Shown: piece after piece, positions 1 through 64,000 of the stretch
Position numbering within the stretch: the first letter of the stretch is position 1
How the letters are laid out: each line of letters starts with the position of its first letter
Assembly (NCBI GenBank): GCA_902761225.1
Contig: CACWJQ010000003.1
Span: 1-64,000, forward strand
Direction: 5' to 3'
DNA from: an uncultured Lachnospiraceae bacterium
GTDB taxonomy: Bacteria > Bacillota > Clostridia > Lachnospirales > Lachnospiraceae
Length of the DNA stretch: 64,000 nucleotides
Notes under the pieces: generated by a model
Told to the model about the DNA's origin: nothing
What the model saw: the letters and a program-made list of their open reading frames with translations, nothing else
The model's database searches: none
Position numbers and translations under genes: made by a program

Positions 1-22
1 TTGTTAATCCCTGAGGTTTAGT

Positions 23-640
23 ATGATCGCACTTGTAGATTACGATGCAGGAAATGTAAAAAGCGTTGAAAAAGCCATTGAAAAGCTTGGAGGAGAGTAC
101 GTACTTACCTCCGATTCGAATGTTATAGAAAAAGCCGATGCCGTGATACTTCCCGGTGTAGGCAATTTCGGTGACTGTATGGATAAGCTTATAAGCCGCG
201 GACTTGATAAGGCTATAAGATCCTTTACTTCAACCGGGAAGCCTTTTCTGGGAATATGTGTGGGTCTTCAGTTGCTTTTTGATGAAAGCGAAGAGTCACC
301 GGGAGTGCCGGGTCTCGGTATACTTAAGGGAAAGATCAAGAGATTCCCTGCATCAGGTGAGCTCAAGGTTCCACAGATCGGGTGGAATAATGTTTCTTCC
401 TGCAGTGGCAGACTTTTTGAAGGAATAGAAAACGGAACATTCTTTTATTTTGTTCATTCATATTATCTGGATGCAGCGGATCCTGTGATCGTTTCATCAA
501 AGGCTGAATACGGTGTGACCTTTGATTCATCTGTTGAATCCGGCAATGTGTTCGCTACCCAGTTCCATCCTGAAAAGAGTTCGGATGCCGGGTTGAGGGT
601 ACTTAAGAATTTTCTTGATCTTGTAAAGGAGGGAATGTAA
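23..640 (+). CDS. hisH: Imidazole glycerol phosphate synthase, glutamine amidotransferase subunit
   Basis: HisH hydrolyses glutamine and passes ammonia to HisF, which makes imidazole glycerol phosphate and AICAR in histidine biosynthesis. The 205-residue protein is a complete class I glutamine amidotransferase. The nucleophile Cys79 lies in GICVGLQ, and His182 and Glu184 lie in FHPEK, completing the triad. The glycine-rich LPGVGNFG stretch (residues 43-50) is the usual oxyanion-side loop. The ATG is preceded by a GAGG motif. Its stop overlaps the hisF start by one base (TAATG), so the two subunits are probably made by translational coupling in fixed ratio. Upstream histidine genes probably lie outside the window. 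Confidence 0.97.
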
Positions 641-1398
641 TGCTGACAAAACGTATCATCCCCTGCCTTGATGTCAAGGATGCAAGAGTCGTTAAGGGTA
701 TCAATTTTTTGAACTTAAGAGATGCGGGAGATCCTGCTGAGACAGCTGCCGCTTACGATGCACAGGGTGCGGATGAGGTTGTTTTTCTTGATATCACCGC
801 ATCTGCTGATTCAAGAGATACACAGCTTTCATGGGTAAGAGATGTTGCCGCTACTCTTTTTATTCCATTTACAGTCGGCGGCGGTATCAGGACTACGGAC
901 GATTTTAAGGCCATCTTAAGGGAAGGTGCAGATAAGATAGCAGTCAATTCCGCTGCACTTATGAACCCGGATCTTATCTATGATGCGGCAATGAAATTCG
1001 GTTCACAGTGTGTTGTTGTTGCCATGGATGCCAAAAGACGTGAAAACGGCGAAGGCTGGACTGTTTATAAGAACGGCGGAAGAGTTGACATGAACATCGA
1101 TGCCGTTGAATGGGCGATAAAGGCAGAAAAGCTGGGTGCGGGAGAGATACTTCTCACATCCATGGATGCGGACGGAACCAAGGCCGGTTATGATGTTGAA
1201 CTTACAAAAGCGATCGCATCATCAGTTAACATTCCGGTAATAGCATCCGGCGGTGCTGGAAAACTCGAACACTTCTATGATGCCATCGATGCCGGAGCAT
1301 CTGCTGTACTGGCGGCATCTCTTTTCCACTATAAGGAACTTACGATCCGGGAGGTTAAGGAGTATCTTAGAGACCGGGACGTAAGTGTGAGGTTGTAA
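640..1398 (+). CDS. hisF: Imidazole glycerol phosphate synthase, cyclase subunit
   Basis: HisF is the (beta/alpha)8-barrel cyclase partner of HisH. It takes PRFAR and ammonia to give imidazole glycerol phosphate and AICAR. The 252-residue length is normal for the family. The catalytic aspartates are visible as Asp11 in IPCLDVKD and Asp129 in VVAMDAKR, on opposite halves of the barrel. The phosphate-binding loops VGGGIRT (about 78-84) and ASGGAG near the C terminus are present. The gene starts on the last base of the hisH stop and ends overlapping ung by one base, so hisH-hisF-ung are read as one operon. Confidence 0.97.
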
Positions 1399-2069
1399 TG
1401 TCTGTTATAGATAATGACTGGCTTCCGGTTTTGTCGGGAGAATTCAGCAAGGAATATTATAAAAAGCTGTATTCCTTTGTTAAGAGCGAATATGCATCAC
1501 ATACTGTATATCCTGCAGGTGATGATGTTATGAGAGCCTTCAATCTGACACCTCTGTCAAGTGTCAAGGTCGTCATACTTGGTCAGGATCCGTATCATGA
1601 GCCGGGTCAGGCTCATGGTCTTTCTTTTTCTGTTAAAAAGGGAATTCCTAAACCGCCATCACTTGAAAATATATACAAAGAGCTTCAGGATGACCTGGGA
1701 TGCTACATACCTGAGAGCGGTGATCTTACGCACTGGGCTGAGCAGGGAGTGCTGCTTTTGAACACTCTTTTGACTGTAAGGGCACATGAAGCTTTCTCCC
1801 ATAAGGGTAAGGGCTGGGAAGAGTTCACCGACGCTGCCATCAAAGCGGTTGCAGCTCTGGACAGACCTGTTGTTTTCATTCTCTGGGGTTCGGCTGCAAG
1901 AGCCAAGAAAGAATTTATAAAAAATCCTGATCATCTGGTCATTGAATCAGCTCATCCAAGTCCCCTTTCGGCATACAGAGGGTTCTTTGGGAGCAGACCC
2001 TTTTCAAAATGCAATGATTTCCTTGTATCCAAGGGGATAGAGCCCATAGACTGGCAGATCACGGACTGA
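1398..2069 (+). CDS. ung: Uracil-DNA glycosylase (family 1)
   Basis: The enzyme removes uracil from DNA at the start of base-excision repair. The 223-residue protein carries the water-activating motif GQDPYH with catalytic Asp64 and the minor-groove intercalation motif HPSPLS with His186. The uracil-recognition segment GLSFSV and the helix LLLNTLLTV are also present. It overlaps hisF by one base, so this repair gene is expressed as the third gene of a histidine operon. There is no functional link to histidine synthesis that I know of, and the arrangement is probably only shared transcription. Confidence 0.97.
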   Translation: MSVIDNDWLPVLSGEFSKEYYKKLYSFVKSEYASHTVYPAGDDVMRAFNLTPLSSVKVVILGQDPYHEPGQAHGLSFSVKKGIPKPPSLENIYKELQDDLGCYIPESGDLTHWAEQGVLLLNTLLTVRAHEAFSHKGKGWEEFTDAAIKAVAALDRPVVFILWGSAARAKKEFIKNPDHLVIESAHPSPLSAYRGFFGSRPFSKCNDFLVSKGIEPIDWQITD

Positions 2070-2110
2070 ATATTGTCTTAAATCACTGGAGTTTTCCGAA
2101 GGAGTATATT

Positions 2111-3394
2111 ATGAAAAAAGCATTTATCACCAAAGAAAAAGCAGAAGAGATCGCTGCAAAGTTTCCCACTCCCTTTTATGTGTATGATGAAAAGGGAATG
2201 AGAGAGAATGCGGAGGCTGTTAAGAAGGCATTTGCATGGAATCCCGGTTTCAGGGAGTATTTTGCAGTTAAGGCTAATCCCAATCCCTTTATTCTTGATA
2301 TCTTAAAAGAGTATGACTGCGGAATGGACTGCTCATCTCTCATAGAGCTCCAGATAAGCAAGGCTCTCGACTTTGACGGAGCTCATATAATGTTTTCGTC
2401 GAATGACACTCCTTTTGAAGAGTATGCATATGCTAATAAGATCGGTGCCATAATTAATCTTGATGATATAACTCATATCGACTTCTGCGAGAAGGCGTGC
2501 GGGGGCAGGCTTCCCGAGACCATGAGCTGCAGGTTCAATCCCGGCGGAGTATTCACTCTTTCAAACGGGATCATGGATAACCCCGGTGATGCCAAATACG
2601 GTATGACGAGAGAGCAGATCGCCGAAGCTTATAAGATAATGATGAGCAAGGGTGTTAAGCATTTTGGGATCCACGCTTTCCTTGCAAGCAATACAGTAAC
2701 CAATGAATATTACGGAAAGCTTGCATCACAGCTTTTTGAGCTTGCTGTTGAGCTTAAGAAGGAGACCGGTGCAGACATTAAGTTCATTAATCTCTCTGGC
2801 GGAGTCGGAATAGCATACAAGCCTGATCAGACTCCCAATGACATTGCTGTCATCGGAGAGAATGTACATAAGGTGTATGAAGAGATACTTGTTCCCGCAG
2901 GCATGGATGATATTTCCATCTATACAGAGATGGGCAGATTCATGATGGCTCCCTACGGCGCTGTTGTCACAAGAGCCATACATGAAAAGCATATCTATAA
3001 GGAGTACATAGGTGTTGACGCCTGCGCTGCAAATCTCATGAGACCAGCTATCTATGGTGCTTACCATCATATTACGGTCCTCGGAAAAGAAGATGCTGCA
3101 TGTGATCATAAATATGATGTTACAGGGTCCCTCTGCGAAAACTGCGATAAATTTGCCATAGACAGAAATCTTCCGGAGATTGAGATGGGTGATCTTCTTT
3201 TCATTCATGATGCAGGTGCCCACGGCTATTCCATGGGCTACAACTACAACGGAAGACTTCACTGTGCGGAGATCCTTCTTGCAGCGGATGGTTCGTTTAA
3301 GAAGATCAGACGTGCCGAGACTCCCATGGATTACTATGCAACCTTCAATGAATTCCCTATTTATGAGAAACTAAAGGCTGAGAACGTAAAATAA
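2111..3394 (+). CDS. lysA: Diaminopimelate decarboxylase (clostridial type)
   Basis: This fold-type III PLP enzyme converts meso-diaminopimelate to lysine. The PLP lysine is Lys54 in the motif FAVKANPNP. The phosphate-binding glycine loop is NLSGGVG (about 229-235), and the second active-site region contains CENCD followed by a GAHGYSMGYNYNGR segment. This last segment replaces the usual GAYG motif in a way I associate with clostridial LysA proteins. The 427-residue length is normal. The start is supported by an AAGGAG motif 6 bases upstream. It sits 41 bases after ung and 11 bases before an LD-carboxypeptidase that also acts on peptidoglycan-derived material. A related decarboxylase substrate cannot be excluded by eye. 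Confidence 0.85.
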   Translation: MKKAFITKEKAEEIAAKFPTPFYVYDEKGMRENAEAVKKAFAWNPGFREYFAVKANPNPFILDILKEYDCGMDCSSLIELQISKALDFDGAHIMFSSNDTPFEEYAYANKIGAIINLDDITHIDFCEKACGGRLPETMSCRFNPGGVFTLSNGIMDNPGDAKYGMTREQIAEAYKIMMSKGVKHFGIHAFLASNTVTNEYYGKLASQLFELAVELKKETGADIKFINLSGGVGIAYKPDQTPNDIAVIGENVHKVYEEILVPAGMDDISIYTEMGRFMMAPYGAVVTRAIHEKHIYKEYIGVDACAANLMRPAIYGAYHHITVLGKEDAACDHKYDVTGSLCENCDKFAIDRNLPEIEMGDLLFIHDAGAHGYSMGYNYNGRLHCAEILLAADGSFKKIRRAETPMDYYATFNEFPIYEKLKAENVK

Positions 3395-3405
3395 AGGTCC
3401 GGAAT

Positions 3406-4485
3406 ATGAGATATCCTGAATTTCTACAAGATGGCGGAACCATCGGTTTCCCTGCTCCATCCTTCGGCTGCAGCACCGAACCATACTCAACAAGGTTTGA
3501 TGCAGCTCTGGAAAGATTCTCGGAGTGGGGATATAAGCTTAACCCCGGACCTAATTCCAGAGCGGGTGAAGGCATCGGTATCAGCAACACACCTGCAAAG
3601 TGCGGAAAAGAGCTTACGGATATGTACCTTGATCCTGCCAATGATGTTCTGATCGCATGCGGAGGCGGTGAACTGATGTGCGAGATTCTTGAACATGTGG
3701 ATCTTGGCGCAATGAAACAAGCCACTCCCAAGTGGATCATAGGATATTCCGATATCACCAATATTGTTCATCCCTTACTGACCCTTTGCGATACTGCGTC
3801 CATATACGGTCCCTGTGCTCCGGCATTCGGTATAAGAGAGCTTCATGACAGCGTTTCATCTGCCTTTGATATCCTTCGAGGAAGACTGTCTCAGGTTCAT
3901 TCTTATGACTTGCATGAGAAATTTTTCTACGATGAAGAACCTGTGGCCGAGGACTCTCCGGAGCCGGATCCCTTAGAAAAATACAAGCTTACCGAGAAAT
4001 CTCTCAAAGCAGTTTACGATGGAAAAAAATATTACCCTTCAGGTGAATATAAAGGCGAACTTGAATTCAGCGGAAGACTGATCGGAGGCTGCATGGACTG
4101 CCTGGTCAACCTGATAGGCACTCCCTTTGAAGATACTAAGGGATTTCTCGACAGATATGAAAAAGACGGAGTCATCTGGTGTCTGGAAAGCTGTGATCTT
4201 AATGTTTTCGATATAAGACGCGCCATGTGGCATATGGAAAAAGCCGGATGGTTCAGGAAAGATATCGTCAAAGGCTTTATATTCGGAAGGCCCTATAACG
4301 GACAGGATATGATGGGACTTACACATATAGGATCAGTAATGCCTTATGTTGAAAAATACGGAGTTCCCGCACTGCTCGATGCAGACCTTGGTCATGTGTA
4401 TCCCGCAATGCCCATTGTTATCGGAAGCATCGGACATGTGAAGGTAAGCGGGAATGATGTAAAACTCCAAATGGAGTTTGCTTAA
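3406..4485 (+). CDS. LD-carboxypeptidase family protein (peptidase S66, LdcA/MccF-like)
   Basis: Peptidase S66 enzymes remove the terminal D-alanine from tetrapeptides during murein recycling, or in the MccF branch cleave microcin C-like acyl-adenylates. The 359-residue protein has the Ser-Glu-His triad in the expected order: Ser115 in GYSD, Glu261 in CLESCD and His330 in DLGHVYP. It is longer than classic LdcA because of an insert around residues 165-215. This makes the MccF-like branch possible. It follows lysA after 11 bases with an AAAGG ribosome binding site, probably in one transcript. There is no signal peptide, so it should act in the cytoplasm. Confidence 0.85.
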   Translation: MRYPEFLQDGGTIGFPAPSFGCSTEPYSTRFDAALERFSEWGYKLNPGPNSRAGEGIGISNTPAKCGKELTDMYLDPANDVLIACGGGELMCEILEHVDLGAMKQATPKWIIGYSDITNIVHPLLTLCDTASIYGPCAPAFGIRELHDSVSSAFDILRGRLSQVHSYDLHEKFFYDEEPVAEDSPEPDPLEKYKLTEKSLKAVYDGKKYYPSGEYKGELEFSGRLIGGCMDCLVNLIGTPFEDTKGFLDRYEKDGVIWCLESCDLNVFDIRRAMWHMEKAGWFRKDIVKGFIFGRPYNGQDMMGLTHIGSVMPYVEKYGVPALLDADLGHVYPAMPIVIGSIGHVKVSGNDVKLQMEFA

Positions 4486-4506
4486 AACCAGTCAATGTGA
4501 TATATT
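4478..4506 (+). promoter_or_regulatory. Promoter for tRNA-Leu
   Basis: TTGCTT (4478-4483) and TATATT (4501-4506) are separated by exactly 17 bases, and a TGA before the -10 gives an extended -10. The -35 overlaps the end of the LD-carboxypeptidase gene. Transcription would start near 4513, about 25 bases before the mature tRNA. Confidence 0.55.
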
Positions 4507-4537
4507 ACCATTTGCGTGCAACAGAGGCACGCAATAC

Positions 4538-4621
4538 GTCGGCATGTCGGAATTGGTAGACGAAGCAGACTCAAAATCTGCCGCGGGCGACTGTGTGTGG
4601 GTTCGAGTCCCACTGCCGGCA
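4538..4621 (+). tRNA. tRNA-Leu (anticodon CAA)
   Basis: The 7-bp acceptor stem pairs GTCGGCA (4538-4544) with TGCCGGC (4614-4620), including one G-T wobble, and A4621 is the discriminator. The anticodon stem is GCAGA/TCTGC around the loop CTCAAAA, giving anticodon CAA, which reads the leucine codon UUG. The T arm is GTGGG-TTCGAGT-CCCAC. The long variable arm is typical of class II tRNAs such as tRNA-Leu. The terminal CCA is not encoded and must be added after transcription. Confidence 0.96.
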
Positions 4622-4628
4622 TAAAAGA

Positions 4629-4672
4629 ATCAGAAAAAGAGGCAGGATAAAAATCCTGCCTCTTTTTCTGAT
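4629..4672 (+). terminator. Intrinsic terminator after tRNA-Leu
   Basis: A perfect 19-bp inverted repeat (ATCAGAAAAAGAGGCAGGA and its complement) surrounds a 6-base loop of TAAAAA. The 3' arm itself contains the TTTTT tract. It begins 7 bases after the tRNA. Confidence 0.85.
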
Positions 4673-4674
4673 CA

Positions 4675-4857
4675 GTGCCTGTCGGCACTATCCCGAATCC
4701 CAGGGGTTCGTATCTCGGGGCACTGGGGAGTGCCCTCGGTCGGCGCAATTCTGACGTCCACCGGACGTCATGCGCCCCACTGCCGGCAGACAATTTCTCT
4801 AATGAGTTGGTAAAATCGGGGCACTGGGGAGTGCCCCTCGGTCGGAGCTTTTTTTAT
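4675..4857 (+). repeat. GC-rich repeat block downstream of tRNA-Leu, ending in a terminator
   Basis: This gene-free stretch holds a 29/30-base direct repeat at 4715-4743 and 4816-4845, differing by one C. Each copy forms the hairpin GGGCACT-GGGG-AGTGCCC. The second copy is followed by TTTTTTT (4849-4855) and would terminate transcription. Between them are a separate 8-bp hairpin (TGACGTCC/GGACGTCA, 4752-4770) and, at 4776-4788, a 13-base copy of the 3' end of the tRNA-Leu gene (4609-4621). The segment AGGGGTTCGTATCTC (about 4703-4717) also resembles a tRNA T arm. The block looks like degenerate tRNA-derived or REP-like sequence. I see no credible gene before 4942. Confidence 0.6.
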
Positions 4858-4941
4858 AGTTATGTAATCATTTACATCTGTATTTTTGGCTTGTTTTGTA
4901 GTAAAATCTACAGTGTATGCGAGTGCGCGGAGGACCGGCTT

Positions 4942-5265
4942 TTGAACTGTAAAGAATTTGAAAGCTACATACCTGCCTTCATAGATAAAAAGCTTGATTA
5001 CAAGACTATGGAGGACTTCAGAGAACATTACGAATCCTGTAATGAATGCCGTGAGGAACTGAGCATACAGTTTCTTGTTTCTGTCGGAATACAGCATCTT
5101 GATAATGATGATGACAATTTTGACCTATATTCCGAACTCAAGAAGAGACTTGTAAGTAATGAAAAACAGCTGGTAAGGCACAGGATATACAGACAGTCAC
5201 AAAGATACATACTGACTATCGGATGCATCCTTCTGGGACTTCTTCTTATCTGGCATTTGGGTTGA
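4942..5265 (+). CDS. Zinc-finger (zf-HC2 type) single-pass membrane protein, possible anti-sigma factor
   Basis: The open frame extends far upstream through the repeat block, but the real start is probably the TTG at 4942. A GGAGG motif lies 8 bases before it, and the protein similarity begins there. The 107-residue product starts LNCKEFESYIPAFID and contains HYESCNEC, the His-x3-Cys-x2-Cys pattern of zf-HC2 domains found at the N terminus of anti-sigma factors. A hydrophobic helix (TIGCILLGLLLIWHLG) ends the protein, so the zinc finger would face the cytoplasm. No sigma factor gene lies next to it. It sits 8 bases before polA. The anti-sigma role is inferred from the domain only. Confidence 0.7.
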   Translation: MNCKEFESYIPAFIDKKLDYKTMEDFREHYESCNECREELSIQFLVSVGIQHLDNDDDNFDLYSELKKRLVSNEKQLVRHRIYRQSQRYILTIGCILLGLLLIWHLG

Positions 5266-5273
5266 GGGCTATC

Positions 5274-7922
5274 GTGAGCGAAAAGCTTGTATTAATAGAC
5301 GGACACAGCATAATAAACAGGGCATTTTACGGAGTGCCGGATCTTACCAATGCATCGGGAGTTCATACCGGTGCCGTTTACGGTTTCCTTAACATTTTCT
5401 TCAAGCTGCTGGATGAGGAAAAGCCTGATTATGTCGTCACCGCATTTGATGAGCATGCTCCTACGTTCAGGCATGCCATCTTTGCCGAATATAAAGGCAC
5501 AAGAAAGCCGATGCCGGAAGAACTTAAACAGCAGGTACCCATTTTAAGAAATCTGCTTGATGTAATGGGGGTTCAGACCATTTCTGTAGCAGGACTTGAA
5601 GCTGATGACATAATGGGAACCCTTGCAAAGCGCGCTCAGGCTGACGGTATGTCTGTCAGCATCGTATCAGGCGACAGGGATCTGCTTCAGATAGCGGATG
5701 AGCACATTCTCATACGTATTCCCAAGACCAAGTCCGGGAACACGACCATAGAAGACTATACTCCTGACAGGGTGGAGCAGGAATTCGGAGTTGATCCGGA
5801 GAGGTTTATCCAGCTTAAGGCTCTTATGGGAGATTCATCTGATAATATTCCCGGCGTTCCCAAGATCGGTCCCAAGACAGCTGCAGACCTGATGAAGAAT
5901 TACGGGACCATAGACGGTATATATGAACATCTGGATGAGATCAAGGGAAATGCAGTAAGGGAATCTCTGAGAGAACACAGGGATCTTGCAGATCTTAGCT
6001 TTACTCTCGCCAGGATCATGACAGATGCTGATGTGTATCTTGATAAAGAAAAAGCTGCACGCAGGAATTATTACACTGCAGAGGCATACGATATTGTTAA
6101 GGATCTCGGATTAAGATCCCTTTATTCAAGATTTGATGAAGCTGCAAAATCCGCAGGCATTCAGGCTGCAAAGCATACAATGCCTCAGATTGAGTCCCTG
6201 GATAGCGCAGATGCATTTATAAAAGCGCTGGAAGATTTTCGCGGACCCGAGGCGGGACTGCATTTTTCCATTGATGAAGGAAGCGCATTTGCTGCGGCAC
6301 TATGTACAGAAGACAGGATCTGTTATTATGCCGGAACCGATATTTCGGGAAGAGCGCTTACCGGTGCCCTGAGTGCCATGACAGACCGCGGTACAGAGCT
6401 TTGCTTTACGGATATCAAGTCACAGTATGATGTGACCGGATTTATCGAGCCGTACAAGCTCTTTGATGCTGCAGTGGGTAATTATGTCCTTGACCCTCTT
6501 TCGGCAGAACATGATATTGAAAATATCGCCAATGCTTATCTTGGCATGAATATACTTTCCATGAAGGAAAGGTTCGGAAAGCTCACAATCAAGGAAAGCT
6601 TTTTCGCATCTCCGGATGCGCTGAAGTCCTATACCTGCGACTCGGCATTTATCTCTCTTATGTCAAGGGAGCCTGTGATGGATGCCCTGAGTAAGACCGG
6701 ACAGCTGTCGGTCTATACCGATATAGAGATGCCTCTTACATACATTCTCTATGACATGGAGAAAAATGGCATTCTCGTTAAGGCAGGGGAACTTACAGCA
6801 TATTCTGAAAGACTTGCTGCCAGGATAGAGGAGCTTGAAAAGAAGATCCATGAAGAGTCTGGAGAAGCAGATTTTAACATCAATTCTCCCAAACAGCTCG
6901 GAGTAATCCTTTTTGAGAAAATGGGACTTCAGGGCGGCAAGAAGACCAAAACCGGTTATTCAACATCGGCGGATGTACTTGAGAAGCTCTCACCGGAAGT
7001 GCCCTTTGTCAGGGATATACTGGAATACAGAGCACTTACCAAGCTCAAGTCAACCTATGCCGACGGATTAAAGGGATATATCGGTCCGGACGGCAGGATA
7101 AGATGCCATTTCAACCAGATGGTAACAGCTACCGGAAGGATATCATCATCTGATCCGAACCTTCAGAATATCCCTGTAAGAACCGAACTCGGAAGGGAAC
7201 TCAGGAAGGTATTCATACCTGCGGAAGGATGCGTTTTTACAGATGCGGACTATTCCCAGATAGAACTCAGGGTGCTTGCCTCATTATCAGGTGATGAGTC
7301 GCTTATAGACAGTTACAGGTCCGGTGAAGACATACATAAGATCACAGCGTCCAAGGTTTTCGGTGTTCCCCTTGATGAAGTGACGGATACTCTTAGACGA
7401 AATGCCAAGGCAGTCAACTTCGGTATCGTCTATGGTATTTCCTCCTTCGGACTCGGTGAAAATATTGGAATAAGCAGGAAAGAGGCCGGAGAATACATCA
7501 AAAAATATTTTGAGAATTTCCCGGGACTTAAGGCTTACCTTGACGGGCTTGTGGAATCTGCCAGGGAAAAGGGATATTCAGAGACGTATTTTGGCAGAAG
7601 AAGGCCTATACCCGAGCTGAAGAATTCCAATTTTATGACAAGATCCTTTGGCGAAAGGGTTGCAATGAATGCTCCCATACAGGGAACTGCGGCCGATATT
7701 ATAAAGGTTGCGATGATCTCGGTATGGAATGAACTCAGAAACAGAAATTTAAAGTCACGTCTTATACTTCAGGTACATGACGAACTTTTGATAGAAGGCC
7801 CCGAGGAGGAGCTTTCAGACGTACGTAACATATTATCCGAATGCATGGAGAAAGCAGCTGACCTTGCGGTAAAACTCGAGATCTCGATCGATACGGGCAA
7901 GAGCTGGTATGAGGCACATTAA
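5274..7922 (+). CDS. polA: DNA polymerase I
   Basis: PolA fills gaps and removes RNA primers during replication and repair. I place the start at the GTG at 5274, giving 882 residues. A GAGGG motif precedes it by 5 bases, and the conserved LVLIDGHSIINRAFYG begins immediately. The 17 extra codons upstream overlap the preceding gene. Domains are the 5'-3' exonuclease (about 1-290), a 3'-5' exonuclease-like domain (about 300-460) and the polymerase. In the latter, Asp659 (DYSQIE), Lys712 (RRNAKAVNFGIVYG) and Asp836 (VHDE) are the key residues. The proofreading domain has FSIDEG where active enzymes have FDTET, so proofreading is probably lost, as in several Firmicutes. It overlaps coaE by one base. 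Confidence 0.97.
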   Translation: MSEKLVLIDGHSIINRAFYGVPDLTNASGVHTGAVYGFLNIFFKLLDEEKPDYVVTAFDEHAPTFRHAIFAEYKGTRKPMPEELKQQVPILRNLLDVMGVQTISVAGLEADDIMGTLAKRAQADGMSVSIVSGDRDLLQIADEHILIRIPKTKSGNTTIEDYTPDRVEQEFGVDPERFIQLKALMGDSSDNIPGVPKIGPKTAADLMKNYGTIDGIYEHLDEIKGNAVRESLREHRDLADLSFTLARIMTDADVYLDKEKAARRNYYTAEAYDIVKDLGLRSLYSRFDEAAKSAGIQAAKHTMPQIESLDSADAFIKALEDFRGPEAGLHFSIDEGSAFAAALCTEDRICYYAGTDISGRALTGALSAMTDRGTELCFTDIKSQYDVTGFIEPYKLFDAAVGNYVLDPLSAEHDIENIANAYLGMNILSMKERFGKLTIKESFFASPDALKSYTCDSAFISLMSREPVMDALSKTGQLSVYTDIEMPLTYILYDMEKNGILVKAGELTAYSERLAARIEELEKKIHEESGEADFNINSPKQLGVILFEKMGLQGGKKTKTGYSTSADVLEKLSPEVPFVRDILEYRALTKLKSTYADGLKGYIGPDGRIRCHFNQMVTATGRISSSDPNLQNIPVRTELGRELRKVFIPAEGCVFTDADYSQIELRVLASLSGDESLIDSYRSGEDIHKITASKVFGVPLDEVTDTLRRNAKAVNFGIVYGISSFGLGENIGISRKEAGEYIKKYFENFPGLKAYLDGLVESAREKGYSETYFGRRRPIPELKNSNFMTRSFGERVAMNAPIQGTAADIIKVAMISVWNELRNRNLKSRLILQVHDELLIEGPEEELSDVRNILSECMEKAADLAVKLEISIDTGKSWYEAH

Positions 7923-8533
7923 TGAAGATCATAGGAATCACAGGCGGAATAGGCGGAGGCAAATCCAGTATTCTTAACTTTATCTCATCCCACTATATTT
8001 CAGAGATATACTATGCCGATGAGATTGCAAGAGAACTGGAACTTCCCGGTACCATCGTTTATGACCGGCTTGTTTCCATATTCGGTGAGGATATACTTGA
8101 GAATGACCCGGACCGTGCGATCGACAAGAAGAAATTCGCACAGGTTCTTTATTCCGATAAAGCAAACCTTGACAGGGCCAATATGATCATTCATCCCGCT
8201 GTTGAGAATTATATCAACGAGAAGATGAGAGCAGCTGTCAAGATGCGTGAAACAGAGCTTTTCTTTGTGGAGGCTGCACTCCTTATCGAGAACGGTTACA
8301 ACGATATCGTTGATGAGATGTGGTATATCTATGCAGATGATGAGACAAGGATCAGGCGCCTCATGGAAGACCGCGGATATTCAAGGGAGAAGGCTATATC
8401 AATAATGGAAAGCCAGCTTTCAGACAAGGATTTCAGAGATAATTCTGATGTGATAATAGACAATAATGGGGATCTTAAAACGGCATGCGATCAGGTAAAG
8501 GCACGCCTGGAGGGATTCACATGGGTGGATTAA
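7922..8533 (+). CDS. coaE: Dephospho-CoA kinase
   Basis: CoaE phosphorylates the ribose of dephospho-CoA in the last step of coenzyme A synthesis. The 203-residue protein opens with the P-loop GITGGIGGGKSS (residues 5-16). The acceptor-site DEIAR and the lid region RIRRLMEDRGYSREKA are in the usual places. It starts on the last base of the polA stop (TAATG), and its 3' end overlaps the ftsA-like start by 13 bases. The next-to-last enzyme of the pathway, coaD, is encoded separately at 62194. Confidence 0.96.
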   Translation: MKIIGITGGIGGGKSSILNFISSHYISEIYYADEIARELELPGTIVYDRLVSIFGEDILENDPDRAIDKKKFAQVLYSDKANLDRANMIIHPAVENYINEKMRAAVKMRETELFFVEAALLIENGYNDIVDEMWYIYADDETRIRRLMEDRGYSREKAISIMESQLSDKDFRDNSDVIIDNNGDLKTACDQVKARLEGFTWVD

Positions 8534-10704
8534 AAAGCCAGGGTAATCTGGTTTTCGGACTCGACATTGGCACAAGAAGCATCGTAGGCACCGTTGGATT
8601 TGAAGCAGAAGACGGGTTTCATGTTCTTGCCCAGGAGGTAAGGGAACATGAATCAAGGGCGATGCTTGACGGACAGATACATGACATAGGCAGAGTGGGA
8701 CAGACTATCCTTGCGGTTAAGAATGCGCTTGAAGAGCGGCTTGAAAGATCTCTTACCGAGGTATGTATTGCAGCTGCGGGACGTGTTCTTAAGACCGTTA
8801 CGGTAGGTGTCTCTCTTGATTATGACTCAGAGCAGGAAGTCCGTGACGAGGATATATACAATCTCTCCATGTCGGGTATCGAACAGGCTTATTCTGAATT
8901 CCAGAATGAGAACGATACCGACATGAAGTTCTACTGTGTGGGATACACTCCCATGAGATATTATCTGAACGGTTACCAGATCGGTAATCTTAATGGCCAT
9001 AAGGCCAAAAAGATAGGTGCGGATCTGATAGCCACATTTCTTCCCGATGATGTTGTTGACGGACTCTATAAGTCGACCGCTGTTGCAGGACTCCACGTAG
9101 CTAATCTCACTCTCGAGCCCATAGCGGCTATTCAGGTTGCAATCCCTGAGAAATTCAGACTCCTGAATCTTGCACTTGTTGATGTCGGAGCAGGAACATC
9201 GGATATTTCCATTACCAAGGACGGAAGTATCATCGCATACGGAATGATACCGGTTGCGGGAGACTCCCTTACGGATGTACTCGTTCAGAAATGTCTCGTG
9301 GATTTTGATATGGCAGAGCATATCAAAAAGAGTCTTTGTGAAGATGTAACAGAGATCGGATTCACGGATATCATGGGGCTTTCCCAGAAGATATCAGCTG
9401 CTGAGGTACGTGAGGCACTTGATCCTCATATAGATGAGATGACTGACCGTGTTGCGGAAGAGATCAGAAGACTCAATGGTGATAAGCCGGTTAATGCAGT
9501 TTTCGTCGTAGGCGGTGGCGGTATCATACCGGGATATACGGAGAAGCTTTCGGAAAAGCTGGGGATCCTTAAGGAGCGTGTTGCCATAAGAGGCGAAGAG
9601 GTGATGAAGGACATCATCTTTGAGGATGAGAATGCACGTAAAGATTCACTGATGGTAACACCCATCGGAATCGCATTAAGCTTCTATGCCCAGAGTAATA
9701 ATTTTATCTTTGTTTCATTTAACGGAGAAAAGCTTAAGCTGTATGATAATGGACATCTTACCGTTAGCGATGCGGCTGTTCAGATGTCCTATCCCAATGA
9801 AGACCTGTTCCCCAAAAGGGGAAAGGCCCTCACCTTTACCATCGGCGGCAAGTCACGGATAGTACGAGGAACGGAAGGTGAATCGTCTGTAATACTCATT
9901 AACGGTGAGGCTGCAGATCTTTATACACAGATCCACAGCGGAGATGAGATTGAGGTGAAGGCAAGCACTCCCGGTGAGGATGCTTCATTTACTCTGGGAG
10001 AACTTACAGAGCTCAAGACTCCGGTAAAGATCAATGTCAACTCAAGGATAATAGAGTTCCCGAAAAAAGCTGTAGTTAACGGGAAGCTGCAGGATACTTT
10101 TTACAAGGTATGCGAAGGCGATGACATTAATGTCAATAATTACTACACCGTATCACAGATCGCAGAATTTCTCGATGTATCAATAGACGGTGACATAAAG
10201 GTTAATTCCGTACCTGCAGGTCCTGAAACAAAAGTCTATGAAGACTTTAATCTTGATTTCAAGGTAGGAGTGTCTAAGATAAAGACATCAGCTGAGTCGG
10301 AAAATGCTGATGATGTCAGCCTTGATGGATCAGCCGGTATTGAAACGGGCTCTTATGATGAACTTCCGGATGATGACGGAGCTGCAGCTGCCATGAAAGA
10401 AAAAATGACAGAGCGGTCCGTGGATGCCGGCAATATGGCTGATGATACAGCAAAGAATACAGAAGAAAAGAATGATGCATCTGTCGCAGATCTGTCAATA
10501 ACCGTGATCGCAAACGGCAGGCCTTACACTCTTTCCGGCAAGCAGCAGTATGTATTTGTTGATATCTTTGATAAGCTGGATTTTGATCTTAAGGCATCAA
10601 ACGGAAGAAATATAGTTACGCTCCTTAACGGAAGAGATGCACAGTATCTTGAACCTCTCAAAGACGGAGATGTAATAGAAGTCAGATGGGAGGCGTTAAA
10701 ATGA
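8521..10704 (+). CDS. ftsA: FtsA-like actin-fold cell division protein with C-terminal beta-grasp-like repeats
   Basis: FtsA-type actins link FtsZ to the membrane or organise envelope machines. The start is the ATG at 8521, with GGAGGG 6 bases upstream inside coaE. The alternative start at 8485 lies deep in coaE. The product is 727 residues. Residues 1 to about 400 form the actin-like ATPase (FGLDIGTRSIVG at the N terminus, DVGAGTSDIS from 221, VVGGGGIIPG later). The remaining 320 residues are an unusual extension in which a pattern NG-x(10-14)-GD-I-V recurs at about 457, 517 and 700, with an acidic low-complexity linker near 600-660. I see no C-terminal amphipathic membrane helix of the E. 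coli type. It may be a family member with another partner. Confidence 0.8.
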   Translation: MGGLKSQGNLVFGLDIGTRSIVGTVGFEAEDGFHVLAQEVREHESRAMLDGQIHDIGRVGQTILAVKNALEERLERSLTEVCIAAAGRVLKTVTVGVSLDYDSEQEVRDEDIYNLSMSGIEQAYSEFQNENDTDMKFYCVGYTPMRYYLNGYQIGNLNGHKAKKIGADLIATFLPDDVVDGLYKSTAVAGLHVANLTLEPIAAIQVAIPEKFRLLNLALVDVGAGTSDISITKDGSIIAYGMIPVAGDSLTDVLVQKCLVDFDMAEHIKKSLCEDVTEIGFTDIMGLSQKISAAEVREALDPHIDEMTDRVAEEIRRLNGDKPVNAVFVVGGGGIIPGYTEKLSEKLGILKERVAIRGEEVMKDIIFEDENARKDSLMVTPIGIALSFYAQSNNFIFVSFNGEKLKLYDNGHLTVSDAAVQMSYPNEDLFPKRGKALTFTIGGKSRIVRGTEGESSVILINGEAADLYTQIHSGDEIEVKASTPGEDASFTLGELTELKTPVKINVNSRIIEFPKKAVVNGKLQDTFYKVCEGDDINVNNYYTVSQIAEFLDVSIDGDIKVNSVPAGPETKVYEDFNLDFKVGVSKIKTSAESENADDVSLDGSAGIETGSYDELPDDDGAAAAMKEKMTERSVDAGNMADDTAKNTEEKNDASVADLSITVIANGRPYTLSGKQQYVFVDIFDKLDFDLKASNGRNIVTLLNGRDAQYLEPLKDGDVIEVRWEALK

Positions 10705-11501
10705 GGCTGTGTCCATTATACAGCGGATCAAGCGGGAACTGTATCTACATAGGTTCATCTGATACCCATCTTCTTGTGGATATAGGTGTGAGTAATAAAA
10801 AAGCCGAATCCGGTCTTGGTTCCATAGGCCTTACGGGACATGATATAAACGGGATACTGATAACCCACGAGCATTCGGATCACATACAGGGGATCGGAGT
10901 CTTTTCGAGAAAATACGGCGTACCCATGTACGCTACCGAAAAGACCATACAGGCGATACTTGAAAACAGTAAATACCTGGGAGAGATCGACACATCGCTT
11001 TTTAAAGCCATACGGCCGGATGAAGAATTTCTTCTCGGAGATATATATGTCAATCCCATGCATATATCCCACGATGCCGCAGATCCCGTAGCTTACAGAT
11101 TCTCCAATAACGGTCATAAAATGGCTGTATGTACGGATCTTGGATGTTATACGGATTATACCTGTGAATGCCTTCAGGGTATGGAAGCCATGGTGCTTGA
11201 AGCCAATCATGATATAAGGATGCTTGAGACCGGGCCTTACCCGTATCCGTTAAAGAGAAGGATATTAAGCGATAAGGGACACCTGTCCAATGAAGCATCA
11301 GGAAGACTTCTTTCATCGGTACTGAATGACAACATAAGGAGGATCTATCTCGGACATCTGTCCAAAGAGAATAATTATCCTGACCTTGCATTCGAATCCG
11401 TAAGGATGGAGATAGATATGGGGGAAAATCCCTACAGGGCATCTGATTTTGACATCTATGTCGCAAAAAGAGACGTTCCCAGTGAATGTATAGAAGTATG
11501 A
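10701..11501 (+). CDS. yycJ: Metallo-beta-lactamase fold hydrolase, YycJ/WalJ type
   Basis: The 266-residue protein starts with the ATG that overlaps the upstream stop (ATGA at 10701), with GGGAGG about 8 bases before. The 5 codons upstream belong to the previous gene. His56, His58, Asp60 and His61 (THEHSDH) form the dinuclear metal site, and further histidines lie in MHISHDA and in YLGHLS. The opening CPLYSGSSGN is characteristic of the YycJ family, which is linked to the WalK/WalR wall-stress system and to DNA metabolism. No walRK genes are adjacent here. Its exact substrate is not known to me. Confidence 0.85.
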   Translation: MRLCPLYSGSSGNCIYIGSSDTHLLVDIGVSNKKAESGLGSIGLTGHDINGILITHEHSDHIQGIGVFSRKYGVPMYATEKTIQAILENSKYLGEIDTSLFKAIRPDEEFLLGDIYVNPMHISHDAADPVAYRFSNNGHKMAVCTDLGCYTDYTCECLQGMEAMVLEANHDIRMLETGPYPYPLKRRILSDKGHLSNEASGRLLSSVLNDNIRRIYLGHLSKENNYPDLAFESVRMEIDMGENPYRASDFDIYVAKRDVPSECIEV

Positions 11502-11609
11502 TCTTAAGCACTGATGCATTCCTTTGGATTTACCCGTAGGATAATTTTCTGCAGATAATAATTTGCTGATATGTATAGAGCCATGAAATGGCAAATGAAA
11601 GGAAATAAA

Positions 11610-11882
11610 ATGGAAAAAGTAATAATCACTGTCGTAGGTAAGGATACCGTAGGGATCATAGCTAAGACCTGCACATATCTGTCAAATGAGAATGTTAATA
11701 TTCTCGACATCTCCCAGACCATCGTTTCAGGATATTTTAACATGATGATGATCGTTGACATCGCCGGAATGAACGATCCTTTTGAGACTCTTGTTTCCGG
11801 ACTTGATGATCTCGGAAAAGAGATCGGAGTATCCATAAAGTGCCAGAAGGAAGAGATATTTGACATGATGCACCGCATATAA
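11610..11882 (+). CDS. ACT domain protein (UPF0237 family)
   Basis: The protein is a 90-residue stand-alone ACT domain (VIITVVGKDTVGIIAKTCTYL). I start it at the ATG at 11610, which has AAAGG upstream. The longer frame adds 13 residues outside the domain. ACT domains usually bind amino acids and control enzymes. In many Firmicutes this gene precedes the UPF0210 gene, as it does here 63 bases downstream, so the two probably work together. The ligand and role are unknown. Confidence 0.88.
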   Translation: MEKVIITVVGKDTVGIIAKTCTYLSNENVNILDISQTIVSGYFNMMMIVDIAGMNDPFETLVSGLDDLGKEIGVSIKCQKEEIFDMMHRI

Positions 11883-11945
11883 TACGGCAATGTCCGTACC
11901 GGGCATGATGAACATTACGTATTATTTCAGAGAGGATTGTAGTTT

Positions 11946-13310
11946 ATGATCAACCGCGTAGAAGTTTCCGAGACAAATGATATGATCGAGAAGGAGAATC
12001 TCGATGTCCGTACCATAACCATGGGCATCAGCCTTCTTGACTGTATAGATTCGGATATAGATAAGACATGTGACAAGGTATATGACAAGATAACAAGATC
12101 TGCCAAGGATCTTGTAAAGACAGGAGAGGAGATCTCCGGAGAATACGGTATCCCCATAGTAAACAAGAGGATCTCCATTACACCGATCTCAATAATAGGT
12201 GCATCATCGGCAAGATCCACGGATGATTTTGTTAAGCTTGCAAAGGCTCTTGATAAGGCTGCAAAGGAGACCGGTGTTAACTTCCTCGGAGGATATTCGG
12301 CTCTTGTCAGTAAGGGAATGACTCCTGCCGAGGAACTTCTTATAAGATCCATTCCCGAAGCACTTGCTTCAACGGAGTTCATCTGTTCCTCAGTTAACCT
12401 GGGTTCCACCAGGACCGGTATCAATATGGATGCTGTCAGGCTTATGGGACAGATGATCCATAAGACTGCAGAGCTCACTGCCGACAAGGATTCACTCGGA
12501 TGTGCCAAGCTTGTGGTATTCTGTAATGCTCCGGATGATAATCCCTTCATGGCGGGTGCATTCCATGGAGTTACCGAGGCTGACAGGATCATAAATGTGG
12601 GTGTCAGCGGTCCCGGCGTTGTTAAGTATGCACTTGAGAAAGTAAGAGGAGAGTCCTTTGAAGTCCTCTGTGAGACGATTAAGAAGACCGCCTTCAAGGT
12701 TACCAGAGTAGGTCAGCTTGTTGCCAAGAGAGCTTCCGAGAAGCTTGGTGTTCCCTTCGGTATCGTCGATCTTTCGCTTGCTCCTACACCTGCAGTGGGA
12801 GATTCTGTTGCCGATATCCTCTGTGAGATCGGTCTTGAAAAAGCCGGAGCTCCCGGAACAACTGCAGCTCTTGCGCTTCTGAACGATCAGGTCAAAAAGG
12901 GCGGAGTTATGGCTTCTTCATACGTGGGCGGATTAAGCGGAGCATTCATACCGGTATCCGAAGATCAGGGAATGATCGATGCCGCAAGCTGCGGTGCTCT
13001 TACACTGGAAAAGCTTGAAGCCATGACCTGTGTATGTTCGGTTGGACTTGATATGATCGCAGTACCCGGTGATACCACACCTGCCACTCTTTCCGGTATC
13101 ATTGCAGATGAGATGGCAATAGGCATGGTAAATGCCAAGACCACGGCAGTTCGTCTCATTCCGGTTATAGGCAAGAGCGTAGGTGACAGGGTGGAATTCG
13201 GAGGCCTTCTCGGATGGGCACCTGTCATGCCTGTAAATAATTATTCATGTGAAGCATTTATCAGCCGCGAAGGACGTATACCCGCACCCATTCATTCATT
13301 CAAGAACTGA
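11946..13310 (+). CDS. UPF0210 (DUF711, PFL-like) family protein
   Basis: This 454-residue protein matches the UPF0210/DUF711 family, a relative of the pyruvate formate-lyase fold. It has been described structurally but I know of no established reaction. Conserved glycine- and serine-rich stretches are visible, such as [10 protein letters not shown] and [24 protein letters not shown] motif precedes the ATG. The ACT protein immediately upstream is its usual genomic partner. The end converges on tmcAL, with a shared terminator in between. Confidence 0.9.
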
Positions 13311-13377
13311 TGACCAGGTATGAGAGATCTGTGTAAGATCTTAAAAGTCCCGGTAATAAGCTGAAAGATTTAATGAA

Positions 13378-13412
13378 AAACAGCCGGTCATAACAGATCG
13401 GCTGTTTCTTTT
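13378..13412. terminator. Bidirectional terminator between UPF0210 gene and tmcAL
   Basis: AAACAGCCG (13378-13386) pairs with CGGCTGTTT (13399-13407) around a 12-base loop, followed by CTTTT on the plus strand and preceded by A residues that serve the minus strand. Confidence 0.7.
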
Positions 13413-13435
13413 ATAAGAGATATATTGAAAAAATA

Positions 13436-14674
13436 TCAGAGTACTATCAGAGGCCTGCTCATATCGGGCTTGGAGGGGATTCCCGACTTAAGCGTCTGGA
13501 CAGCAAAATAAAGATCCTCGATACGGCTTTCGTCCTTAAGCTGTCTGAGCTGTTCCGAATACAGATTCTTCTCCGCATCGGTATATCCTGTGATTATAGG
13601 AACCGAAGAGGATGATTTCATATCCGAAACAAGGGATTCCGCATTTTTCCTGAATCCCAGTATCCTTATATAGGGACAGCGTCCCGTATAATCGTAGGAA
13701 GCTTCTTCCTTATCCTTAATGTCCAGCAGAATGTGGAAGAGTGCGCGGCTGACTCTTGTATAAGTCTTATCCCTGGTCTTGATAAGATTACAGAAATTGG
13801 AAAAACCGGTATATTTATCAAGATTATTGACTATCCTGTCGGAAAGATCATCGGATACATCGAGATACTTGGTATATCCCTGTTCTCTTTCTGAAATGAG
13901 CTTATATATGATCATCTCGGAAAAGTCATCCTCGGTAAGGACCTGTTTTTTCTCTATAGCTTCTTTGATCGAGTTAAAGGAATCCTCCGGCATATATTCA
14001 GACATGCTGTCATTATAACTGCCGTAAGAGACAGCCTCCCTGATGGCTTTGGCTGATATTCCGGCCTGACCGGGTACATAGGGATCGTTATAACCTGCGC
14101 CGAATCTTTTTATCGTTACAGGCTTTATGGTGGAACGGTATCTTATAAGACTCTTCAGGTATTCGATCGCAAGTATGTTGTTGGGTGATGAAGTAAGCTC
14201 TGTGATGCCGGACATTCCGGGGCAGCAGTCTATGAGAGCCCTGGCCCTTGCATTGGGAAAGGGAATGCCTGATTTAAGGTGCTTCTGAAGAGACTTTTTA
14301 AACTCTGCGGATTCGTCTGCAAGTATTCTGGCAATCTTGTTCAGGTCGCTTAAGGAACCTGCTTCCGTACCGAAGGAAAGATACTGGATCACCCCGGTGC
14401 TCATAAGCAGAGATACGGCACCTTCGGCAAAACCTTCTGCAGATGCAAGGGAATATGAAGGCGGGATCTGGAGCACAATGTCTGCGCCTGAGAGAAGAGC
14501 GCTTTTGGTCCTCCTGTATTTATCGATGAGAGCAGGAGCTCCTCTTTGAACAAAATTGCCGCTCATTGCGACAACAATAAAATCTGCACCGGTTTCTTCC
14601 CTGGTGCGTCTTATATGATATTCGTGACCGTTGTGGAACGGATTATATTCTGCGATGATCCCGGCAGCTGTCAT
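13436..14674 (-). CDS. tmcAL: tRNA(Met) cytidine acetate ligase
   Basis: TmcAL activates acetate with ATP and transfers it to the wobble cytidine (C34) of elongator tRNA-Met. The N terminus MTAAGIIAEYNPFHNGH carries the nucleotidyltransferase His14-x-Gly-His17 motif. Next come AMSGNFVQRG and the lysine-rich DKYRRTKSAL, typical of the former YlbM family. I start at the second ATG (14674), because a GAGGG motif lies about 6 bases before it and none precedes the ATG 12 bases further out. The product is 412 residues. It is divergent from pta-ackA, whose pathway interconverts acetyl-CoA and acetate, the substrate of this ligase. Confidence 0.93.
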   Translation of the reverse strand: MTAAGIIAEYNPFHNGHEYHIRRTREETGADFIVVAMSGNFVQRGAPALIDKYRRTKSALLSGADIVLQIPPSYSLASAEGFAEGAVSLLMSTGVIQYLSFGTEAGSLSDLNKIARILADESAEFKKSLQKHLKSGIPFPNARARALIDCCPGMSGITELTSSPNNILAIEYLKSLIRYRSTIKPVTIKRFGAGYNDPYVPGQAGISAKAIREAVSYGSYNDSMSEYMPEDSFNSIKEAIEKKQVLTEDDFSEMIIYKLISEREQGYTKYLDVSDDLSDRIVNNLDKYTGFSNFCNLIKTRDKTYTRVSRALFHILLDIKDKEEASYDYTGRCPYIRILGFRKNAESLVSDMKSSSSVPIITGYTDAEKNLYSEQLRQLKDESRIEDLYFAVQTLKSGIPSKPDMSRPLIVL

Positions 14675-14785
14675 TTTATCCCTCATGATCGGAAAATGAA
14701 ATTATCTTATTGAAGTCTGCTAAAAAATTAACAAGAAAAACACGGATTGTATGTAAAAATGTACAAGAATTTTGGACTTGGTTTC

Positions 14786-14814
14786 TTGTATGTAAGAACT
14801 TAATAAAGTATAAT
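14786..14814 (+). promoter_or_regulatory. Promoter for pta
   Basis: TTGTAT (14786-14791) and a perfect TATAAT (14809-14814) are 17 bases apart. Transcription would start near 14821, leaving a leader of about 80 bases before pta. The hexamer ATGTAA recurs at 14751, 14790, 14822 and 14848 across this region, which could be an operator, but no known factor is implied. Confidence 0.65.
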
Positions 14815-14852
14815 ATAAATCATGTAAGAAATCAAAGTATTATCACGATGTA

Positions 14853-14879
14853 AGCCCTTTCAGGGCTGCTTATTTTTTT
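14853..14879 (+). terminator. Terminator-like hairpin in the pta leader (possible attenuator)
   Basis: AGCCCT and AGGGCT form a short GC-rich hairpin with a TTC loop (14853-14867), followed after GCTTA by TTTTTTT (14873-14879). It lies between the promoter and the pta start codon, so it could stop transcription before the gene. Confidence 0.5.
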
Positions 14880-14899
14880 CCAATTCATAAGGAGACATT

Positions 14900-15904
14900 A
14901 TGGCATACATAGACCAGATCAAAGAGAGAGCAAAGATTGACAGGAAGACCATCGTTCTTCCCGAAAGCAATGACAAGAGAACTCTTCTTGCAGCAGCAGA
15001 GATCATCAAGGAAGGCATTGCCAATATCATTATGGTCGGTAATGAGGAGAAGATCCGTGACGGTGCGGGATGGCTCGAGATAGATCTTGATAATGTCACT
15101 ATCATTGATCCTGAGACCACCGACAAGATGGATACATATATCAACCTTCTCTATGAGACACGTAAGGCAAAGGGAATGACCATTGAGAAGGCTACCGAGA
15201 TCCTTCACAAGGATTATCTTACCTTCGGTATCATGATGGTCAAGAACAATGATGCGGACGGAATGGTTGCAGGTGCATGCCACTCAACGGCTGATACCTT
15301 AAGACCCGCTCTTCAGATCCTTAAGACCGCTCCCGGCGTTAAGCTTGTTTCGGCATTCTTCATTGTTGATACAGTGTTCAAGGATATGGGAGAGAACGGT
15401 GCATTCATATTTGCAGACTGCGGACTTAATCAGGATCCCAATTCCGAGGAGCTTGCATACATAGCTGAATCATCTGCAAGATCCTTTAAGTCACTTATAG
15501 GCCCCAAGCCTGTCATCGCAATGCTCAGCCACTCAACCAAGGGTTCGGCCAAGCATGCACTTGTTGATAAGGTTCAGGAAGCTACAAAGAAAGCACAGGA
15601 GCTTTTCCCTCATCTTGTTATAGACGGTGAACTTCAGACGGATGCCGCTCTTGTTCCTTCGGTTGCCAAGAACAAAGCACCCGGTTCACCTGTGGGAGGC
15701 AAGGCCAATGTCCTGATCTTCCCCAATCTCGATGCCGGAAATATAGGATATAAGCTTGTACAGAGACTTGGAGGCGCTGAGGCTTACGGCCCCATGCTTC
15801 AGGGAATTGCAAAGCCTGTTAACGATCTGTCCAGAGGATGCTCATGGCAGGACATCGTAGGTGTTGTGGCACTTACCGCAGTACAGGCACAGATTTCCCA
15901 GTGA
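14900..15904 (+). CDS. pta: Phosphate acetyltransferase
   Basis: Pta converts acetyl-CoA and phosphate to acetyl phosphate. With AckA this yields ATP and acetate at the end of fermentation. The 334-residue protein is the short, single-domain form and begins MAYIDQIKERAKIDRKTIVLPE, a typical start. Conserved blocks include MVAGACHSTADTLRPALQ and LSHSTKGSAKH near the CoA and phosphate sites. A strong AAGGAG motif precedes the ATG. ackA follows after 96 bases. Confidence 0.96.
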   Translation: MAYIDQIKERAKIDRKTIVLPESNDKRTLLAAAEIIKEGIANIIMVGNEEKIRDGAGWLEIDLDNVTIIDPETTDKMDTYINLLYETRKAKGMTIEKATEILHKDYLTFGIMMVKNNDADGMVAGACHSTADTLRPALQILKTAPGVKLVSAFFIVDTVFKDMGENGAFIFADCGLNQDPNSEELAYIAESSARSFKSLIGPKPVIAMLSHSTKGSAKHALVDKVQEATKKAQELFPHLVIDGELQTDAALVPSVAKNKAPGSPVGGKANVLIFPNLDAGNIGYKLVQRLGGAEAYGPMLQGIAKPVNDLSRGCSWQDIVGVVALTAVQAQISQ

Positions 15905-16000
15905 TCTAAGATTTTTACGACGGCACTGATTGCGAGCACTTAACGATATACTGTTTGATCGGTACAGTCTTGAAAACAAATTTTTAGGAGTGTAGATAAA

Positions 16001-17194
16001 ATGAAAATACTAGTTGTAAACTGCGGTTCATCTTCTCTTAAATACCAGCTCATCGATTCTGAGACGGAGGAATGGATCGCAAAGGGACTCTGTGAAAGGA
16101 TCGGTATTGACGGAAGGATCAGTTATCAGCCCGCAGGCGGAGACAAGGAGACAGAAGAGAGTCCCATGCCTGACCACACAAATGCCATCAAGCTCGTACT
16201 TGAGAAACTTACCAATGAGAAGACGGGTGTACTTAAGAGCCTTGATGAGATAGGCGCTGTAGGACACAGGATCGTTCACGGCGGTGAGAAGTTCGCCTCA
16301 TCAGTCATCATTAATGACGATGTTATAAAGGCTATTGAGGAGTGCAATGATCTTGCGCCTCTTCATAATCCTGCCAATCTTATCGGTATCGATGCCTGCA
16401 GAAAGCTCATGCCGAATACTCCCATGGTAGCCGTATTCGATACGGCATTCCACCAGACAATGCCTCCCAAGGCTTATCTGTATGGACTTCCCCATGCATA
16501 TTATGAGAAGTACAAGATCCGCCGTTACGGATTCCACGGAACCTCTCATTCATATGTATCCCACAGATGTGCAGAGCTTCTTGGTAAAAACTATGAGGAT
16601 CTTAAGATCATAGTATGCCATCTTGGAAACGGAGCTTCCGTTTCCGCAGTCAAGAACGGTAAATGTGTTGATACTTCAATGGGCCTTACACCCCTTGAGG
16701 GGCTTATCATGGGTACCAGATCCGGCGAACTCGATCCTGCGATACTTGAGTTTATAGCCAATAAGGAGAAGCTGGATCTTCCAGGTGTCATGAACGTGCT
16801 CAATAAGAAGTCCGGTGTATACGGAATGAGCGGAGATCTTTCATCTGACTTCAGAGACCTTGAAGATGCCATGAACAACGGAAATGAACTTGCAACTCAG
16901 GCTGTTGAAGCATTCTGTTACAGAACCGCCAAGTATATTGGATCATATGTTGCGGCAATGAACGGGGTCGATGCGATCTGCTTCACGGCAGGAATCGGTG
17001 AAAATGCAGCTATAGTAAGAACTCTTGTATGTGAATACCTAGGATACCTTGGTATCACTATCAACGAGGAAGCCAATCATGTAAGGGGTGAAGAGATAGA
17101 TATAAGCAATCCCGACTCTCCTGTAAGGGTTATGGTCATCCCCACCAATGAAGAACTGGCGATTGCAAGAGAAACTGTGGCTCTGCTTAAATAA
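16001..17194 (+). CDS. ackA: Acetate kinase
   Basis: AckA transfers phosphate from acetyl phosphate to ADP, giving acetate and ATP. The 397-residue protein shows the ASKHA signature [12 protein letters not shown] at its N terminus. It also has the motif [18 protein letters not shown], and the nucleotide-binding FTAGIGENA near the C terminus. The length is standard. It follows pta in the same direction with a TAGGAG motif before the ATG. The 96-base gap could hold a minor promoter, but none is convincing. Confidence 0.97.
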
Positions 17195-17229
17195 ATATAT
17201 TGACAGACAACAAAAAACGGGTAGAGAAT

Positions 17230-17266
17230 GGACATGGCATGATGAATTATTCCTTATGTCATGTCC
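17230..17266 (+). other. Inverted repeat between ackA and the ECF-type gene
   Basis: GGACATGGCAT (17230-17240) pairs with ATGTCATGTCC (17256-17266) over 11 positions, with one G-T wobble and a 15-base loop. The following AAAATTATTTAT is only a weak T tract, so this is either a poor terminator for ackA or a two-half-site operator for the downstream membrane gene. Confidence 0.4.
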
Positions 17267-17296
17267 AAAATTATTTATACAAGGAAGTAGATCAAA

Positions 17297-17881
17297 ATGA
17301 ATAAGAGTTCATCAGTATCAGAATTAAAACCCTCCATTACAAAGCAGATAGCAGTCACTGCAATATTACTCGCTCTCTGTATCGCAAGTCAGTTTCTGAA
17401 AAGCTTAAGTGTCTATATAACAGGGCCTGTGGTAAATCTTTGCCTGATTCTTGCTGTTATGACTGCAGGACTTATGTGGGGACTTATCCTAGCGGTGATC
17501 ACTCCCGTAACGGCCTTTATCATCGCTGCATCACCTGTAATGACGGCAGTTCCCGGGATCATTCCCCTGATAATGCTCGGTAATGCTGTACTCGTTCTTG
17601 GTGTGAATTTTCTTTTTAAACCTGCATTCACTAAAAGTAAGAACTACTTTGATATAAAAGCAATACTGATGGCAGTTCTTTCCTGCGCAGCAAAGGGATG
17701 CATAATGGGACTTACGATCGCACTCTGGCTTCTTCCCACATTCATTCCGGAAGCAAGCCCCTTAAGAGGCAAGATGTCTGTATTCCAGTCAATGTTTTCC
17801 ATCACACAGTTTGTAACGGCTCTTATAGGGTTTGTTTATTTCTATATTGTGTGGAAGGCTGTAAAGAAGATCATTAAATAA
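17297..17881 (+). CDS. ECF-type transporter substrate-binding (S) component-like membrane protein
   Basis: The 194-residue protein is almost entirely hydrophobic and has about six predicted membrane helices (around 17-35, 43-62, 66-84, 89-107, 115-135 and 165-188). It begins with a short polar tail ending SITKQIAVTAILLALCIASQFLK, a pattern typical of vitamin-specific S components. No ATPase or EcfT gene is adjacent, as is usual when S components share a common energising module. The substrate cannot be read from the sequence. The hydrogenase-like gene starts 53 bases downstream, so the two may be cotranscribed. Confidence 0.65.
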   Translation: MNKSSSVSELKPSITKQIAVTAILLALCIASQFLKSLSVYITGPVVNLCLILAVMTAGLMWGLILAVITPVTAFIIAASPVMTAVPGIIPLIMLGNAVLVLGVNFLFKPAFTKSKNYFDIKAILMAVLSCAAKGCIMGLTIALWLLPTFIPEASPLRGKMSVFQSMFSITQFVTALIGFVYFYIVWKAVKKIIK

Positions 17882-17934
17882 GACATTAATTCGAACAGAT
17901 ACGGGAATAACACATACAAAACCGGAGGGTATGT

Positions 17935-19866
17935 ATGAGTCTTGTTAAGACCAATGAGAATTGCATCGGCTGTAACAAATGTATAAAAGCCTGCAGCAGT
18001 ATGGGAGCCAATGTTGCCGCTGAAAAGGGTAGGGGTAATATCATTGATGTCGATCCCGATAAGTGTATAGCATGCGGTGCATGTCTCGATGTATGCGAGC
18101 ACGGTGCAAGGGAATATATAGATGATGTTGACAGATTCTTTGAAGACCTTAAAAGGGGAACAAGGATATCCGTTCTTATCGCTCCTGCATTTCTTGCCAA
18201 TTATCCAAATGAATATGAGAAATACTTAGGAATGCTCAAGAAGCTTGGTGTCAACAGATTTATCAGCGTATCCTTTGGAGCTGATATCACAACATGGGGT
18301 TATATCAAGTACATTACCGAGAGAAAATTCTATGGAGGTATATCCCAGCCCTGTCCTGCAGTTGTTGGATATATTGAACGTTACACTCCGGAGCTGATAC
18401 CGAAGCTCATGCCGGTTCAGTCACCTATGATGTGTGCGGCAATTTATCTCAATAAGTATATGAAGGTCAGTGATAAGCTGGCGTTCATAAGTCCATGCAT
18501 TGCCAAAAAGAATGAGATAGACGATCCCAACAACAAGGGATATATTTCCTACAACCTTACTTTCAAGCATCTGGTCAGGTATCTTAAGGACCATCCCGTA
18601 AGCGGAGCGGCTCCTTATAAGGATGAGATAGAATATGGACTCGGTTCCATTTATCCCATGCCCGGCGGACTTAAGGAGAATGTATACTGGCTCCTTGGAG
18701 AAGATGCGCTTGTAAGGCAGATGGAAGGTGAACATCATATGTATGAGTATCTGCAGCGCAATAAGGGGATCCTTTCCTGCGGAAAGGCGCCTTATCTGTT
18801 TGTTGATGCTCTCAACTGTACCAACGGCTGTCTCTATGGCCCGGGTACCGAGGTGCGTCATGACATGTCTGAAGATGTGTTCATGACTATCCAGAAGATC
18901 AAGATAAACAGCAAGAATGTCTCCAAAAAGTCGGCATGGGGCAGAAATCTGACTCCTGCCAAAAGACTTGATATGCTCAATAAGCAGTTTGCTTCCCTTG
19001 ATCTTAATGATTTTCTCAGAAGGTATACGGACAGGAGCGTTAAATGTTCCTATAAGATCCCTAATGCAAGTGAACTTGATAAGATATTCCTGAGTCTTAA
19101 GAAGGATACCGAAGAAAAGCGTAAGATTGATTGCGGATGCTGCGGATATAACTCCTGCCGTGAGATGGCGATCGCTATCTATAACGGATTCAACCATATA
19201 CACAACTGCGTCCACTTCATCAAGGACCGTGCATATGAGGAGAAGGATAAAGCAATCGCTCTTTCGGATGAAGTCACAAGAACTCAGAATGAAATGCGCG
19301 AAAAGAAGCTGTCCCTTGCAGATGAGATAGGGGTCAACTTCGGAACGCTTAAAGAGTCCATAAAGCAGATCGAGCAGGCAGGTGAAAATAATGTACAGCA
19401 GACATCGGGTATTTCCGGAGAGATGTCGGAAGCCGAAGAGTTTGCAACGGGATTAAAGACGGTTCTTGGTAATATCGAAGCTTATCTGAATAAGCTTGAA
19501 GAGAATAATGCAGCTGTCATAGCTATAGCAGCCCAGACGAATCTTCTTGCGCTTAATGCTTCGATAGAAGCTGCAAGAGCAGGAGAGGCCGGAAGAGGCT
19601 TTGCAGTGGTCGCAGAGGAGATCAAAAAGCTTGCAGAGGATTCAAGGACAGCTGCAGATGACAGTAATGCCAATAACAAGGATATCAGAGAGACCATAGA
19701 CCATCTTATCGAAGAGGCTGACAGACTTACCGAGATAGTAAACAGAGTAAACGGAAGATCCACCAACCTTGTTGAATCCTCGGAACAGACAGCAAAATCC
19801 ATCGGTCTTATGAGGGATGTTGCGGATAATGTGGAGATCTCACTGAAACAGATGCTGGCTGATTAA
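17935..19866 (+). CDS. Sensory [FeFe]-hydrogenase fused to a methyl-accepting chemotaxis signalling domain
   Basis: The 643-residue protein combines redox and signalling modules. Residues 1-60 hold two [4Fe-4S] ferredoxin motifs (CIGCNKC from 10, CIACGAC from 44). Residues about 75-325 are an [FeFe]-hydrogenase H-cluster domain with all four ligands: Cys140 (SQPCPA), Cys188 (SPCIAKK), Cys295 and Cys299 (NCTNGC). The proton-relay cysteine next to the first ligand is Pro139. Cys400, Cys403, Cys408 and Cys425 form a further Fe-S domain. Residues about 445-640 are a methyl-accepting signalling coiled coil with the hairpin tip around [18 protein letters not shown] (533-550). No transmembrane segment or PAS domain is visible. 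It fits group C (sensory) hydrogenases and probably reports H2 or redox state to CheA from the cytoplasm. Confidence 0.85.
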
Positions 19867-19883
19867 TGATCTGACAAATTTCA

Positions 19884-19912
19884 TTGACACAGATACTTTA
19901 TTAGGTTAAAGT
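19884..19912 (+). promoter_or_regulatory. Promoter of the trp operon
   Basis: A consensus TTGACA (19884-19889) and TAAAGT (19907-19912) are separated by 17 bases. Transcription would start about 19919, just at the 5' end of the T-box leader. Confidence 0.75.
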
Positions 19913-20130
19913 GTAAAAAATGAATATGGAGCCGTTGAGACGGAAAGTAAGACTGGAAAAGAGCCTACAGAGAGACCGGATGCTGAGAAAGGTCGGAGAT
20001 CTGCCATTCAAATGGGACCGTTGAGGTGAAGTATCCGCAATGAGGGAACAGGAATGTTCCGAAGCAAGGTGGCACAGCGTATGATAACGCCCTTGTCTGA
20101 TATATGATCAGGCAGGGGCTTTTTATTTTG
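19913..20130 (+). promoter_or_regulatory. Tryptophan T-box leader riboswitch
   Basis: T-box RNAs bind a specific uncharged tRNA and then prevent termination. The T-box sequence AAGGTGGCACAGCG lies at 20066-20079. Its bulge TGGC can pair with GCCA, the 3' end expected for tRNA-Trp (discriminator G). A specifier TGG is available at 20013-20015 on the 3' side of stem I, and distal stem I features such as AGAGAGACCGG lie upstream. CGCCCTT (20088-20094) can pair either with the T-box as antiterminator or into the terminator. The terminator is GCCCTTGTCTGA (20089-20100) against TCAGGCAGGGGC, followed by TTTTTATTTT. The element explains the 323-base gap before trpC. Confidence 0.93.
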
Positions 20131-20189
20131 TATCCATGCCGCAGGCTTATATAAGGTATTACAGATTTTTATGAGATCAGGGGAATGAT

Positions 20190-20981
20190 ATGGGAGAAAG
20201 AACGATCTTAGACGAAATAGCGGATTTCACAAAAGGCAGGGTGGAGAAATATAAATCCGAAGTAAGTCTTCAGGATATAAAGGCAAGAGCCCGTTCTCTT
20301 GACCCGGATACAGGATTTATCTTTGAAAACGCTCTACGCCGGGATGGTATATCCTTTATATGCGAAGTAAAAAAGGCTTCTCCTTCAAAGGGCATAATAG
20401 CGGGTGATTTCCCTTATCTTAAGATAGCTCTCGATTACGAGGCTGCCGGTGCCGATGCCATATCGGTTCTTACGGAGCCCAACTGGTTCCTTGGCAGAGA
20501 TAAGTATCTTACCCAGATAAGATCCGCTGTTACCATACCTGTTCTCAGGAAGGATTTTACGGTTGATGAATATATGATCTACCAGGCCAGGGTAATGGGT
20601 GCGGATGCGATACTTCTTATCGTATCGCTTCTGTCTGACGACCAGCTCTGTGAATATCTGGATATAGCAGATGAACTCGGACTTTCGGCACTTACTGAGT
20701 GTCATGACGCAGATGAGATAGAAAAGGCCATAAGTCTCGGAGCCAGGATAATCGGAGTAAATAACAGAAATTTAAAAAATTTTTCCGTAAATCCCTTGAA
20801 TGCTCTTTCTCTGCGTGCTAAAGTACCGAGCGGTATACTTTTTGTATCCGAGAGCGGTATCTCAGAGAGAAGTCAGGTTGAAAGTCTTGAGAAAAGCAAA
20901 GTCAATGCGGTGCTTGTCGGTGAGACGCTCATGAAGAGTGAAGATAAAAAGAGTTGTTTGAGGTATTTACGAGGTTTTTAA
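20190..20981 (+). CDS. trpC: Indole-3-glycerol phosphate synthase
   Basis: TrpC closes the indole ring from carboxyphenylaminodeoxyribulose phosphate. The 263-residue single-function protein has the catalytic lysine and substrate loop in ICEVKKASPSKG. Further barrel motifs are VLRKDFTVDEYMI, ALTECHD and VNNRNLKNF, and FVSESGIS ends the phosphate site. It is the first gene after the T-box. trpE, trpG and trpD are not in this window, so the early pathway steps are encoded elsewhere. trpF starts 3 bases after its stop. Confidence 0.97.
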   Translation: MGERTILDEIADFTKGRVEKYKSEVSLQDIKARARSLDPDTGFIFENALRRDGISFICEVKKASPSKGIIAGDFPYLKIALDYEAAGADAISVLTEPNWFLGRDKYLTQIRSAVTIPVLRKDFTVDEYMIYQARVMGADAILLIVSLLSDDQLCEYLDIADELGLSALTECHDADEIEKAISLGARIIGVNNRNLKNFSVNPLNALSLRAKVPSGILFVSESGISERSQVESLEKSKVNAVLVGETLMKSEDKKSCLRYLRGF

Positions 20982-20984
20982 GGT

Positions 20985-21587
20985 ATGAAGATCAAGATCT
21001 GCGGGCTTAGGACTCCCGGTGATGCTAATGCAGTCAATGAGGCAATGCCCGATTACGTGGGTTTTATTCTTACAGAAGGGTACAAAAGGACTGTTTCGGA
21101 GGAAACAGCGAGACTTCTTTCCAAGTTTGTCGATCCGCAGATCCAGAGAGTCGGAGTATTTGTTAATGATGATATCTCAAGGATCAAGAGATTTCTCTAT
21201 AATGGCTTAATCGATATAGTGCAGCTTCACGGAGAGGAATCCGACGACTATATCAATGAACTCAGGAGCGAAGGCAGTGTGATCAAGGTGTTCAGGGTCG
21301 ATGATAACTTTGACCTCGCCAAGGCTGAGAACAGTCCTGCGGATATGATCATGTTCGATTCCGGTACGGGATCCGGTGAGACTTTTGACTGGTCCAGGAT
21401 AAAGGCTTGTAAGAGACCATTCATACTTGCCGGAGGAATAGGGCCCGGTAATATCATCCCTGCATGCGAAGCTTTAAAAGGCTCGGGTTTATATGCGGTT
21501 GATATGAGTTCATCCGTTGATAAAGGCGGACATAAAGATGAAGACCTTGTAATACAGGCAGTTAATGAAGCTCACAGTGTCAACTAG
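20985..21587 (+). CDS. trpF: Phosphoribosylanthranilate isomerase
   Basis: TrpF performs the Amadori rearrangement that supplies the substrate of TrpC. The 200-residue barrel begins MKIKICGLRTPGDANAV, where the cysteine of KICG is the conserved general base. The acid is the aspartate of MIMFDSG, followed by FILAGGIGPGN for phosphate binding. It is separate from TrpC rather than fused as in enteric bacteria. An AAGGT motif overlaps the trpC end, and trpB follows after 22 bases. Confidence 0.95.
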   Translation: MKIKICGLRTPGDANAVNEAMPDYVGFILTEGYKRTVSEETARLLSKFVDPQIQRVGVFVNDDISRIKRFLYNGLIDIVQLHGEESDDYINELRSEGSVIKVFRVDDNFDLAKAENSPADMIMFDSGTGSGETFDWSRIKACKRPFILAGGIGPGNIIPACEALKGSGLYAVDMSSSVDKGGHKDEDLVIQAVNEAHSVN

Positions 21588-21609
21588 AACATAACTGAAA
21601 GGTTTATCT

Positions 21610-22797
21610 ATGAAGAGTAAGGGAAGATTCGGCGAGTTCGGAGGACAGTATATATCCGAAACTCTGATGAACGAACTGGACAGACTTGAAAAGGCATACA
21701 ACGAAGCTAAGAACGATCCTTCATTTGTCGATGAAGTTAATACGCTCCTGAATGAATATGCGGGACGCCCTTCAAGGCTTTATTATGCTGAGAAGATGAC
21801 TAAGGATCTCGGAGGAGCCAGGATATATCTCAAGAGGGAAGACCTTAATCATACCGGTTCACACAAGATCAATAACTGCATAGGTCAGGCTGTTCTTGCA
21901 AAAAGAATGGGCAAGACCAGACTTATTGCAGAGACCGGTGCAGGTCAGCACGGAGTTGCCACCGCAACAGTCGCTGCGCTTCTTGGCATGGAATGCGAGA
22001 TCTTCATGGGGAAGGAAGACACCATACGTCAGGCCCTCAACGTTTACCGTATGGAGCTGCTCGGTGCCAAGGTCAATGCCGTAACAACGGGTACCATGAC
22101 ACTTAAGGATGCAGTAAACGATGCCATGAAGGAATGGAGTTCCAGAGTAGATGATACCCATTATCTGCTTGGATCCGTCATGGGACCTCATCCTTTTCCC
22201 ACAATTGTACGTGATTTCCAGTCCGTGATCTCAGCAGAAGCAAGAAAGCAGATCCTTGAGAAGGAAGGAAAGCTTCCGGCAGCCGTTATCGCCTGCGTGG
22301 GAGGCGGTTCCAATGCAATAGGTGCATTCTATAACTTTATAAATGATAAGGATGTACAGCTTATCGGATGCGAGGCTGCAGGAAAGGGTGTTGATACCTA
22401 TGAGACTGCAGCAACCATCGCTACCGGTACAGTCGGTATATTCCACGGTATGAAGTCCCTTTTCTGTCAGAATGAATACGGCCAGATAGCACCTGTTTAT
22501 TCCATTTCAGCAGGTCTTGATTATCCGGGCATTGGCCCTGAGCACGCATATCTGCATTCCATCGGAAGAGCTCAGTATGTTCCGGTTACAGATGATGAAG
22601 CGGTTGAGGCATTTGAATATCTGTCCAGGACAGAAGGTATTATCCCTGCGATTGAGAGTGCCCATGCAGTGGCACATGCTCTTAAGATCGTTAAGAACTT
22701 CTCTAAGGATCAGAGCATCATCATCAATATCTCCGGAAGAGGAGACAAGGACGTTGCAGCCATTGCAAGATACAGGGGGGTAGATCTCCATGACTGA
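21610..22797 (+). CDS. trpB: Tryptophan synthase beta chain
   Basis: TrpB condenses indole with serine on PLP to give tryptophan. The 395-residue protein is the standard TrpB1 type. The PLP lysine is Lys86 in HTGSHKINN, the catalytic Glu is in AETGAGQHG, and the phosphate loop is [10 protein letters not shown]. It begins [15 protein letters not shown], as usual. Its last 8 bases overlap trpA, consistent with equal synthesis of the two chains of the alpha2beta2 complex. Confidence 0.98.
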
Positions 22798-23578
22798 TAA
22801 GATAAGAAATTCCTTTGAAAAAAATCCCAATAAGAAAGCTTTTATCCCTTTCATTACTGCAGGTGACCCAGATATCGACTCGACTTATGATTTTATCCTT
22901 AAGATGGCCGATGCCGGTGCAGACATAATCGAAGTTGGTATCCCCTTTTCAGATCCGGTTGCCGAAGGCCCTGTTATCCAGAATGCCAACGTCAGGGCTC
23001 TTAAAGCAGGCATAACAACAGATAAGGTTTTCGATATGATCGAGGCGGTCAGGGAAAAGAGTGATGTAACACTCTGCTTCATGACATATGCAAATCTTAT
23101 TTTCCATTACGGATATGACAAGTTCTTCGCTAAATGTAAAGAGCTTGATATAAGCGGAGTTATTGTTCCCGATATGCCTTACGAAGAAAAAGAGGAGATG
23201 GAATCAGTATCTCTCAAGTACGATGTGAACTTTATCTCAATGGTAGCTCCCACATCCGAGGACAGGGTTAGGATGATTGCTGCTGAGGCTAAGGGCTTCA
23301 TTTATGTTGTAAGCTCCATGGGCGTTACCGGTGTAAGAAGCGATATCTCAACCGATCTAAAGCCCATCATTGCCCACATCAGAGAAGTCACCGATACTCC
23401 CTGTGCAATCGGCTTTGGTATATCCAATCCCGACCAGGCTCAGGCAATGGCTTCTGTTTCAGACGGTGCAATAGTCGGATCTGCAATAGTCAGGATGGTA
23501 GAAAAGTATGGCAGAGATGCAGGCCCTTACATCTATGACTTTGTTAAGTCCATGAAGGAAGGCGTACTCAAAGCTTAA
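22790..23578 (+). CDS. trpA: Tryptophan synthase alpha chain
   Basis: TrpA cleaves indole-3-glycerol phosphate to indole and glyceraldehyde 3-phosphate and channels indole to TrpB. The 262-residue barrel has the catalytic Glu48 ([11 protein letters not shown]). The second catalytic residue, normally the Asp of LADGP, is here Glu59 (VAEGP). This is a conservative change that may slow or tune the reaction. The phosphate loop [11 protein letters not shown] and the C-terminal GFGISNP are intact. The gene overlaps trpB by 8 bases, and a strong terminator follows. Confidence 0.96.
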
Positions 23579-23605
23579 ACATCAAAAGACAGGAAATTTT
23601 TTAAG

Positions 23606-23639
23606 GCAAACGTGGTGAATAAAACGTTTGCTTTTTTTT
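23606..23639 (+). terminator. Intrinsic terminator of the trp operon
   Basis: GCAAACGT (23606-23613) pairs with ACGTTTGC (23624-23631), followed by eight T residues. Confidence 0.88.
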
Positions 23640-23663
23640 GTTATGATCGGCTGATATTTAACC

Positions 23664-23692
23664 TTGCATTTTAACTGTTAATGTTGTATACA
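23664..23692 (+). promoter_or_regulatory. Promoter for citrate synthase
   Basis: TTGCAT (23664-23669) and TATACA (23687-23692) are 17 bases apart. The start point would be near 23699, about 100 bases before the ATG. Confidence 0.5.
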
Positions 23693-23797
23693 TAAATACA
23701 TGGGTACATTTAGGGCACTGTTAAAGGTTTTTCTCCTGTTTTGTCAGACGTAAGCCATAGCAGGCTCTTTGTTTTATACTTATTTTCGGAGGGTGCT

Positions 23798-25189
23798 ATG
23801 TTCGAAGAGAAAGATAAAATTGAAATGCCGGATCTTCTGGAGATGGATGAGATCAAGCCTGATGTTGACATGCTTATCTCTGAACTTCATCATGTCCCGA
23901 AGATTGATAACAATCTTTATGTTGAATATGATGTAAAGCGCGGTCTTCGTGATTCCAACGGTAAAGGTGTCCTTACGGGTCTTACCGAGGTTTCCGATGT
24001 CGTTGCTTTTGATATTATTGACGGTGACAAGGTTCCCTGCGACGGAAGACTCTATTATCAAGGTATCAATGTCATGGATATCGTAGGCAACCTCGGTGAC
24101 AGGATCCACGGCTTTGAGGAAGTATCATTCCTTCTTCTGTTCGGACATCTTCCCAACAGGAAAGAGCTGGAAGCCTATCTTCATGTATCCAGTTCTCTCC
24201 AGGAGCTTGGTGCCAGATTTGTCCGTGACGTTGTCATGAAGGCATCTAACGGTAATATCATGAATGCTCTCCAAAGGTGTGTGCTAACACTTTATACCTA
24301 TGATCCAAGGCCGGATGATATCTCTTCGGAGAACGTCCTCAGACAGAGCCTTGAGCTTATCAATAAGCTTCCCCTGATCGCTGTATATTCATATCATTCG
24401 TATATGCACTTCAGGAAGGATGAAGCTCTTATCATCAGAAATCCCAAGAAGAACCTTTCACTTTCCGAGAATATCCTTCAGATGCTCAGACCGGATGGAC
24501 ATTACACAGAACTTGAAGCCAAGGTTCTTGATATAGCACTTATCGTTCACGCAGATCACGGCGGCGGTAACAACTCAACCTTTACAACACATGTTGTTAC
24601 GTCATCGGGAACCGACACATATTCTTCAACAGCGGCTTCCATAGGATCCCTTAAGGGACCCAAGCACGGCGGCGCCAACCTTAAGGTTCAGGAGATGTTC
24701 AGGAATCTCAAGGAGAACATAGTAAACCTTGAGGATGAAAAAGAGATTGAAGTTTATCTCAAGAAGATCCTCGATAAGCAGGCATTCGATAAGGCCGGAC
24801 TTATCTATGGTATCGGTCATGCAGTATATACACTTTCCGATCCCAGAGAGGTTCTTCTTAAGGAGTATGCAAGAACACTTGCTGTTGAGAAGGGGCTCGT
24901 AAGAGAGTTTGAATTCTATGACAGGGTAGAGCGTATTGCCAAGAAGCTCATAACCGAGAACAAGGGAATCCTTAAGCCTGTATGTGCTAACGTTGACTTC
25001 TACAGCGGACTTGTCTACAGCATGCTTGGAATCCCCGAGGAACTCTTCACACCGCTCTTTGCGATTGCAAGAATGTCCGGATGGAGTGCACACCGTCTTG
25101 AGGAGATAGTGAACGGCGGCAAGATCGTACGTCCTGCGTTTAAGTATGTTGGAGAGCATACAGCATACAAGCCCATCGAGGAACGTTGA
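23798..25189 (+). CDS. gltA: Citrate synthase (type I/II fold)
   Basis: The enzyme condenses acetyl-CoA with oxaloacetate to citrate. In a fermenter this normally feeds 2-oxoglutarate and glutamate synthesis rather than a full cycle. I start at the ATG at 23798, which follows GGAGGG by 5 bases. The upstream 19 codons have no ribosome binding site. The 463-residue protein has the catalytic triad His290 (GPKHGGAN), His341 (GIGHAVYTLSDPR) and Asp400 (ANVDFYSG). It is monocistronic between two terminators. A 2-methylcitrate synthase activity cannot be excluded from sequence alone. Confidence 0.92.
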   Translation: MFEEKDKIEMPDLLEMDEIKPDVDMLISELHHVPKIDNNLYVEYDVKRGLRDSNGKGVLTGLTEVSDVVAFDIIDGDKVPCDGRLYYQGINVMDIVGNLGDRIHGFEEVSFLLLFGHLPNRKELEAYLHVSSSLQELGARFVRDVVMKASNGNIMNALQRCVLTLYTYDPRPDDISSENVLRQSLELINKLPLIAVYSYHSYMHFRKDEALIIRNPKKNLSLSENILQMLRPDGHYTELEAKVLDIALIVHADHGGGNNSTFTTHVVTSSGTDTYSSTAASIGSLKGPKHGGANLKVQEMFRNLKENIVNLEDEKEIEVYLKKILDKQAFDKAGLIYGIGHAVYTLSDPREVLLKEYARTLAVEKGLVREFEFYDRVERIAKKLITENKGILKPVCANVDFYSGLVYSMLGIPEELFTPLFAIARMSGWSAHRLEEIVNGGKIVRPAFKYVGEHTAYKPIEER

Positions 25190-25218
25190 AACTTTTTGTA
25201 ATTTTTTAAAAGTAATTT

Positions 25219-25245
25219 GCGGCAGTCTTTACGACTGCCGCTTTT
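25219..25245 (+). terminator. Intrinsic terminator after citrate synthase
   Basis: GCGGCAGTC and GACTGCCGC form a perfect 9-bp hairpin with loop TTTAC, followed by TTTTCTT. Confidence 0.88.
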
Positions 25246-25337
25246 CTTAATTGATTTAGCAGGTCAATATGTTTATTGATGTTTATTAATTTTCATCGGA
25301 TTTAGATATTGCATTCAACGTTACAATCAAATCAGTT

Positions 25338-25346
25338 TGCTATAAT
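25338..25346 (+). promoter_or_regulatory. Extended -10 promoter for the secreted multidomain protein
   Basis: TGC-TATAAT (25338-25346) is a consensus extended -10 element. No good -35 lies 17 bases upstream. It is 70 bases before the start codon. Confidence 0.45.
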
Positions 25347-25415
25347 CTTGTGAAAGGAATACATGAATGTTAATATAAATAAGCATTTTTCCATCAAAAC
25401 GAGAGGGGATTCTTT

Positions 25416-28400
25416 ATGAAAACTTGGAAATTTAACAGATTATTAACATCTGCTCTTATGTCTGCGATTCTGTTTGCAGGTTCATTTTCTATTCCTGTAA
25501 ATGCAGCTGAATTATCATCTTCCGAATTCGAGAATGAGAATGGTGTTGAGGATGAATTTTTTAATGAATCAACAGATTCTTCAGAAACTATTATTAATCA
25601 ATTTGTAGATACGGAAAAGATATATGAGGGTGATGGATACAGCATTATCTTTTCACTTGTTGCTTCCTGGGAAGGGGGATACAATCTTGTTGTTTCTATC
25701 ACAAATACCGGCGATACTCCTATAGAAAACTGGTTCCTTTCATTTGATTATGCTACTGATATAACAAATATCTGGAATGCCGAAGTGTTCAGCAGGACTG
25801 ATAATGATTATGTAGTGAAGAACGTCATATGGAACAGCGATATACTTTCTGGCGATACCGTCAGTTTTGGCCTTGCAGAAGCAGGCTCTTTTCCGGGATT
25901 CCCCGAAAATGCATTAATTCTGAATCCGGGCACCTCTCAGGCGCATGATAATCATTCCATTACCTTCAATTATGATAATGAGTGGGTAGAAGGCTTTGTT
26001 GCAGGTATTACCATATCTAATGATTCCGCTGATAATATAGAAGATTGGATGCTTGAGTTTGATTTTGACAGAGAGATAACTTCAGTCTGGAATGCATCGC
26101 TTGTATCACATGAAGATAACCATTATGTGATAAAGCGTGCCCGGGAAACATTCTGTATTGCTTCTGGTCAGGCGGTGACCTTCGGGTTTATCGGAGAAGG
26201 AGGAGAAACCGGCATGTCTCCCGAGAATTTTATCCTTTCCGAAGCTGAATTCTACGGTTCGAATCATACAGACCAGAATCCTGATGATGATAATCCTGCA
26301 ACCTATGATGATGCAGATGACGACGGGGATGGGCTCACTAACGGATTTGAAGTCATGATCGGAACTAATCCTAATCTCGAGGATACGGACGGAGACCTTC
26401 TTTCAGACTATCAGGAGGTTTATCTTACATGGACAGACCCAACTTTATATGACACAGATGGAAACGGTGTAAGCGATGCTGATGAAGACCTTGACGGAGA
26501 CGGTCTCGGAAATCTTGAAGAGTTTGCACTTGGCACCGATACCGGACATCCCGATTCTGACAGGGATGACCTGAATGACTATGATGAAGTATATGTTTAT
26601 AATACCGATCCGTTAAATCCTGATACGGATGGCGATACACTTTGTGATGGAGATGATGTCGTTCTTGGATTCAGCCCACTGCTTCCTGATACAGATCTTA
26701 ATGGTATCAGTGATGCAGATGAAAAAGTATTCCAGACAACATCTAATGATTTTCCTCTCGGAGATGGAAGAGGGATAATCAGTGTCAGTGTGTCAATGAG
26801 CGTCAGCGGAAACATAGACAAGGAAGTCGAGATAATTAATACCTATGATTTTGATGTCAGATCCAGAGAGGTTGTGGGGCTGATTGGTGTCCCCATGGAG
26901 ATAAAGTCGGATGTTGAGTTTGATTCAGCTGTCATCACCTTTACATATGACGAATCAATGCTTGGAGATACGCCGGAAGAGAATCTGGCTCTGATGTGGT
27001 ATGACGAAGAGAATGACTGGTATCAGATTCTGGACCGTGAAAGCGTTGTGGATGCAGTAAACAATACTGTATCTTATACAACAACGCATTTTTCTAAATA
27101 TCATCTTGAAGATATAGAACAATGGTGTCACGCTTGGAACACAGTTCCTGATTATCCAAGCCTTCTACCTTCACCGTTAGCAGATTTACTGCGTCCTACG
27201 GATTATTTTCTCTTCAAGAATGTCTCATCTTATACATTATCTGTATCGGATTCTACTCCCAGTCGTATTGTTGAAGCTCTTAATGACTATGTGGCATCAA
27301 ATGACGGTGTTATTGAATGTGATATTCAATATAAAAACGGTAACGGTGGATTGTTTTCGGGATCATATGAATATATGACTTCGTCCCGAGAATATTTTTA
27401 TTCTCTCGGATATACTTTTGAACCGGGAGAAGGCATTGATCATATGCTTCATCCTTACATGACACCAAGTACTGATGAGATTGTTGAGAGTATAGTTTAC
27501 ACTGTGAATAATTATTCAGATAGTTATGAAGGCAAAAACAAAGCAATAATATGGATAGTCGATAGCTATGTAAATATTAGCGAACTCACAATGCAAAAAT
27601 GCGGGGACGCTGGAATCAGGATATATATTATAGACACGTCAAATCATCTTCTTTACGAGTCGATTGTAAATTATCAATCCATGCCGGATATTAGGTATTA
27701 TAATGGGGCTATTCTAAGTGATCCTACAACTCTTATAAATCTGATTAATCGCGACATCAATACGATTACAGACACTACAGATAATGATCTGGATGGTCTT
27801 CCGGATGTATACGAAACAATAGGAATGCAGTGCTCTAACGGCAGACGTTTATATTCAGATCCTAACAAAGAGGATACGGACGGGGATACTCTGCTGGATG
27901 GAGTTGAAATTAGTGCGGTTTTTAAGGAGAATCTATACATTGGCAATGACACATATAGAACCATTTATCTGTTTACAGAACATAGTGATCCGTCTAAAGA
28001 GGATACAGATGAGGATGGCTTGAATGACAATGTTGATACAGACCCGTTATTCTGTTTAACAAAGACTGTTAGAATTCATAACTCGTTATCAGGTGCTGAT
28101 TACTTGAGCATAGATTCTTTTGATGGAGGCGATCAGAATTGGTGGTTGAACAGAGATGATTTTTCAAACTATGTAGATGATTTACAGCATTTTGTTATGA
28201 ATGAAGATTACAGAATGGCAATGCATGGTTGCGGGATTATCGCAATGAGTGATTTGGAAATATTTTTAGCACAATCATATGGTTTTCAGCCAATGATGGG
28301 GAATCGTTTTCCCCATTATAGTACAGATGGACGTATTTCTCTAAATGATTATATGACGTATGCTGACTATAACAGAGATAATATTTATTGTATATCTACA

Positions 28401-28841
28401 TATGAAGGATATGTACATGGAATTTATACAACAGATTTATTGAATGGTTTAATCAACTATTTATTGATTAATGGAGTTGATTATCCTAATGCTAAATGGG
28501 CAGAGAGTTGTAAAAAGGATGAAGTGATATCATTCATTATATCAATGATATCTAACAATCTTCCAATTATACTTTTATATAACGCTGATGAAGAAAATGA
28601 GCAGTTACTATTTTATGATGAAGGTTATAATGCATTACGTAATGATCAAAATAGATATTCGAGATCAGCGGTTTCTCATTATATGACTATCATTGGATAT
28701 GTGATATATAATGATAGCAGTCCTTATAATACGTATCTTCTTGTGGTGGAAACCAATGGTTCTGTATATTATATTAACTATGATAAAATTGCTGAAAATT
28801 TGAATCGGAGTAATTGCAATATTTTTACTTATCATATTTAA
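25416..28841 (+). CDS. Secreted CBM2-like / calcium-repeat / C39-like cysteine peptidase protein
   Basis: The 1141-residue protein begins with a signal peptide (cleavage likely after VNA, residue 30). Two CBM2-like modules follow at about 77-169 and 181-274, with paired motifs such as NTGDTPIENWFLSFD and ISNDSADNIEDWMLEFD. Aspartate-rich thrombospondin type 3/EF-hand-like repeats (DTDGDLLSD and similar) occupy about 298-436 and recur at 770-865. Between them lies a beta-rich segment and a region resembling a VWA domain without its metal-binding DxSxS. The C-terminal 240 residues look like a papain-fold C39-like peptidase, with Cys939 (HGCGIIAMSD), His1088 (AVSHYMTIIGY) and Asn1114. GAGAGGGG precedes the ATG. 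Base composition becomes very AT-rich towards the 3' end. Cellulose or cell-surface binding plus peptide cleavage is inference. Confidence 0.75.
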   Translation: MKTWKFNRLLTSALMSAILFAGSFSIPVNAAELSSSEFENENGVEDEFFNESTDSSETIINQFVDTEKIYEGDGYSIIFSLVASWEGGYNLVVSITNTGDTPIENWFLSFDYATDITNIWNAEVFSRTDNDYVVKNVIWNSDILSGDTVSFGLAEAGSFPGFPENALILNPGTSQAHDNHSITFNYDNEWVEGFVAGITISNDSADNIEDWMLEFDFDREITSVWNASLVSHEDNHYVIKRARETFCIASGQAVTFGFIGEGGETGMSPENFILSEAEFYGSNHTDQNPDDDNPATYDDADDDGDGLTNGFEVMIGTNPNLEDTDGDLLSDYQEVYLTWTDPTLYDTDGNGVSDADEDLDGDGLGNLEEFALGTDTGHPDSDRDDLNDYDEVYVYNTDPLNPDTDGDTLCDGDDVVLGFSPLLPDTDLNGISDADEKVFQTTSNDFPLGDGRGIISVSVSMSVSGNIDKEVEIINTYDFDVRSREVVGLIGVPMEIKSDVEFDSAVITFTYDESMLGDTPEENLALMWYDEENDWYQILDRESVVDAVNNTVSYTTTHFSKYHLEDIEQWCHAWNTVPDYPSLLPSPLADLLRPTDYFLFKNVSSYTLSVSDSTPSRIVEALNDYVASNDGVIECDIQYKNGNGGLFSGSYEYMTSSREYFYSLGYTFEPGEGIDHMLHPYMTPSTDEIVESIVYTVNNYSDSYEGKNKAIIWIVDSYVNISELTMQKCGDAGIRIYIIDTSNHLLYESIVNYQSMPDIRYYNGAILSDPTTLINLINRDINTITDTTDNDLDGLPDVYETIGMQCSNGRRLYSDPNKEDTDGDTLLDGVEISAVFKENLYIGNDTYRTIYLFTEHSDPSKEDTDEDGLNDNVDTDPLFCLTKTVRIHNSLSGADYLSIDSFDGGDQNWWLNRDDFSNYVDDLQHFVMNEDYRMAMHGCGIIAMSDLEIFLAQSYGFQPMMGNRFPHYSTDGRISLNDYMTYADYNRDNIYCISTYEGYVHGIYTTDLLNGLINYLLINGVDYPNAKWAESCKKDEVISFIISMISNNLPIILLYNADEENEQLLFYDEGYNALRNDQNRYSRSAVSHYMTIIGYVIYNDSSPYNTYLLVVETNGSVYYINYDKIAENLNRSNCNIFTYHI

Positions 28842-29471
28842 ATGAACATGAAAAAAATAAAGATAAAAATCATTTCTATATTCGTTATTATACTGATGAT
28901 TGGAGTATATATAATGAACAAAGAATATAGAAAATATAATGAATATAGCCATAGCACACTTTCATCTGCAACTCCCGATGATGATTTTTCAGAAAAAATC
29001 ATGAATGTGGTTGGTGATAGATTTTTGTATCGTGGAAGTTCATTGGATGATAATAATATAAAGCAATATAGATTCTTTATATGGATACACGATACTGATA
29101 GCATTGACATTTTCGCAAAAACAATAAATCAGTATTGTGATTTGGTGGATGAAAAAACGCAAATTATTATTATGGATGGATCTGCCTCTTCCATGAGAGT
29201 TGTATTATCATTTAATAATTTTACAATATCAGATTCTGAATATTTTGATTTAAAAGGATTTTATGGATTGGATATAGTTTGGATAAATTTGTATGATTTT
29301 TGGAAAACACCTTCGACATATACAAACATTGAAGACGTACAATGGTTGGCATTACCTGATACTTTACAAAAAAAAGCTGATGAGGAGAAAATTGATTGGC
29401 ATGAAATATGGCCAAATCTTGAACAAATTATAATATATGAAACTGATACCAGAAATGAAATCATAAAATGA
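28842..29471 (+). CDS. Membrane-anchored protein of unknown family (paralog 1 of 3)
   Basis: The ATG follows the stop of the large secreted protein directly (TAA-ATG), and no ribosome binding site is visible. Translation therefore probably depends on coupling. The 209-residue product has an N-terminal hydrophobic helix (IISIFVIILMIGVYIM) and an extracytoplasmic domain of about 170 residues. The domain ends in the signature KIDWHEIWPNLEQIIIYET, which is shared with the next gene and with the broken gene after it. I do not recognise the family. The position downstream of a secreted peptidase suggests a partner, inhibitor or immunity function, but nothing in the sequence proves it. The gene is strongly AT-rich. 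Confidence 0.75.
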   Translation: MNMKKIKIKIISIFVIILMIGVYIMNKEYRKYNEYSHSTLSSATPDDDFSEKIMNVVGDRFLYRGSSLDDNNIKQYRFFIWIHDTDSIDIFAKTINQYCDLVDEKTQIIIMDGSASSMRVVLSFNNFTISDSEYFDLKGFYGLDIVWINLYDFWKTPSTYTNIEDVQWLALPDTLQKKADEEKIDWHEIWPNLEQIIIYETDTRNEIIK

Positions 29472-29490
29472 ATTTGTGAAATTCATTTTT
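29469..29490 (+). terminator. Weak terminator-like hairpin between paralogs 1 and 2
   Basis: TGAATTT and AAATTCA form a 7-bp AT-rich stem with loop GTG, followed by TTTTT. It overlaps the paralog 1 stop codon. The stem is weak and may only partly reduce read-through. Confidence 0.35.
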
Positions 29491-29501
29491 GAAATTTACT
29501 C

Positions 29502-30110
29502 ATGAATAAATCGTGTCTGTTACTTACATATGTTTTCTGGTTTTTAATGATTACAGGTTGTTCTCTTGTTCCCGCCAACGAATATGAGGCCAAGCTCCCG
29601 GATGATGAAGTGTCTGAGATAATATGTAATCATTTCGATGATAATGAATTCATCTATGATGGAAAAAGTCGTATTATTGCTTATAATATTATTTACTATC
29701 GATACATAAATGGAAATCTCGATCAGGATAGTATCACTGAATTTGCTCTGTTACTAAATAGCATTGATAATTTAGAAGATAAGAAAATTGCAGTAAATGT
29801 ATGTACTCCTTTGTCAGCAGGTGCAGCGTTAAAAGTATTTTCACTTTCAAATTTTTCGGATGATAAATTGGATAGTCCGGATTATTCGGGTTTTTATTGC
29901 CTTACAATTGCGTGGGAAGTTGCTCCGGCAAAATCTTTCCTATATGATCCATATACTTATTCTCAAATATCGAGTATAAGAAAATTAGTAGTATCTGATA
30001 AAATGCAGGAACAAGCTGATGAGGATCAAATTGATTGGTATGAAATATGGCCTGACTTGGAAGAGGTTGTTGTTTATGAGACTGACCAATATGGAAACAG
30101 GATTGAGTAA
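29502..30110 (+). CDS. Lipoprotein of unknown family (paralog 2 of 3)
   Basis: The 202-residue protein has a lipoprotein signal peptide ending in the lipobox LMITGCS, so it should be anchored by a diacylglyceryl cysteine on the outer face of the membrane. The mature part resembles the preceding gene over its whole length and ends with the same signature, here QIDWYEIWPDLEEVVVYET. The two paralogs therefore use different anchors, a transmembrane helix and a lipid. The function is unknown. It lies 30 bases after paralog 1 in the same AT-rich segment. Confidence 0.75.
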   Translation: MNKSCLLLTYVFWFLMITGCSLVPANEYEAKLPDDEVSEIICNHFDDNEFIYDGKSRIIAYNIIYYRYINGNLDQDSITEFALLLNSIDNLEDKKIAVNVCTPLSAGAALKVFSLSNFSDDKLDSPDYSGFYCLTIAWEVAPAKSFLYDPYTYSQISSIRKLVVSDKMQEQADEDQIDWYEIWPDLEEVVVYETDQYGNRIE

Positions 30111-30186
30111 ATAACTATACGGAAATAAAGAGTGTATTTGTATATTATGAGAATGTTGGTTTTAAAATATCGGATATATCTGACCG

Positions 30187-30813
30187 ATGTATGCAATTAA
30201 CAGGAAAATTATAGAGATCATTATATTTCTGTTCATCCTTATTATAATCATTGTATCAATAATATGCATTAAACCTTATTGATCATTCAGAAATGTAAAA
30301 CCAAATGATGTTTTTTCAAAGAATATAGTTGAGGAAATTGACAATATATATATATATTGGAAGTGAGATCAATAATGAGAATATATTAAGATATAGTTTT
30401 ATAATTAATTCAAAATCAAAAGATTCCATCACATTATTATATAAAGCATTAAATACAAACATTCAGTATGCTGACCCAAAAACGGAAGTGATTATCCTTG
30501 ATAGTGGGGGGAACTGCGGCAGCATCCTTTTTTATATAATTATTATAAAACGGGGACACATGAGGAGTATTATAATGGTTTCTATAGACTTTTTATTGCA
30601 CCACGATGGTTAAGTTATAATTTCTGGAATGACTGTTCAACGTATTATGAATGTATGGAAGGAATTAAAGAATTGGAGATTCCAAAGGAACTACAGGATA
30701 AGGCTTCCGGAGATGGAATTGATTGGTTTGCTGTATGGCCGGAGCTTACTCATATATCTGTTTATAATGCTGAAGATTTTTCAATAATCGAAGAGATAGA
30801 AAGACCTGATTGA
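30187..30813 (+). pseudogene. Decayed paralog 3 of the membrane-anchored family
   Basis: Translation from the ATG at 30187 gives an N-terminal membrane helix (IIIFLFILIIIIVSIICI) and then an in-frame TGA at 30280-30282. The same frame continues with NDVFSKNIVEEID, matching paralog 1, and breaks inside an alternating TA tract near 30345-30356. The match resumes in another frame (GSEINNENILRYSFIIN) and shifts back near 30510-30550. It ends with GIDWFAVWPELTHISVYN, the family signature, before TGA at 30811-30813. One stop and two frame changes make it a pseudogene. The region is otherwise without a gene. Confidence 0.8.
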
Positions 30814-30868
30814 TATTTTATTACGTCTGAAAGAGGTAAGGTAAACAAATCATCATTTTACAGAAATT

Positions 30869-33370
30869 ATGACTAAACAGGAATTTAGAGAATTTATAGA
30901 AGGCAGGATGGTGTACCTGGATGGAGGTACGGGAACGAATCTCGCGAAGGCGGGAATGCCGGGCGGTGTATGTACCGAGAAGTGGGTATCTGAGCATCCT
31001 GAAGCTATGCTGGATCTGCAGAGAAGATTTATAAAAGCAGGTTCTGATATACTGTATGCTCCTACCTTTACTGCCAACAGGATAAAACTTGCGGAATACG
31101 GACTTGAGAATGAACAGGAAGAGCTGATCAAAACTCTTGTCGGTATCTCAAAGCAGGCTGCATGCGAATGTACTGACAGGAGAGTACTGGTTGCAGGCGA
31201 TATCACCATGACCGGACGTCAGCTTAAGCCCATCGGTAATCTTGAGCTTGAAGAACTGATAGATGTATATAAGGAGCAGATAAAGCTTCTCGAAAAATAT
31301 GGCTGTGATCTGCTTGTTGTAGAGACCATGATGAGCCTTGCCGAGACAAGGGCAGCGCTTATCGCGGCGAAGGAAGTAAGCAGTCTTCCTGTAATGGTCA
31401 CTCTTACATTCGAAGCAAGCGGAAGGACTCTTTTCGGTACTGATGCGGTCACCGGTGCAGTTGTATGTGAGAGCCTTGGAGCCGATGCCATTGGAGTCAA
31501 CTGTTCAACAGGCCCTGCACAGATGGTTTCGATAGTTTCCGATATGGCAGCAAATACGCTGATACCGATAATCGCCAAGCCTAATGCGGGATTGCCCGAA
31601 CTTGATGAAAATAATAATACGGTCTATGCAATGGATGCAGATACATTTGCATCAGAGATGGAAGTGCTGGTAGAGGCAGGAGCACAGATTATAGGCGGAT
31701 GCTGCGGAACCACACCTGAATTTATATCTGCGATCAATAAGAAATTCGAACGCGGTCCTGTCAAAAGAAATGCATTCAGACAGGAAGGCGTCAGATACCT
31801 GTCCAGCGAAAGACAGACTCTTTCATTCGGACTTGACGGAAGATTCATAATCGTAGGTGAGAGGATCAATCCTACAGGCAAGAAGGCTCTGCAGGCTGAA
31901 CTTCGTGAAGGCAATACCGACAGGATCCTCAAGTTTGCACAGGAACAGGAAGAAAATGGTGCCGGAGTACTTGATATAAATGTTGGAATGGGAGGCATCG
32001 ATGAGGGCGCCATGATGCTCCGGGTGATTGATGAAGTCACTCAGGCTACTTCACTTCCCTTGAGCCTTGATTCAAGCTCCCCCGAGATACTCGAAGCGGC
32101 GCTCAGACATTATCCCGGAAGAGCACTGGTCAATTCGGTTTCACTTGAACCTGCGAAGTTCGAAAGACTTCTTCCCACGGTTGCAAAGTACGGAGCCGTA
32201 TTTATTCTTTTGCCCTTATCGGAAAAAGGGCTTCCCAAGGATCTTGATGAAAAAAAGGAAATAATAGATATAATCTACCGGAGGGCGGTAGAACTCGGTC
32301 TATCGAAGGAAAATATAGTGGTAGACGGTCTTGTTCAGACGGTGGGGGCAGATCAGAGTCAGGGCGTCAAGACGCTTGAGACCATCAGATATGCACACGA
32401 CAACGGATTCGCCACTATTACCGGATTATCCAATATATCCTTTGGGCTTCCCGAAAGAAGCTATGTTAATGCAACTTTCCTGACTCTGGCTATCGCTAAC
32501 GGTCTTACCATGGCAATATCCAATCCGGGACAGGAACTGCTTGTTGCCGCAGCAAGGGCTACGGATCTGCTCTTAAATAAAGATGGCAGTGACCTTGCAT
32601 ATATTGAAACTGCAGGTAAGCTTAAAGAGGCAAGGGAAGCAAGAGAAGAGCTTCTTAAGTCCGCTCAGAGTACAACCGGCGGTGTAAATACGGCTGAGAC
32701 TAAAGTAAAAAAGGATGACGGTCCCGATATTCCGGAAAACCTTAAGGCTATATACAAAGCGGTTGTTGAGGGCAACAGAAATGCCGCACCGGCAGCTGCA
32801 AAGAAGGCCATGGATGCAGGTGTCAGCGCTTCGGAGATACTGAACAACGCTCTTATTCCGGCCATTAATCAGGTGGGAGTATATTTCGATAAGGGAAAAT
32901 ACTTCCTTCCACAGCTCATATCATCCGCAGAAAGCATGAAGGGTGCCATCGGTATCATAGAACCTGAACTCAAGGCATCAAGCTCATCGGATGATGCACC
33001 ATCGGTTGTCATAGCAACCGTTGAAGGTGATATTCATGACATCGGTAAAAATCTTGTCGCAATGATGCTTGGTAACTATGGATTCAATGTTCATGATCTC
33101 GGCAAGGATATAAAGGCGGATGTTATAATAGATGAAGCGGTCAGAACAGGTTCTAAGATCATATGCCTGTCAGCTCTTATGACTACCACCATGATCCACA
33201 TGAAGGAGACCATTGAGATCATCAAACAGCGGGGACTGGATATAAAGGTTATGGTGGGCGGTGCCTGCGTAACCGAAGAATACGCAGCCGAGATAGGTGC
33301 AGACGGTTATTCCAGGGATGCGGCGGAGGCTGTTAAGGTCGCAAAGAAGCTTCTCGGAATGCAGGAATAG
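30869..33370 (+). CDS. metH: Cobalamin-dependent methionine synthase, without reactivation domain
   Basis: MetH transfers a methyl group from methyltetrahydrofolate through cobalamin to homocysteine. The 833-residue protein has the homocysteine-binding barrel (about 1-300) with zinc ligands Cys212, Cys278 and Cys279. The pterin-binding barrel follows (about 325-585), then the cobalamin module (about 620-833) with the cobalt ligand His723 in GDIHDIGKN. The AdoMet-binding reactivation domain of E. coli MetH is absent, as is usual in Clostridia, where a separate protein serves. No clear ribosome binding site precedes the ATG, but homologous residues begin at once. No S-box leader is visible upstream. 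Confidence 0.94.
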   Translation: MTKQEFREFIEGRMVYLDGGTGTNLAKAGMPGGVCTEKWVSEHPEAMLDLQRRFIKAGSDILYAPTFTANRIKLAEYGLENEQEELIKTLVGISKQAACECTDRRVLVAGDITMTGRQLKPIGNLELEELIDVYKEQIKLLEKYGCDLLVVETMMSLAETRAALIAAKEVSSLPVMVTLTFEASGRTLFGTDAVTGAVVCESLGADAIGVNCSTGPAQMVSIVSDMAANTLIPIIAKPNAGLPELDENNNTVYAMDADTFASEMEVLVEAGAQIIGGCCGTTPEFISAINKKFERGPVKRNAFRQEGVRYLSSERQTLSFGLDGRFIIVGERINPTGKKALQAELREGNTDRILKFAQEQEENGAGVLDINVGMGGIDEGAMMLRVIDEVTQATSLPLSLDSSSPEILEAALRHYPGRALVNSVSLEPAKFERLLPTVAKYGAVFILLPLSEKGLPKDLDEKKEIIDIIYRRAVELGLSKENIVVDGLVQTVGADQSQGVKTLETIRYAHDNGFATITGLSNISFGLPERSYVNATFLTLAIANGLTMAISNPGQELLVAAARATDLLLNKDGSDLAYIETAGKLKEAREAREELLKSAQSTTGGVNTAETKVKKDDGPDIPENLKAIYKAVVEGNRNAAPAAAKKAMDAGVSASEILNNALIPAINQVGVYFDKGKYFLPQLISSAESMKGAIGIIEPELKASSSSDDAPSVVIATVEGDIHDIGKNLVAMMLGNYGFNVHDLGKDIKADVIIDEAVRTGSKIICLSALMTTTMIHMKETIEIIKQRGLDIKVMVGGACVTEEYAAEIGADGYSRDAAEAVKVAKKLLGMQE

Positions 33371-33443
33371 ATATCAGACTTGAAATGATCGGGGATAATA
33401 TGGTTCCCGGGATTCCGGGAATGTATAAAACGGAGGCAATTGA

Positions 33444-35069
33444 ATGTTAGGTGCAGATGCAATAGTTAAATGTCTTGAACTTGAAGGTGTTAAGAATGTA
33501 TACGGATATCCCGGTGTGGCTATATGCCCTTTCTATAACAGCATCCTTCAGTCCGATATCAGGACAATACTTGTAAGAACAGAGCAGAACGCAGCTCATA
33601 TGGCAAGCGGAGAGGCAAGGATATCCGGAAAGCCCGGTGTATGTGCAGTTACCAGCGGTCCGGGAGCAACCAATGTGATCACCGGAATAGCCACCGCATT
33701 TGCTGATTCAATCCCCATGATCATCATAACAGGCCAGGTTAATTCAGAACTTCTCGGATCCGATGTGTTCCAGGAGGCTGATATAACAGGAGCTGTTGAA
33801 TCATTTGTAAAGTATTCATACCTTGTAAAGGATGCCAACGATCTTCCCCGTATCATGAAGGAAGCTTTCTATATAGCATCAACAGGCAGAAAAGGTCCTG
33901 TCCTTATTGATGTGCCCATCGATATTCAGAATCAGACTCTTAAGAATTTCAGATATCCCGAAGAGGTCAATCTCAGGACATACAAGCCAACTGTAAAAGG
34001 AAATGCACAGCAGATCAAGAAGGTTATCCGTGAACTTGAAAACGCCAAAAAGCCCATTATCTGTGCCGGCGGCGGTGTATTTCTTTCGAATGCCGATGAC
34101 GAACTTCAGAGATTTGCAGAGAAAAAGGGAATCCCTGTTGTCTCTACCATGATGGGAATAGGTGTCCTTCCCACAGCTCATCCTCTTTATTTCGGAATGG
34201 TAGGCAACAACGGAAAACCCTATGCCAATAAGGCTATGAATGATGCCGATGTGATCATCATGATAGGAGCCCGTGTTGCGGACAGAGCCGTTAACAGACC
34301 GGAGCTTATAAGTAACGGCAACAAAACTCTGATCCATATGGATGTGGATCCTGCTGAGATTGGCAAGAATGCTTATTCCACCATACCCCTTGTAGGCGAT
34401 GCGGAAGCTATCCTCGAAGAGCTTACGGCTTCGGAAACAGACGCCGATTATTCGGACTGGGTCAGGGAACTTACCGCTGCAAGAAAAGCTTTCAAGCCCG
34501 CGAGAAAGCCTTCATCCAAATTTGTGGATCCCGCAGAATTTGTAAAGCAGCTGACCACCGATATGATCGATGGAAGCATCTATGTTGCGGATGTCGGTCA
34601 GAATCAGATCTGGTCATGTGCCAATATCGTGATCGGTAAAGGCAGGATGCTCACAAGCGGAGGAATGGGCACAATGGGATATGCCATTCCAGCAGCCCTC
34701 GGCGCCAAGATAGCTGCTCCGAAGAGACAGACCGTTGCGGTATGCGGAGACGGCGGATTCCAGATGTCCATGTGTGAACTTGCCACCTATGTGCAGCATA
34801 ATGTACAGGCCAAGATAGTGGTCCTCAGAAACGGTTATCTTGGAATGGTAAGAGAGTACCAGCATTATACATATGATGATGCCTATTCGATGGTAAAGCT
34901 TGACGGCGATCCTGATCTTGAGCATATCGCTGAAGCATATGGCTTTGATTATCTCAGACTTGATAACATGAAGGATTCAAAAGCAGTCATCAAAAAGTTT
35001 TTGAGCGATAAGAAGAATGTGCTTCTTGAATGCATAGTAGATCCCAAGGATGTTGTTAAGCCCGAGTGA
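33444..35069 (+). CDS. ilvB: Acetolactate synthase large (catalytic) subunit
   Basis: The thiamine diphosphate enzyme makes acetolactate or acetohydroxybutyrate, the first common step to valine, leucine and isoleucine. In the 541-residue protein, Glu47 (VRTEQNAAHMA) is the cofactor-activating residue. The metal and diphosphate site is GDGGFQMSM through LRNGYLGMVREYQ. A GGAGG motif precedes the ATG. A 7-bp hairpin (TTCCCGG/CCGGGAA, 33404-33421) lies in the short gap after metH. Two regulatory subunits follow, so this is the biosynthetic rather than the catabolic type. Confidence 0.93.
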   Translation: MLGADAIVKCLELEGVKNVYGYPGVAICPFYNSILQSDIRTILVRTEQNAAHMASGEARISGKPGVCAVTSGPGATNVITGIATAFADSIPMIIITGQVNSELLGSDVFQEADITGAVESFVKYSYLVKDANDLPRIMKEAFYIASTGRKGPVLIDVPIDIQNQTLKNFRYPEEVNLRTYKPTVKGNAQQIKKVIRELENAKKPIICAGGGVFLSNADDELQRFAEKKGIPVVSTMMGIGVLPTAHPLYFGMVGNNGKPYANKAMNDADVIIMIGARVADRAVNRPELISNGNKTLIHMDVDPAEIGKNAYSTIPLVGDAEAILEELTASETDADYSDWVRELTAARKAFKPARKPSSKFVDPAEFVKQLTTDMIDGSIYVADVGQNQIWSCANIVIGKGRMLTSGGMGTMGYAIPAALGAKIAAPKRQTVAVCGDGGFQMSMCELATYVQHNVQAKIVVLRNGYLGMVREYQHYTYDDAYSMVKLDGDPDLEHIAEAYGFDYLRLDNMKDSKAVIKKFLSDKKNVLLECIVDPKDVVKPE

Positions 35070-35175
35070 TCCGGCGTGATCAGGTCGCAATATATCATTG
35101 GAATAACAGGGCATGGCAAAGCATGCATTTTCAAGATCGGTGATTTTATTTGAGATGTAAAAAACGGGGTGCATC

Positions 35176-35673
35176 ATGAAAGAAAAAAGAATTTATTCCG
35201 TAAATGTAGAAAACAGGGCCGGAGTACTCAGTAAGGTAAGCGGTCTGTTTTCACGCAGAAATTTTAATATCGATTCACTTGCAGTGGGAGAGACGGATGA
35301 TCCAACCGTTTCTTCCATGACCATAGTTTCAAGCGGGGACGAGAGAACTCTAGAACAGATTGAAAAGCAGCTGAATAAAAAACTTGATGTCATTAAGGTC
35401 AAGACTTTCAGCGAATCCCAGTGTGTATCCAGGGAACTGATGCTGATGAAGATCAAGTACAATAAGAACAACCGTGCGGAGATAATGGAGATATGTGAGG
35501 TGATGAAGGCGGAGATAGTAGATATGAGCCTCCATTATATGATGATCCAGATCTGCGCAAGTCCGGAGAAGATAAGACTGCTTCTTGAAATGTTCCGTTC
35601 GATATCCATCGTGGAGGTTGCCCGCACAGGAACCCTGGCCCTCGCAAAATGCTCCGAAAATGAGCAGAATTAG
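35176..35673 (+). CDS. ilvN: Acetolactate synthase small (regulatory) subunit, copy 1
   Basis: The 165-residue protein has an N-terminal ACT domain (YSVNVENRAGVLSKVSGLFSRRNFNIDSL), the valine-binding site of the family, and a C-terminal domain ending VEVARTGTLAL. It activates the large subunit and confers feedback inhibition. It lies 106 bases after ilvB and is followed by a second, clearly different small subunit. Confidence 0.92.
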   Translation: MKEKRIYSVNVENRAGVLSKVSGLFSRRNFNIDSLAVGETDDPTVSSMTIVSSGDERTLEQIEKQLNKKLDVIKVKTFSESQCVSRELMLMKIKYNKNNRAEIMEICEVMKAEIVDMSLHYMMIQICASPEKIRLLLEMFRSISIVEVARTGTLALAKCSENEQN

Positions 35674-35686
35674 TTAACTTAGAACG

Positions 35687-35715
35687 TTGACATTAGTATA
35701 TTAAAGCGGTAAAGT
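35687..35715 (+). promoter_or_regulatory. Promoter before the second ilvN copy
   Basis: A consensus TTGACA (35687-35692) and TAAAGT (35710-35715) are 17 bases apart. Both hexamers and the spacing are the same as at the trp operon promoter. The second small subunit and ilvC can therefore be transcribed apart from ilvB. Confidence 0.7.
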
Positions 35716-35756
35716 ATTAAAAGTTACGGTTTTACATTCATTTAGAAGGTGTTCAT

Positions 35757-36257
35757 ATGCAGAGAGTTGTACTTTCACTTCTTGCTGACAATAATTCAGG
35801 CGTACTCAGCAGGATCTGTGGTCTTTTTTCAAGAAGAGGATATAATATCGAGAGCGTCACTGCAGGTGTTACGGCAGATCCCAAGTATTCAAGGATCACC
35901 ATTGTAACCTGCGGAGATGAGGAAGTGATCGAGCAGATCGAGAAGCAGGTAGCCAAGCTTGAAGATGTAAAGGCGGTTAAGAAGCTCGTTCCCGATGCGT
36001 CTGTTTACAGAGAGCTTTGCCTGATCAAGGTCAGAGCCGTTCCTTCAGACAGGGAAAATGTTGTGGCTCTCTCCGGAATATTCAGGGGTAATATCATTGA
36101 TGTAGGCCCCGATTCACTTATTATCGAAGTCATCGGAACCCAGTCCAAGAATGATGCGTTTATCGGACTTCTTGACGGATATGAGATCCTCGAGCTTGCA
36201 AGGACCGGCATCGCAGGTCTTTCAAGAGGATCCGAGGATGTAACGTATCTGCCCTGA
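35757..36257 (+). CDS. ilvN: Acetolactate synthase small (regulatory) subunit, copy 2
   Basis: The 166-residue protein has the same ACT plus C-terminal architecture as the preceding gene (LLADNNSGVLSRICGLFSRRGYNIESV, ending LELARTGIAGLSRG). The two differ at many positions, so this is not a recent duplication. Two regulatory subunits for one adjacent catalytic subunit suggest response to different amino acids or pairing with another catalytic subunit. It has its own promoter, and ilvC follows after 83 bases. Confidence 0.92.
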   Translation: MQRVVLSLLADNNSGVLSRICGLFSRRGYNIESVTAGVTADPKYSRITIVTCGDEEVIEQIEKQVAKLEDVKAVKKLVPDASVYRELCLIKVRAVPSDRENVVALSGIFRGNIIDVGPDSLIIEVIGTQSKNDAFIGLLDGYEILELARTGIAGLSRGSEDVTYLP

Positions 36258-36307
36258 CTTTTGTAGAGTTTCCGCCTTTGCGGTTATTAAACTGCTGACG
36301 GTTCTAA

Positions 36308-37363
<1,056 letters not shown>

Positions 37364-37383
37364 TAACAATTTAAATATTTATA

Positions 37384-37416
37384 AAAAGAGAAGCCCGTTC
37401 GGACTTCTCTTTTTTC
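37384..37416 (+). terminator. Intrinsic terminator after ilvC
   Basis: AAAAGAGAAG-CCC pairs with GG-ACTTCTCTTTT around GTTC with one mismatch, and the 3' arm runs into TTTTTT. Confidence 0.8.
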
Positions 37417-37467
37417 TGCTGTTATTTTCTATCGAACAACTTATTTTTGAGCTGTATGGCTGTTATA

Positions 37468-38334
37468 TCATTTGGCAGATTCTTCTTTTATGCTTTTGTA
37501 TACCATTGCACTCTGATATTGATATACGAGTCTTATGATGGAGATTATCAGTATTCCGATCACACATACGATAAGGAGTATGGTTCCAAGCAGTGGTGCC
37601 AGCATAATAAGTATGATATCTATTATCATTCCTATCATGACCCGCTTGGTCCAGGTCCACAGCTCATCCCATTTTGCAGCAAGGGTATCATCTGCATTCA
37701 GCATTATATCGGAATATCCGGTATACAGATTATAGTCGCTCATTAGTGTAAAGATCAGATTTGGAATTGCAATAAGTGCGGATAACAATTCGAATGCCCA
37801 CTCGGTATCGGGGATAAAAATATCAATAAAACCGAGAACACAGGAGATCATCATATATACACCCGCTTTTACAAAGGTCCCAGAAACAGGTGACAGCTTT
37901 ATGAGTATAAATGCAATGACTATTTTCGTGACCGTGCTTATAACGGTTCCGCCAATATAAAGATTCGGTACTCTTTCCTTGATCGCACTACTGGTCGCAA
38001 GGTTGGCTATCACCGCAATGATGCTCAGGCAGAATATGATCCAAAGCCATTTAGCGAGCATCGGCGCCATCTTATGAAGATATGTATCGTCCTCTTTTTC
38101 CTGTTCTATCCTTTCCATCCTGTACTTGGGTTCATCCGCACGTCCCCTCCATTTAGCACAGTAGGAAGAGTCACTGCAGGTTGCGCAGGTATTGTGACTC
38201 TTATTTCTGCAACACTTGGCAATCTCACAATCACCGCTTAACGGACGTCCGGGGCCCTTCTGACATCCGGGACAGTTTAACTTATACTTCCAGCTGCAGC
38301 TTTCACACGATTTTCCGCAATATGTTTCAGACAT
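37468..38334 (-). CDS. Membrane protein with cysteine-rich N-terminal domain
   Basis: The 288-residue protein has eleven cysteines in its first 59 residues (6, 10, 13, 21, 24, 36, 41, 42, 50, 53, 59). They are spaced like a DUF3795-type or zinc-binding cluster. About five to six membrane helices follow from residue 93 on, including WLWIIFCLSIIAVIANL and a C-terminal pair near 235-275. It is the only minus-strand gene among the branched-chain genes and has its own unit. The cysteine cluster faces the cytoplasm if there is no signal peptide. The function is unknown. Confidence 0.7.
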   Translation of the reverse strand: MSETYCGKSCESCSWKYKLNCPGCQKGPGRPLSGDCEIAKCCRNKSHNTCATCSDSSYCAKWRGRADEPKYRMERIEQEKEDDTYLHKMAPMLAKWLWIIFCLSIIAVIANLATSSAIKERVPNLYIGGTVISTVTKIVIAFILIKLSPVSGTFVKAGVYMMISCVLGFIDIFIPDTEWAFELLSALIAIPNLIFTLMSDYNLYTGYSDIMLNADDTLAAKWDELWTWTKRVMIGMIIDIILIMLAPLLGTILLIVCVIGILIISIIRLVYQYQSAMVYKSIKEESAK

Positions 38335-38463
38335 ATTCTCCCCCTGTTAAACCTCACACAATAAAGTAACCTGTAATTCTTAACCCTTACTTTCTAAGTT
38401 ACATTATTGACAGGTTATATTCAACCACATTACCCGATTTATCTGTAAATAAGCGCAGGAATA

Positions 38464-38472
38464 TGGTATAAT
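38464..38472 (+). promoter_or_regulatory. Extended -10 promoter for leuC
   Basis: TGG-TATAAT (38464-38472) is a consensus extended -10. The -35 position (TGTAAA, 38444-38449) is poor. Transcription would begin near 38479. Confidence 0.5.
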
Positions 38473-38517
38473 ACCAATGTTTTGTTAAAAAATTTAGATG
38501 ATTTGAGGTGCTTAAAT

Positions 38518-39786
38518 ATGGGAATGACAATGACTCAGAAGATCCTGGCAAGAGCAGCGGGACTTGATTCCGTAAAAGCCGGCGATCTGATCATGGCAAA
38601 GCTTGATCTTGTGCTTGGTAATGATATTACCAGTCCTGTTGCAATTCACGAGATTGAGAAGATGAAAGTGGAAGGGGTATTTGATAAGGACAAGATCGCA
38701 CTTGTTCCCGATCATTTCGTTCCCAACAAGGATATCAAATCCGCCGAACACTGTAAGTGTGTAAGAGAATTTGCAAGAAGAAATGACATAACCAATTATT
38801 TTGAGGTCGGTGAGATGGGAATTGAGCATGCACTTCTTCCCGAAAAAGGACTTACCGTTCCCGGGGATGTCATCATCGGAGCCGATTCACATACATGTAC
38901 ATACGGAGCGCTGGGTGCATTTTCCACAGGCGTCGGTTCTACGGATATGGCTGCAGGAATGGCAACAGGACAGGCATGGTTCAAGGTTCCTTCAGCGATC
39001 AGATTCAACCTGACAGGAAAGCTTTCAAAGGATATAAGCGGAAAGGATCTCATCCTTCATATCATCGGTAAGATCGGTGTGGACGGTGCACTTTATAAGT
39101 CCATGGAATTTACAGGTCCCGGCGTTCATGAACTTTCAATGGATGACAGGTTCACCATTGCCAATATGGCTATTGAAGCCGGCGGTAAGAACGGTATTTT
39201 CCCTGTAGATGACAAGACCATCGAATATCTGAATGAGCATACAAAGAGAGAGTATACGGTATTCGAGGCTGATGCTGATGCAGAGTATGATGAAGTGATA
39301 GATATCGATCTTTCAGAGCTCAGACCAACCATTTCATTCCCTCATCTTCCCGAGAATACCCATACCATCGACGAGATACATAAGGATGGTGATATTAAGA
39401 TAGATCAGGTAGTGATCGGATCATGTACTAACGGCAGGATTTCCGATATGAGGATCGCAGCTGAGATCCTTAAGGGAAAGCATGTTGCAAAGGGACTCAG
39501 AGTTATAGTTATCCCTGCAACCCAGGCTGTATATATGCAGTGCCTTGAAGAGGGACTTCTTAAGATCTTTATCGAATCCGGATGCGTTGTTTCAACACCT
39601 ACCTGTGGACCCTGCCTTGGGGGATATATGGGAGTTATGGCAGCGGGTGAGAGATGCGTCTCCACTACCAACAGAAACTTTGTAGGCCGTATGGGACATG
39701 TTGATTCCGAGATCTATCTTGCATCGCCGGCTGTTGCTGCGGCAAGTGCGGTCAAGGGTATCATCGCCTGCCCCGGGGATCTGTAA
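38518..39786 (+). CDS. leuC: 3-isopropylmalate dehydratase large subunit
   Basis: LeuC, with LeuD, isomerises 2- to 3-isopropylmalate in leucine synthesis. I start at the ATG at 38518, with TGAGGTG 8 bases upstream. The earlier ATG has no ribosome binding site. The 422-residue protein is the short aconitase-family form and keeps the three [4Fe-4S] ligands Cys303 (GSCTNGR), Cys363 and Cys366 (CGPCLGG). A close alternative is the homoaconitase-like branch. leuA and leuB are not in the window. leuD follows after a 104-base gap that holds a TATAAT at 39865-39870 but no matching -35. Confidence 0.93.
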
Positions 39787-39890
39787 TACACATGATACCT
39801 GCATGCAGTCATTCAAAATGCCTTAAGACCACAGAAGCTGCATGTGCTCATCTATATTAAACACTATAATTTTATAAATGGAGATCTGTA

Positions 39891-40382
39891 ATGGATAACG
39901 CAAAAGGTCATGTACTTAAATACGGTGATAATGTAGACACCGATGTAATAATTCCCGCAAGATATCTTAATTCATCCGATCCTGCAGAGCTTGCACAGCA
40001 CTGCATGGAGGATATCGACAAGGATTTTTCCAAGAGGATGAAAAAGGGAGATATCATTGTTGCATCCAAGAATTTCGGATGCGGTTCTTCAAGAGAGCAC
40101 GCTCCCATATCGATCAAGGCATCAGGTATTTCCTGTGTTATCGCGGAGACATTCGCCAGGATATTCTATCGCAATGCCATCAATATAGGACTTCCCATAA
40201 TCGAGTGCCCCGAAGCATCAAAGGGGATCGATGACGGTGATGAGGTTGAGATTGATTTCAATACCGGTATCATTACCGATATCACCAAGGGAACCACCTA
40301 CCAGGGTCAGGCATTCCCTGAGTTCATGCAGAAGCTCATCGCTGCCGGCGGACTTGTGAATTTTATCAACGAGACAAAATAA
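39891..40382 (+). CDS. leuD: 3-isopropylmalate dehydratase small subunit
   Basis: LeuD provides the swivelling substrate-binding domain of the isomerase. The 163-residue protein begins with the typical [15 protein letters not shown] and contains the substrate loop [19 protein letters not shown] motif precedes the ATG. The stop overlaps the start of ruvA by one base (TAATG), so this metabolic gene and the recombination genes are cotranscribed. Confidence 0.96.
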
Positions 40383-41002
40383 TGTTTGCATTCGTAGAAG
40401 GTGTTCTGGATCTTCTTGATACCGATACCTGTGTTGTGGATATAGGCGGTCTTGGCATCAATGTCAATATCACTTCAAGATGTGCTGCACAGATAGGTTC
40501 CGTGGGAGATCACGTAAAACTGTATACATATACCCAGGTTGCCGAGGATACATTCCAGCTCTACGGCTTTAATGACAGAGATGATCTTGATATGTTCAGA
40601 AAACTGGTCTCTGTATCCGGAGTCGGACCCAAGAGTGCATTGTCGCTGCTTTCCGTTATGGATGCCGATTCTGTCAGGTATGCCGTTATAAGCGATGATA
40701 TCAAGGCACTTTCCAAAGCAAAGGGAATCTCCGCCAAGACAGCGGGTAAGATCATCATTGAACTTAAGGGCAAGGTGGATCTTTCCGATGACAGTATTGC
40801 GAAGAAATTCGGAGGCGGAAGTGTCAGCATAACTCCTAAAAATGAGCTTGGAAGCGAAGAAAGCGATGCGCTTGCCGCACTTGTTTCCCTCGGATATTCG
40901 GAAGCTGAAAGCTCACGTGCCATTCTTTCCATCGAAGATCACGGATCGTATGATTCTGGCACACTTCTTTCCATGGCACTTAAGCTGCTCTATGGTAAGT
41001 GA
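40382..41002 (+). CDS. ruvA: Holliday junction branch migration protein RuvA
   Basis: RuvA tetramers bind Holliday junctions and load the RuvB motor. The 206-residue protein shows the N-terminal OB-fold ([28 protein letters not shown]). Helix-hairpin-helix motifs follow (LVSVSGVGPKSALSLL and KGISAKTAGKIIIELK), then a flexible linker and the C-terminal domain that contacts RuvB (ALAALVSLGYSEAE). It overlaps leuD by one base and is followed by ruvB after 37 bases. No ruvC is present, as expected in Firmicutes. Confidence 0.97.
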   Translation: MFAFVEGVLDLLDTDTCVVDIGGLGINVNITSRCAAQIGSVGDHVKLYTYTQVAEDTFQLYGFNDRDDLDMFRKLVSVSGVGPKSALSLLSVMDADSVRYAVISDDIKALSKAKGISAKTAGKIIIELKGKVDLSDDSIAKKFGGGSVSITPKNELGSEESDALAALVSLGYSEAESSRAILSIEDHGSYDSGTLLSMALKLLYGK

Positions 41003-41039
41003 TCTTCAAAACATTGATTAAGCATATACATTTATTGAC

Positions 41040-42038
41040 ATGCCCAGAAGCATAGAAACTAATCTGACAAAAGAAGACAAGCCTGTAGAACATTCCTTAA
41101 GACCCCAGAGGCTGAAGGAATATATCGGGCAGGAAGCGATAAAGGAAAGGCTGATCATACAGATCGAAGCCGCCAAGGCAAGGGGAGAGGCGCTGGATCA
41201 TGTGCTTCTCTACGGACCTCCCGGACTCGGCAAGACCACTCTTGCCGGAATAATCTCAAATGAGATGGGGACGCATATCCGTATAACTTCGGGACCCGCA
41301 ATAGAAAAGCCTTCGGAAATGGCGGCAATCCTCAACTCACTTCAGGAAAAGGATATGCTCTTTATAGACGAGATCCACAGGCTTAACCGTCAGGTGGAAG
41401 AGGTACTGTATCCTGCAATGGAGGATTTTGCCATCGATGTAATGATCGGCAAGGACTCATCCTCATCTGCAAGAAGCGTAAGACTTCCCCTTCCTCATTT
41501 TACACTTATAGGCGCTACTACCAGAGCGGATATGCTAACGGCTCCTCTGAGAGACCGTTTCGGTGAACAGTTCCATATGGAGTTCTATACTCCCGAAGAG
41601 CTGTCGAAAGTCCTTCTTTTCTCTTCACATAAACTTGATGTAAAGATAGAGGCGGACGCTGCTCTGGAACTTGCAAAGAGAAGCCGCGGAACCCCCAGGA
41701 TTGCCAACCGTATGCTTAAGAGGGTGAGGGATTATGCTCTTGTAAGATACGACGGCATCATAACAAGAGAGATTGCAATTGAGGCTATGGATCTTATGTC
41801 CATAGATAAGCTCGGACTTGATAATACAGATAGAAAAATCCTCGAGACAATCATAAAAAAGTTCGACGGAGGACCGGTGGGACTGGATACACTCGCCGCT
41901 GCAACGGGAGAAGATTCCGGTACACTTGAGGATGTATATGAACCTTACCTTCTCAAAAACGGACTGCTCATGCGCACTCCAAAGGGAAGAGTCATAACAG
42001 ATCTTGCAAGGGAACATCTCGATATGTGGCTGACATGA
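41040..42038 (+). CDS. ruvB: Holliday junction branch migration helicase RuvB
   Basis: RuvB is the hexameric AAA+ motor of branch migration. The 332-residue protein has Walker [10 protein letters not shown] with Lys65, Walker B FIDEIH with Asp110 and Glu111, and sensor 1 IGATTR. An arginine-finger region (LRDRFG) and a C-terminal winged helix ([22 protein letters not shown]) follow. The linker [11 protein letters not shown] is typical of the family. No strong ribosome binding site is visible before the ATG. Confidence 0.98.
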
Positions 42039-42065
42039 TCCGGTTGCAGTGTCAGTCTGTATGTA

Positions 42066-42095
42066 TTGAAAAATAACATCAGATTGGTATATACT
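42066..42095 (+). promoter_or_regulatory. Promoter for zapA
   Basis: TTGAAA (42066-42071) is followed 18 bases later by TATACT (42090-42095). The gene starts 40 bases further on after GGAGGGG. Confidence 0.5.
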
Positions 42096-42134
42096 TAAAG
42101 TCAGGGTTTATCTAAATGATTTCGGAGGGGTTGT

Positions 42135-42953
42135 ATGTCTGATATTAACGAAACACAGGTCATAATCGCCGGTAAAGTTCTTACTCTGACAGGTTACGAG
42201 ACTGCGGAATACACTCAGAAAGTAGCTAATTATATCAATAAGAAGCTTGATGAATGCAAAGCCACCGCATCCTTCAGATCACAGAACAAAGAGACCCAGA
42301 TGCTCCTTGTTGCTCTTAATATTGCTGATGATTATATGAAGATCCATGAGAGAAATGCGGAAGTTGAGTCTCTCATCAAGGATAAGGACAAGGAGATATA
42401 TAATCTCAAGCATGACATAGTCACCACCCAGAGCAGACTTGATAAGGCTGATGAACAGGTAAGAACTCTTCAGGATAAGATGGCTGAAAGTTCCAAGAAG
42501 CTCATCCAGCTTGATGCAAAACTCCGTTCAAAAGAAAAGGAAGCAAAGTCCGAATCAAAAAATGCGGATGAAAAGAAAGCAGAAAAGTCTTCTTCCAAAA
42601 GATCCGCTTCAGCAGCAGTTTCCGAAGATGAAAAAAGTGCATCTTCCGTAAAAGCTTCCGAGGAAAAGAAGAACGAGACAGTTGCAAAGCCCGCAGAGGA
42701 TAAAAAAACCGAAGCAGCAGTAAAGCCTGCAGAGGATAAGAAGCCCGAAACGTCAGCTAAGCCTGCTGAGGAGGATAAGTCCGGTTCGGATGAAGGTTCT
42801 TCAGATTCAAAGCCCACTCATTTTGTTTACAAGCAGGAATCCCTGTTTAAATATGATGCACCCAAGCCTGTTACTGAACCCAGACTTGTTAAGGATGGAG
42901 ACAGAAAGCCTGATAACCGTGGCCCTGTTCCTTTCCCCTTTAACAAGAAATAA
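42135..42953 (+). CDS. zapA: Cell division protein ZapA with long coiled-coil and Lys/Ala/Pro-rich tail
   Basis: ZapA cross-links FtsZ filaments. The first 95 residues are a normal ZapA domain (VIIAGKVLTLTGYETAEYTQKVANYIN, then the helix MLLVALNIADDYMKI). A coiled coil follows at about 75-145, then a low-complexity, highly charged tail. The tail contains three tandem repeats of the type AKPAEDKKTEA (about residues 184-215). The protein ends in a basic/proline-rich segment. At 272 residues it is two to three times the usual ZapA length. The tail is probably disordered and could bind the cell wall machinery or other division proteins. Confidence 0.85.
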   Translation: MSDINETQVIIAGKVLTLTGYETAEYTQKVANYINKKLDECKATASFRSQNKETQMLLVALNIADDYMKIHERNAEVESLIKDKDKEIYNLKHDIVTTQSRLDKADEQVRTLQDKMAESSKKLIQLDAKLRSKEKEAKSESKNADEKKAEKSSSKRSASAAVSEDEKSASSVKASEEKKNETVAKPAEDKKTEAAVKPAEDKKPETSAKPAEEDKSGSDEGSSDSKPTHFVYKQESLFKYDAPKPVTEPRLVKDGDRKPDNRGPVPFPFNKK

Positions 42954-42959
42954 AAGGTT

Positions 42960-45218
42960 ATGATCCATTCTGATTTCCAAAATCATATGAAACCGGAGCT
43001 CCTTGCGCCTGCAGGCAGCAAGGAGTCTTTTTATGCAGCCATCAACGCGGGAGCAGATGCCGTTTACCTTGCTGCATCCAGATTCGGTGCAAGAGCATAT
43101 GCAGGCAATTTCACTTATGATGAGATCATGGAATGTGCCGAGACAGCGCATCTTTACGACAGGAAGATATATCTGACGGTTAATACCCTTGTAAAGGAAA
43201 GAGAGTTCGCCGAACTTGAGGAATTCTGTGAAAGCGGCATTCCCGATGTAAGTGATGGACTTATAATCCAGGATCTTGGAGTGGCTTCCTTTTTCAGGAA
43301 CAGAAAACCGGACATCCCGCTTCATGCAAGCACTCAGATGTCCGTGACGGGACCCCTTGGGGCTGGACTCCTTAAAGAGAACGGATTTACAAGGATCGTT
43401 CCTGCAAGAGAGCTTATGCTGGATGAAATCAGGGATATCCATGATAAGACAGGGATGGAGATCGAATGCTTCATTCACGGTGCCATGTGTTATTCGTATT
43501 CCGGTCAGTGTCTTTTCTCATCGGTTCTTGGAGGAAGAAGCGGAAACCGCGGAAGATGTGCCCAGCCCTGCAGACTGCCCTACAGGCTGGCCGGGACTGC
43601 TGCAAAGGATGAGACATATCCCTTAAGTCTTAAGGATATGTGTACTCTTGAGATTCTTCCCCAGATCCTTGATGCGGGTGTATGTTCCCTTAAGGTTGAG
43701 GGAAGGATGAAGCCTCCCGAATATGTTGAAGGTGTTATATCCATATACAGAAAATATCTTGATATGATCTGTTCAGGTGAAGAATACCATGTGGATATCA
43801 GTGATCTTCGCAGATTGTCGGAACTGTATGTCAGAGGGAGTCTTTCACACGGCTATTATGACAGACATAACAGCAGGGATATGGTGACCATAACCACACA
43901 TGGTTATAACGGATCTTCTGATAATGAAGATGGTTCAAAAGGAAGTGAACATAAAAGCGTATACACCGGGGTTACAGATCACATTCCGGTAAGCTTCAGT
44001 GCTGCGTTCAGAACCGGTAACAGGGCATATATAAGCGTATCGGCTTCAAATGCATATGGTGAAATGATCTATGGATACGCTGAAGGTGATACGGTGGCTG
44101 AAGCCGAAAAGTCAGCCATAGAAAGGGATAATGTACTGAAATCCCTGAAGAAACTGGGAAATACCGTATTCATAACAGATGATGATCATATAGAGGCGGA
44201 GATAGATGATAATGCCTTTTATTCACTCAAAGGTCTTAACCAGCTGAGGCGTGATGCTCTTGATGATCTGAAGAAGAATATCATCGCATCATATGAGTTA
44301 TCGGGTGAAAAAATTCCGGCTAAAAAGGATGAGAATTCATTCCGGAAGGATTCAGGCATATATACCGCAGAAGAAAGTAACAACAGATCATTATTTGCGG
44401 ATAATGACAGTGCCCCTGGAAAAATGATCCATGGAAGATTCAGTATACTGGCAACAAGCGCCGGACAGGTCAAAGCTGCCCTAAAATGGGCGGAAAACAG
44501 CTCCCGGGACAGTATATGCAGGATCTATATTGATGAAGTTCTTCTTACAGGAGGGCAGGGTACTGATATACTTAACGATCTTCCTGATGATCTGCCGGTT
44601 TTTGCGGCACTTTCATTTATAAGGCGTAAAGATGATGATGTCTCCTTTATCGAAAAGCTGCTGGACTCCGAAAAGATCAAGGGACTTCTTGTCAGGAATC
44701 TGGAGGATCTTGCAGGGTTTTCCGATAAATATGCAGACCGGATCATTACGGACTTTAGTCTCTATATGTATAACCGTGATGCAGGCGCGTTTCTTGACAG
44801 ATATGCCGCAGGACACACCATTCCCCTGGAACTGTCGGGCAAAGAGTCCGAAGATGTTATCTGCGGCACGGGAATGAAGGAACGGGTGATCTATGGCAGG
44901 GCTCCGCTTATGATCACAGCAGGCTGTATCCGCAAAACCCTCAGATCCTGTTCGCATAAGGACGGTTTTGAGACTATAATAGACAGGAAAGGAATATCAT
45001 TTCCGGTAAGATGTGACTGCCATCACTGTCTTAATATCATATACAATTCTGTTCCTCTTCTTATTGAGGAAGACAGGAATGAGAATATAACCGGAAGGAT
45101 AGAATTTTCCGATGAAGGTCCTGATGAGGCAGAAGGGATCCTCGGGGTATTTTACGGGATCAACGATCCCGGTAACATAAGACATACCGGCGGATGGTAT
45201 AACAGACCGGTATTATGA
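42960..45218 (+). CDS. U32 family peptidase / tRNA or rRNA hydroxylation-type protein
   Basis: The 752-residue protein contains the U32 signature around residues 168-205 (ECFIHGAMCYSYSGQC and RGRCAQPCR), followed by the conserved LKDMC. U32 members in this branch (YegQ, RlhA, TrhP relatives) carry out RNA hydroxylation rather than collagen degradation, so the peptidase name is historical. The N terminus MKPELLAPAGSKESFYAAI is typical. An extra C-terminal half (about 400-752) matches the long DUF3656-containing form. The start could be 42960 or 42987, and neither has a well-spaced ribosome binding site. It begins 6 bases after zapA, so coupling is likely. Confidence 0.85.
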   Translation: MIHSDFQNHMKPELLAPAGSKESFYAAINAGADAVYLAASRFGARAYAGNFTYDEIMECAETAHLYDRKIYLTVNTLVKEREFAELEEFCESGIPDVSDGLIIQDLGVASFFRNRKPDIPLHASTQMSVTGPLGAGLLKENGFTRIVPARELMLDEIRDIHDKTGMEIECFIHGAMCYSYSGQCLFSSVLGGRSGNRGRCAQPCRLPYRLAGTAAKDETYPLSLKDMCTLEILPQILDAGVCSLKVEGRMKPPEYVEGVISIYRKYLDMICSGEEYHVDISDLRRLSELYVRGSLSHGYYDRHNSRDMVTITTHGYNGSSDNEDGSKGSEHKSVYTGVTDHIPVSFSAAFRTGNRAYISVSASNAYGEMIYGYAEGDTVAEAEKSAIERDNVLKSLKKLGNTVFITDDDHIEAEIDDNAFYSLKGLNQLRRDALDDLKKNIIASYELSGEKIPAKKDENSFRKDSGIYTAEESNNRSLFADNDSAPGKMIHGRFSILATSAGQVKAALKWAENSSRDSICRIYIDEVLLTGGQGTDILNDLPDDLPVFAALSFIRRKDDDVSFIEKLLDSEKIKGLLVRNLEDLAGFSDKYADRIITDFSLYMYNRDAGAFLDRYAAGHTIPLELSGKESEDVICGTGMKERVIYGRAPLMITAGCIRKTLRSCSHKDGFETIIDRKGISFPVRCDCHHCLNIIYNSVPLLIEEDRNENITGRIEFSDEGPDEAEGILGVFYGINDPGNIRHTGGWYNRPVL

Positions 45219-45239
45219 ACTGCTTACAGGTGGGAACAG

Positions 45240-46616
45240 GTGCAGATTGCTCTTAAGTTCTATGTAATCGAATTATCGAAATACATAATTGCTTTTCTTA
45301 TGCTGATGTATACGTCACTTTCAGTGTTCTGTATCGTGTCGCGTAAGAAAAAGCCTGTTTCCGTATGCACATCAGTGCAGAGCGGACTGCTTCTCATACT
45401 TATGTTCCTGTGCTTTCTTGATCTGACATTTGTATCCGGAAAAGAAGAGTACCTGTACCTGTTTGCCTTTATAACGCTGTTCCTTTTCTTTATGATCACC
45501 ATAGTGACCATCATATATGAAAAATCGGATCGTATACTTCTGAACAATATGTGCCTTCTGTCCGGTTTCGGACTGTGTGTTGTATCAAGACTGTCCTTTG
45601 ATAAAGCCTTCAGGCAGTACATCATAACACTTCTTTCCTTCGCGATATGTCTGGTCATACCTTTTGCCATTGACAGGCTGAGATTCTTCAGAAAGCTTAT
45701 ATGGCTGTATGCGGCTGTGGGAATAACCGCCCTTTCCATTGTTCTGTTTGCGGGAAGAAAGATAAACGGTGCCAATATCAACTTTACTATCAGGGGATTT
45801 ACTTTCCAGCCCTCGGAGATCGTCAAGATAATTTATCTGTTCTTTATCGCAGCTCTTCTGTATAAGTACAATTCCTTTAAGTGGGTTTTTATTTCTGCGG
45901 TGATCACGGGACTTTATGTGCTGATACTTGTTATGTCAAGAGATCTGGGCAGTGCGCTTATTTTCTTCGTCACCTATGTGATGATAGTGATCATGTCCAC
46001 CCACAATTATATTTATCTGGCTTCGGGGCTTGTGGGAGGAGTGGCCGCCTGTATAGTGGCATATAATCTTTTCGATCATGTAAGAACGAGAGTCGTTGCA
46101 TTTCTGGATCCATGGCATTACATAGATGATCAGGGATATCAGATAACCCAGTCTCTGTTTGCCATATCATCGGGAGGATGGTTTGGCGCCGGCATAATGC
46201 AGGGCAGGCCCTCGGATATACCATTCGTCAATCAGGATTTTATTTTTTCTGCGGTATGTGAGGAATATGGTCTTATTGTCGGGGTGTGTATCCTTGTAAT
46301 AAGTTTGTGCTGTTTTTGCAGGATGATGATGCTGTCATACAGGATCGGTGATAAGTTCTATCAGATCATCGTATACGGCATCGGTGTCATGTATATTTTC
46401 CAGGTGTTTCTTACTGTGGGCGGCGGGATCAAGTTCATCCCTCTTACCGGTGTGACACTTCCCTTTATAAGCTATGGCGGAAGTTCTGTCATGAGCACCT
46501 ATATAATGTTTTATATTGTTCAGGGAATAGTTATAAAGTCCAGGAATTACGAATTCAGAAATGAAGAGAGAAAAGCAGCCGAAGCGCTTACGGCAAATGA
46601 TACAAAGGTACATTAA
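45240..46616 (+). CDS. SEDS family peptidoglycan glycosyltransferase (FtsW/RodA/SpoVE)
   Basis: SEDS proteins polymerise lipid II into glycan strands together with a class B penicillin-binding protein. The 458-residue protein starts with GTG and has about ten to twelve membrane helices. Family motifs are present: FQPSEIVKI, DQGYQITQSLFAISSGGWFGAG, NQDFIFSAVCEEYG and FISYGGSSVMSTY. The extra N-terminal helices and the PBP partner suggest the FtsW-like clade seen in operons of Actinobacteria and Clostridia. I cannot assign FtsW, RodA or SpoVE. The PBP gene overlaps its last 56 bases. Confidence 0.9.
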   Translation: MQIALKFYVIELSKYIIAFLMLMYTSLSVFCIVSRKKKPVSVCTSVQSGLLLILMFLCFLDLTFVSGKEEYLYLFAFITLFLFFMITIVTIIYEKSDRILLNNMCLLSGFGLCVVSRLSFDKAFRQYIITLLSFAICLVIPFAIDRLRFFRKLIWLYAAVGITALSIVLFAGRKINGANINFTIRGFTFQPSEIVKIIYLFFIAALLYKYNSFKWVFISAVITGLYVLILVMSRDLGSALIFFVTYVMIVIMSTHNYIYLASGLVGGVAACIVAYNLFDHVRTRVVAFLDPWHYIDDQGYQITQSLFAISSGGWFGAGIMQGRPSDIPFVNQDFIFSAVCEEYGLIVGVCILVISLCCFCRMMMLSYRIGDKFYQIIVYGIGVMYIFQVFLTVGGGIKFIPLTGVTLPFISYGGSSVMSTYIMFYIVQGIVIKSRNYEFRNEERKAAEALTANDTKVH

Positions 46617-48036
46617 CAGTTCGCCCCGTGCGAAGTCCATGGTCCTTATCAATATGACCATGATCATTTTCTGTACCCTTTTTCTGGCCATGATCATATA
46701 TCTCATGGTCTTCGTAAGCACCTCCGGTGTAACTCTGTACAATAACAGCTACAATAACCGCCAGGAGCTTCAGTACAGATATGTCATAAGGGGCAATATT
46801 TATTCCTCTGACGGAGAGGTTCTTGCTGAGACCAGGATCGATGAAAACGGCAATGAGATCAGGTATTACCCATACGGATCCATGTTCGCCCACGCTGTTG
46901 GATATGCGGTTAACGGAAGAATGGGCATAGAGGATTATGCTAACTATTATCTCATGCATACAGGCGCAAGCCTTAGTGAGAGAGTGAGCAACGATCTTGA
47001 AAATGTTAAGGACCCCGGATATAACGTTGGCTCAACCCTGAGCGTGGAGCTTCAGAAGGTTGCGGATGATTATCTGGGGATGTACAATGGTGCTGTTATA
47101 GTCAGTGAAGCAAAAACAGGTCGTATCCTGGTTCTTCTGTCACATCCCGATTTTAATCCCGGCACCATCAAAGAGGACTGGGAATCGATCACAACGGTTC
47201 CGGGTAATTCACAGCTGCTGAATCGCGCGACACAGGGACTCTATCCTCCGGGTTCAACATTCAAGATAATTACGGCTCTTGAATACTACAGGGAAAACCC
47301 GGATTCCTGGCAGGATTATTCCTATACCTGTAACGGAAGCATAACTCATGATGATTACAGGGTGAGCTGTATCTATGGTACGGTTCACGGAGAACTTGAT
47401 CTTGAGAGTTCCTTTGCCAGATCGTGCAATTCTTCATTTGTTAATATAGGATTATCCCTCAACAGAAACAGCTGGGAAAATACCATGAACAGTCTGTATT
47501 TTAACCGTCCCATTCCAACTGATATGGTGGCAGGTTCCAGCTCTGTATATGTAGGTGCCGGATCTACAGACTATGATATAATGCAGACTTCCATAGGACA
47601 GGGCAGAACAGTCATGACTCCCTTGCACCTGAATATGATCACCCAGGCAATAGCCAATAACGGTGTGATGATGAAGCCTTACATCATAGATGAGATAGTC
47701 GATGAACACGGCAATATCATCAGGGATTTCCAGCCTCAGAGCATCGGCAGGGTTATGACAGAGGATGAGGCGGATTATCTTAAGAATATGATGATGGCTG
47801 TTGTGGAATATGGTACGGGAAGGGCACTGATCACAGATGCATATACCTGTGCAGGCAAGACCGGAACCGCTGAATTTGCCGAGGATATCAATGAATCCCA
47901 TGCTTGGTTCACAGCCTTTGCTCCCGCAGATGATCCCGAGATATGTGTAACCATCATCATCGAAAAGGCGGGTACCGGAATGGAATATGCCGTTCCCCTT
48001 GCCAAGAGGATATTCGATGCATATTTTGGAGTATAA
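46561..48036 (+). CDS. Class B penicillin-binding protein (transpeptidase, PbpA type)
   Basis: This D,D-transpeptidase cross-links peptidoglycan on the outer face of the membrane. The 491-residue protein has one N-terminal membrane anchor (MTMIIFCTLFLAMIIYLMVF) and a short pedestal starting RGNIYSSDGEVLAET. The transpeptidase domain carries Ser232-x-x-Lys235 (GSTFK), Ser288-x-Asn290 (SCN) and Lys433-Thr-Gly (KTGTAE). The start lies inside the SEDS gene (56-base overlap), so the pair is translated together and forms the SEDS-bPBP complex. The small size, without PASTA or dimerisation domains, resembles PbpA. A terminator shared with the convergent gene follows. Confidence 0.93.
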   Translation: MKREKQPKRLRQMIQRYINSSPRAKSMVLINMTMIIFCTLFLAMIIYLMVFVSTSGVTLYNNSYNNRQELQYRYVIRGNIYSSDGEVLAETRIDENGNEIRYYPYGSMFAHAVGYAVNGRMGIEDYANYYLMHTGASLSERVSNDLENVKDPGYNVGSTLSVELQKVADDYLGMYNGAVIVSEAKTGRILVLLSHPDFNPGTIKEDWESITTVPGNSQLLNRATQGLYPPGSTFKIITALEYYRENPDSWQDYSYTCNGSITHDDYRVSCIYGTVHGELDLESSFARSCNSSFVNIGLSLNRNSWENTMNSLYFNRPIPTDMVAGSSSVYVGAGSTDYDIMQTSIGQGRTVMTPLHLNMITQAIANNGVMMKPYIIDEIVDEHGNIIRDFQPQSIGRVMTEDEADYLKNMMMAVVEYGTGRALITDAYTCAGKTGTAEFAEDINESHAWFTAFAPADDPEICVTIIIEKAGTGMEYAVPLAKRIFDAYFGV

Positions 48037-48038
48037 AT

Positions 48039-48067
48039 AAATCCCGGGTCTGAGCCCGGGATTTTTA
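48039..48067. terminator. Bidirectional terminator
   Basis: AAATCCCGGG (48039-48048) pairs perfectly with CCCGGGATTT (48055-48064) around TCTGAG. It serves the PBP gene and the convergent HD-GYP gene. Confidence 0.88.
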
Positions 48068-49123
48068 TTATGTCAGCTTTACGATCTCAAGATCAGGTCT
48101 GTCTGCAAGATTGATTATCATATCGGCAGAATTCCTGAGAGTGGGTCTGGAATAAGGATTCTTGTTGATCAGCATTATTTCCCATTCTGTACCGTCGCTC
48201 AGCATTACCGTTGTACCGATCTGTGCATTTGAGATCCTCTCTATAAGAGGCATGAGGATGCTGATGTCATACTTTTCAAGGTTCTTCTCGAAATTCCCGA
48301 TTATCTGAAGAGGAGTGAAGGCGGGACGGAATGTTCTGGGAGATGCCATGGCGATATAGGTATCAACTATCGACAGGAATCTTGCATATTCATTGATCTT
48401 TTCACCTTGAAGTCTGCAGGGATAACCTGAGCCGTCCATTTTCTCGTGGTGCATCAGAATGCACATCTTGATGTCATCACTCAGTGCCGTGTCATTTTTT
48501 ACTATCTTGTAGCCAAGCAGAGTATGCTGCTTGACCAGTTCGAATTCCTGTTCCGTAAGCTTTCCCGGCTTCCACAGGATTTCTGTGGGAAGCTTCCATT
48601 TACCTATGTCATAGTAGAAACCGCACAGTATAAGAGTCCGCTTTTTCTCTTCGGGAAGACCGAGCCAGCCGGCAAATGCACCGCACAGAAGAGCCGAATT
48701 AAATGACTGTGTGTAGGTCAGCTCATCTTCATTCGGCATCATATTATAGATAAAGTCGAGAAGCTGCTTTTCATTCTTTACGCACTTATAACATTCATTG
48801 TATATATCTATAAGATTCCGGGAAGGAATTGCGAATTTTGTTCCAAGATAGGATAGCATGATGCCTTTATATCTGGTAAGGCAGTCATAATATCTGACCT
48901 GAAAATCCTTGAAATCCTGATCGAACTGAATCCGTTCGTTATGACTCTTTGCAAAGTCGACATCTTCCTTTACGGAAACCGCAATGATATCATAATGCTC
49001 CAGCTTTCCTATCACCTGCGCAGTGACCTTTGTGCCTGCAGCAAATAAAACATTGCCGCCTGCTTCAACAGCTTCGGCAAGTTCCATGCCTTCCTTCAGT
49101 TCCATTCTTGATATGATCTTCAT
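48068..49123 (-). CDS. HD-GYP-like protein with altered HD motif
   Basis: HD-GYP proteins hydrolyse or bind cyclic di-GMP. The 351-residue protein keeps LVKQHTLLGY (His200), MHHEKMDGSGYP (His225, His226, and the GYP at 233-235) and an aspartate at 254. The HD dyad itself reads Tyr171-Asp172 (GFYYDIGK), and the preceding conserved histidine position reads TQS (Gln139). At least one metal ligand is therefore missing, and the enzyme may be inactive or act as a receptor. The N-terminal 130 residues lack a recognisable sensor, and no membrane segment is visible. Confidence 0.8.
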   Translation of the reverse strand: MKIISRMELKEGMELAEAVEAGGNVLFAAGTKVTAQVIGKLEHYDIIAVSVKEDVDFAKSHNERIQFDQDFKDFQVRYYDCLTRYKGIMLSYLGTKFAIPSRNLIDIYNECYKCVKNEKQLLDFIYNMMPNEDELTYTQSFNSALLCGAFAGWLGLPEEKKRTLILCGFYYDIGKWKLPTEILWKPGKLTEQEFELVKQHTLLGYKIVKNDTALSDDIKMCILMHHEKMDGSGYPCRLQGEKINEYARFLSIVDTYIAMASPRTFRPAFTPLQIIGNFEKNLEKYDISILMPLIERISNAQIGTTVMLSDGTEWEIMLINKNPYSRPTLRNSADMIINLADRPDLEIVKLT

Positions 49124-49163
49124 GAAATAAATATTAATTATTTATAGGGAAAGTGTCAATTTA

Positions 49164-49172
49164 TGATATAGT
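49164..49172 (+). promoter_or_regulatory. Extended -10 promoter placing the start point at the ATG of the next gene
   Basis: TGA-TATAGT (49164-49172) is an extended -10 element. Seven bases after it is A49179, the first base of the ATG, so the transcript could be leaderless. No -35 match is seen. Confidence 0.4.
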
Positions 49173-49178
49173 ATTTCC

Positions 49179-49514
49179 ATGGAATTTTTCAGAAAAAATA
49201 TCGAACTTGAATATCGTCCCAGACTGTATCTTTCGGATGGTCTGGATGAAAAGGACCTGTCCCGTCTTAAGAGGAATATATCAAAGGGAAAGGGGTCCTG
49301 TGCCGTTATACTCATATCCGAAAATGAGAACGACCAGTTTGATATTGTTACTCCGTTTCAGTTAAAGCTCCCTGTATGGAAGGATAAAAAACCTGTCGTC
49401 GCGGGGATAGCGGGGAAGAAAGATGATGCCCCGGCTCTCGTGGAACAGATCATAACAGATTGTCTGACCGAAAGAGGAGATCTTAACCTCAAGGAATACA
49501 TATGCTCGCTGTAA
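49179..49514 (+). CDS. Small protein of unknown function
   Basis: The 111-residue protein begins MEFFRKNIELEYRPRLYLSD and has no signal peptide or membrane helix. It is charged, with a possible small alpha/beta domain around CAVILISENENDQFDIVTPF. I do not recognise the family. No ribosome binding site precedes the ATG, but a promoter -10 sits exactly upstream. The end overlaps the DUF2953 gene by 13 bases, so it belongs to the operon with DUF2953 and ytfJ and may share their role in spore or envelope formation. Confidence 0.65.
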   Translation: MEFFRKNIELEYRPRLYLSDGLDEKDLSRLKRNISKGKGSCAVILISENENDQFDIVTPFQLKLPVWKDKKPVVAGIAGKKDDAPALVEQIITDCLTERGDLNLKEYICSL

Positions 49515-50527
49515 TCCTTAAAATTTTACAGATCACAGGAATAGTGCTCCTGAGTATTCTGGGGTTTATTCTTGTTATGCTCATTCTTATCCTGGTGATG
49601 CCTGTCAGGTACTCGGTTGATGTATCAAAAAAGCCGGAAGATAAACTGAAAGGAAAGCTTAAGGTAACATATTTTTTCGGTATCGTCAGGGCCCTTGCCG
49701 AATACGAAGAAGTATTTGAAGTAAATGCCAAAGTTTTATGGTTTAAGATTTTTTCCATGAAGATACCGGATAAGGACGCAGATGACAGTGATGACATAAG
49801 CCTTGACGATCTGGATGATGCCCTGGATGAAGAATTTCCGGAGGATGGATCATCTGAAGACGGATTCACATATGAGACAGAAGATGATATGACCTCAGAT
49901 ACAGGGAATTCTTCGGAAGGTTCGGCATATGTACAGCCGCTTCCTCCGGATGACGAAGATCCTGATGCAGTCACTGATGAAACGGATACCGATGAGGAAC
50001 TGACATTTGAATCTGTTGATGAGACGGAAGATAATGAGGATGACGGGGATCCGGAAGGTCCCTTTGCCAAGTTAAAATACAAGTTTGAAGAGATTTGTGA
50101 TAAAATAGATAAGGTTAAGTCGGAGATCAGATATTACTATAATATCTATAATTCCAATGAAGGAAAAAATGCTCTGAAGAAGACCGGAAAGCACCTGAAG
50201 AAGATCTTCAGAAAGCTTCTGCCCAGAAAGATAACCGCCAAAGTCACTTACGGTTTTTCGTCGCCTGACCTTACCGGAAAAGTCTACGGCATATACTGCA
50301 TCATCGCAGACAGATTCACCGCAGATTCCGTGGTCACACCGGATTTTGACCGGGAAGTATTCGAGGGTACCGTTAAGGCTAAAGGATATTTTAATATCTG
50401 GGGCATTCTGATCAATGTTATTGCAATAGTGATAAATAAAGATGCCATCAGAATTATCAGATCCGTCAGGAGACATCTGAAAAAGAAAGACAGCACACCC
50501 GATATGGAAAGTGGCAAAGCTGCATAA
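49502..50527 (+). CDS. DUF2953 family membrane protein
   Basis: The 341-residue protein has one N-terminal membrane helix (ILLSILGFILVMLILILVM by similarity to residues 14-33). A beta-rich segment (SVDVSKKPEDKLKGKLKVTYFFG) follows. Next is a long acidic insert (about 95-185, mostly Asp and Glu), and then the conserved C-terminal DUF2953 region (KVTYGFSSPDLTGKVYG, GTVKAKGYFNIWGI). DUF2953 genes commonly lie beside ytfJ, as here 24 bases downstream, and are linked to sporulation. The biochemical role is unknown. The acidic insert is unusual and probably disordered. Confidence 0.8.
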   Translation: MLAVILKILQITGIVLLSILGFILVMLILILVMPVRYSVDVSKKPEDKLKGKLKVTYFFGIVRALAEYEEVFEVNAKVLWFKIFSMKIPDKDADDSDDISLDDLDDALDEEFPEDGSSEDGFTYETEDDMTSDTGNSSEGSAYVQPLPPDDEDPDAVTDETDTDEELTFESVDETEDNEDDGDPEGPFAKLKYKFEEICDKIDKVKSEIRYYYNIYNSNEGKNALKKTGKHLKKIFRKLLPRKITAKVTYGFSSPDLTGKVYGIYCIIADRFTADSVVTPDFDREVFEGTVKAKGYFNIWGILINVIAIVINKDAIRIIRSVRRHLKKKDSTPDMESGKAA

Positions 50528-50551
50528 CAATCAATTCCGGAGGTATTACTC

Positions 50552-50953
50552 ATGTCCGAGATCGAAAATAAGAAAGAAGTTGTTGATTCACTGCTGAAGG
50601 GCATGGATACGATCCTGTCATCAAAGACCGTGGTCGGCAATCCGGTTGTGGTAGGCGATACCACCATCATTCCCCTTGTGGATGTTTCGTTTGGTCTTGC
50701 GGCTGCAGGCGGCAACGAGAAGAGAAACTTTACCAAGAATTCATCCGGCGGCGGTATGGGAGGCAAGATCTCTCCCAATGCCATAATCGTTATCAAGGAC
50801 GGGACCACAAGACTTCTTTCCGTGAAGAATCAGGATTCCATCACCAAGATAATGGATATGGTTCCCGAGGTTATCCATCGAATATCCAAGGATAAGAAGG
50901 GCGGACCCGATGACGATGAGATAAGAGATGCTGCATTTCCTGATGAAGAATGA
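50552..50953 (+). CDS. ytfJ: Sporulation protein YtfJ (GerW family)
   Basis: The 133-residue protein matches the GerW/YtfJ family of spore proteins. The conserved core is VVGDTTIIPLVDVSFGLAAAGG, a glycine-rich loop (SSGGGMGGKISPNAIIVI) and a C-terminal helix. Members are needed for normal spore germination in Bacillus. A GGAGG motif precedes the ATG. Its presence beside DUF2953 suggests the organism has at least part of the sporulation programme, although some non-sporulating Lachnospiraceae keep these genes. Confidence 0.92.
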   Translation: MSEIENKKEVVDSLLKGMDTILSSKTVVGNPVVVGDTTIIPLVDVSFGLAAAGGNEKRNFTKNSSGGGMGGKISPNAIIVIKDGTTRLLSVKNQDSITKIMDMVPEVIHRISKDKKGGPDDDEIRDAAFPDEE

Positions 50954-50983
50954 TGCCTGTGCAATGTATTCCGGGGAGTCATG

Positions 50984-51547
50984 ATGATCGACTGGGAAGA
51001 TATCATTCAAAATGAAAATGAAGATGAGTTAAAAAAACTCAAATTATTTCTTTTTCAGGAAAATCTGCGACTTGATTCCGAAAAGCAGAAGCTTGCTTCC
51101 GAAAAGGAAGAGCTTAAGAAGCTTCAGGATTCCTTTATGAAGGACCGCGTAAGTCTGAGGGACGAGCTTAACGAACTGAACCGCCGTACCACACAGGAAA
51201 GACAGAGACTTCGTCAGGAGAATCTTTTTTTCGATAAAAAGATGGATATTCTGAAGGATGGTTTCAGGGCTCTCGAAGAGGACAGACGCAAGTTCGAAAG
51301 AGAGAAGGAAGAATTTGAATCAGGCAGAAGGCTTGGTATGTCCGATTTCAGTGCACCGGATCTTTCGGATCTGTCGGAATCGGATTTTGACGCCATCGCC
51401 TGTGTCCTTTTTTCAGATATAACAAGTCCCGGCATGCTCAGGAAGAGATATAAGGATCTGGTCAAGATATTCCATCCCGATAATCCGGGAGGAGATGCGA
51501 GACTCAGCAGTGCGATCAACAGATATTATAATCAGATGAAAAAGTGA
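50984..51547 (+). CDS. Coiled-coil protein with C-terminal J-like domain
   Basis: The first 115 residues are an almost continuous coiled coil rich in Glu, Lys, Arg and Leu. The C-terminal part, LRKRYKDLVKIFHPDNPGGD, contains the His-Pro-Asp motif and helix II/III pattern of a J domain. J domains stimulate DnaK-type chaperones. The J domain is at the C terminus rather than the N terminus and is short. I chose the second of two adjacent ATG codons because GGAG is 5 bases before it and only 2 before the first. The product is 187 residues. A role with DnaK is inference. Confidence 0.7.
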   Translation: MIDWEDIIQNENEDELKKLKLFLFQENLRLDSEKQKLASEKEELKKLQDSFMKDRVSLRDELNELNRRTTQERQRLRQENLFFDKKMDILKDGFRALEEDRRKFEREKEEFESGRRLGMSDFSAPDLSDLSESDFDAIACVLFSDITSPGMLRKRYKDLVKIFHPDNPGGDARLSSAINRYYNQMKK

Positions 51548-51553
51548 AATAAA

Positions 51554-51582
51554 AAAGGACAGGTCATAACCTGTCCTTTAAA
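51554..51582. terminator. Bidirectional terminator
   Basis: AAAGGACAGGT (51554-51564) pairs perfectly with ACCTGTCCTTT (51569-51579) around CATA, between the J-domain gene and the convergent rpmB. Confidence 0.88.
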
Positions 51583-51596
51583 ATATTCAAAACCGA

Positions 51597-51782
51597 TCAA
51601 GCGCGCTCAACGGCACCGCTGCGAAGGCATCTTGAGCAGACATGCATTCTCTTAGCCTGTCCGTCAACCTTGCACTTAACGCTGAGCACATTGGACTTCC
51701 AAATCGCATTGGATCTTCTGTGAGAGTGACTCACATTGTTTCCGAAATGGATTCCTTTGCCGCATACATCACACTTTGCCAT
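51597..51782 (-). CDS. rpmB: 50S ribosomal protein L28 (zinc-binding form)
   Basis: The 61-residue protein is a complete L28, MAKCDVCGKGIHFGNNVSHSH onward. Cys4, Cys7, Cys49 and Cys52 form a zinc ribbon, so this is the C+ form. A strong GGGAGGTGAG motif precedes the start on the minus strand. Its position opposite the asp23-fakA-recG cluster is the usual arrangement in Firmicutes. Confidence 0.97.
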   Translation of the reverse strand: MAKCDVCGKGIHFGNNVSHSHRRSNAIWKSNVLSVKCKVDGQAKRMHVCSRCLRSGAVERA

Positions 51783-51893
51783 ATTCTCACCTCCCGGCGT
51801 AATTATCTTATTTATCAGATCTACTTAAAGACGCAACATATGTATAATATCAAAGGCATTTACATAATGCAAGAAATATTTTTTATATTATTT

Positions 51894-51922
51894 TTCAACA
51901 TAAAATAAATTTATGATATAAT
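51894..51922 (+). promoter_or_regulatory. Promoter for the asp23-fakA operon
   Basis: TGA-TATAAT (51914-51922) is a perfect extended -10, and TTCAAC (51894-51899) lies 17 bases upstream as a partial -35. The leader to the ATG at 52004 is about 75 bases. Confidence 0.6.
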
Positions 51923-52003
51923 CTATTGCGTGTGCCCGCGTAAATGCCTGTGAACCCTTAAGGTATGTTACGGATACACTACTTTCACAAAGGAGGGATT
52001 TAT

Positions 52004-52366
52004 ATGAAGAGCTCTTCCATGAATACACATATGGGTAACATTGTTGTAGACAATGATGTTATTGCTCAGTATGCCGGAAGCGTAGCCATTGAATGCATTG
52101 GCATTGTGGGAATGGCAGGAATAAGCATGCGTGACGGTATTGCCAAGATACTGCGTACTGAAAACCTTTCTCGCGGAATAGGTGTTAAACTCTCGTCCGA
52201 TCACAAGTTAATCCTTGATTTCCATGTTATCGTCGCTTATGGCGTCAGTATCATGACCGTATCGGATAATCTTATAGAGAGCGTAAAATATAAGGTTGAA
52301 GAATTCACAGGACTCGACGTAGAGAAGATCAACATATTTGTTGAAGGCGTCAGAGTGATCGACTAA
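52004..52366 (+). CDS. Asp23/Gls24 family envelope stress protein
   Basis: The 120-residue protein starts at 52004 after a strong AAGGAGGG. The 13 codons upstream are leader sequence. It has the Asp23 domain (GNIVVDNDVIAQYAGSVAIECIGIVGMAG, then VIVAYGVSIMTVSDNL). The family is abundant at the membrane of Gram-positive cells and responds to envelope stress. Here it precedes the fatty acid kinase gene by 13 bases, as in many Firmicutes (yloU-yloV in Bacillus). Confidence 0.93.
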   Translation: MKSSSMNTHMGNIVVDNDVIAQYAGSVAIECIGIVGMAGISMRDGIAKILRTENLSRGIGVKLSSDHKLILDFHVIVAYGVSIMTVSDNLIESVKYKVEEFTGLDVEKINIFVEGVRVID

Positions 52367-52379
52367 GGAGGATCTTTAA

Positions 52380-54029
52380 GTGGCAGTTAAGGAGATAGAT
52401 GTAAAGCTCTTCGCCAAAATGTTTCTTGCGGGAGCCAAATATCTTGACAATAGTAAGGAAGAAATAAACGAGCTGAACGTATTCCCCGTTCCCGACGGAG
52501 ACACCGGCACGAACATGACGATGACTATCGTATCGGCAGCCAAGGAAGTAAGGGATCTTGGCGAAGATCCTGATATGAAGTCACTTTGCAAGGCAATGTC
52601 CGGAGGTTCGCTCAGAGGCGCAAGAGGTAATTCCGGCGTTATCCTTTCACAGCTCTTAAGAGGATTTACCAAGGCTGTAAGGGATGAGCAGGTTATAACA
52701 GTCCCTCTTTTCGGGGCTGCTTGTACAAAAGCTGTCGAGACTGCATATAAGGCAGTTATGAAGCCCACAGAGGGAACCATTCTCACTGTTGCAAGAGGAA
52801 TGGGAGAGAAGGCTGCAGAGCTTATTGAAGACGGAGCAGATGACTTTGAAACCATCATCCCCGCTCTTTACGAACACGGAAATGCTGTACTCGCACAGAC
52901 TCCTGAGCTTCTTCCCGTACTGAAGCAGGCAGGTGTTGTTGATTCCGGCGGTGCGGGACTTATGAAGGTCATCCAGGGTGCTCTCGATATGTTCCAGGGC
53001 AAGGAGATTGACCTTACCATTTCCGACGATCCCATCGCAAAGCCCGATGATTCAAGACCCGGCAAGGCTGCGGATATTCAGAAGAATATCTATCATACAC
53101 AGATGAAGACGAGCATCTCAAAGCCCGTAAACAGACAGCTTGAGTCGGATGTAAAATCCTATCTTGCATCAATAGGAGAGCTTATCGCATTTAAGGCTGA
53201 TGATAACGAAGTATACCTTGAGATGAATACCGACGATCCCGGTCTCGTTGTTCAGAAAGCTCTCAAGTTCGGTATCCTTTCCGATGTCAAGATCACATGC
53301 AGGGTTCAGAATAAGACTGCAGATCAGTCCGCATCCGCACCTGCTCCCGAGGAGCCCAAGGGTGAGCCTTCGGAGTTCGGATTTGTTGCTGTAAGCGCAG
53401 GTGACGGACTTGCCGATATATTCAGGAGCCTGGGCGTTGATCATGTTATCGAGGGCGGACAGACAATGAACCCTTCGACCGCCGACATCCTCGATGCCAT
53501 TGAGAAAGTTAACGCTAAGACCGTATTTGTTCTTCCCAATAATAAGAACATTATAATGGCTGCAAATCAGGCAAGAGATCTTACCACAGAAAAGACGGTC
53601 CTCGTAATACCCACCAAGACCATACCCCAGGGTATCACGGCAGCGATCAACTTCAGCGATGGTTCATCCGCTGACGAGAATGAGCAGACCATGATCGAAG
53701 CCATCGGAACAGTCAAAACCGGTGAGATAACATATGCCGTAAGAGATACCAATATCGACGATCATGATATCCGCAAGGGTGATTTCATGGGTATCGGAGA
53801 CAAGAAGATCCTTTCGGTCGGAACTGATATGGATCAGGTAGTCATAGAGATGATCACTGCAATGGTAGATGATTCATCAGAGCTTATCAGCCTTTATTAC
53901 GGAGCTGATGTTTCCGACGGAGATGCAGGTGCTCTCAAGGACAAGATCGCAGAGCGCTTCCCCGGACTTGATGTTGATATTCAGAGGGGCGGACAGCCTG
54001 TCTATTACTACATAACTTCAGTAGAATAA
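52380..54029 (+). CDS. fakA: DAK2 domain fatty acid kinase-like protein (FakA/YloV)
   Basis: FakA phosphorylates fatty acids presented by DegV-type FakB proteins, allowing their use in phospholipid synthesis. The 549-residue protein starts with GTG after GGAGG. It has the N-terminal DhaL/DAK2 kinase domain with the metal-binding Asp39, Asp41 and Asn45 (PVPDGDTGTNM) and LRGARGNSGVILSQ. The central and C-terminal domains that dimerise and contact FakB follow. A DegV protein, the likely partner, is encoded 2.3 kb downstream after recG. Confidence 0.9.
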   Translation: MAVKEIDVKLFAKMFLAGAKYLDNSKEEINELNVFPVPDGDTGTNMTMTIVSAAKEVRDLGEDPDMKSLCKAMSGGSLRGARGNSGVILSQLLRGFTKAVRDEQVITVPLFGAACTKAVETAYKAVMKPTEGTILTVARGMGEKAAELIEDGADDFETIIPALYEHGNAVLAQTPELLPVLKQAGVVDSGGAGLMKVIQGALDMFQGKEIDLTISDDPIAKPDDSRPGKAADIQKNIYHTQMKTSISKPVNRQLESDVKSYLASIGELIAFKADDNEVYLEMNTDDPGLVVQKALKFGILSDVKITCRVQNKTADQSASAPAPEEPKGEPSEFGFVAVSAGDGLADIFRSLGVDHVIEGGQTMNPSTADILDAIEKVNAKTVFVLPNNKNIIMAANQARDLTTEKTVLVIPTKTIPQGITAAINFSDGSSADENEQTMIEAIGTVKTGEITYAVRDTNIDDHDIRKGDFMGIGDKKILSVGTDMDQVVIEMITAMVDDSSELISLYYGADVSDGDAGALKDKIAERFPGLDVDIQRGGQPVYYYITSVE

Positions 54030-54040
54030 AGATTTCATGG

Positions 54041-54073
54041 GATGTGCCGGATATACCCGGCACATCTGTTTTT
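54041..54073 (+). terminator. Intrinsic terminator after fakA
   Basis: GATGTGCCGG (54041-54050) pairs perfectly with CCGGCACATC (54057-54066) around ATATAC, followed by TTTTT after TG. Confidence 0.88.
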
Positions 54074-54114
54074 TAGAAATAAGTGTTGAGATATCAAATG
54101 TTTTAATAGGTGGT

Positions 54115-54143
54115 TTGTTATTCTATATAGAGGCTTTTATAAT
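54115..54143 (+). promoter_or_regulatory. Promoter for recG
   Basis: TTGTTA (54115-54120) and a perfect TATAAT (54138-54143) are 17 bases apart. The expected start point, about 54150, lies in the 5' arm of the next hairpin. Confidence 0.65.
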
Positions 54144-54147
54144 TCTG

Positions 54148-54180
54148 AAGAAGGTTCAATATGAACCTTCTTTTATTTTG
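54148..54180 (+). terminator. Hairpin with T tract at the 5' end of the recG transcript
   Basis: AAGAAGGTTC (54148-54157) pairs perfectly with GAACCTTCTT (54163-54172) around AATAT, followed by TTATTTTG. It ends 14 bases before the recG ATG. It could terminate read-through from fakA, or form a 5' stem-loop on the recG message. Confidence 0.7.
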
Positions 54181-54193
54181 GGAATAATGAAAA

Positions 54194-56272
54194 ATGCTGA
54201 TAAACGGTAATACCCCAATAGAGGAACTTAAAGGTGTAGGTCCGAAGACTGCCGGATATTTTAATAGTATGGGAATACGTTCCTTAGAAGACCTCTTGAG
54301 GCATTTTCCCAGAACTTATCTGGTATTCGGCGGGCTGAAGAAGATATCCGAACTTAAAGACGGAGAGATCGCAGCCGTAAGAGCAAGGGTCGACAGCGTA
54401 GGAAATATCAGGCGCGTCAAAAACAATATGACGATACTTCCTATCGAGATCAGTGATGATTCCGGTAAGATGACCATCAAATATTTCAATATGCCCTTTA
54501 TGGCCAAGGCTGTAAGAAACGGCGGGTATTACGTCTTCAGAGGCAGGGTAAAGGCTGCCGGACGGGAATTTACTCTTGTCCAGCCAAGAAAGTATGCATA
54601 TGACGAATATACCGATCTTTCAGGCCGTTTTCAAAGCATTTACCCCCTGACAAAGGGACTGAAGAATTCACAGATAGTAAAGGCAGTCAGTTCAGCGCTT
54701 TCCAAGGCCTGCTTTTCCGAAGATTACCTGCCCGAAGAGATAAGAAACAGATATTCTCTTCCCGAAAGCGGCTTGGCTTACAGATATATACATAATCCCG
54801 AAAGCGAGCAGGAAGCAGGGCTCGGAAGAAGAAGACTCGCATTTGATGAGCTTTTCTTCTTCATCATGTACCTGCGGAAAAATAAAGAGCTTCTCACCGA
54901 TTCGCCTAATACATGTCCCATGATCGAATCTGCCGAGGTTACCAGGTTCATTGAAAAGCTTCCCTATAAGCTTACCAGGGGACAGTCCAAGGCTGTAAAG
55001 GACATGATCAGCGATATGACAGGGCCTTCCGTCATGAACAGACTGGTCCAGGGAGATGTTGGAAGCGGCAAGACCATTGTGGCTCTTATAGGTCTTCTCA
55101 ATGCAGTCTCCAACGGGTATCAGGGTGCGCTTATGGCTCCAACCGAGGTACTTGCGGCCCAGCATTTTAAGACTGTCAGTGACCTTGTAAGGAAGTACGG
55201 CCTTCCCTTTAAGCCTGCACTGCTCACCGGTTCACTGGGTGCAGCGGCAAAGAGAAAGATATACGATGGGTTATCATCAGGTGAGATCAATCTTGTTATC
55301 GGAACCCACGCCCTTATTCAGGATAAGGTAATATACAAAAACCTCGGATTGGTGGTAACCGATGAACAGCACAGGTTCGGAGTAAGACAGCGTGAGACCC
55401 TGGCAGGCAAGGGCATCGGTCCCCACATTCTGGTAATGAGTGCAACTCCCATTCCAAGAACCCTGGCGATAGTCCTCTACGGCGATCTGAGCGTATCAAC
55501 CATAAAGGAAATGCCTGAGGGAAGAAGTCCCATCAAAAGCTGTGTTGTTGGTGAAAGCTACAGGCCCTCTGCATATAAGTTCATCAGGGATGAGATCTCA
55601 AAGGGGCATCAGATATATATAATCTGCCCCATGGTGGATGAACCTGATGATGAAGATGCCGATCCCGAACTCCAGAATGTTGTAAGCTACAGCGAAAAGC
55701 TTAAGGAAGAACTGGGAGACAGATACAGGATCACCTATCTTCACGGAAAGATGAAGCCCGCCGATAAGGATAACATCTTATCGGAATATGCCGCAGGCAA
55801 TATCGATATCCTCATATCGACAACGGTTATCGAAGTAGGCATAAATGTACCGAACGCCACCGTCATGATGGTTGAGAATTCCGAAAGATTCGGACTTTCC
55901 CAGCTTCATCAGCTCAGAGGAAGAGTTGGCAGAGGTGACAAGCAGGGATATGCCATCTTTATGACCGGTAAGGATAATGACAGGATCAGTGAAAGACTCG
56001 ATATACTTGCTAAGACCTGTGACGGATTTGAGATAGCATCCTATGACCTTAAGACAAGGGGCCCCGGAGAACTGTTCGGTTTAAGACAGAGCGGTGATTT
56101 TGCCTTCAGGGTAGCTGATGTTTTTGCGGACGCGGATCTTCTGACGGGTGCATCCGAATTCGCAGACATGATACTTAAGACTGACAGGCATCTCAAAGAA
56201 GAGAAAAATAAACTGATAAGAGAGGAGACCGAGTATTTCGGCCGCAACAATCTCGATTTCAGAACTATATGA
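54194..56272 (+). CDS. recG: ATP-dependent DNA helicase RecG
   Basis: RecG reverses stalled replication forks and processes recombination intermediates. The 692-residue protein has the N-terminal wedge/OB domain that splits the fork (about 55-150). The two helicase lobes follow, with Walker A GDVGSGKT (Lys293), DEQH in VVTDEQHRFG, and motif VI LHQLRGRVGRG. The C-terminal TRG region is GFEIASYDLKTRGPGE. The length is normal. No strong ribosome binding site precedes the ATG. A short overlapping ORF (ATG 54187 to TAA 54210) could affect initiation. Confidence 0.97.
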   Translation: MLINGNTPIEELKGVGPKTAGYFNSMGIRSLEDLLRHFPRTYLVFGGLKKISELKDGEIAAVRARVDSVGNIRRVKNNMTILPIEISDDSGKMTIKYFNMPFMAKAVRNGGYYVFRGRVKAAGREFTLVQPRKYAYDEYTDLSGRFQSIYPLTKGLKNSQIVKAVSSALSKACFSEDYLPEEIRNRYSLPESGLAYRYIHNPESEQEAGLGRRRLAFDELFFFIMYLRKNKELLTDSPNTCPMIESAEVTRFIEKLPYKLTRGQSKAVKDMISDMTGPSVMNRLVQGDVGSGKTIVALIGLLNAVSNGYQGALMAPTEVLAAQHFKTVSDLVRKYGLPFKPALLTGSLGAAAKRKIYDGLSSGEINLVIGTHALIQDKVIYKNLGLVVTDEQHRFGVRQRETLAGKGIGPHILVMSATPIPRTLAIVLYGDLSVSTIKEMPEGRSPIKSCVVGESYRPSAYKFIRDEISKGHQIYIICPMVDEPDDEDADPELQNVVSYSEKLKEELGDRYRITYLHGKMKPADKDNILSEYAAGNIDILISTTVIEVGINVPNATVMMVENSERFGLSQLHQLRGRVGRGDKQGYAIFMTGKDNDRISERLDILAKTCDGFEIASYDLKTRGPGELFGLRQSGDFAFRVADVFADADLLTGASEFADMILKTDRHLKEEKNKLIREETEYFGRNNLDFRTI

Positions 56273-56289
56273 TTTTGGAGGGGAATTAA

Positions 56290-57156
56290 ATGTCATTAAA
56301 GATCGCTGTTGTAACAGATTCTAACAGCTCCATGAGCATGGAAGAAGCAAAGGAACTGGGAATCCATATGCTCCCGATGCCGTTCTTCATCGGAGGAAAG
56401 GAGTATCTCGACGGTGTAACGCTTACTCATGAAGAGTTCTATGAGAGGCTTAAAGGAGGAGATGAGATCCATACAAGCCAGCCCTCACCCGATTCGGTCA
56501 TGAAATTGTGGGATGAACTTCTTCAGGAATACGATGAGATCGTACATATCCCCATGTCCAGCGGGCTTTCCGGTTCAACAGGCTCAGCCTATCTTCTTGC
56601 CCAGCACTATGACGACAAAGTTCAGGTGGTTGATAATCAGAGGATCTCCGTTACCCTGAGACAGTCCTGCCTTGATGCCCTGGAACTTGCAGGCAGAGGC
56701 ATGAATGCACGTCAGATCAAGGATGAGCTTGAAAGAGTCAAGTTCGAAAGCAGTATCTATATAATGATAAATACTCTCGAATACCTCAAGAAGGGCGGAA
56801 GACTTACGCCGGCTGCCGCAGCCATAGGAACCATCCTCCGCATCAAGCCCGTGCTTCAGATCCAGGGTGAAAAGCTCGATTCATTTGCCAAGACCAGAAC
56901 CCTTCAGGGCGGCAAGGAGATAATGATAAACGCCATCAGGAAGGATATGGAGACCAGATTCGGATGTACTGAGAATTTCCATAATGTTCACCTTGAAATG
57001 GCATATACATACGATCTTGAAGAGGCTGAGAAGTTTAAGGAAGAGCTAAGTGCAGCATTTCCGGGTTACGAGATCTGTATGCGCCCCCTTTCTCTTTCCA
57101 TTGCCTGTCATATCGGTCCCGGCGCTCTTGCCGTGGCTGTATCCAAGAAGATCTGA
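56290..57156 (+). CDS. DegV family fatty acid-binding protein (FakB-like)
   Basis: DegV/FakB proteins hold one fatty acid and present it to FakA. The 288-residue protein has the family start IAVVTDSNSSMSMEEAKELGI. The fatty-acid carboxylate motif is HTSQPSPDSVMKLW, and IPMSSGLSGSTGSAYLLA is another conserved block. The second domain contains YLKKGGRLTPAAAAIG. GGAGGGG precedes the ATG. Its place behind fakA and recG supports a FakAB system. Confidence 0.92.
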   Translation: MSLKIAVVTDSNSSMSMEEAKELGIHMLPMPFFIGGKEYLDGVTLTHEEFYERLKGGDEIHTSQPSPDSVMKLWDELLQEYDEIVHIPMSSGLSGSTGSAYLLAQHYDDKVQVVDNQRISVTLRQSCLDALELAGRGMNARQIKDELERVKFESSIYIMINTLEYLKKGGRLTPAAAAIGTILRIKPVLQIQGEKLDSFAKTRTLQGGKEIMINAIRKDMETRFGCTENFHNVHLEMAYTYDLEEAEKFKEELSAAFPGYEICMRPLSLSIACHIGPGALAVAVSKKI

Positions 57157-57240
57157 CTGTGATCCCTGGGCATTAACAGCTGCAGGATATTCAAGAACAC
57201 AAGTTATCAGATTTTGTATATCAATACCGGAATAAGCTTA

Positions 57241-57267
57241 AAATCCACTAAATGTAGTGGATTTTTT
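57241..57267 (+). terminator. Intrinsic terminator after degV
   Basis: AAATCCACTA (57241-57250) pairs with TAGTGGATTT (57255-57264) around AATG, and the T tract continues to 57267. Confidence 0.85.
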
Positions 57268-57268
57268 G

Positions 57269-57297
57269 TTGTCATCGTGATTGATATATGATAGAAT
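57269..57297 (+). promoter_or_regulatory. Promoter for the topoisomerase operon
   Basis: TTGTCA (57269-57274) and TAGAAT (57292-57297) are 17 bases apart and lie immediately after the degV terminator. Confidence 0.6.
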
Positions 57298-57378
57298 TTA
57301 GAAGTTGCAAACGATTGTTCGGGGTATTTGCTCCAAGCCCCGATATTTCCTGCATGAAACAGATCATAAGGAGTTTTT

Positions 57379-59304
57379 ATGGCACCAAAGAAAGACAATT
57401 ATGATGAGCGCAGTATAACAGTACTGGAAGGTCTCGAAGCGGTAAGGGTACGTCCCGGAATGTATATAGGTTCCGTATCCACCAAGGGACTTAATCATCT
57501 TATATATGAGATAGTCGATAACTCAGTTGACGAGCATCTTGCAGGCTTCTGCGACACCATAAAGGTTACGCTGGAGAAGGACGGATCATGTACCGTATCC
57601 GATAACGGAAGAGGTATCCCCGTAGGCCGTCACGAAAAGGGCATATCGGCGGAGAGACTTGTGCTTACCACCCTTCATGCCGGAGGCAAGTTCGACAACA
57701 ATGCATATAAGACCAGCGGAGGTCTCCACGGCGTAGGCTCCTCCGTTGTTAATGCTCTTTCCTCAAGATTTGATATCACCATCAAGAGAGAGGGCAATAT
57801 CTATAAGGACAGCTATCAGAAGGGTGAGCCTGTTGTGGAGCTTGTGGACGGACTTCTCCCCTCCCAGGGCAAGACCAGGGATCACGGCACCACCATCAAC
57901 TTTCTTCCCGATGACACCATCTTTGACAGGACCAGGTTCAAGGAGGATGAAGTCAAGAGCCGTCTTCATGAGACGGCATATCTCAATCCCGGCCTTACGA
58001 TAGAGTATAAGGATGTCAGAGGTTCCGAACCTGAGACCATAACCTTCCATGAGCCGGAAGGAATAGTGGGATTTCTCAAGGATCTCAACAAGCTCAAGGA
58101 TCCGGTGACCGAGATAGTATCAATATCCGGCGAATCCGATGGTATACAGGTTGAGATCGCGTTCCAGTATGTTAATGAATTCCATGAGAACGTGCTGGGA
58201 TTCTGTAATAATATCTACAATTCCGAAGGCGGAACGCATCTTACCGGCTTTAAGACCCAGTTCACCACTGTTATCAACTCCTATGCAAGGCAGCTGGGCA
58301 ACCTGAAGGATAAGGATGTCAATTTCTCCGGCACTGAAGTCAGAAACGGAATGACTGCCGTTATAAGCATAAAGCATCCTGCACCCACCTTTGAAGGACA
58401 GACCAAGACCAAGCTTGATAACCAGGATGCATCCAAGGCTGTGGCAAAGGTTACAGGCGATGAGGTGGTAAGGTATTTTGACAGACACCTTGATGTACTG
58501 AAGGCTGTCATAGAATGTGCCGACAAGGCTGCCAAGATCAGAAAGGCAGAGGAAAAGGCCAAGACCAATCTCCTTACAAAGCAGAAGTTTTCCTTTGATT
58601 CAAACGGAAAGCTGGCCAATTGTGTATCCAAAGAAGCCGACAAATGTGAGATTTTCATCGTAGAGGGAGATTCCGCAGGCGGTTCTGCCAAGATGGCAAG
58701 GGACCGTATGTATCAGGCGATCCTTCCCATCAGAGGTAAGATACTCAACGTTGAGAAGGCCTCCATCAATAAGATCCTTGAAAATGCGGAGATCAAGACA
58801 ATGATCAATGCATTCGGATGCGGTTTTTCGGAAGGATACGGCAACGATTTTGATATTAAGAAGCTGCGCTATGACAAGATAATCATCATGGCCGATGCGG
58901 ATGTGGACGGAGCGCATATCTCCACGCTGCTCCTTACTCTTTTCTACAGATTCATGCCTGAACTGATCTTCGAAGGTCATGTATATATCGCAATGCCTCC
59001 ACTCTATAAGGCTCTTCCTTCAAAGGGTGAAGAGGAATACCTGTATGATGACAAGGCACTTGAAAAATACAGGAAGAACCACAAGGGACCTTTCACCCTT
59101 CAGAGATACAAGGGTCTCGGCGAAATGGATGCAGCCCAGCTCTGGGAGACAACACTGGATCCCAAGGCCAGAAGACTCAAGCAGGTAGAGATCGAAGATG
59201 CAAGAATGGCATCAGAGACAACGGAACTGCTCATGGGAACGGATGTCCCGCCCCGTAAGACATTTATCTATGAGCATGCTAACGATGCCAATCTTGATGT
59301 TTGA
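57379..59304 (+). CDS. Type IIA DNA topoisomerase subunit B (GyrB/ParE family)
   Basis: This is the ATPase and TOPRIM subunit of gyrase or topoisomerase IV. The 641-residue protein has the GHKL ATP site (EIVDNSVDEHLAG, DNGRGIPVG, GGLHGVGSSVVNAL). It also has the TOPRIM acidic residues (EGDSAGGSA, DADVDGAHI) and the conserved QRYKGLGEMDAAQLWETT. The gyrase-like KTKLGN motif reads KTKLDNQDAS. Together with a partner that lacks a GyrA box, this favours topoisomerase IV (parE), but I leave the symbol open. No dnaA, dnaN or recF is adjacent, so this is not the origin-linked gyrase locus. Confidence 0.88.
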   Translation: MAPKKDNYDERSITVLEGLEAVRVRPGMYIGSVSTKGLNHLIYEIVDNSVDEHLAGFCDTIKVTLEKDGSCTVSDNGRGIPVGRHEKGISAERLVLTTLHAGGKFDNNAYKTSGGLHGVGSSVVNALSSRFDITIKREGNIYKDSYQKGEPVVELVDGLLPSQGKTRDHGTTINFLPDDTIFDRTRFKEDEVKSRLHETAYLNPGLTIEYKDVRGSEPETITFHEPEGIVGFLKDLNKLKDPVTEIVSISGESDGIQVEIAFQYVNEFHENVLGFCNNIYNSEGGTHLTGFKTQFTTVINSYARQLGNLKDKDVNFSGTEVRNGMTAVISIKHPAPTFEGQTKTKLDNQDASKAVAKVTGDEVVRYFDRHLDVLKAVIECADKAAKIRKAEEKAKTNLLTKQKFSFDSNGKLANCVSKEADKCEIFIVEGDSAGGSAKMARDRMYQAILPIRGKILNVEKASINKILENAEIKTMINAFGCGFSEGYGNDFDIKKLRYDKIIIMADADVDGAHISTLLLTLFYRFMPELIFEGHVYIAMPPLYKALPSKGEEEYLYDDKALEKYRKNHKGPFTLQRYKGLGEMDAAQLWETTLDPKARRLKQVEIEDARMASETTELLMGTDVPPRKTFIYEHANDANLDV

Positions 59305-59323
59305 TATTTGGAAGGTCTGATCT

Positions 59324-61573
59324 ATGGCTAAGATAGAAGAGAAGATAATCAAAACAGAATATTCCGAGGAGATGCAGAAGTCATATGTTGACTATGCGAT
59401 GAGCGTTATCGTATCACGTGCGCTTCCCGATGTCAGGGACGGTCTCAAGCCCGTTCAGAGAAGAACCCTTTACGATATGAGGGAACTCGGTATCACATAT
59501 GATAAGCCTTACAGAAAGAGCGCCCGTATCGTCGGAGATACAATGGGTAAATATCACCCCCACGGTGATTCTTCGATATATGAAGCTCTTGTCGTAATGA
59601 GCCAGGATTTCAAAAAGGGACTTCCCCTTGTAGACGGACACGGTAACTTCGGAACCATCGAAGGCGACGGTGCAGCTGCGATGCGTTATACGGAGGCAAG
59701 ACTTAAGAAGATCACCCAGCTTGCCCTCCTTGACGATCTGGACAAGGATACAGTTGACTTCGTGCCTAACTTCGATGAGACCGAGCGCGAGCCCGAGGTT
59801 CTTCCCTGCAGGATTCCCAACCTTCTCATAAACGGATCCGAGGGTATAGCCGTAGGTATGGCTACCAATATCCCCCCTCATAACTTTGGTGAGACCATTG
59901 ATGCCATGAAGGCATTTATCATGAATGAAGAGATCTCCACCAGAGAACTCATGAGATATATCAAGGGACCGGATTTTCCTACAGGCGGCATCATCATCAA
60001 TAAGGATGACCTCAAGGATATATATGAGACCGGTAACGGCAAGATAAGGATCAGAGGCGTTGCCAATGTAGAAAAGCTCAAAAACGGACATCAGAATGTT
60101 GTCATAACCGAGATTCCCTATACGATGGTCGGCGCGGGAATAGGCAAGTTCCTTCAGGAAGTGGCAGCGCTTTCCGAGTCCAAGAAGACCCAGGATATCG
60201 TGGATATCTCCAACCAGTCTTCCAAGGAAGGAATACGTATAGTGATCGAGCTCAAGGCAAATGCAGATGCCGAGAACTTTATCAATCTTCTCTATAAGAA
60301 GACCCATCTTGAAGATACCTTCGGCGTTAACATGCTGGCGATCAAGGACGGAAGACCGGAGACCATGTCTCTCAGGTCAGTGCTTAAGGCTGTTGTCGAT
60401 TTCCAGTATCAGATCAATACAAGAAAATATAATGCGCTCCTTTCCAAGGAGATGGAGAAGAAGGAGATACAGGAAGGTCTCATAAAAGCCTGCAATCTCA
60501 TCGACCTTATCATCGAGATAATCAGAGGCTCCAGCGACCGTAAAATGGCTGAGGACTGCCTTGTAAAGGGCATCACAGACGGTATCAGGTTCAAGACCAA
60601 GGAATCGGCCATCATGGCTTCACAGCTCATGTTTACCGAGCGTCAGGCTAAAGCCATACTCGATATGAGACTGTACAGACTCATCGGACTCGAGATAGCG
60701 GCTCTCAACAAGGATCACGAGAACACCCTTGCCAATATCTACAGGTACGAGGATATCCTCGACCGCAGGGAGTCCATGGCACAGGTCATCATCGCCGATC
60801 TTGAGAGCTTCAAGAAGGAATTCGGAAGCAAGAGAAAGACACGCATCGAAAATGCCGAAGAAGCCGTCTATAAGGAAAAAGAATTCGAAGAAATGGATGT
60901 CTATTTCATTATGGACAGATTCGGATACTGCAAGATGATCGACCTTCCCACATTCGACAGGAACAGGGATGCCATCGCCGAGGAGATGAAGTTCTGCCTG
61001 CCTGTCCGCAACAACGGAAGGATAGCTGTATTTACCGAAAACGGGCAGATGCATACCATTAAGATGACGGATCTTCCCATGTCCAAATTCCGTGACAAAG
61101 GAGTTCCGGTAGATAATATAACCAATTACGACTCATCAAATGATATGATCATATATGCAGAGGATCTCTCCACGGTTCTTCTCGGAAGATATCTCTTCGT
61201 AACTGCAGCTGCAATGTGCAAGGTTACGGGAGGAACTGAATTTGATGTCAGCTCAAGACGTACCGTCACTGCCACCAAACTGAACGAAGGCGACAGGATA
61301 GTCTCCATCCGCAAGGTCAGGACGGAAGAGAATGTCATTCTTCAGTCGTCAAACGGCTACTTCATAAGGTTCAATATTGCCGAGATACCGGAGATGAAGA
61401 AGACTGCGGCCGGTGTAAAGGGCATGAAGCTTGACGGAACCGACAAGGTTGAAAATGCATATATCACCGATATTGTGTCAGAAAATGTGATAGAATACGG
61501 AACGAGGACCGTTTCCCTTAACTCCATCAAGCTGCTCGGACGCGGGGCAAAGGGAACCAGGATCAAGGGTTAG
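59324..61573 (+). CDS. Type IIA DNA topoisomerase subunit A (GyrA/ParC family)
   Basis: This subunit breaks and rejoins DNA with the active-site Tyr122 (AMRYTEARL). The quinolone-resistance region is [10 protein letters not shown], with Ser83 and Glu87, the sensitive type in Gram-positive bacteria. The 749-residue protein has the winged-helix/tower domains and a C-terminal beta-pinwheel (about 505-749). I find no QRRGGRG-type GyrA box. The equivalent stretch reads [12 protein letters not shown], so decatenating topoisomerase IV (ParC) is more likely than gyrase. It begins 20 bases after the B subunit, and rsmD follows after 12 bases. Confidence 0.88.
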
Positions 61574-61584
61574 AAAGGACGCGT

Positions 61585-62145
61585 ATGAGAGTTATCGCGG
61601 GCGAATGCAGGTCAATGCCACTCAAGACTCCTGCAGGTGAAGATATAACAAGACCCACACAGGATATAATCAAAGAGACTTTGTTTAATATCCTTCAGGG
61701 TGATATTGCAGGATCTGTGATGATCGATCTCTTTGCAGGAAGCGGACAGATAGGCATAGAGGCTCTCAGCCGCGGTGCCAGGAAGGTCTATTTTATCGAT
61801 AACGGCAGGGAGCCCATCAAATGCATCACTGACAATGTCGCTTTTACTAAGATGACGGACAAGTCAGTCATCCTTAAAGCCGATGCGGTTTCCGGTCTTC
61901 AGTCGGTATTTGAGAAGCATATAGACATCATCTATATGGATGCCCCCTACAAGAAAGGGTATGAGAAGAATGTGCTCAAGCAGCTGTCCTATATGAAGTA
62001 CTGTGACAGCGACACCCTTATCATCATAGAGGCTGACAAGAATGATGATTTCAGTTATACTGAAGAAGTCGGTTTTGAAGTGATCAGGAGAAAGGAATAC
62101 AAGGGCAATATGCATCTGTTTCTCCGTAAGATCGATAAGAACTGA
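61585..62145 (+). CDS. rsmD: 16S rRNA (guanine(966)-N(2))-methyltransferase
   Basis: RsmD methylates G966 of 16S rRNA during 30S maturation. The 186-residue protein begins MRVIAGECRSMPLKTPAGED and shows the SAM site DLFAGSGQIGIEALSRGA. The catalytic NPPY-type motif is the variant DAPY (YMDAPYKKGYE). AAAGGA precedes the ATG. rsmD followed by coaD is a common pair in Firmicutes. Confidence 0.93.
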   Translation: MRVIAGECRSMPLKTPAGEDITRPTQDIIKETLFNILQGDIAGSVMIDLFAGSGQIGIEALSRGARKVYFIDNGREPIKCITDNVAFTKMTDKSVILKADAVSGLQSVFEKHIDIIYMDAPYKKGYEKNVLKQLSYMKYCDSDTLIIIEADKNDDFSYTEEVGFEVIRRKEYKGNMHLFLRKIDKN

Positions 62146-62193
62146 TACTTAAGGATTACGATACCGGATTAACGTTTAAAACAGGTGGATCAT

Positions 62194-62676
62194 ATGAACA
62201 GAGCATTATATCCCGGCAGCTTTGATCCCATGACTTTGGGGCATCTTGACATCATCAGAAGAGCATCTCTAATGTTCGATGAACTCATAGTTGCGGTACT
62301 CGATAACACGCAAAAGACTCCGTTGTTTTCAACTGATGAACGTGTTAAAATATTGCAGGAAGCGACTAAGGATATGCCCAATGTCAAGGTCGATTATTTC
62401 AGGGGACTGACGGTTGATTACTGTCTTCAGAACAACCTTCACATAATGGTAAGAGGTCTGAGGGCTGTCACCGATTTTGAGTATGAACTTCAGATCGCTC
62501 AGACCAACAGGAAGATCTCCGATAATCGTGTTGATACGGTATTCCTGACTACAGATCTTCAGTATTCTTACCTGAGTTCTTCAACAGTCAAGGAGATTGC
62601 CAAGTATGGCGGGGATGTAAGTCATTCCGTTACTCCGTATGTTGAAGAAGCGCTCAGAGCAAAATATTCTAAATAA
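62194..62676 (+). CDS. coaD: Phosphopantetheine adenylyltransferase
   Basis: CoaD adenylylates 4'-phosphopantetheine, the step before CoaE. I start at the ATG at 62194, because the AGGTGG motif at 62183-62188 is then 5 bases away. The GTG at 62185 would lie within it. The 160-residue protein has YPGSFDPMTLGHLD with the T-x-G-H nucleotidyltransferase motif (His17) and the C-terminal YLSSSTVKEIA motif. Confidence 0.96.
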   Translation: MNRALYPGSFDPMTLGHLDIIRRASLMFDELIVAVLDNTQKTPLFSTDERVKILQEATKDMPNVKVDYFRGLTVDYCLQNNLHIMVRGLRAVTDFEYELQIAQTNRKISDNRVDTVFLTTDLQYSYLSSSTVKEIAKYGGDVSHSVTPYVEEALRAKYSK

Positions 62677-62691
62677 AGCTGAGGGAAACCA

Positions 62692-63324
62692 ATGGAAAGA
62701 AAAATGGAAAGCCAGATCTTCGGTGTTATCGACGAACTTGAAGCTTATATCTCTGAATGTAAGCCAAAGCTTCTTTCAAGCACAGATATCATCTGTGAGA
62801 AGGACGTGATCCAGAATTACATTGATGAGCTTAGAAGAAAAGCTCCCGAAGAGATCGCAAGATATCAGAAGATCATCAGCAATCAGGACAGCATTCTCGA
62901 TAATGCAAGAAAAATGGCTGACGGTCTCATTGAGAAGGCTACTGCTCAGACGGATGAAATGCTCAGCCAGAATGAGATCATGAAGAAGGCATATCAGCAG
63001 GCTGAAGCCGTTACCAGACAGACCATGGCAGAGGCTCAGAATATCCTTGATAATGCCACCAATGAAGCCAATGCGTGCAGAGAAGCCGCTATGGAATATA
63101 TGGAAGATGTCATGAACTATGTAGAGGGACTTCTTTCATCATCCAGCAGAACCGTCTCAGACCAGTATGATTCGCTTCTTAACGCTCTGAGTTCCAAGCT
63201 CCAGGCTGTAAAGAGCGATCATGATTCCCTCAGGGCATCAAGATCAGGTAAGACACAGGAGACTTCCGAAGAATCATCAGGTCCGAATGTAAGTACGGTT
63301 TATCCTGATTCAGACAAGGAATGA
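62692..63324 (+). CDS. Coiled-coil protein (resembles V-type ATPase subunit H-like/DivIVA-like proteins)
   Basis: The 210-residue protein is mostly long helix with heptad-like repeats (about 40-165) and an Ala/Glu/Gln-rich centre. It ends in a serine-rich, acidic tail. It has no signal peptide. Similar proteins sit behind coaD in Lachnospiraceae and are named ATPase or vacuolar ATPase subunit H by weak similarity. Nothing here supports an ATPase, since no P-loop is present. GAGGG precedes the ATG by about 6 bases. A scaffold role at the membrane or septum is only a guess. Confidence 0.75.
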   Translation: MERKMESQIFGVIDELEAYISECKPKLLSSTDIICEKDVIQNYIDELRRKAPEEIARYQKIISNQDSILDNARKMADGLIEKATAQTDEMLSQNEIMKKAYQQAEAVTRQTMAEAQNILDNATNEANACREAAMEYMEDVMNYVEGLLSSSSRTVSDQYDSLLNALSSKLQAVKSDHDSLRASRSGKTQETSEESSGPNVSTVYPDSDKE

Positions 63325-63331
63325 TAAAAAG

Positions 63332-63358
63332 CCGGCTTGAATAAAGCCGGTTTTTTTC
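63332..63358 (+). terminator. Intrinsic terminator after the coaD operon
   Basis: CCGGCTT (63332-63338) pairs with AAGCCGG (63344-63350) around GAATA, followed by seven T residues. Confidence 0.85.
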
Positions 63359-63417
63359 TTGATGAATTGCAAGGATACACCTGTATAAGTTCCATTTCAC
63401 AAGATACAAAACATGAT

Positions 63418-64000
63418 ATGAAAAAAACTAAAATATTCAGGGGCAAAAAATTAATATTTCTACTGATACTCTGTATCATAGTTCCATCATTAAATGTCAG
63501 GGCACAGGAGAGAGTATTTCCCAAGGATAACGACCTTGTCATAGTCATCGATCCCGGTCATGGCGGAACCGATACAGGTACCCAGGGCGGAAGGATACAG
63601 GAAAGATTCATGAATCTTATAACCGCCCAGGCTCTTGTCAACAGACTCAATCAGTACGAAGGCGTTACGGTATACATGACCAGGTTCGACAACGATACCA
63701 CTTTGAGTCTTACCGAAAGAGCTGTATATGCCAAGTCGGTGGATGCGGATTTTGTATTCAGCATTCATTATAATGCCTGCGTTCTGCATGACAGATTCGG
63801 CATAGAGACCTATACATCAAGGATCTCACCCTACAATGCCTACGGTTACCAGTTCGGTGATCTTCTCATGAAGAAATATGAGAGTCAGTACGGCATTTTC
63901 CCCAGAGGGGTCAAGACAAGAAAGGGACTGAGGACAGAGGGAGATTACTATACGATCATCTCAGCTAATATATACAGGGATATCCCGGCAGTCATCATTG
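63418..64000 (+). CDS. Secreted N-acetylmuramoyl-L-alanine amidase (Amidase_3), truncated by window end
   Basis: The frame is open from the ATG at 63418 to the window edge, giving 194 residues without a stop. A signal peptide (KKLIFLLILCIIVPSLNVRA) precedes the catalytic domain. The domain starts LVIVIDPGHGGTDTGTQGG with the first zinc histidine. The second ligand is the Glu of GGRIQERFMNL, and the third is the His of FSIHYNA. These enzymes cut the bond between MurNAc and the stem peptide during growth, division or sporulation. No clear ribosome binding site lies before the ATG. A nearby ATG at 63413 stops after two codons. The remainder of the domain lies beyond 64000. Confidence 0.88.
   Translation, partial: MKKTKIFRGKKLIFLLILCIIVPSLNVRAQERVFPKDNDLVIVIDPGHGGTDTGTQGGRIQERFMNLITAQALVNRLNQYEGVTVYMTRFDNDTTLSLTERAVYAKSVDADFVFSIHYNACVLHDRFGIETYTSRISPYNAYGYQFGDLLMKKYESQYGIFPRGVKTRKGLRTEGDYYTIISANIYRDIPAVII

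Follow-up and report, generated by a model that had tools for sequence, protein, structure and literature searches.

The segment between the citrate synthase gene and metH in the 64,000-nucleotide stretch of Lachnospiraceae DNA analyzed here (the window) is probably a polymorphic toxin-immunity locus, composed of a candidate Sec-exported toxin and an array of anchored putative immunity proteins; judging from sequence comparison and modeling, we assign this reading a probability of about 0.74. One of two options in the initial annotation, an effector with several anchored protective partners, is thereby well supported by comparative genomics, namely by the variety of C-terminal tips on a shared trunk, the pairing of tip and paralog, and the tip fragments found upstream of paralogs.

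Organization and base composition of the locus

All genes of the locus are on the + strand, and a hairpin followed by a T-run (25219–25249, + strand, read by eye), likely a terminator, lies 3′ of the citrate synthase gene. The open reading frame at 25416–28841 encodes a large, secreted toxin-like protein of 1141 residues, characterized below by domain searches, profile comparison and an AlphaFold2 model. Paralog 1 (28842–29471, 209 residues) follows with a gap of 0 bp and has a hydrophobic N-terminus consistent with a transmembrane anchor, and paralog 2 (29502–30110, 202 residues), 30 bp further on, is lipoprotein-like as judged by a lipobox identified by eye. Both match the family profile, in which each is itself a row (E 3.5e-81 and 1.1e-75, respectively), they are 35% identical when aligned, and paralog 2 was modeled by AlphaFold2 with a pLDDT of 86.0 and a pTM of 0.78. 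The coordinates, order and direction initially given for these genes were correct, as were two of the three tandem paralogs proposed; the third (30184–30813) proved to be a decayed pseudogene, whose pieces at 30283–30363, 30329–30610 and 30505–30810 match the family profile in two frames and whose N-terminal piece (30184–30279) was recognized by eye only.

The segment had also been described as more AT-rich than its flanks, which is true of only part of it. The CBM2, TSP3 and ZU5-like segments have a GC content of 41–44%, inside the flank range, whereas the signal/linker part is at 30.5%, the vWA-like module at 36.4%, the C39-like tip at 30.4%, paralog 1 at 27.8%, paralog 2 at 33.8% and the remnant at 29.6%. 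Each of the last five values falls below the lowest (38.6%) of 571 comparison segments, 783 bp long and taken from elsewhere in the 64 kb, whose mean is 45.0%. At the tip boundary GC content does not change in one clean step.

The locus is extra DNA relative to congeners. In 13 of 30 metH loci examined the citrate synthase gene lies beside metH with a gap of only 88–238 bp (measured from the last residue, stop codon included); the others comprise the window, one further locus (G315) with an unrelated 510-residue gene in the gap, and 15 that have no citrate synthase gene in the stretch examined.

The trunk of the large protein

The large protein begins with a putative signal peptide (residues 1–31, 25416–25508), of classical pattern as judged by eye. 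The initial call of CBM2 and calcium-binding repeats was borne out by Pfam: CBM_2 matched in two stretches (E 2.3e-34; 25650–26250), the best being residues 79–155 and the place of the second being approximate, and TSP3_bac matched in one stretch (E 5.7e-7, residues 301–320) of a repeat region whose outer limits (26286–26726) were set by eye. There follow a ZU5-like domain (26727–27125), defined by a profile shared with relatives, and a module (27126–27779) that occupies the place of the vWA domain of relatives and is 18% identical to the congeneric toxin. No vWA match was obtained for the window protein in Pfam at E ≤ 1, though relatives do match, and the Pfam scan detected no LXG domain in it.

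The ZU5-like domain has no Pfam name, and ten of its members gave no match to a named ZU5 model in Pfam at E ≤ 1. It carries an HFS motif (residues 558–560, 27087–27095) at its end, and for PIDD, too, an HF/S motif at which cleavage occurs is described at the end of the domain (PMC3210808). The C-terminal CxH motif named for ZU5 by Zhang et al. (2012; PMC3482391) is absent from the window domain, the sequence there being TTHFS. HFS is present in all ten C39-type toxins that have the ZU5-like domain; we limit the count to these because a wider census (21/31) mixes repeated rows with rows placed on the wrong segment by merged coordinates (e.g., L001 and L003, both the window protein).

A papain-like C-terminal tip

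The C-terminal tip (28041–28838) had been called C39-like, and structure prediction had been proposed as a check. AlphaFold2 modeled the tip confidently (pLDDT 89.1, pTM 0.89; alignment of the window tip and 54 of the 78 tip loci described below), with a papain-like order of elements. A cysteine (Cys939, 28230–28232) at the start of a helix, a histidine (His1088, 28677–28679) on a strand and an upstream glutamine (Gln907) fit the papain-like/C39-like pattern, and among 79 tip sequences the glutamine is conserved in 77/77, the cysteine in 78/79 and the histidine in 79/79; one relative (L111) has serine in place of the cysteine. The similarity to Peptidase_C39_2 (PF13529) is remote: the window tip scores 14.8 bits, under the curated cut-off of 24, and PF13529 matches 10 of 55 tip family members at E ≤ 0.1 (best E 6.6e-4), but comparison of the tip profile with PF13529 domains by hhalign (one profile pair) gave an E of 4.1e-6, so that the C39-like call falls short by the single-sequence score and stands by profile-profile comparison. 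In that alignment the cysteine and histidine correspond, while the tip has its own conserved motifs, QxW and SWG/YY, and no clear Asp or Asn as a third catalytic residue. The SWG motif ([S/T]WG) is near-invariant, its tryptophan occurring in 77/79 sequences; the window tip reads TNG there, with Asn in place of the tryptophan. An Asn near this position is also found in two congeners and in the fossil tip of another contig of the same genome (C5), and a tip fragment of congener G325 retains the tryptophan.

As a single-protein query the window tip had no match in the genome contigs, and PF13529 had none in the genome of the window. The tip relatives came from a search with an alignment whose lead sequence was a short homolog; the best 80 of 91 loci represent 78 distinct ones.

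Exchange of tips, pairing with paralogs and fossil tips

The trunk aligns partly or wholly with nine other large proteins, none of which is matched at E ≤ 0.01 by the final 230 residues of the window protein. Other C-termini borne by the trunk in Lachnospiraceae include DUF3289, DUF4474, a class-3 lipase (Lipase_3) and unnamed ones, and for one DUF3289 protein, a T6SS effector, antibacterial activity has been confirmed by experiment (PMC12135965). Relatives thus show the variable tip on a conserved trunk that marks polymorphic toxins, and they vary upstream of it too, having a vWA domain at the place of the divergent module and, in some, C-type lectin modules. Where the C-terminus is unrelated to that of the window protein, the downstream genes fall outside the paralog family. 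The tip also forms the C-terminus of two LXG (T7SS) proteins (L140 and L142), both of whose genes are followed by lipoprotein-type genes (L142 by eye).

A second feature of polymorphic toxins, an immunity-type gene directly downstream, is present at a distance of 0 bp, its immunity function being putative. Among the 78 distinct tip loci (best 80 of 91), a member of the paralog family lies downstream in five of the six that have the ZU5 trunk and in one of the 72 others (Fisher p 1.7e-6), and the pairing recurs in two congeners (L235 and L236). At one locus (L163) trunk and tip are followed by a different lipoprotein, outside the paralog family. Since 67 of the 78 are short ORFs (197–325 residues, two of them contig-cut) with no adjoining ZU5 trunk or paralog, the tip domain evidently has other roles too.

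A third feature, strings of immunity genes as remnants of recombination, is indicated by stand-alone tip fragments, of which seven were detected (E ≤ 1e-3) among 121 loci that together span 1.07 Mb, contain 36 paralog ORFs and were picked for trunk, tip or paralog, so that fragments elsewhere in the genomes would escape the count. All seven, from several genomes and one of them from the window's own, are directly upstream of a paralog, at –35 to +16 bp from its start; 29 of the 36 paralog ORFs have no adjoining fragment, and no fossil tip was found in the window's own gaps.

The paralog family

An anchoring-type N-terminus, as scored by a simple rule, is present in 22 of 29 genes downstream of candidate toxins, three of the 22 (L041, L089 and L090) being ORFs of 81–118 residues and perhaps not genes, some of the 29 perhaps not following toxins at all, vs. 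27 of 117 background ORFs, a rough yardstick of ORFs of at least 150 residues from ten loci, window paralogs included. The downstream gene was taken as the longest same-strand ORF of at least 80 residues within 450 bp for 30 proteins, one of which (L082) was lost to a contig end.

With a single paralog as query, only the window's genome gave matches in a sample of 299 family genomes, and a profile scan of 250 family genomes added one weak partial match, whereas a congener search found paralogs in 7 of 31 congeners, own included; the earlier sample comprised only one other congener. On whether the paralogs are widespread without the large protein, the result is mixed. Seven further paralog matches lie on five other contigs of the same genome, which has no second intact large protein, and toxin remnants are present at two of the five places: on contig C6 a trunk stub immediately precedes a paralog, and on C5 there is the fossil tip. 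On C4 the paralog is at the contig end and the sequence preceding it is not visible.

Comparison of 14 paralogs with NCBIfam produced scattered and weak matches, the best (E 9e-4, one member) to "RDAC family protein," and a Pfam scan of the paralogs covered the window's own copies. No match was obtained for paralog 1 as one query against plasmids, the tip as one query against phages, one alignment against viral contigs, or four proteins in PADLOC, and PDB sequence searches with the tip, paralogs and ZU5-like domain gave only chance-level matches (lowest E 0.06).

Proposed mechanism and alternative explanations

We propose that the large protein would leave the cell via Sec by its putative signal peptide, be tethered by its CBM2 domains close to polysaccharide of plants or cell surfaces, be stiffened by calcium-binding TSP3 repeats and possibly self-cleave at HFS in the ZU5-like domain. 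The tip, a proposed cysteine peptidase or related acyl/peptide hydrolase, would damage non-immune neighbors, most likely close kin, outside the cytoplasmic membrane, while the anchored paralogs may bind and block such tips on the external face of the producer's membrane. A new tip-plus-immunity cassette would displace the older tip and the immunity gene would stay, yielding tandem and orphan paralogs. The model offers no explanation of how such a protein, secreted by Sec and bearing CBM2, would get to its target.

It is conceivable, though improbable, that the locus is instead a fibre-adhesion and surface-peptidase system in which the large protein attaches to plant fibre and trims proteins of the surface or the substrate, with the small proteins as accessory lipoproteins, the other option of the initial annotation. 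The CBM2 and TSP3 modules, the many short tip proteins outside such loci and the occurrence of the ZU5-like domain in large proteins that have no anchored downstream gene (e.g., L044) are all in keeping with such a system. An adhesion or peptidase role with no toxin accounts less well for a trunk that bears unrelated C-termini with downstream genes of other families, for the pairing of tip and paralog, for fragments that in every case adjoin a paralog, and for a tip carried on LXG proteins too.

Rather less probable still is a toxin aimed at eukaryotes that share the habitat (protozoa of rumen or gut, fungi), from which the paralogs would guard the producer against accidental damage: papain-like domains do occur in host-directed toxins (PMC3482391), and a secreted protein of this size and multi-domain build, with CBM2, and the C-type lectin modules of relatives would suit such a target, but immunity-like genes that occur as orphans and in tandem point to exposure to versions from bacteria, and toxins for distant targets are described as usually having no accompanying immunity protein (PMC12419801). 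We give hardly any credence to a C39-type leader-peptide processing enzyme for bacteriocin maturation, in which the small genes would encode precursors or immunity proteins; it would draw on the remote C39 similarity, but the tip ends a protein that carries a putative signal peptide, each small protein is anchored and about 200 residues long, and no ABC transporter gene was recognized by eye among ORFs of at least 60 residues at 22–35 kb. The polymorphic toxin-immunity reading is the one we prefer.

Significance and comparison with known systems

Lachnospiraceae include major fibre degraders of the gut and rumen, and we found little on their contact weapons in the literature searched. A Sec-exported, CBM2-bearing trunk, if our reading is true, would link warfare with fibre colonization, and from arrays with fossil tips one could read directly, in Gram-positive genomes, how immunity arrays grow under the cassette-displacement model. 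The paralogs, if immunity proteins, would form a family for which the libraries searched give no established name. The small size of the tip/paralog pairs makes bench tests feasible. More tentatively, and with less than even confidence, we suggest that such proteins may constitute a class of contact toxins of Lachnospiraceae that has yet to be named, cellulose-tethered, calcium-stiffened and self-cleaving, with two exchangeable parts, a central module for recognition (vWA, C-type lectin or divergent) and a tip for killing, in which the C39-like tip would be a new extracytoplasmic cysteine-hydrolase toxin family, used in T7SS too, and the paralogs a new anchored immunity family whose arrays record past tips.

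The nearest known systems are the T2SS/Sec-dependent polymorphic toxins (Zhang et al., 2012; PMC3482391), which share with the window a conserved trunk, variable C-terminal tip, toxin-immunity gene order and strings of immunity genes. That account includes ZU5 among processing domains and lists Tox-PLC39 in Firmicutes. It pairs ZU5 mostly with SpvB, beta-propeller and RHS proteins, unlike the window; most of its main text does not mention thrombospondin, TSP3, vWA, cellulose or carbohydrate-binding, and "von Willebrand" occurs once in the full text. TslA/TilA of the Staphylococcus aureus T7SS (PMC10730906) is similar in having an extracellular enzyme toxin, an anchored lipoprotein neutralizer and a varying number of homologs of the latter (in the window, toxicity and neutralization are putative), and differs in its T7SS export, phospholipase tip and immunity gene upstream of the toxin. 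In the T6SS effector-immunity arrays of Vibrio cholerae (PMC5361080), displaced old effectors leave behind immunity genes and an effector 3′ end, much as we propose here; those are effectors of a Gram-negative T6SS, whereas the window type would represent Sec-type toxins of Lachnospiraceae.

Locus structure and composition

The locus is bordered upstream by the citrate synthase gene, which ends at 25189, and downstream by metH, which starts at 30869. On the + strand between them lie a large ORF encoding 1141 aa (25416-28841) and two intact small genes, paralog 1 (28842-29471), which follows the large ORF with a gap of 0 bp, and paralog 2 (29502-30110), 30 bp further on. The initial annotation had counted three tandem paralogs; two are intact genes, but the third is a decayed copy in three pieces and two frames that match the family profile. 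By eye, this remnant (30505-30810) resembles a recent copy or near-duplicate of one paralog from contig C5 of the same genome (L018:7544-8164).

The locus had also been described as AT-rich, and this holds for the vWA-like module (36.4% GC), the C-terminal tip (30.4%), the two small genes (27.8% and 33.8%) as well as the remnant (29.6%), all of them below each of 571 windows drawn from elsewhere in the 64 kb. The composition is uneven, however, with the CBM2, TSP3 and ZU5-like segments at 41-44% GC, and because the short signal/linker part of the large gene is low as well (30.5%), there is no single GC step at the tip boundary. In 13 congeners the citrate synthase-metH gap is 88-238 bp, compared with about 5.7 kb here, and in the congener G315 it holds an unrelated gene for a 510-aa membrane protein (L277:6633-8165), so that more than one insertion may have occurred here.

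One trunk with unrelated tips

Pfam identified two CBM2 stretches and one TSP3 repeat in the large protein, bearing out the CBM2 and calcium repeats first noted by inspection. After TSP3 comes a 133-residue domain with an HFS motif that is common to the relatives. We label this domain ZU5-like, a tentative name, for two reasons: self-cleavage of PIDD occurs at HF/S immediately behind its ZU5 domains (PMC3210808), and polymorphic toxins are known to use ZU5 for processing (PMC3482391). Counting against the label, the domain has no Pfam name and lacks the CxH motif that PMC3482391 attributes to ZU5. Its profile matched 28 of 299 family genomes, the weaker matches of which may be other surface proteins, and residues 439-788 as a single query matched 7 of 250 (own genome included).

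The counterpart of the relatives' vWA domain in the window protein is a divergent module, and in three relatives (L046, L085, and L162) the position is taken by a C-type lectin, which suggests that the central module is an exchangeable recognition module. Identity between the window and G315 toxins is 79% in the ZU5-like domain, 71% in TSP3, 49% in CBM2, 41% in the tip and 18% in the central module; the central module and tip are therefore the most diverged parts.

The last 230 residues of the window protein matched none of the nine other large proteins compared. By their own last 230 residues, these nine form the groups L040/L043, L047/L048, and L041/L046, L045 and L044 being singletons and L042 truncated by its contig. 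Pfam placed DUF3289 at the C-termini of L040, L043, and L084, DUF4474 in L047 and L048, and Lipase_3 in L080, L081, and L086; by eye only, L045 carries a lipase-like GHSLGG motif and L041/L046 a GHAF motif. For one protein with DUF3289, experiments have confirmed a role as an antibacterial T6SS effector, and a periplasmic site of action has been proposed for the domain (PMC12135965).

The C39-like tip

The papain-like fold proposed initially for the tip was supported by an AlphaFold2 model (pLDDT 89.1, pTM 0.89), with Cys at a helix start and His on a strand, and by hhalign against 21 PF13529 domains, which brought the Cys and His residues of both sides into register (E 4.1e-6 for this single comparison, probability 87; control with the paralog family, E 0.4). 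Tip relatives were taken as the 78 distinct loci among the best 80 of 91 matches. Aligning the window with 54 of these loci showed no variation at Gln32, Cys64, and His213 of the tip (Gln907, Cys939, and His1088 of the protein). Across the full set of 79 sequences, Gln is retained in all 77 that cover it (the other two are truncated), Cys in 78 and His in 79, the L111 tip having Ser in place of Cys. No third catalytic Asp/Asn is evident in the tip. At a near-invariant SWG the window has TNG and two congeners have SNG; a tip fragment of the congener G325 retains SWG. Short C39-like proteins (197-325 aa), mostly from Lachnospiraceae and other Clostridia, make up 67 of the 78 loci (L094-L171).

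Pairing of tips with anchored paralogs

Among these 78 loci (best 80 of 91 matches), six have the ZU5-like trunk, and one to three window-type paralog genes lie downstream in five of the six, vs. one of the 72 others (L164; p 1.7e-6), 67 of which are the short ORFs without the paralog family. The pairing recurs in two congeners: in G315 (L236) one paralog follows an intact 1105-aa toxin, and in G325 (L235:5289-8413) the toxin gene is split over two frames of 726 and 323 aa, with two intact paralogs after it. Within the genus, the paralog family is present in 7 of 31 genomes and the ZU5-like domain in 9 of 31, the own genome being counted both times. The small proteins, unrecognized at first, reached no established family in the libraries searched, Pfam (the window's own) and NCBIfam (14 members; best E 9e-4, one member). 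Paralog-family domains also occur within long proteins (L022:7302-8459, own contig C22, 385 aa; L240:3457-5283, 608 aa), an arrangement that is polyimmunity-like.

Other anchored genes can occupy the same position. In L163 trunk and tip are followed by another lipoprotein, and in L162, which combines CBM2, lectin and TSP3, the anchored genes are likewise of a different kind. The same C39-like tip also ends two Roseburia LXG (T7SS) proteins (L140:3341-4813 and L142:3284-4729; LXG slightly above Pfam's cut-off), followed by lipoprotein-type genes of another family, one in L140 and three in tandem in L142, the first of which fails our anchoring rule. By this simple rule, the next gene (taken as the longest same-strand ORF of at least 80 aa within 450 bp) is membrane-anchored for 22 of 29 such proteins vs. 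27 of 117 background genes, a rough yardstick. Some of the 29 may be proteins other than toxins, three of the 22 genes (L041, L089, and L090) are ORFs of 81-118 aa and possibly not real genes, and the background, drawn from 10 loci and ORFs of at least 150 aa, counts the window's own paralogs.

Fossil tips and a trunk stub

We scanned the 121 loci fetched for trunk, tip or paralog content (1,069,083 bases) with seven tips as queries (E ≤ 1e-3). Seven tip fragments were found outside tip genes (own contig C5, L155, L164, L167, L238, L239, and L241), none reaching beyond the last 113 residues of the tip, and all seven lie -35 to +16 bp from a paralog gene start. A separate search limited to chosen gaps found a further fragment in L161. 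As the 121 loci hold 36 paralog ORFs, most paralogs have no such fragment.

On own contig C6 (L019:7596-7829), a stub of the large-gene start, comprising the signal peptide and the beginning of CBM2 (41% identity over 104 positions), lies directly upstream of an intact paralog. Own contig C65 has a lone paralog and then, by eye, a glutamine-synthetase-like gene, a relative of which (77% identity, 125 residues) lies 3' of the G315 toxin-paralog pair; the upstream genes differ. These arrangements fit a model published for polymorphic toxins (PMC3482391) and for the V. cholerae T6SS (PMC5361080): an incoming tip-immunity cassette displaces the old tip, and the old immunity gene stays.

Proposed mechanism and comparison with known systems

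The architecture, the different tips, their pairing with paralogs, the fossils and the conserved residues are observed, and the mechanism is inferred from here on. The large protein would be exported by Sec, tethered to fiber and self-cleaved, its tip, as a putative cysteine hydrolase, probably killing kin from outside the membrane, where the anchored paralogs would block it. No title or abstract searched described this trunk as a toxin carrier, a limited negative. The type of system is already known, and the anchoring argument for the paralogs as putative blockers follows known cases: the lipoprotein TilA counters the lipase TslA (PMC10730906), and extracellular EsxX is neutralized by membrane proteins (PMC12744356).
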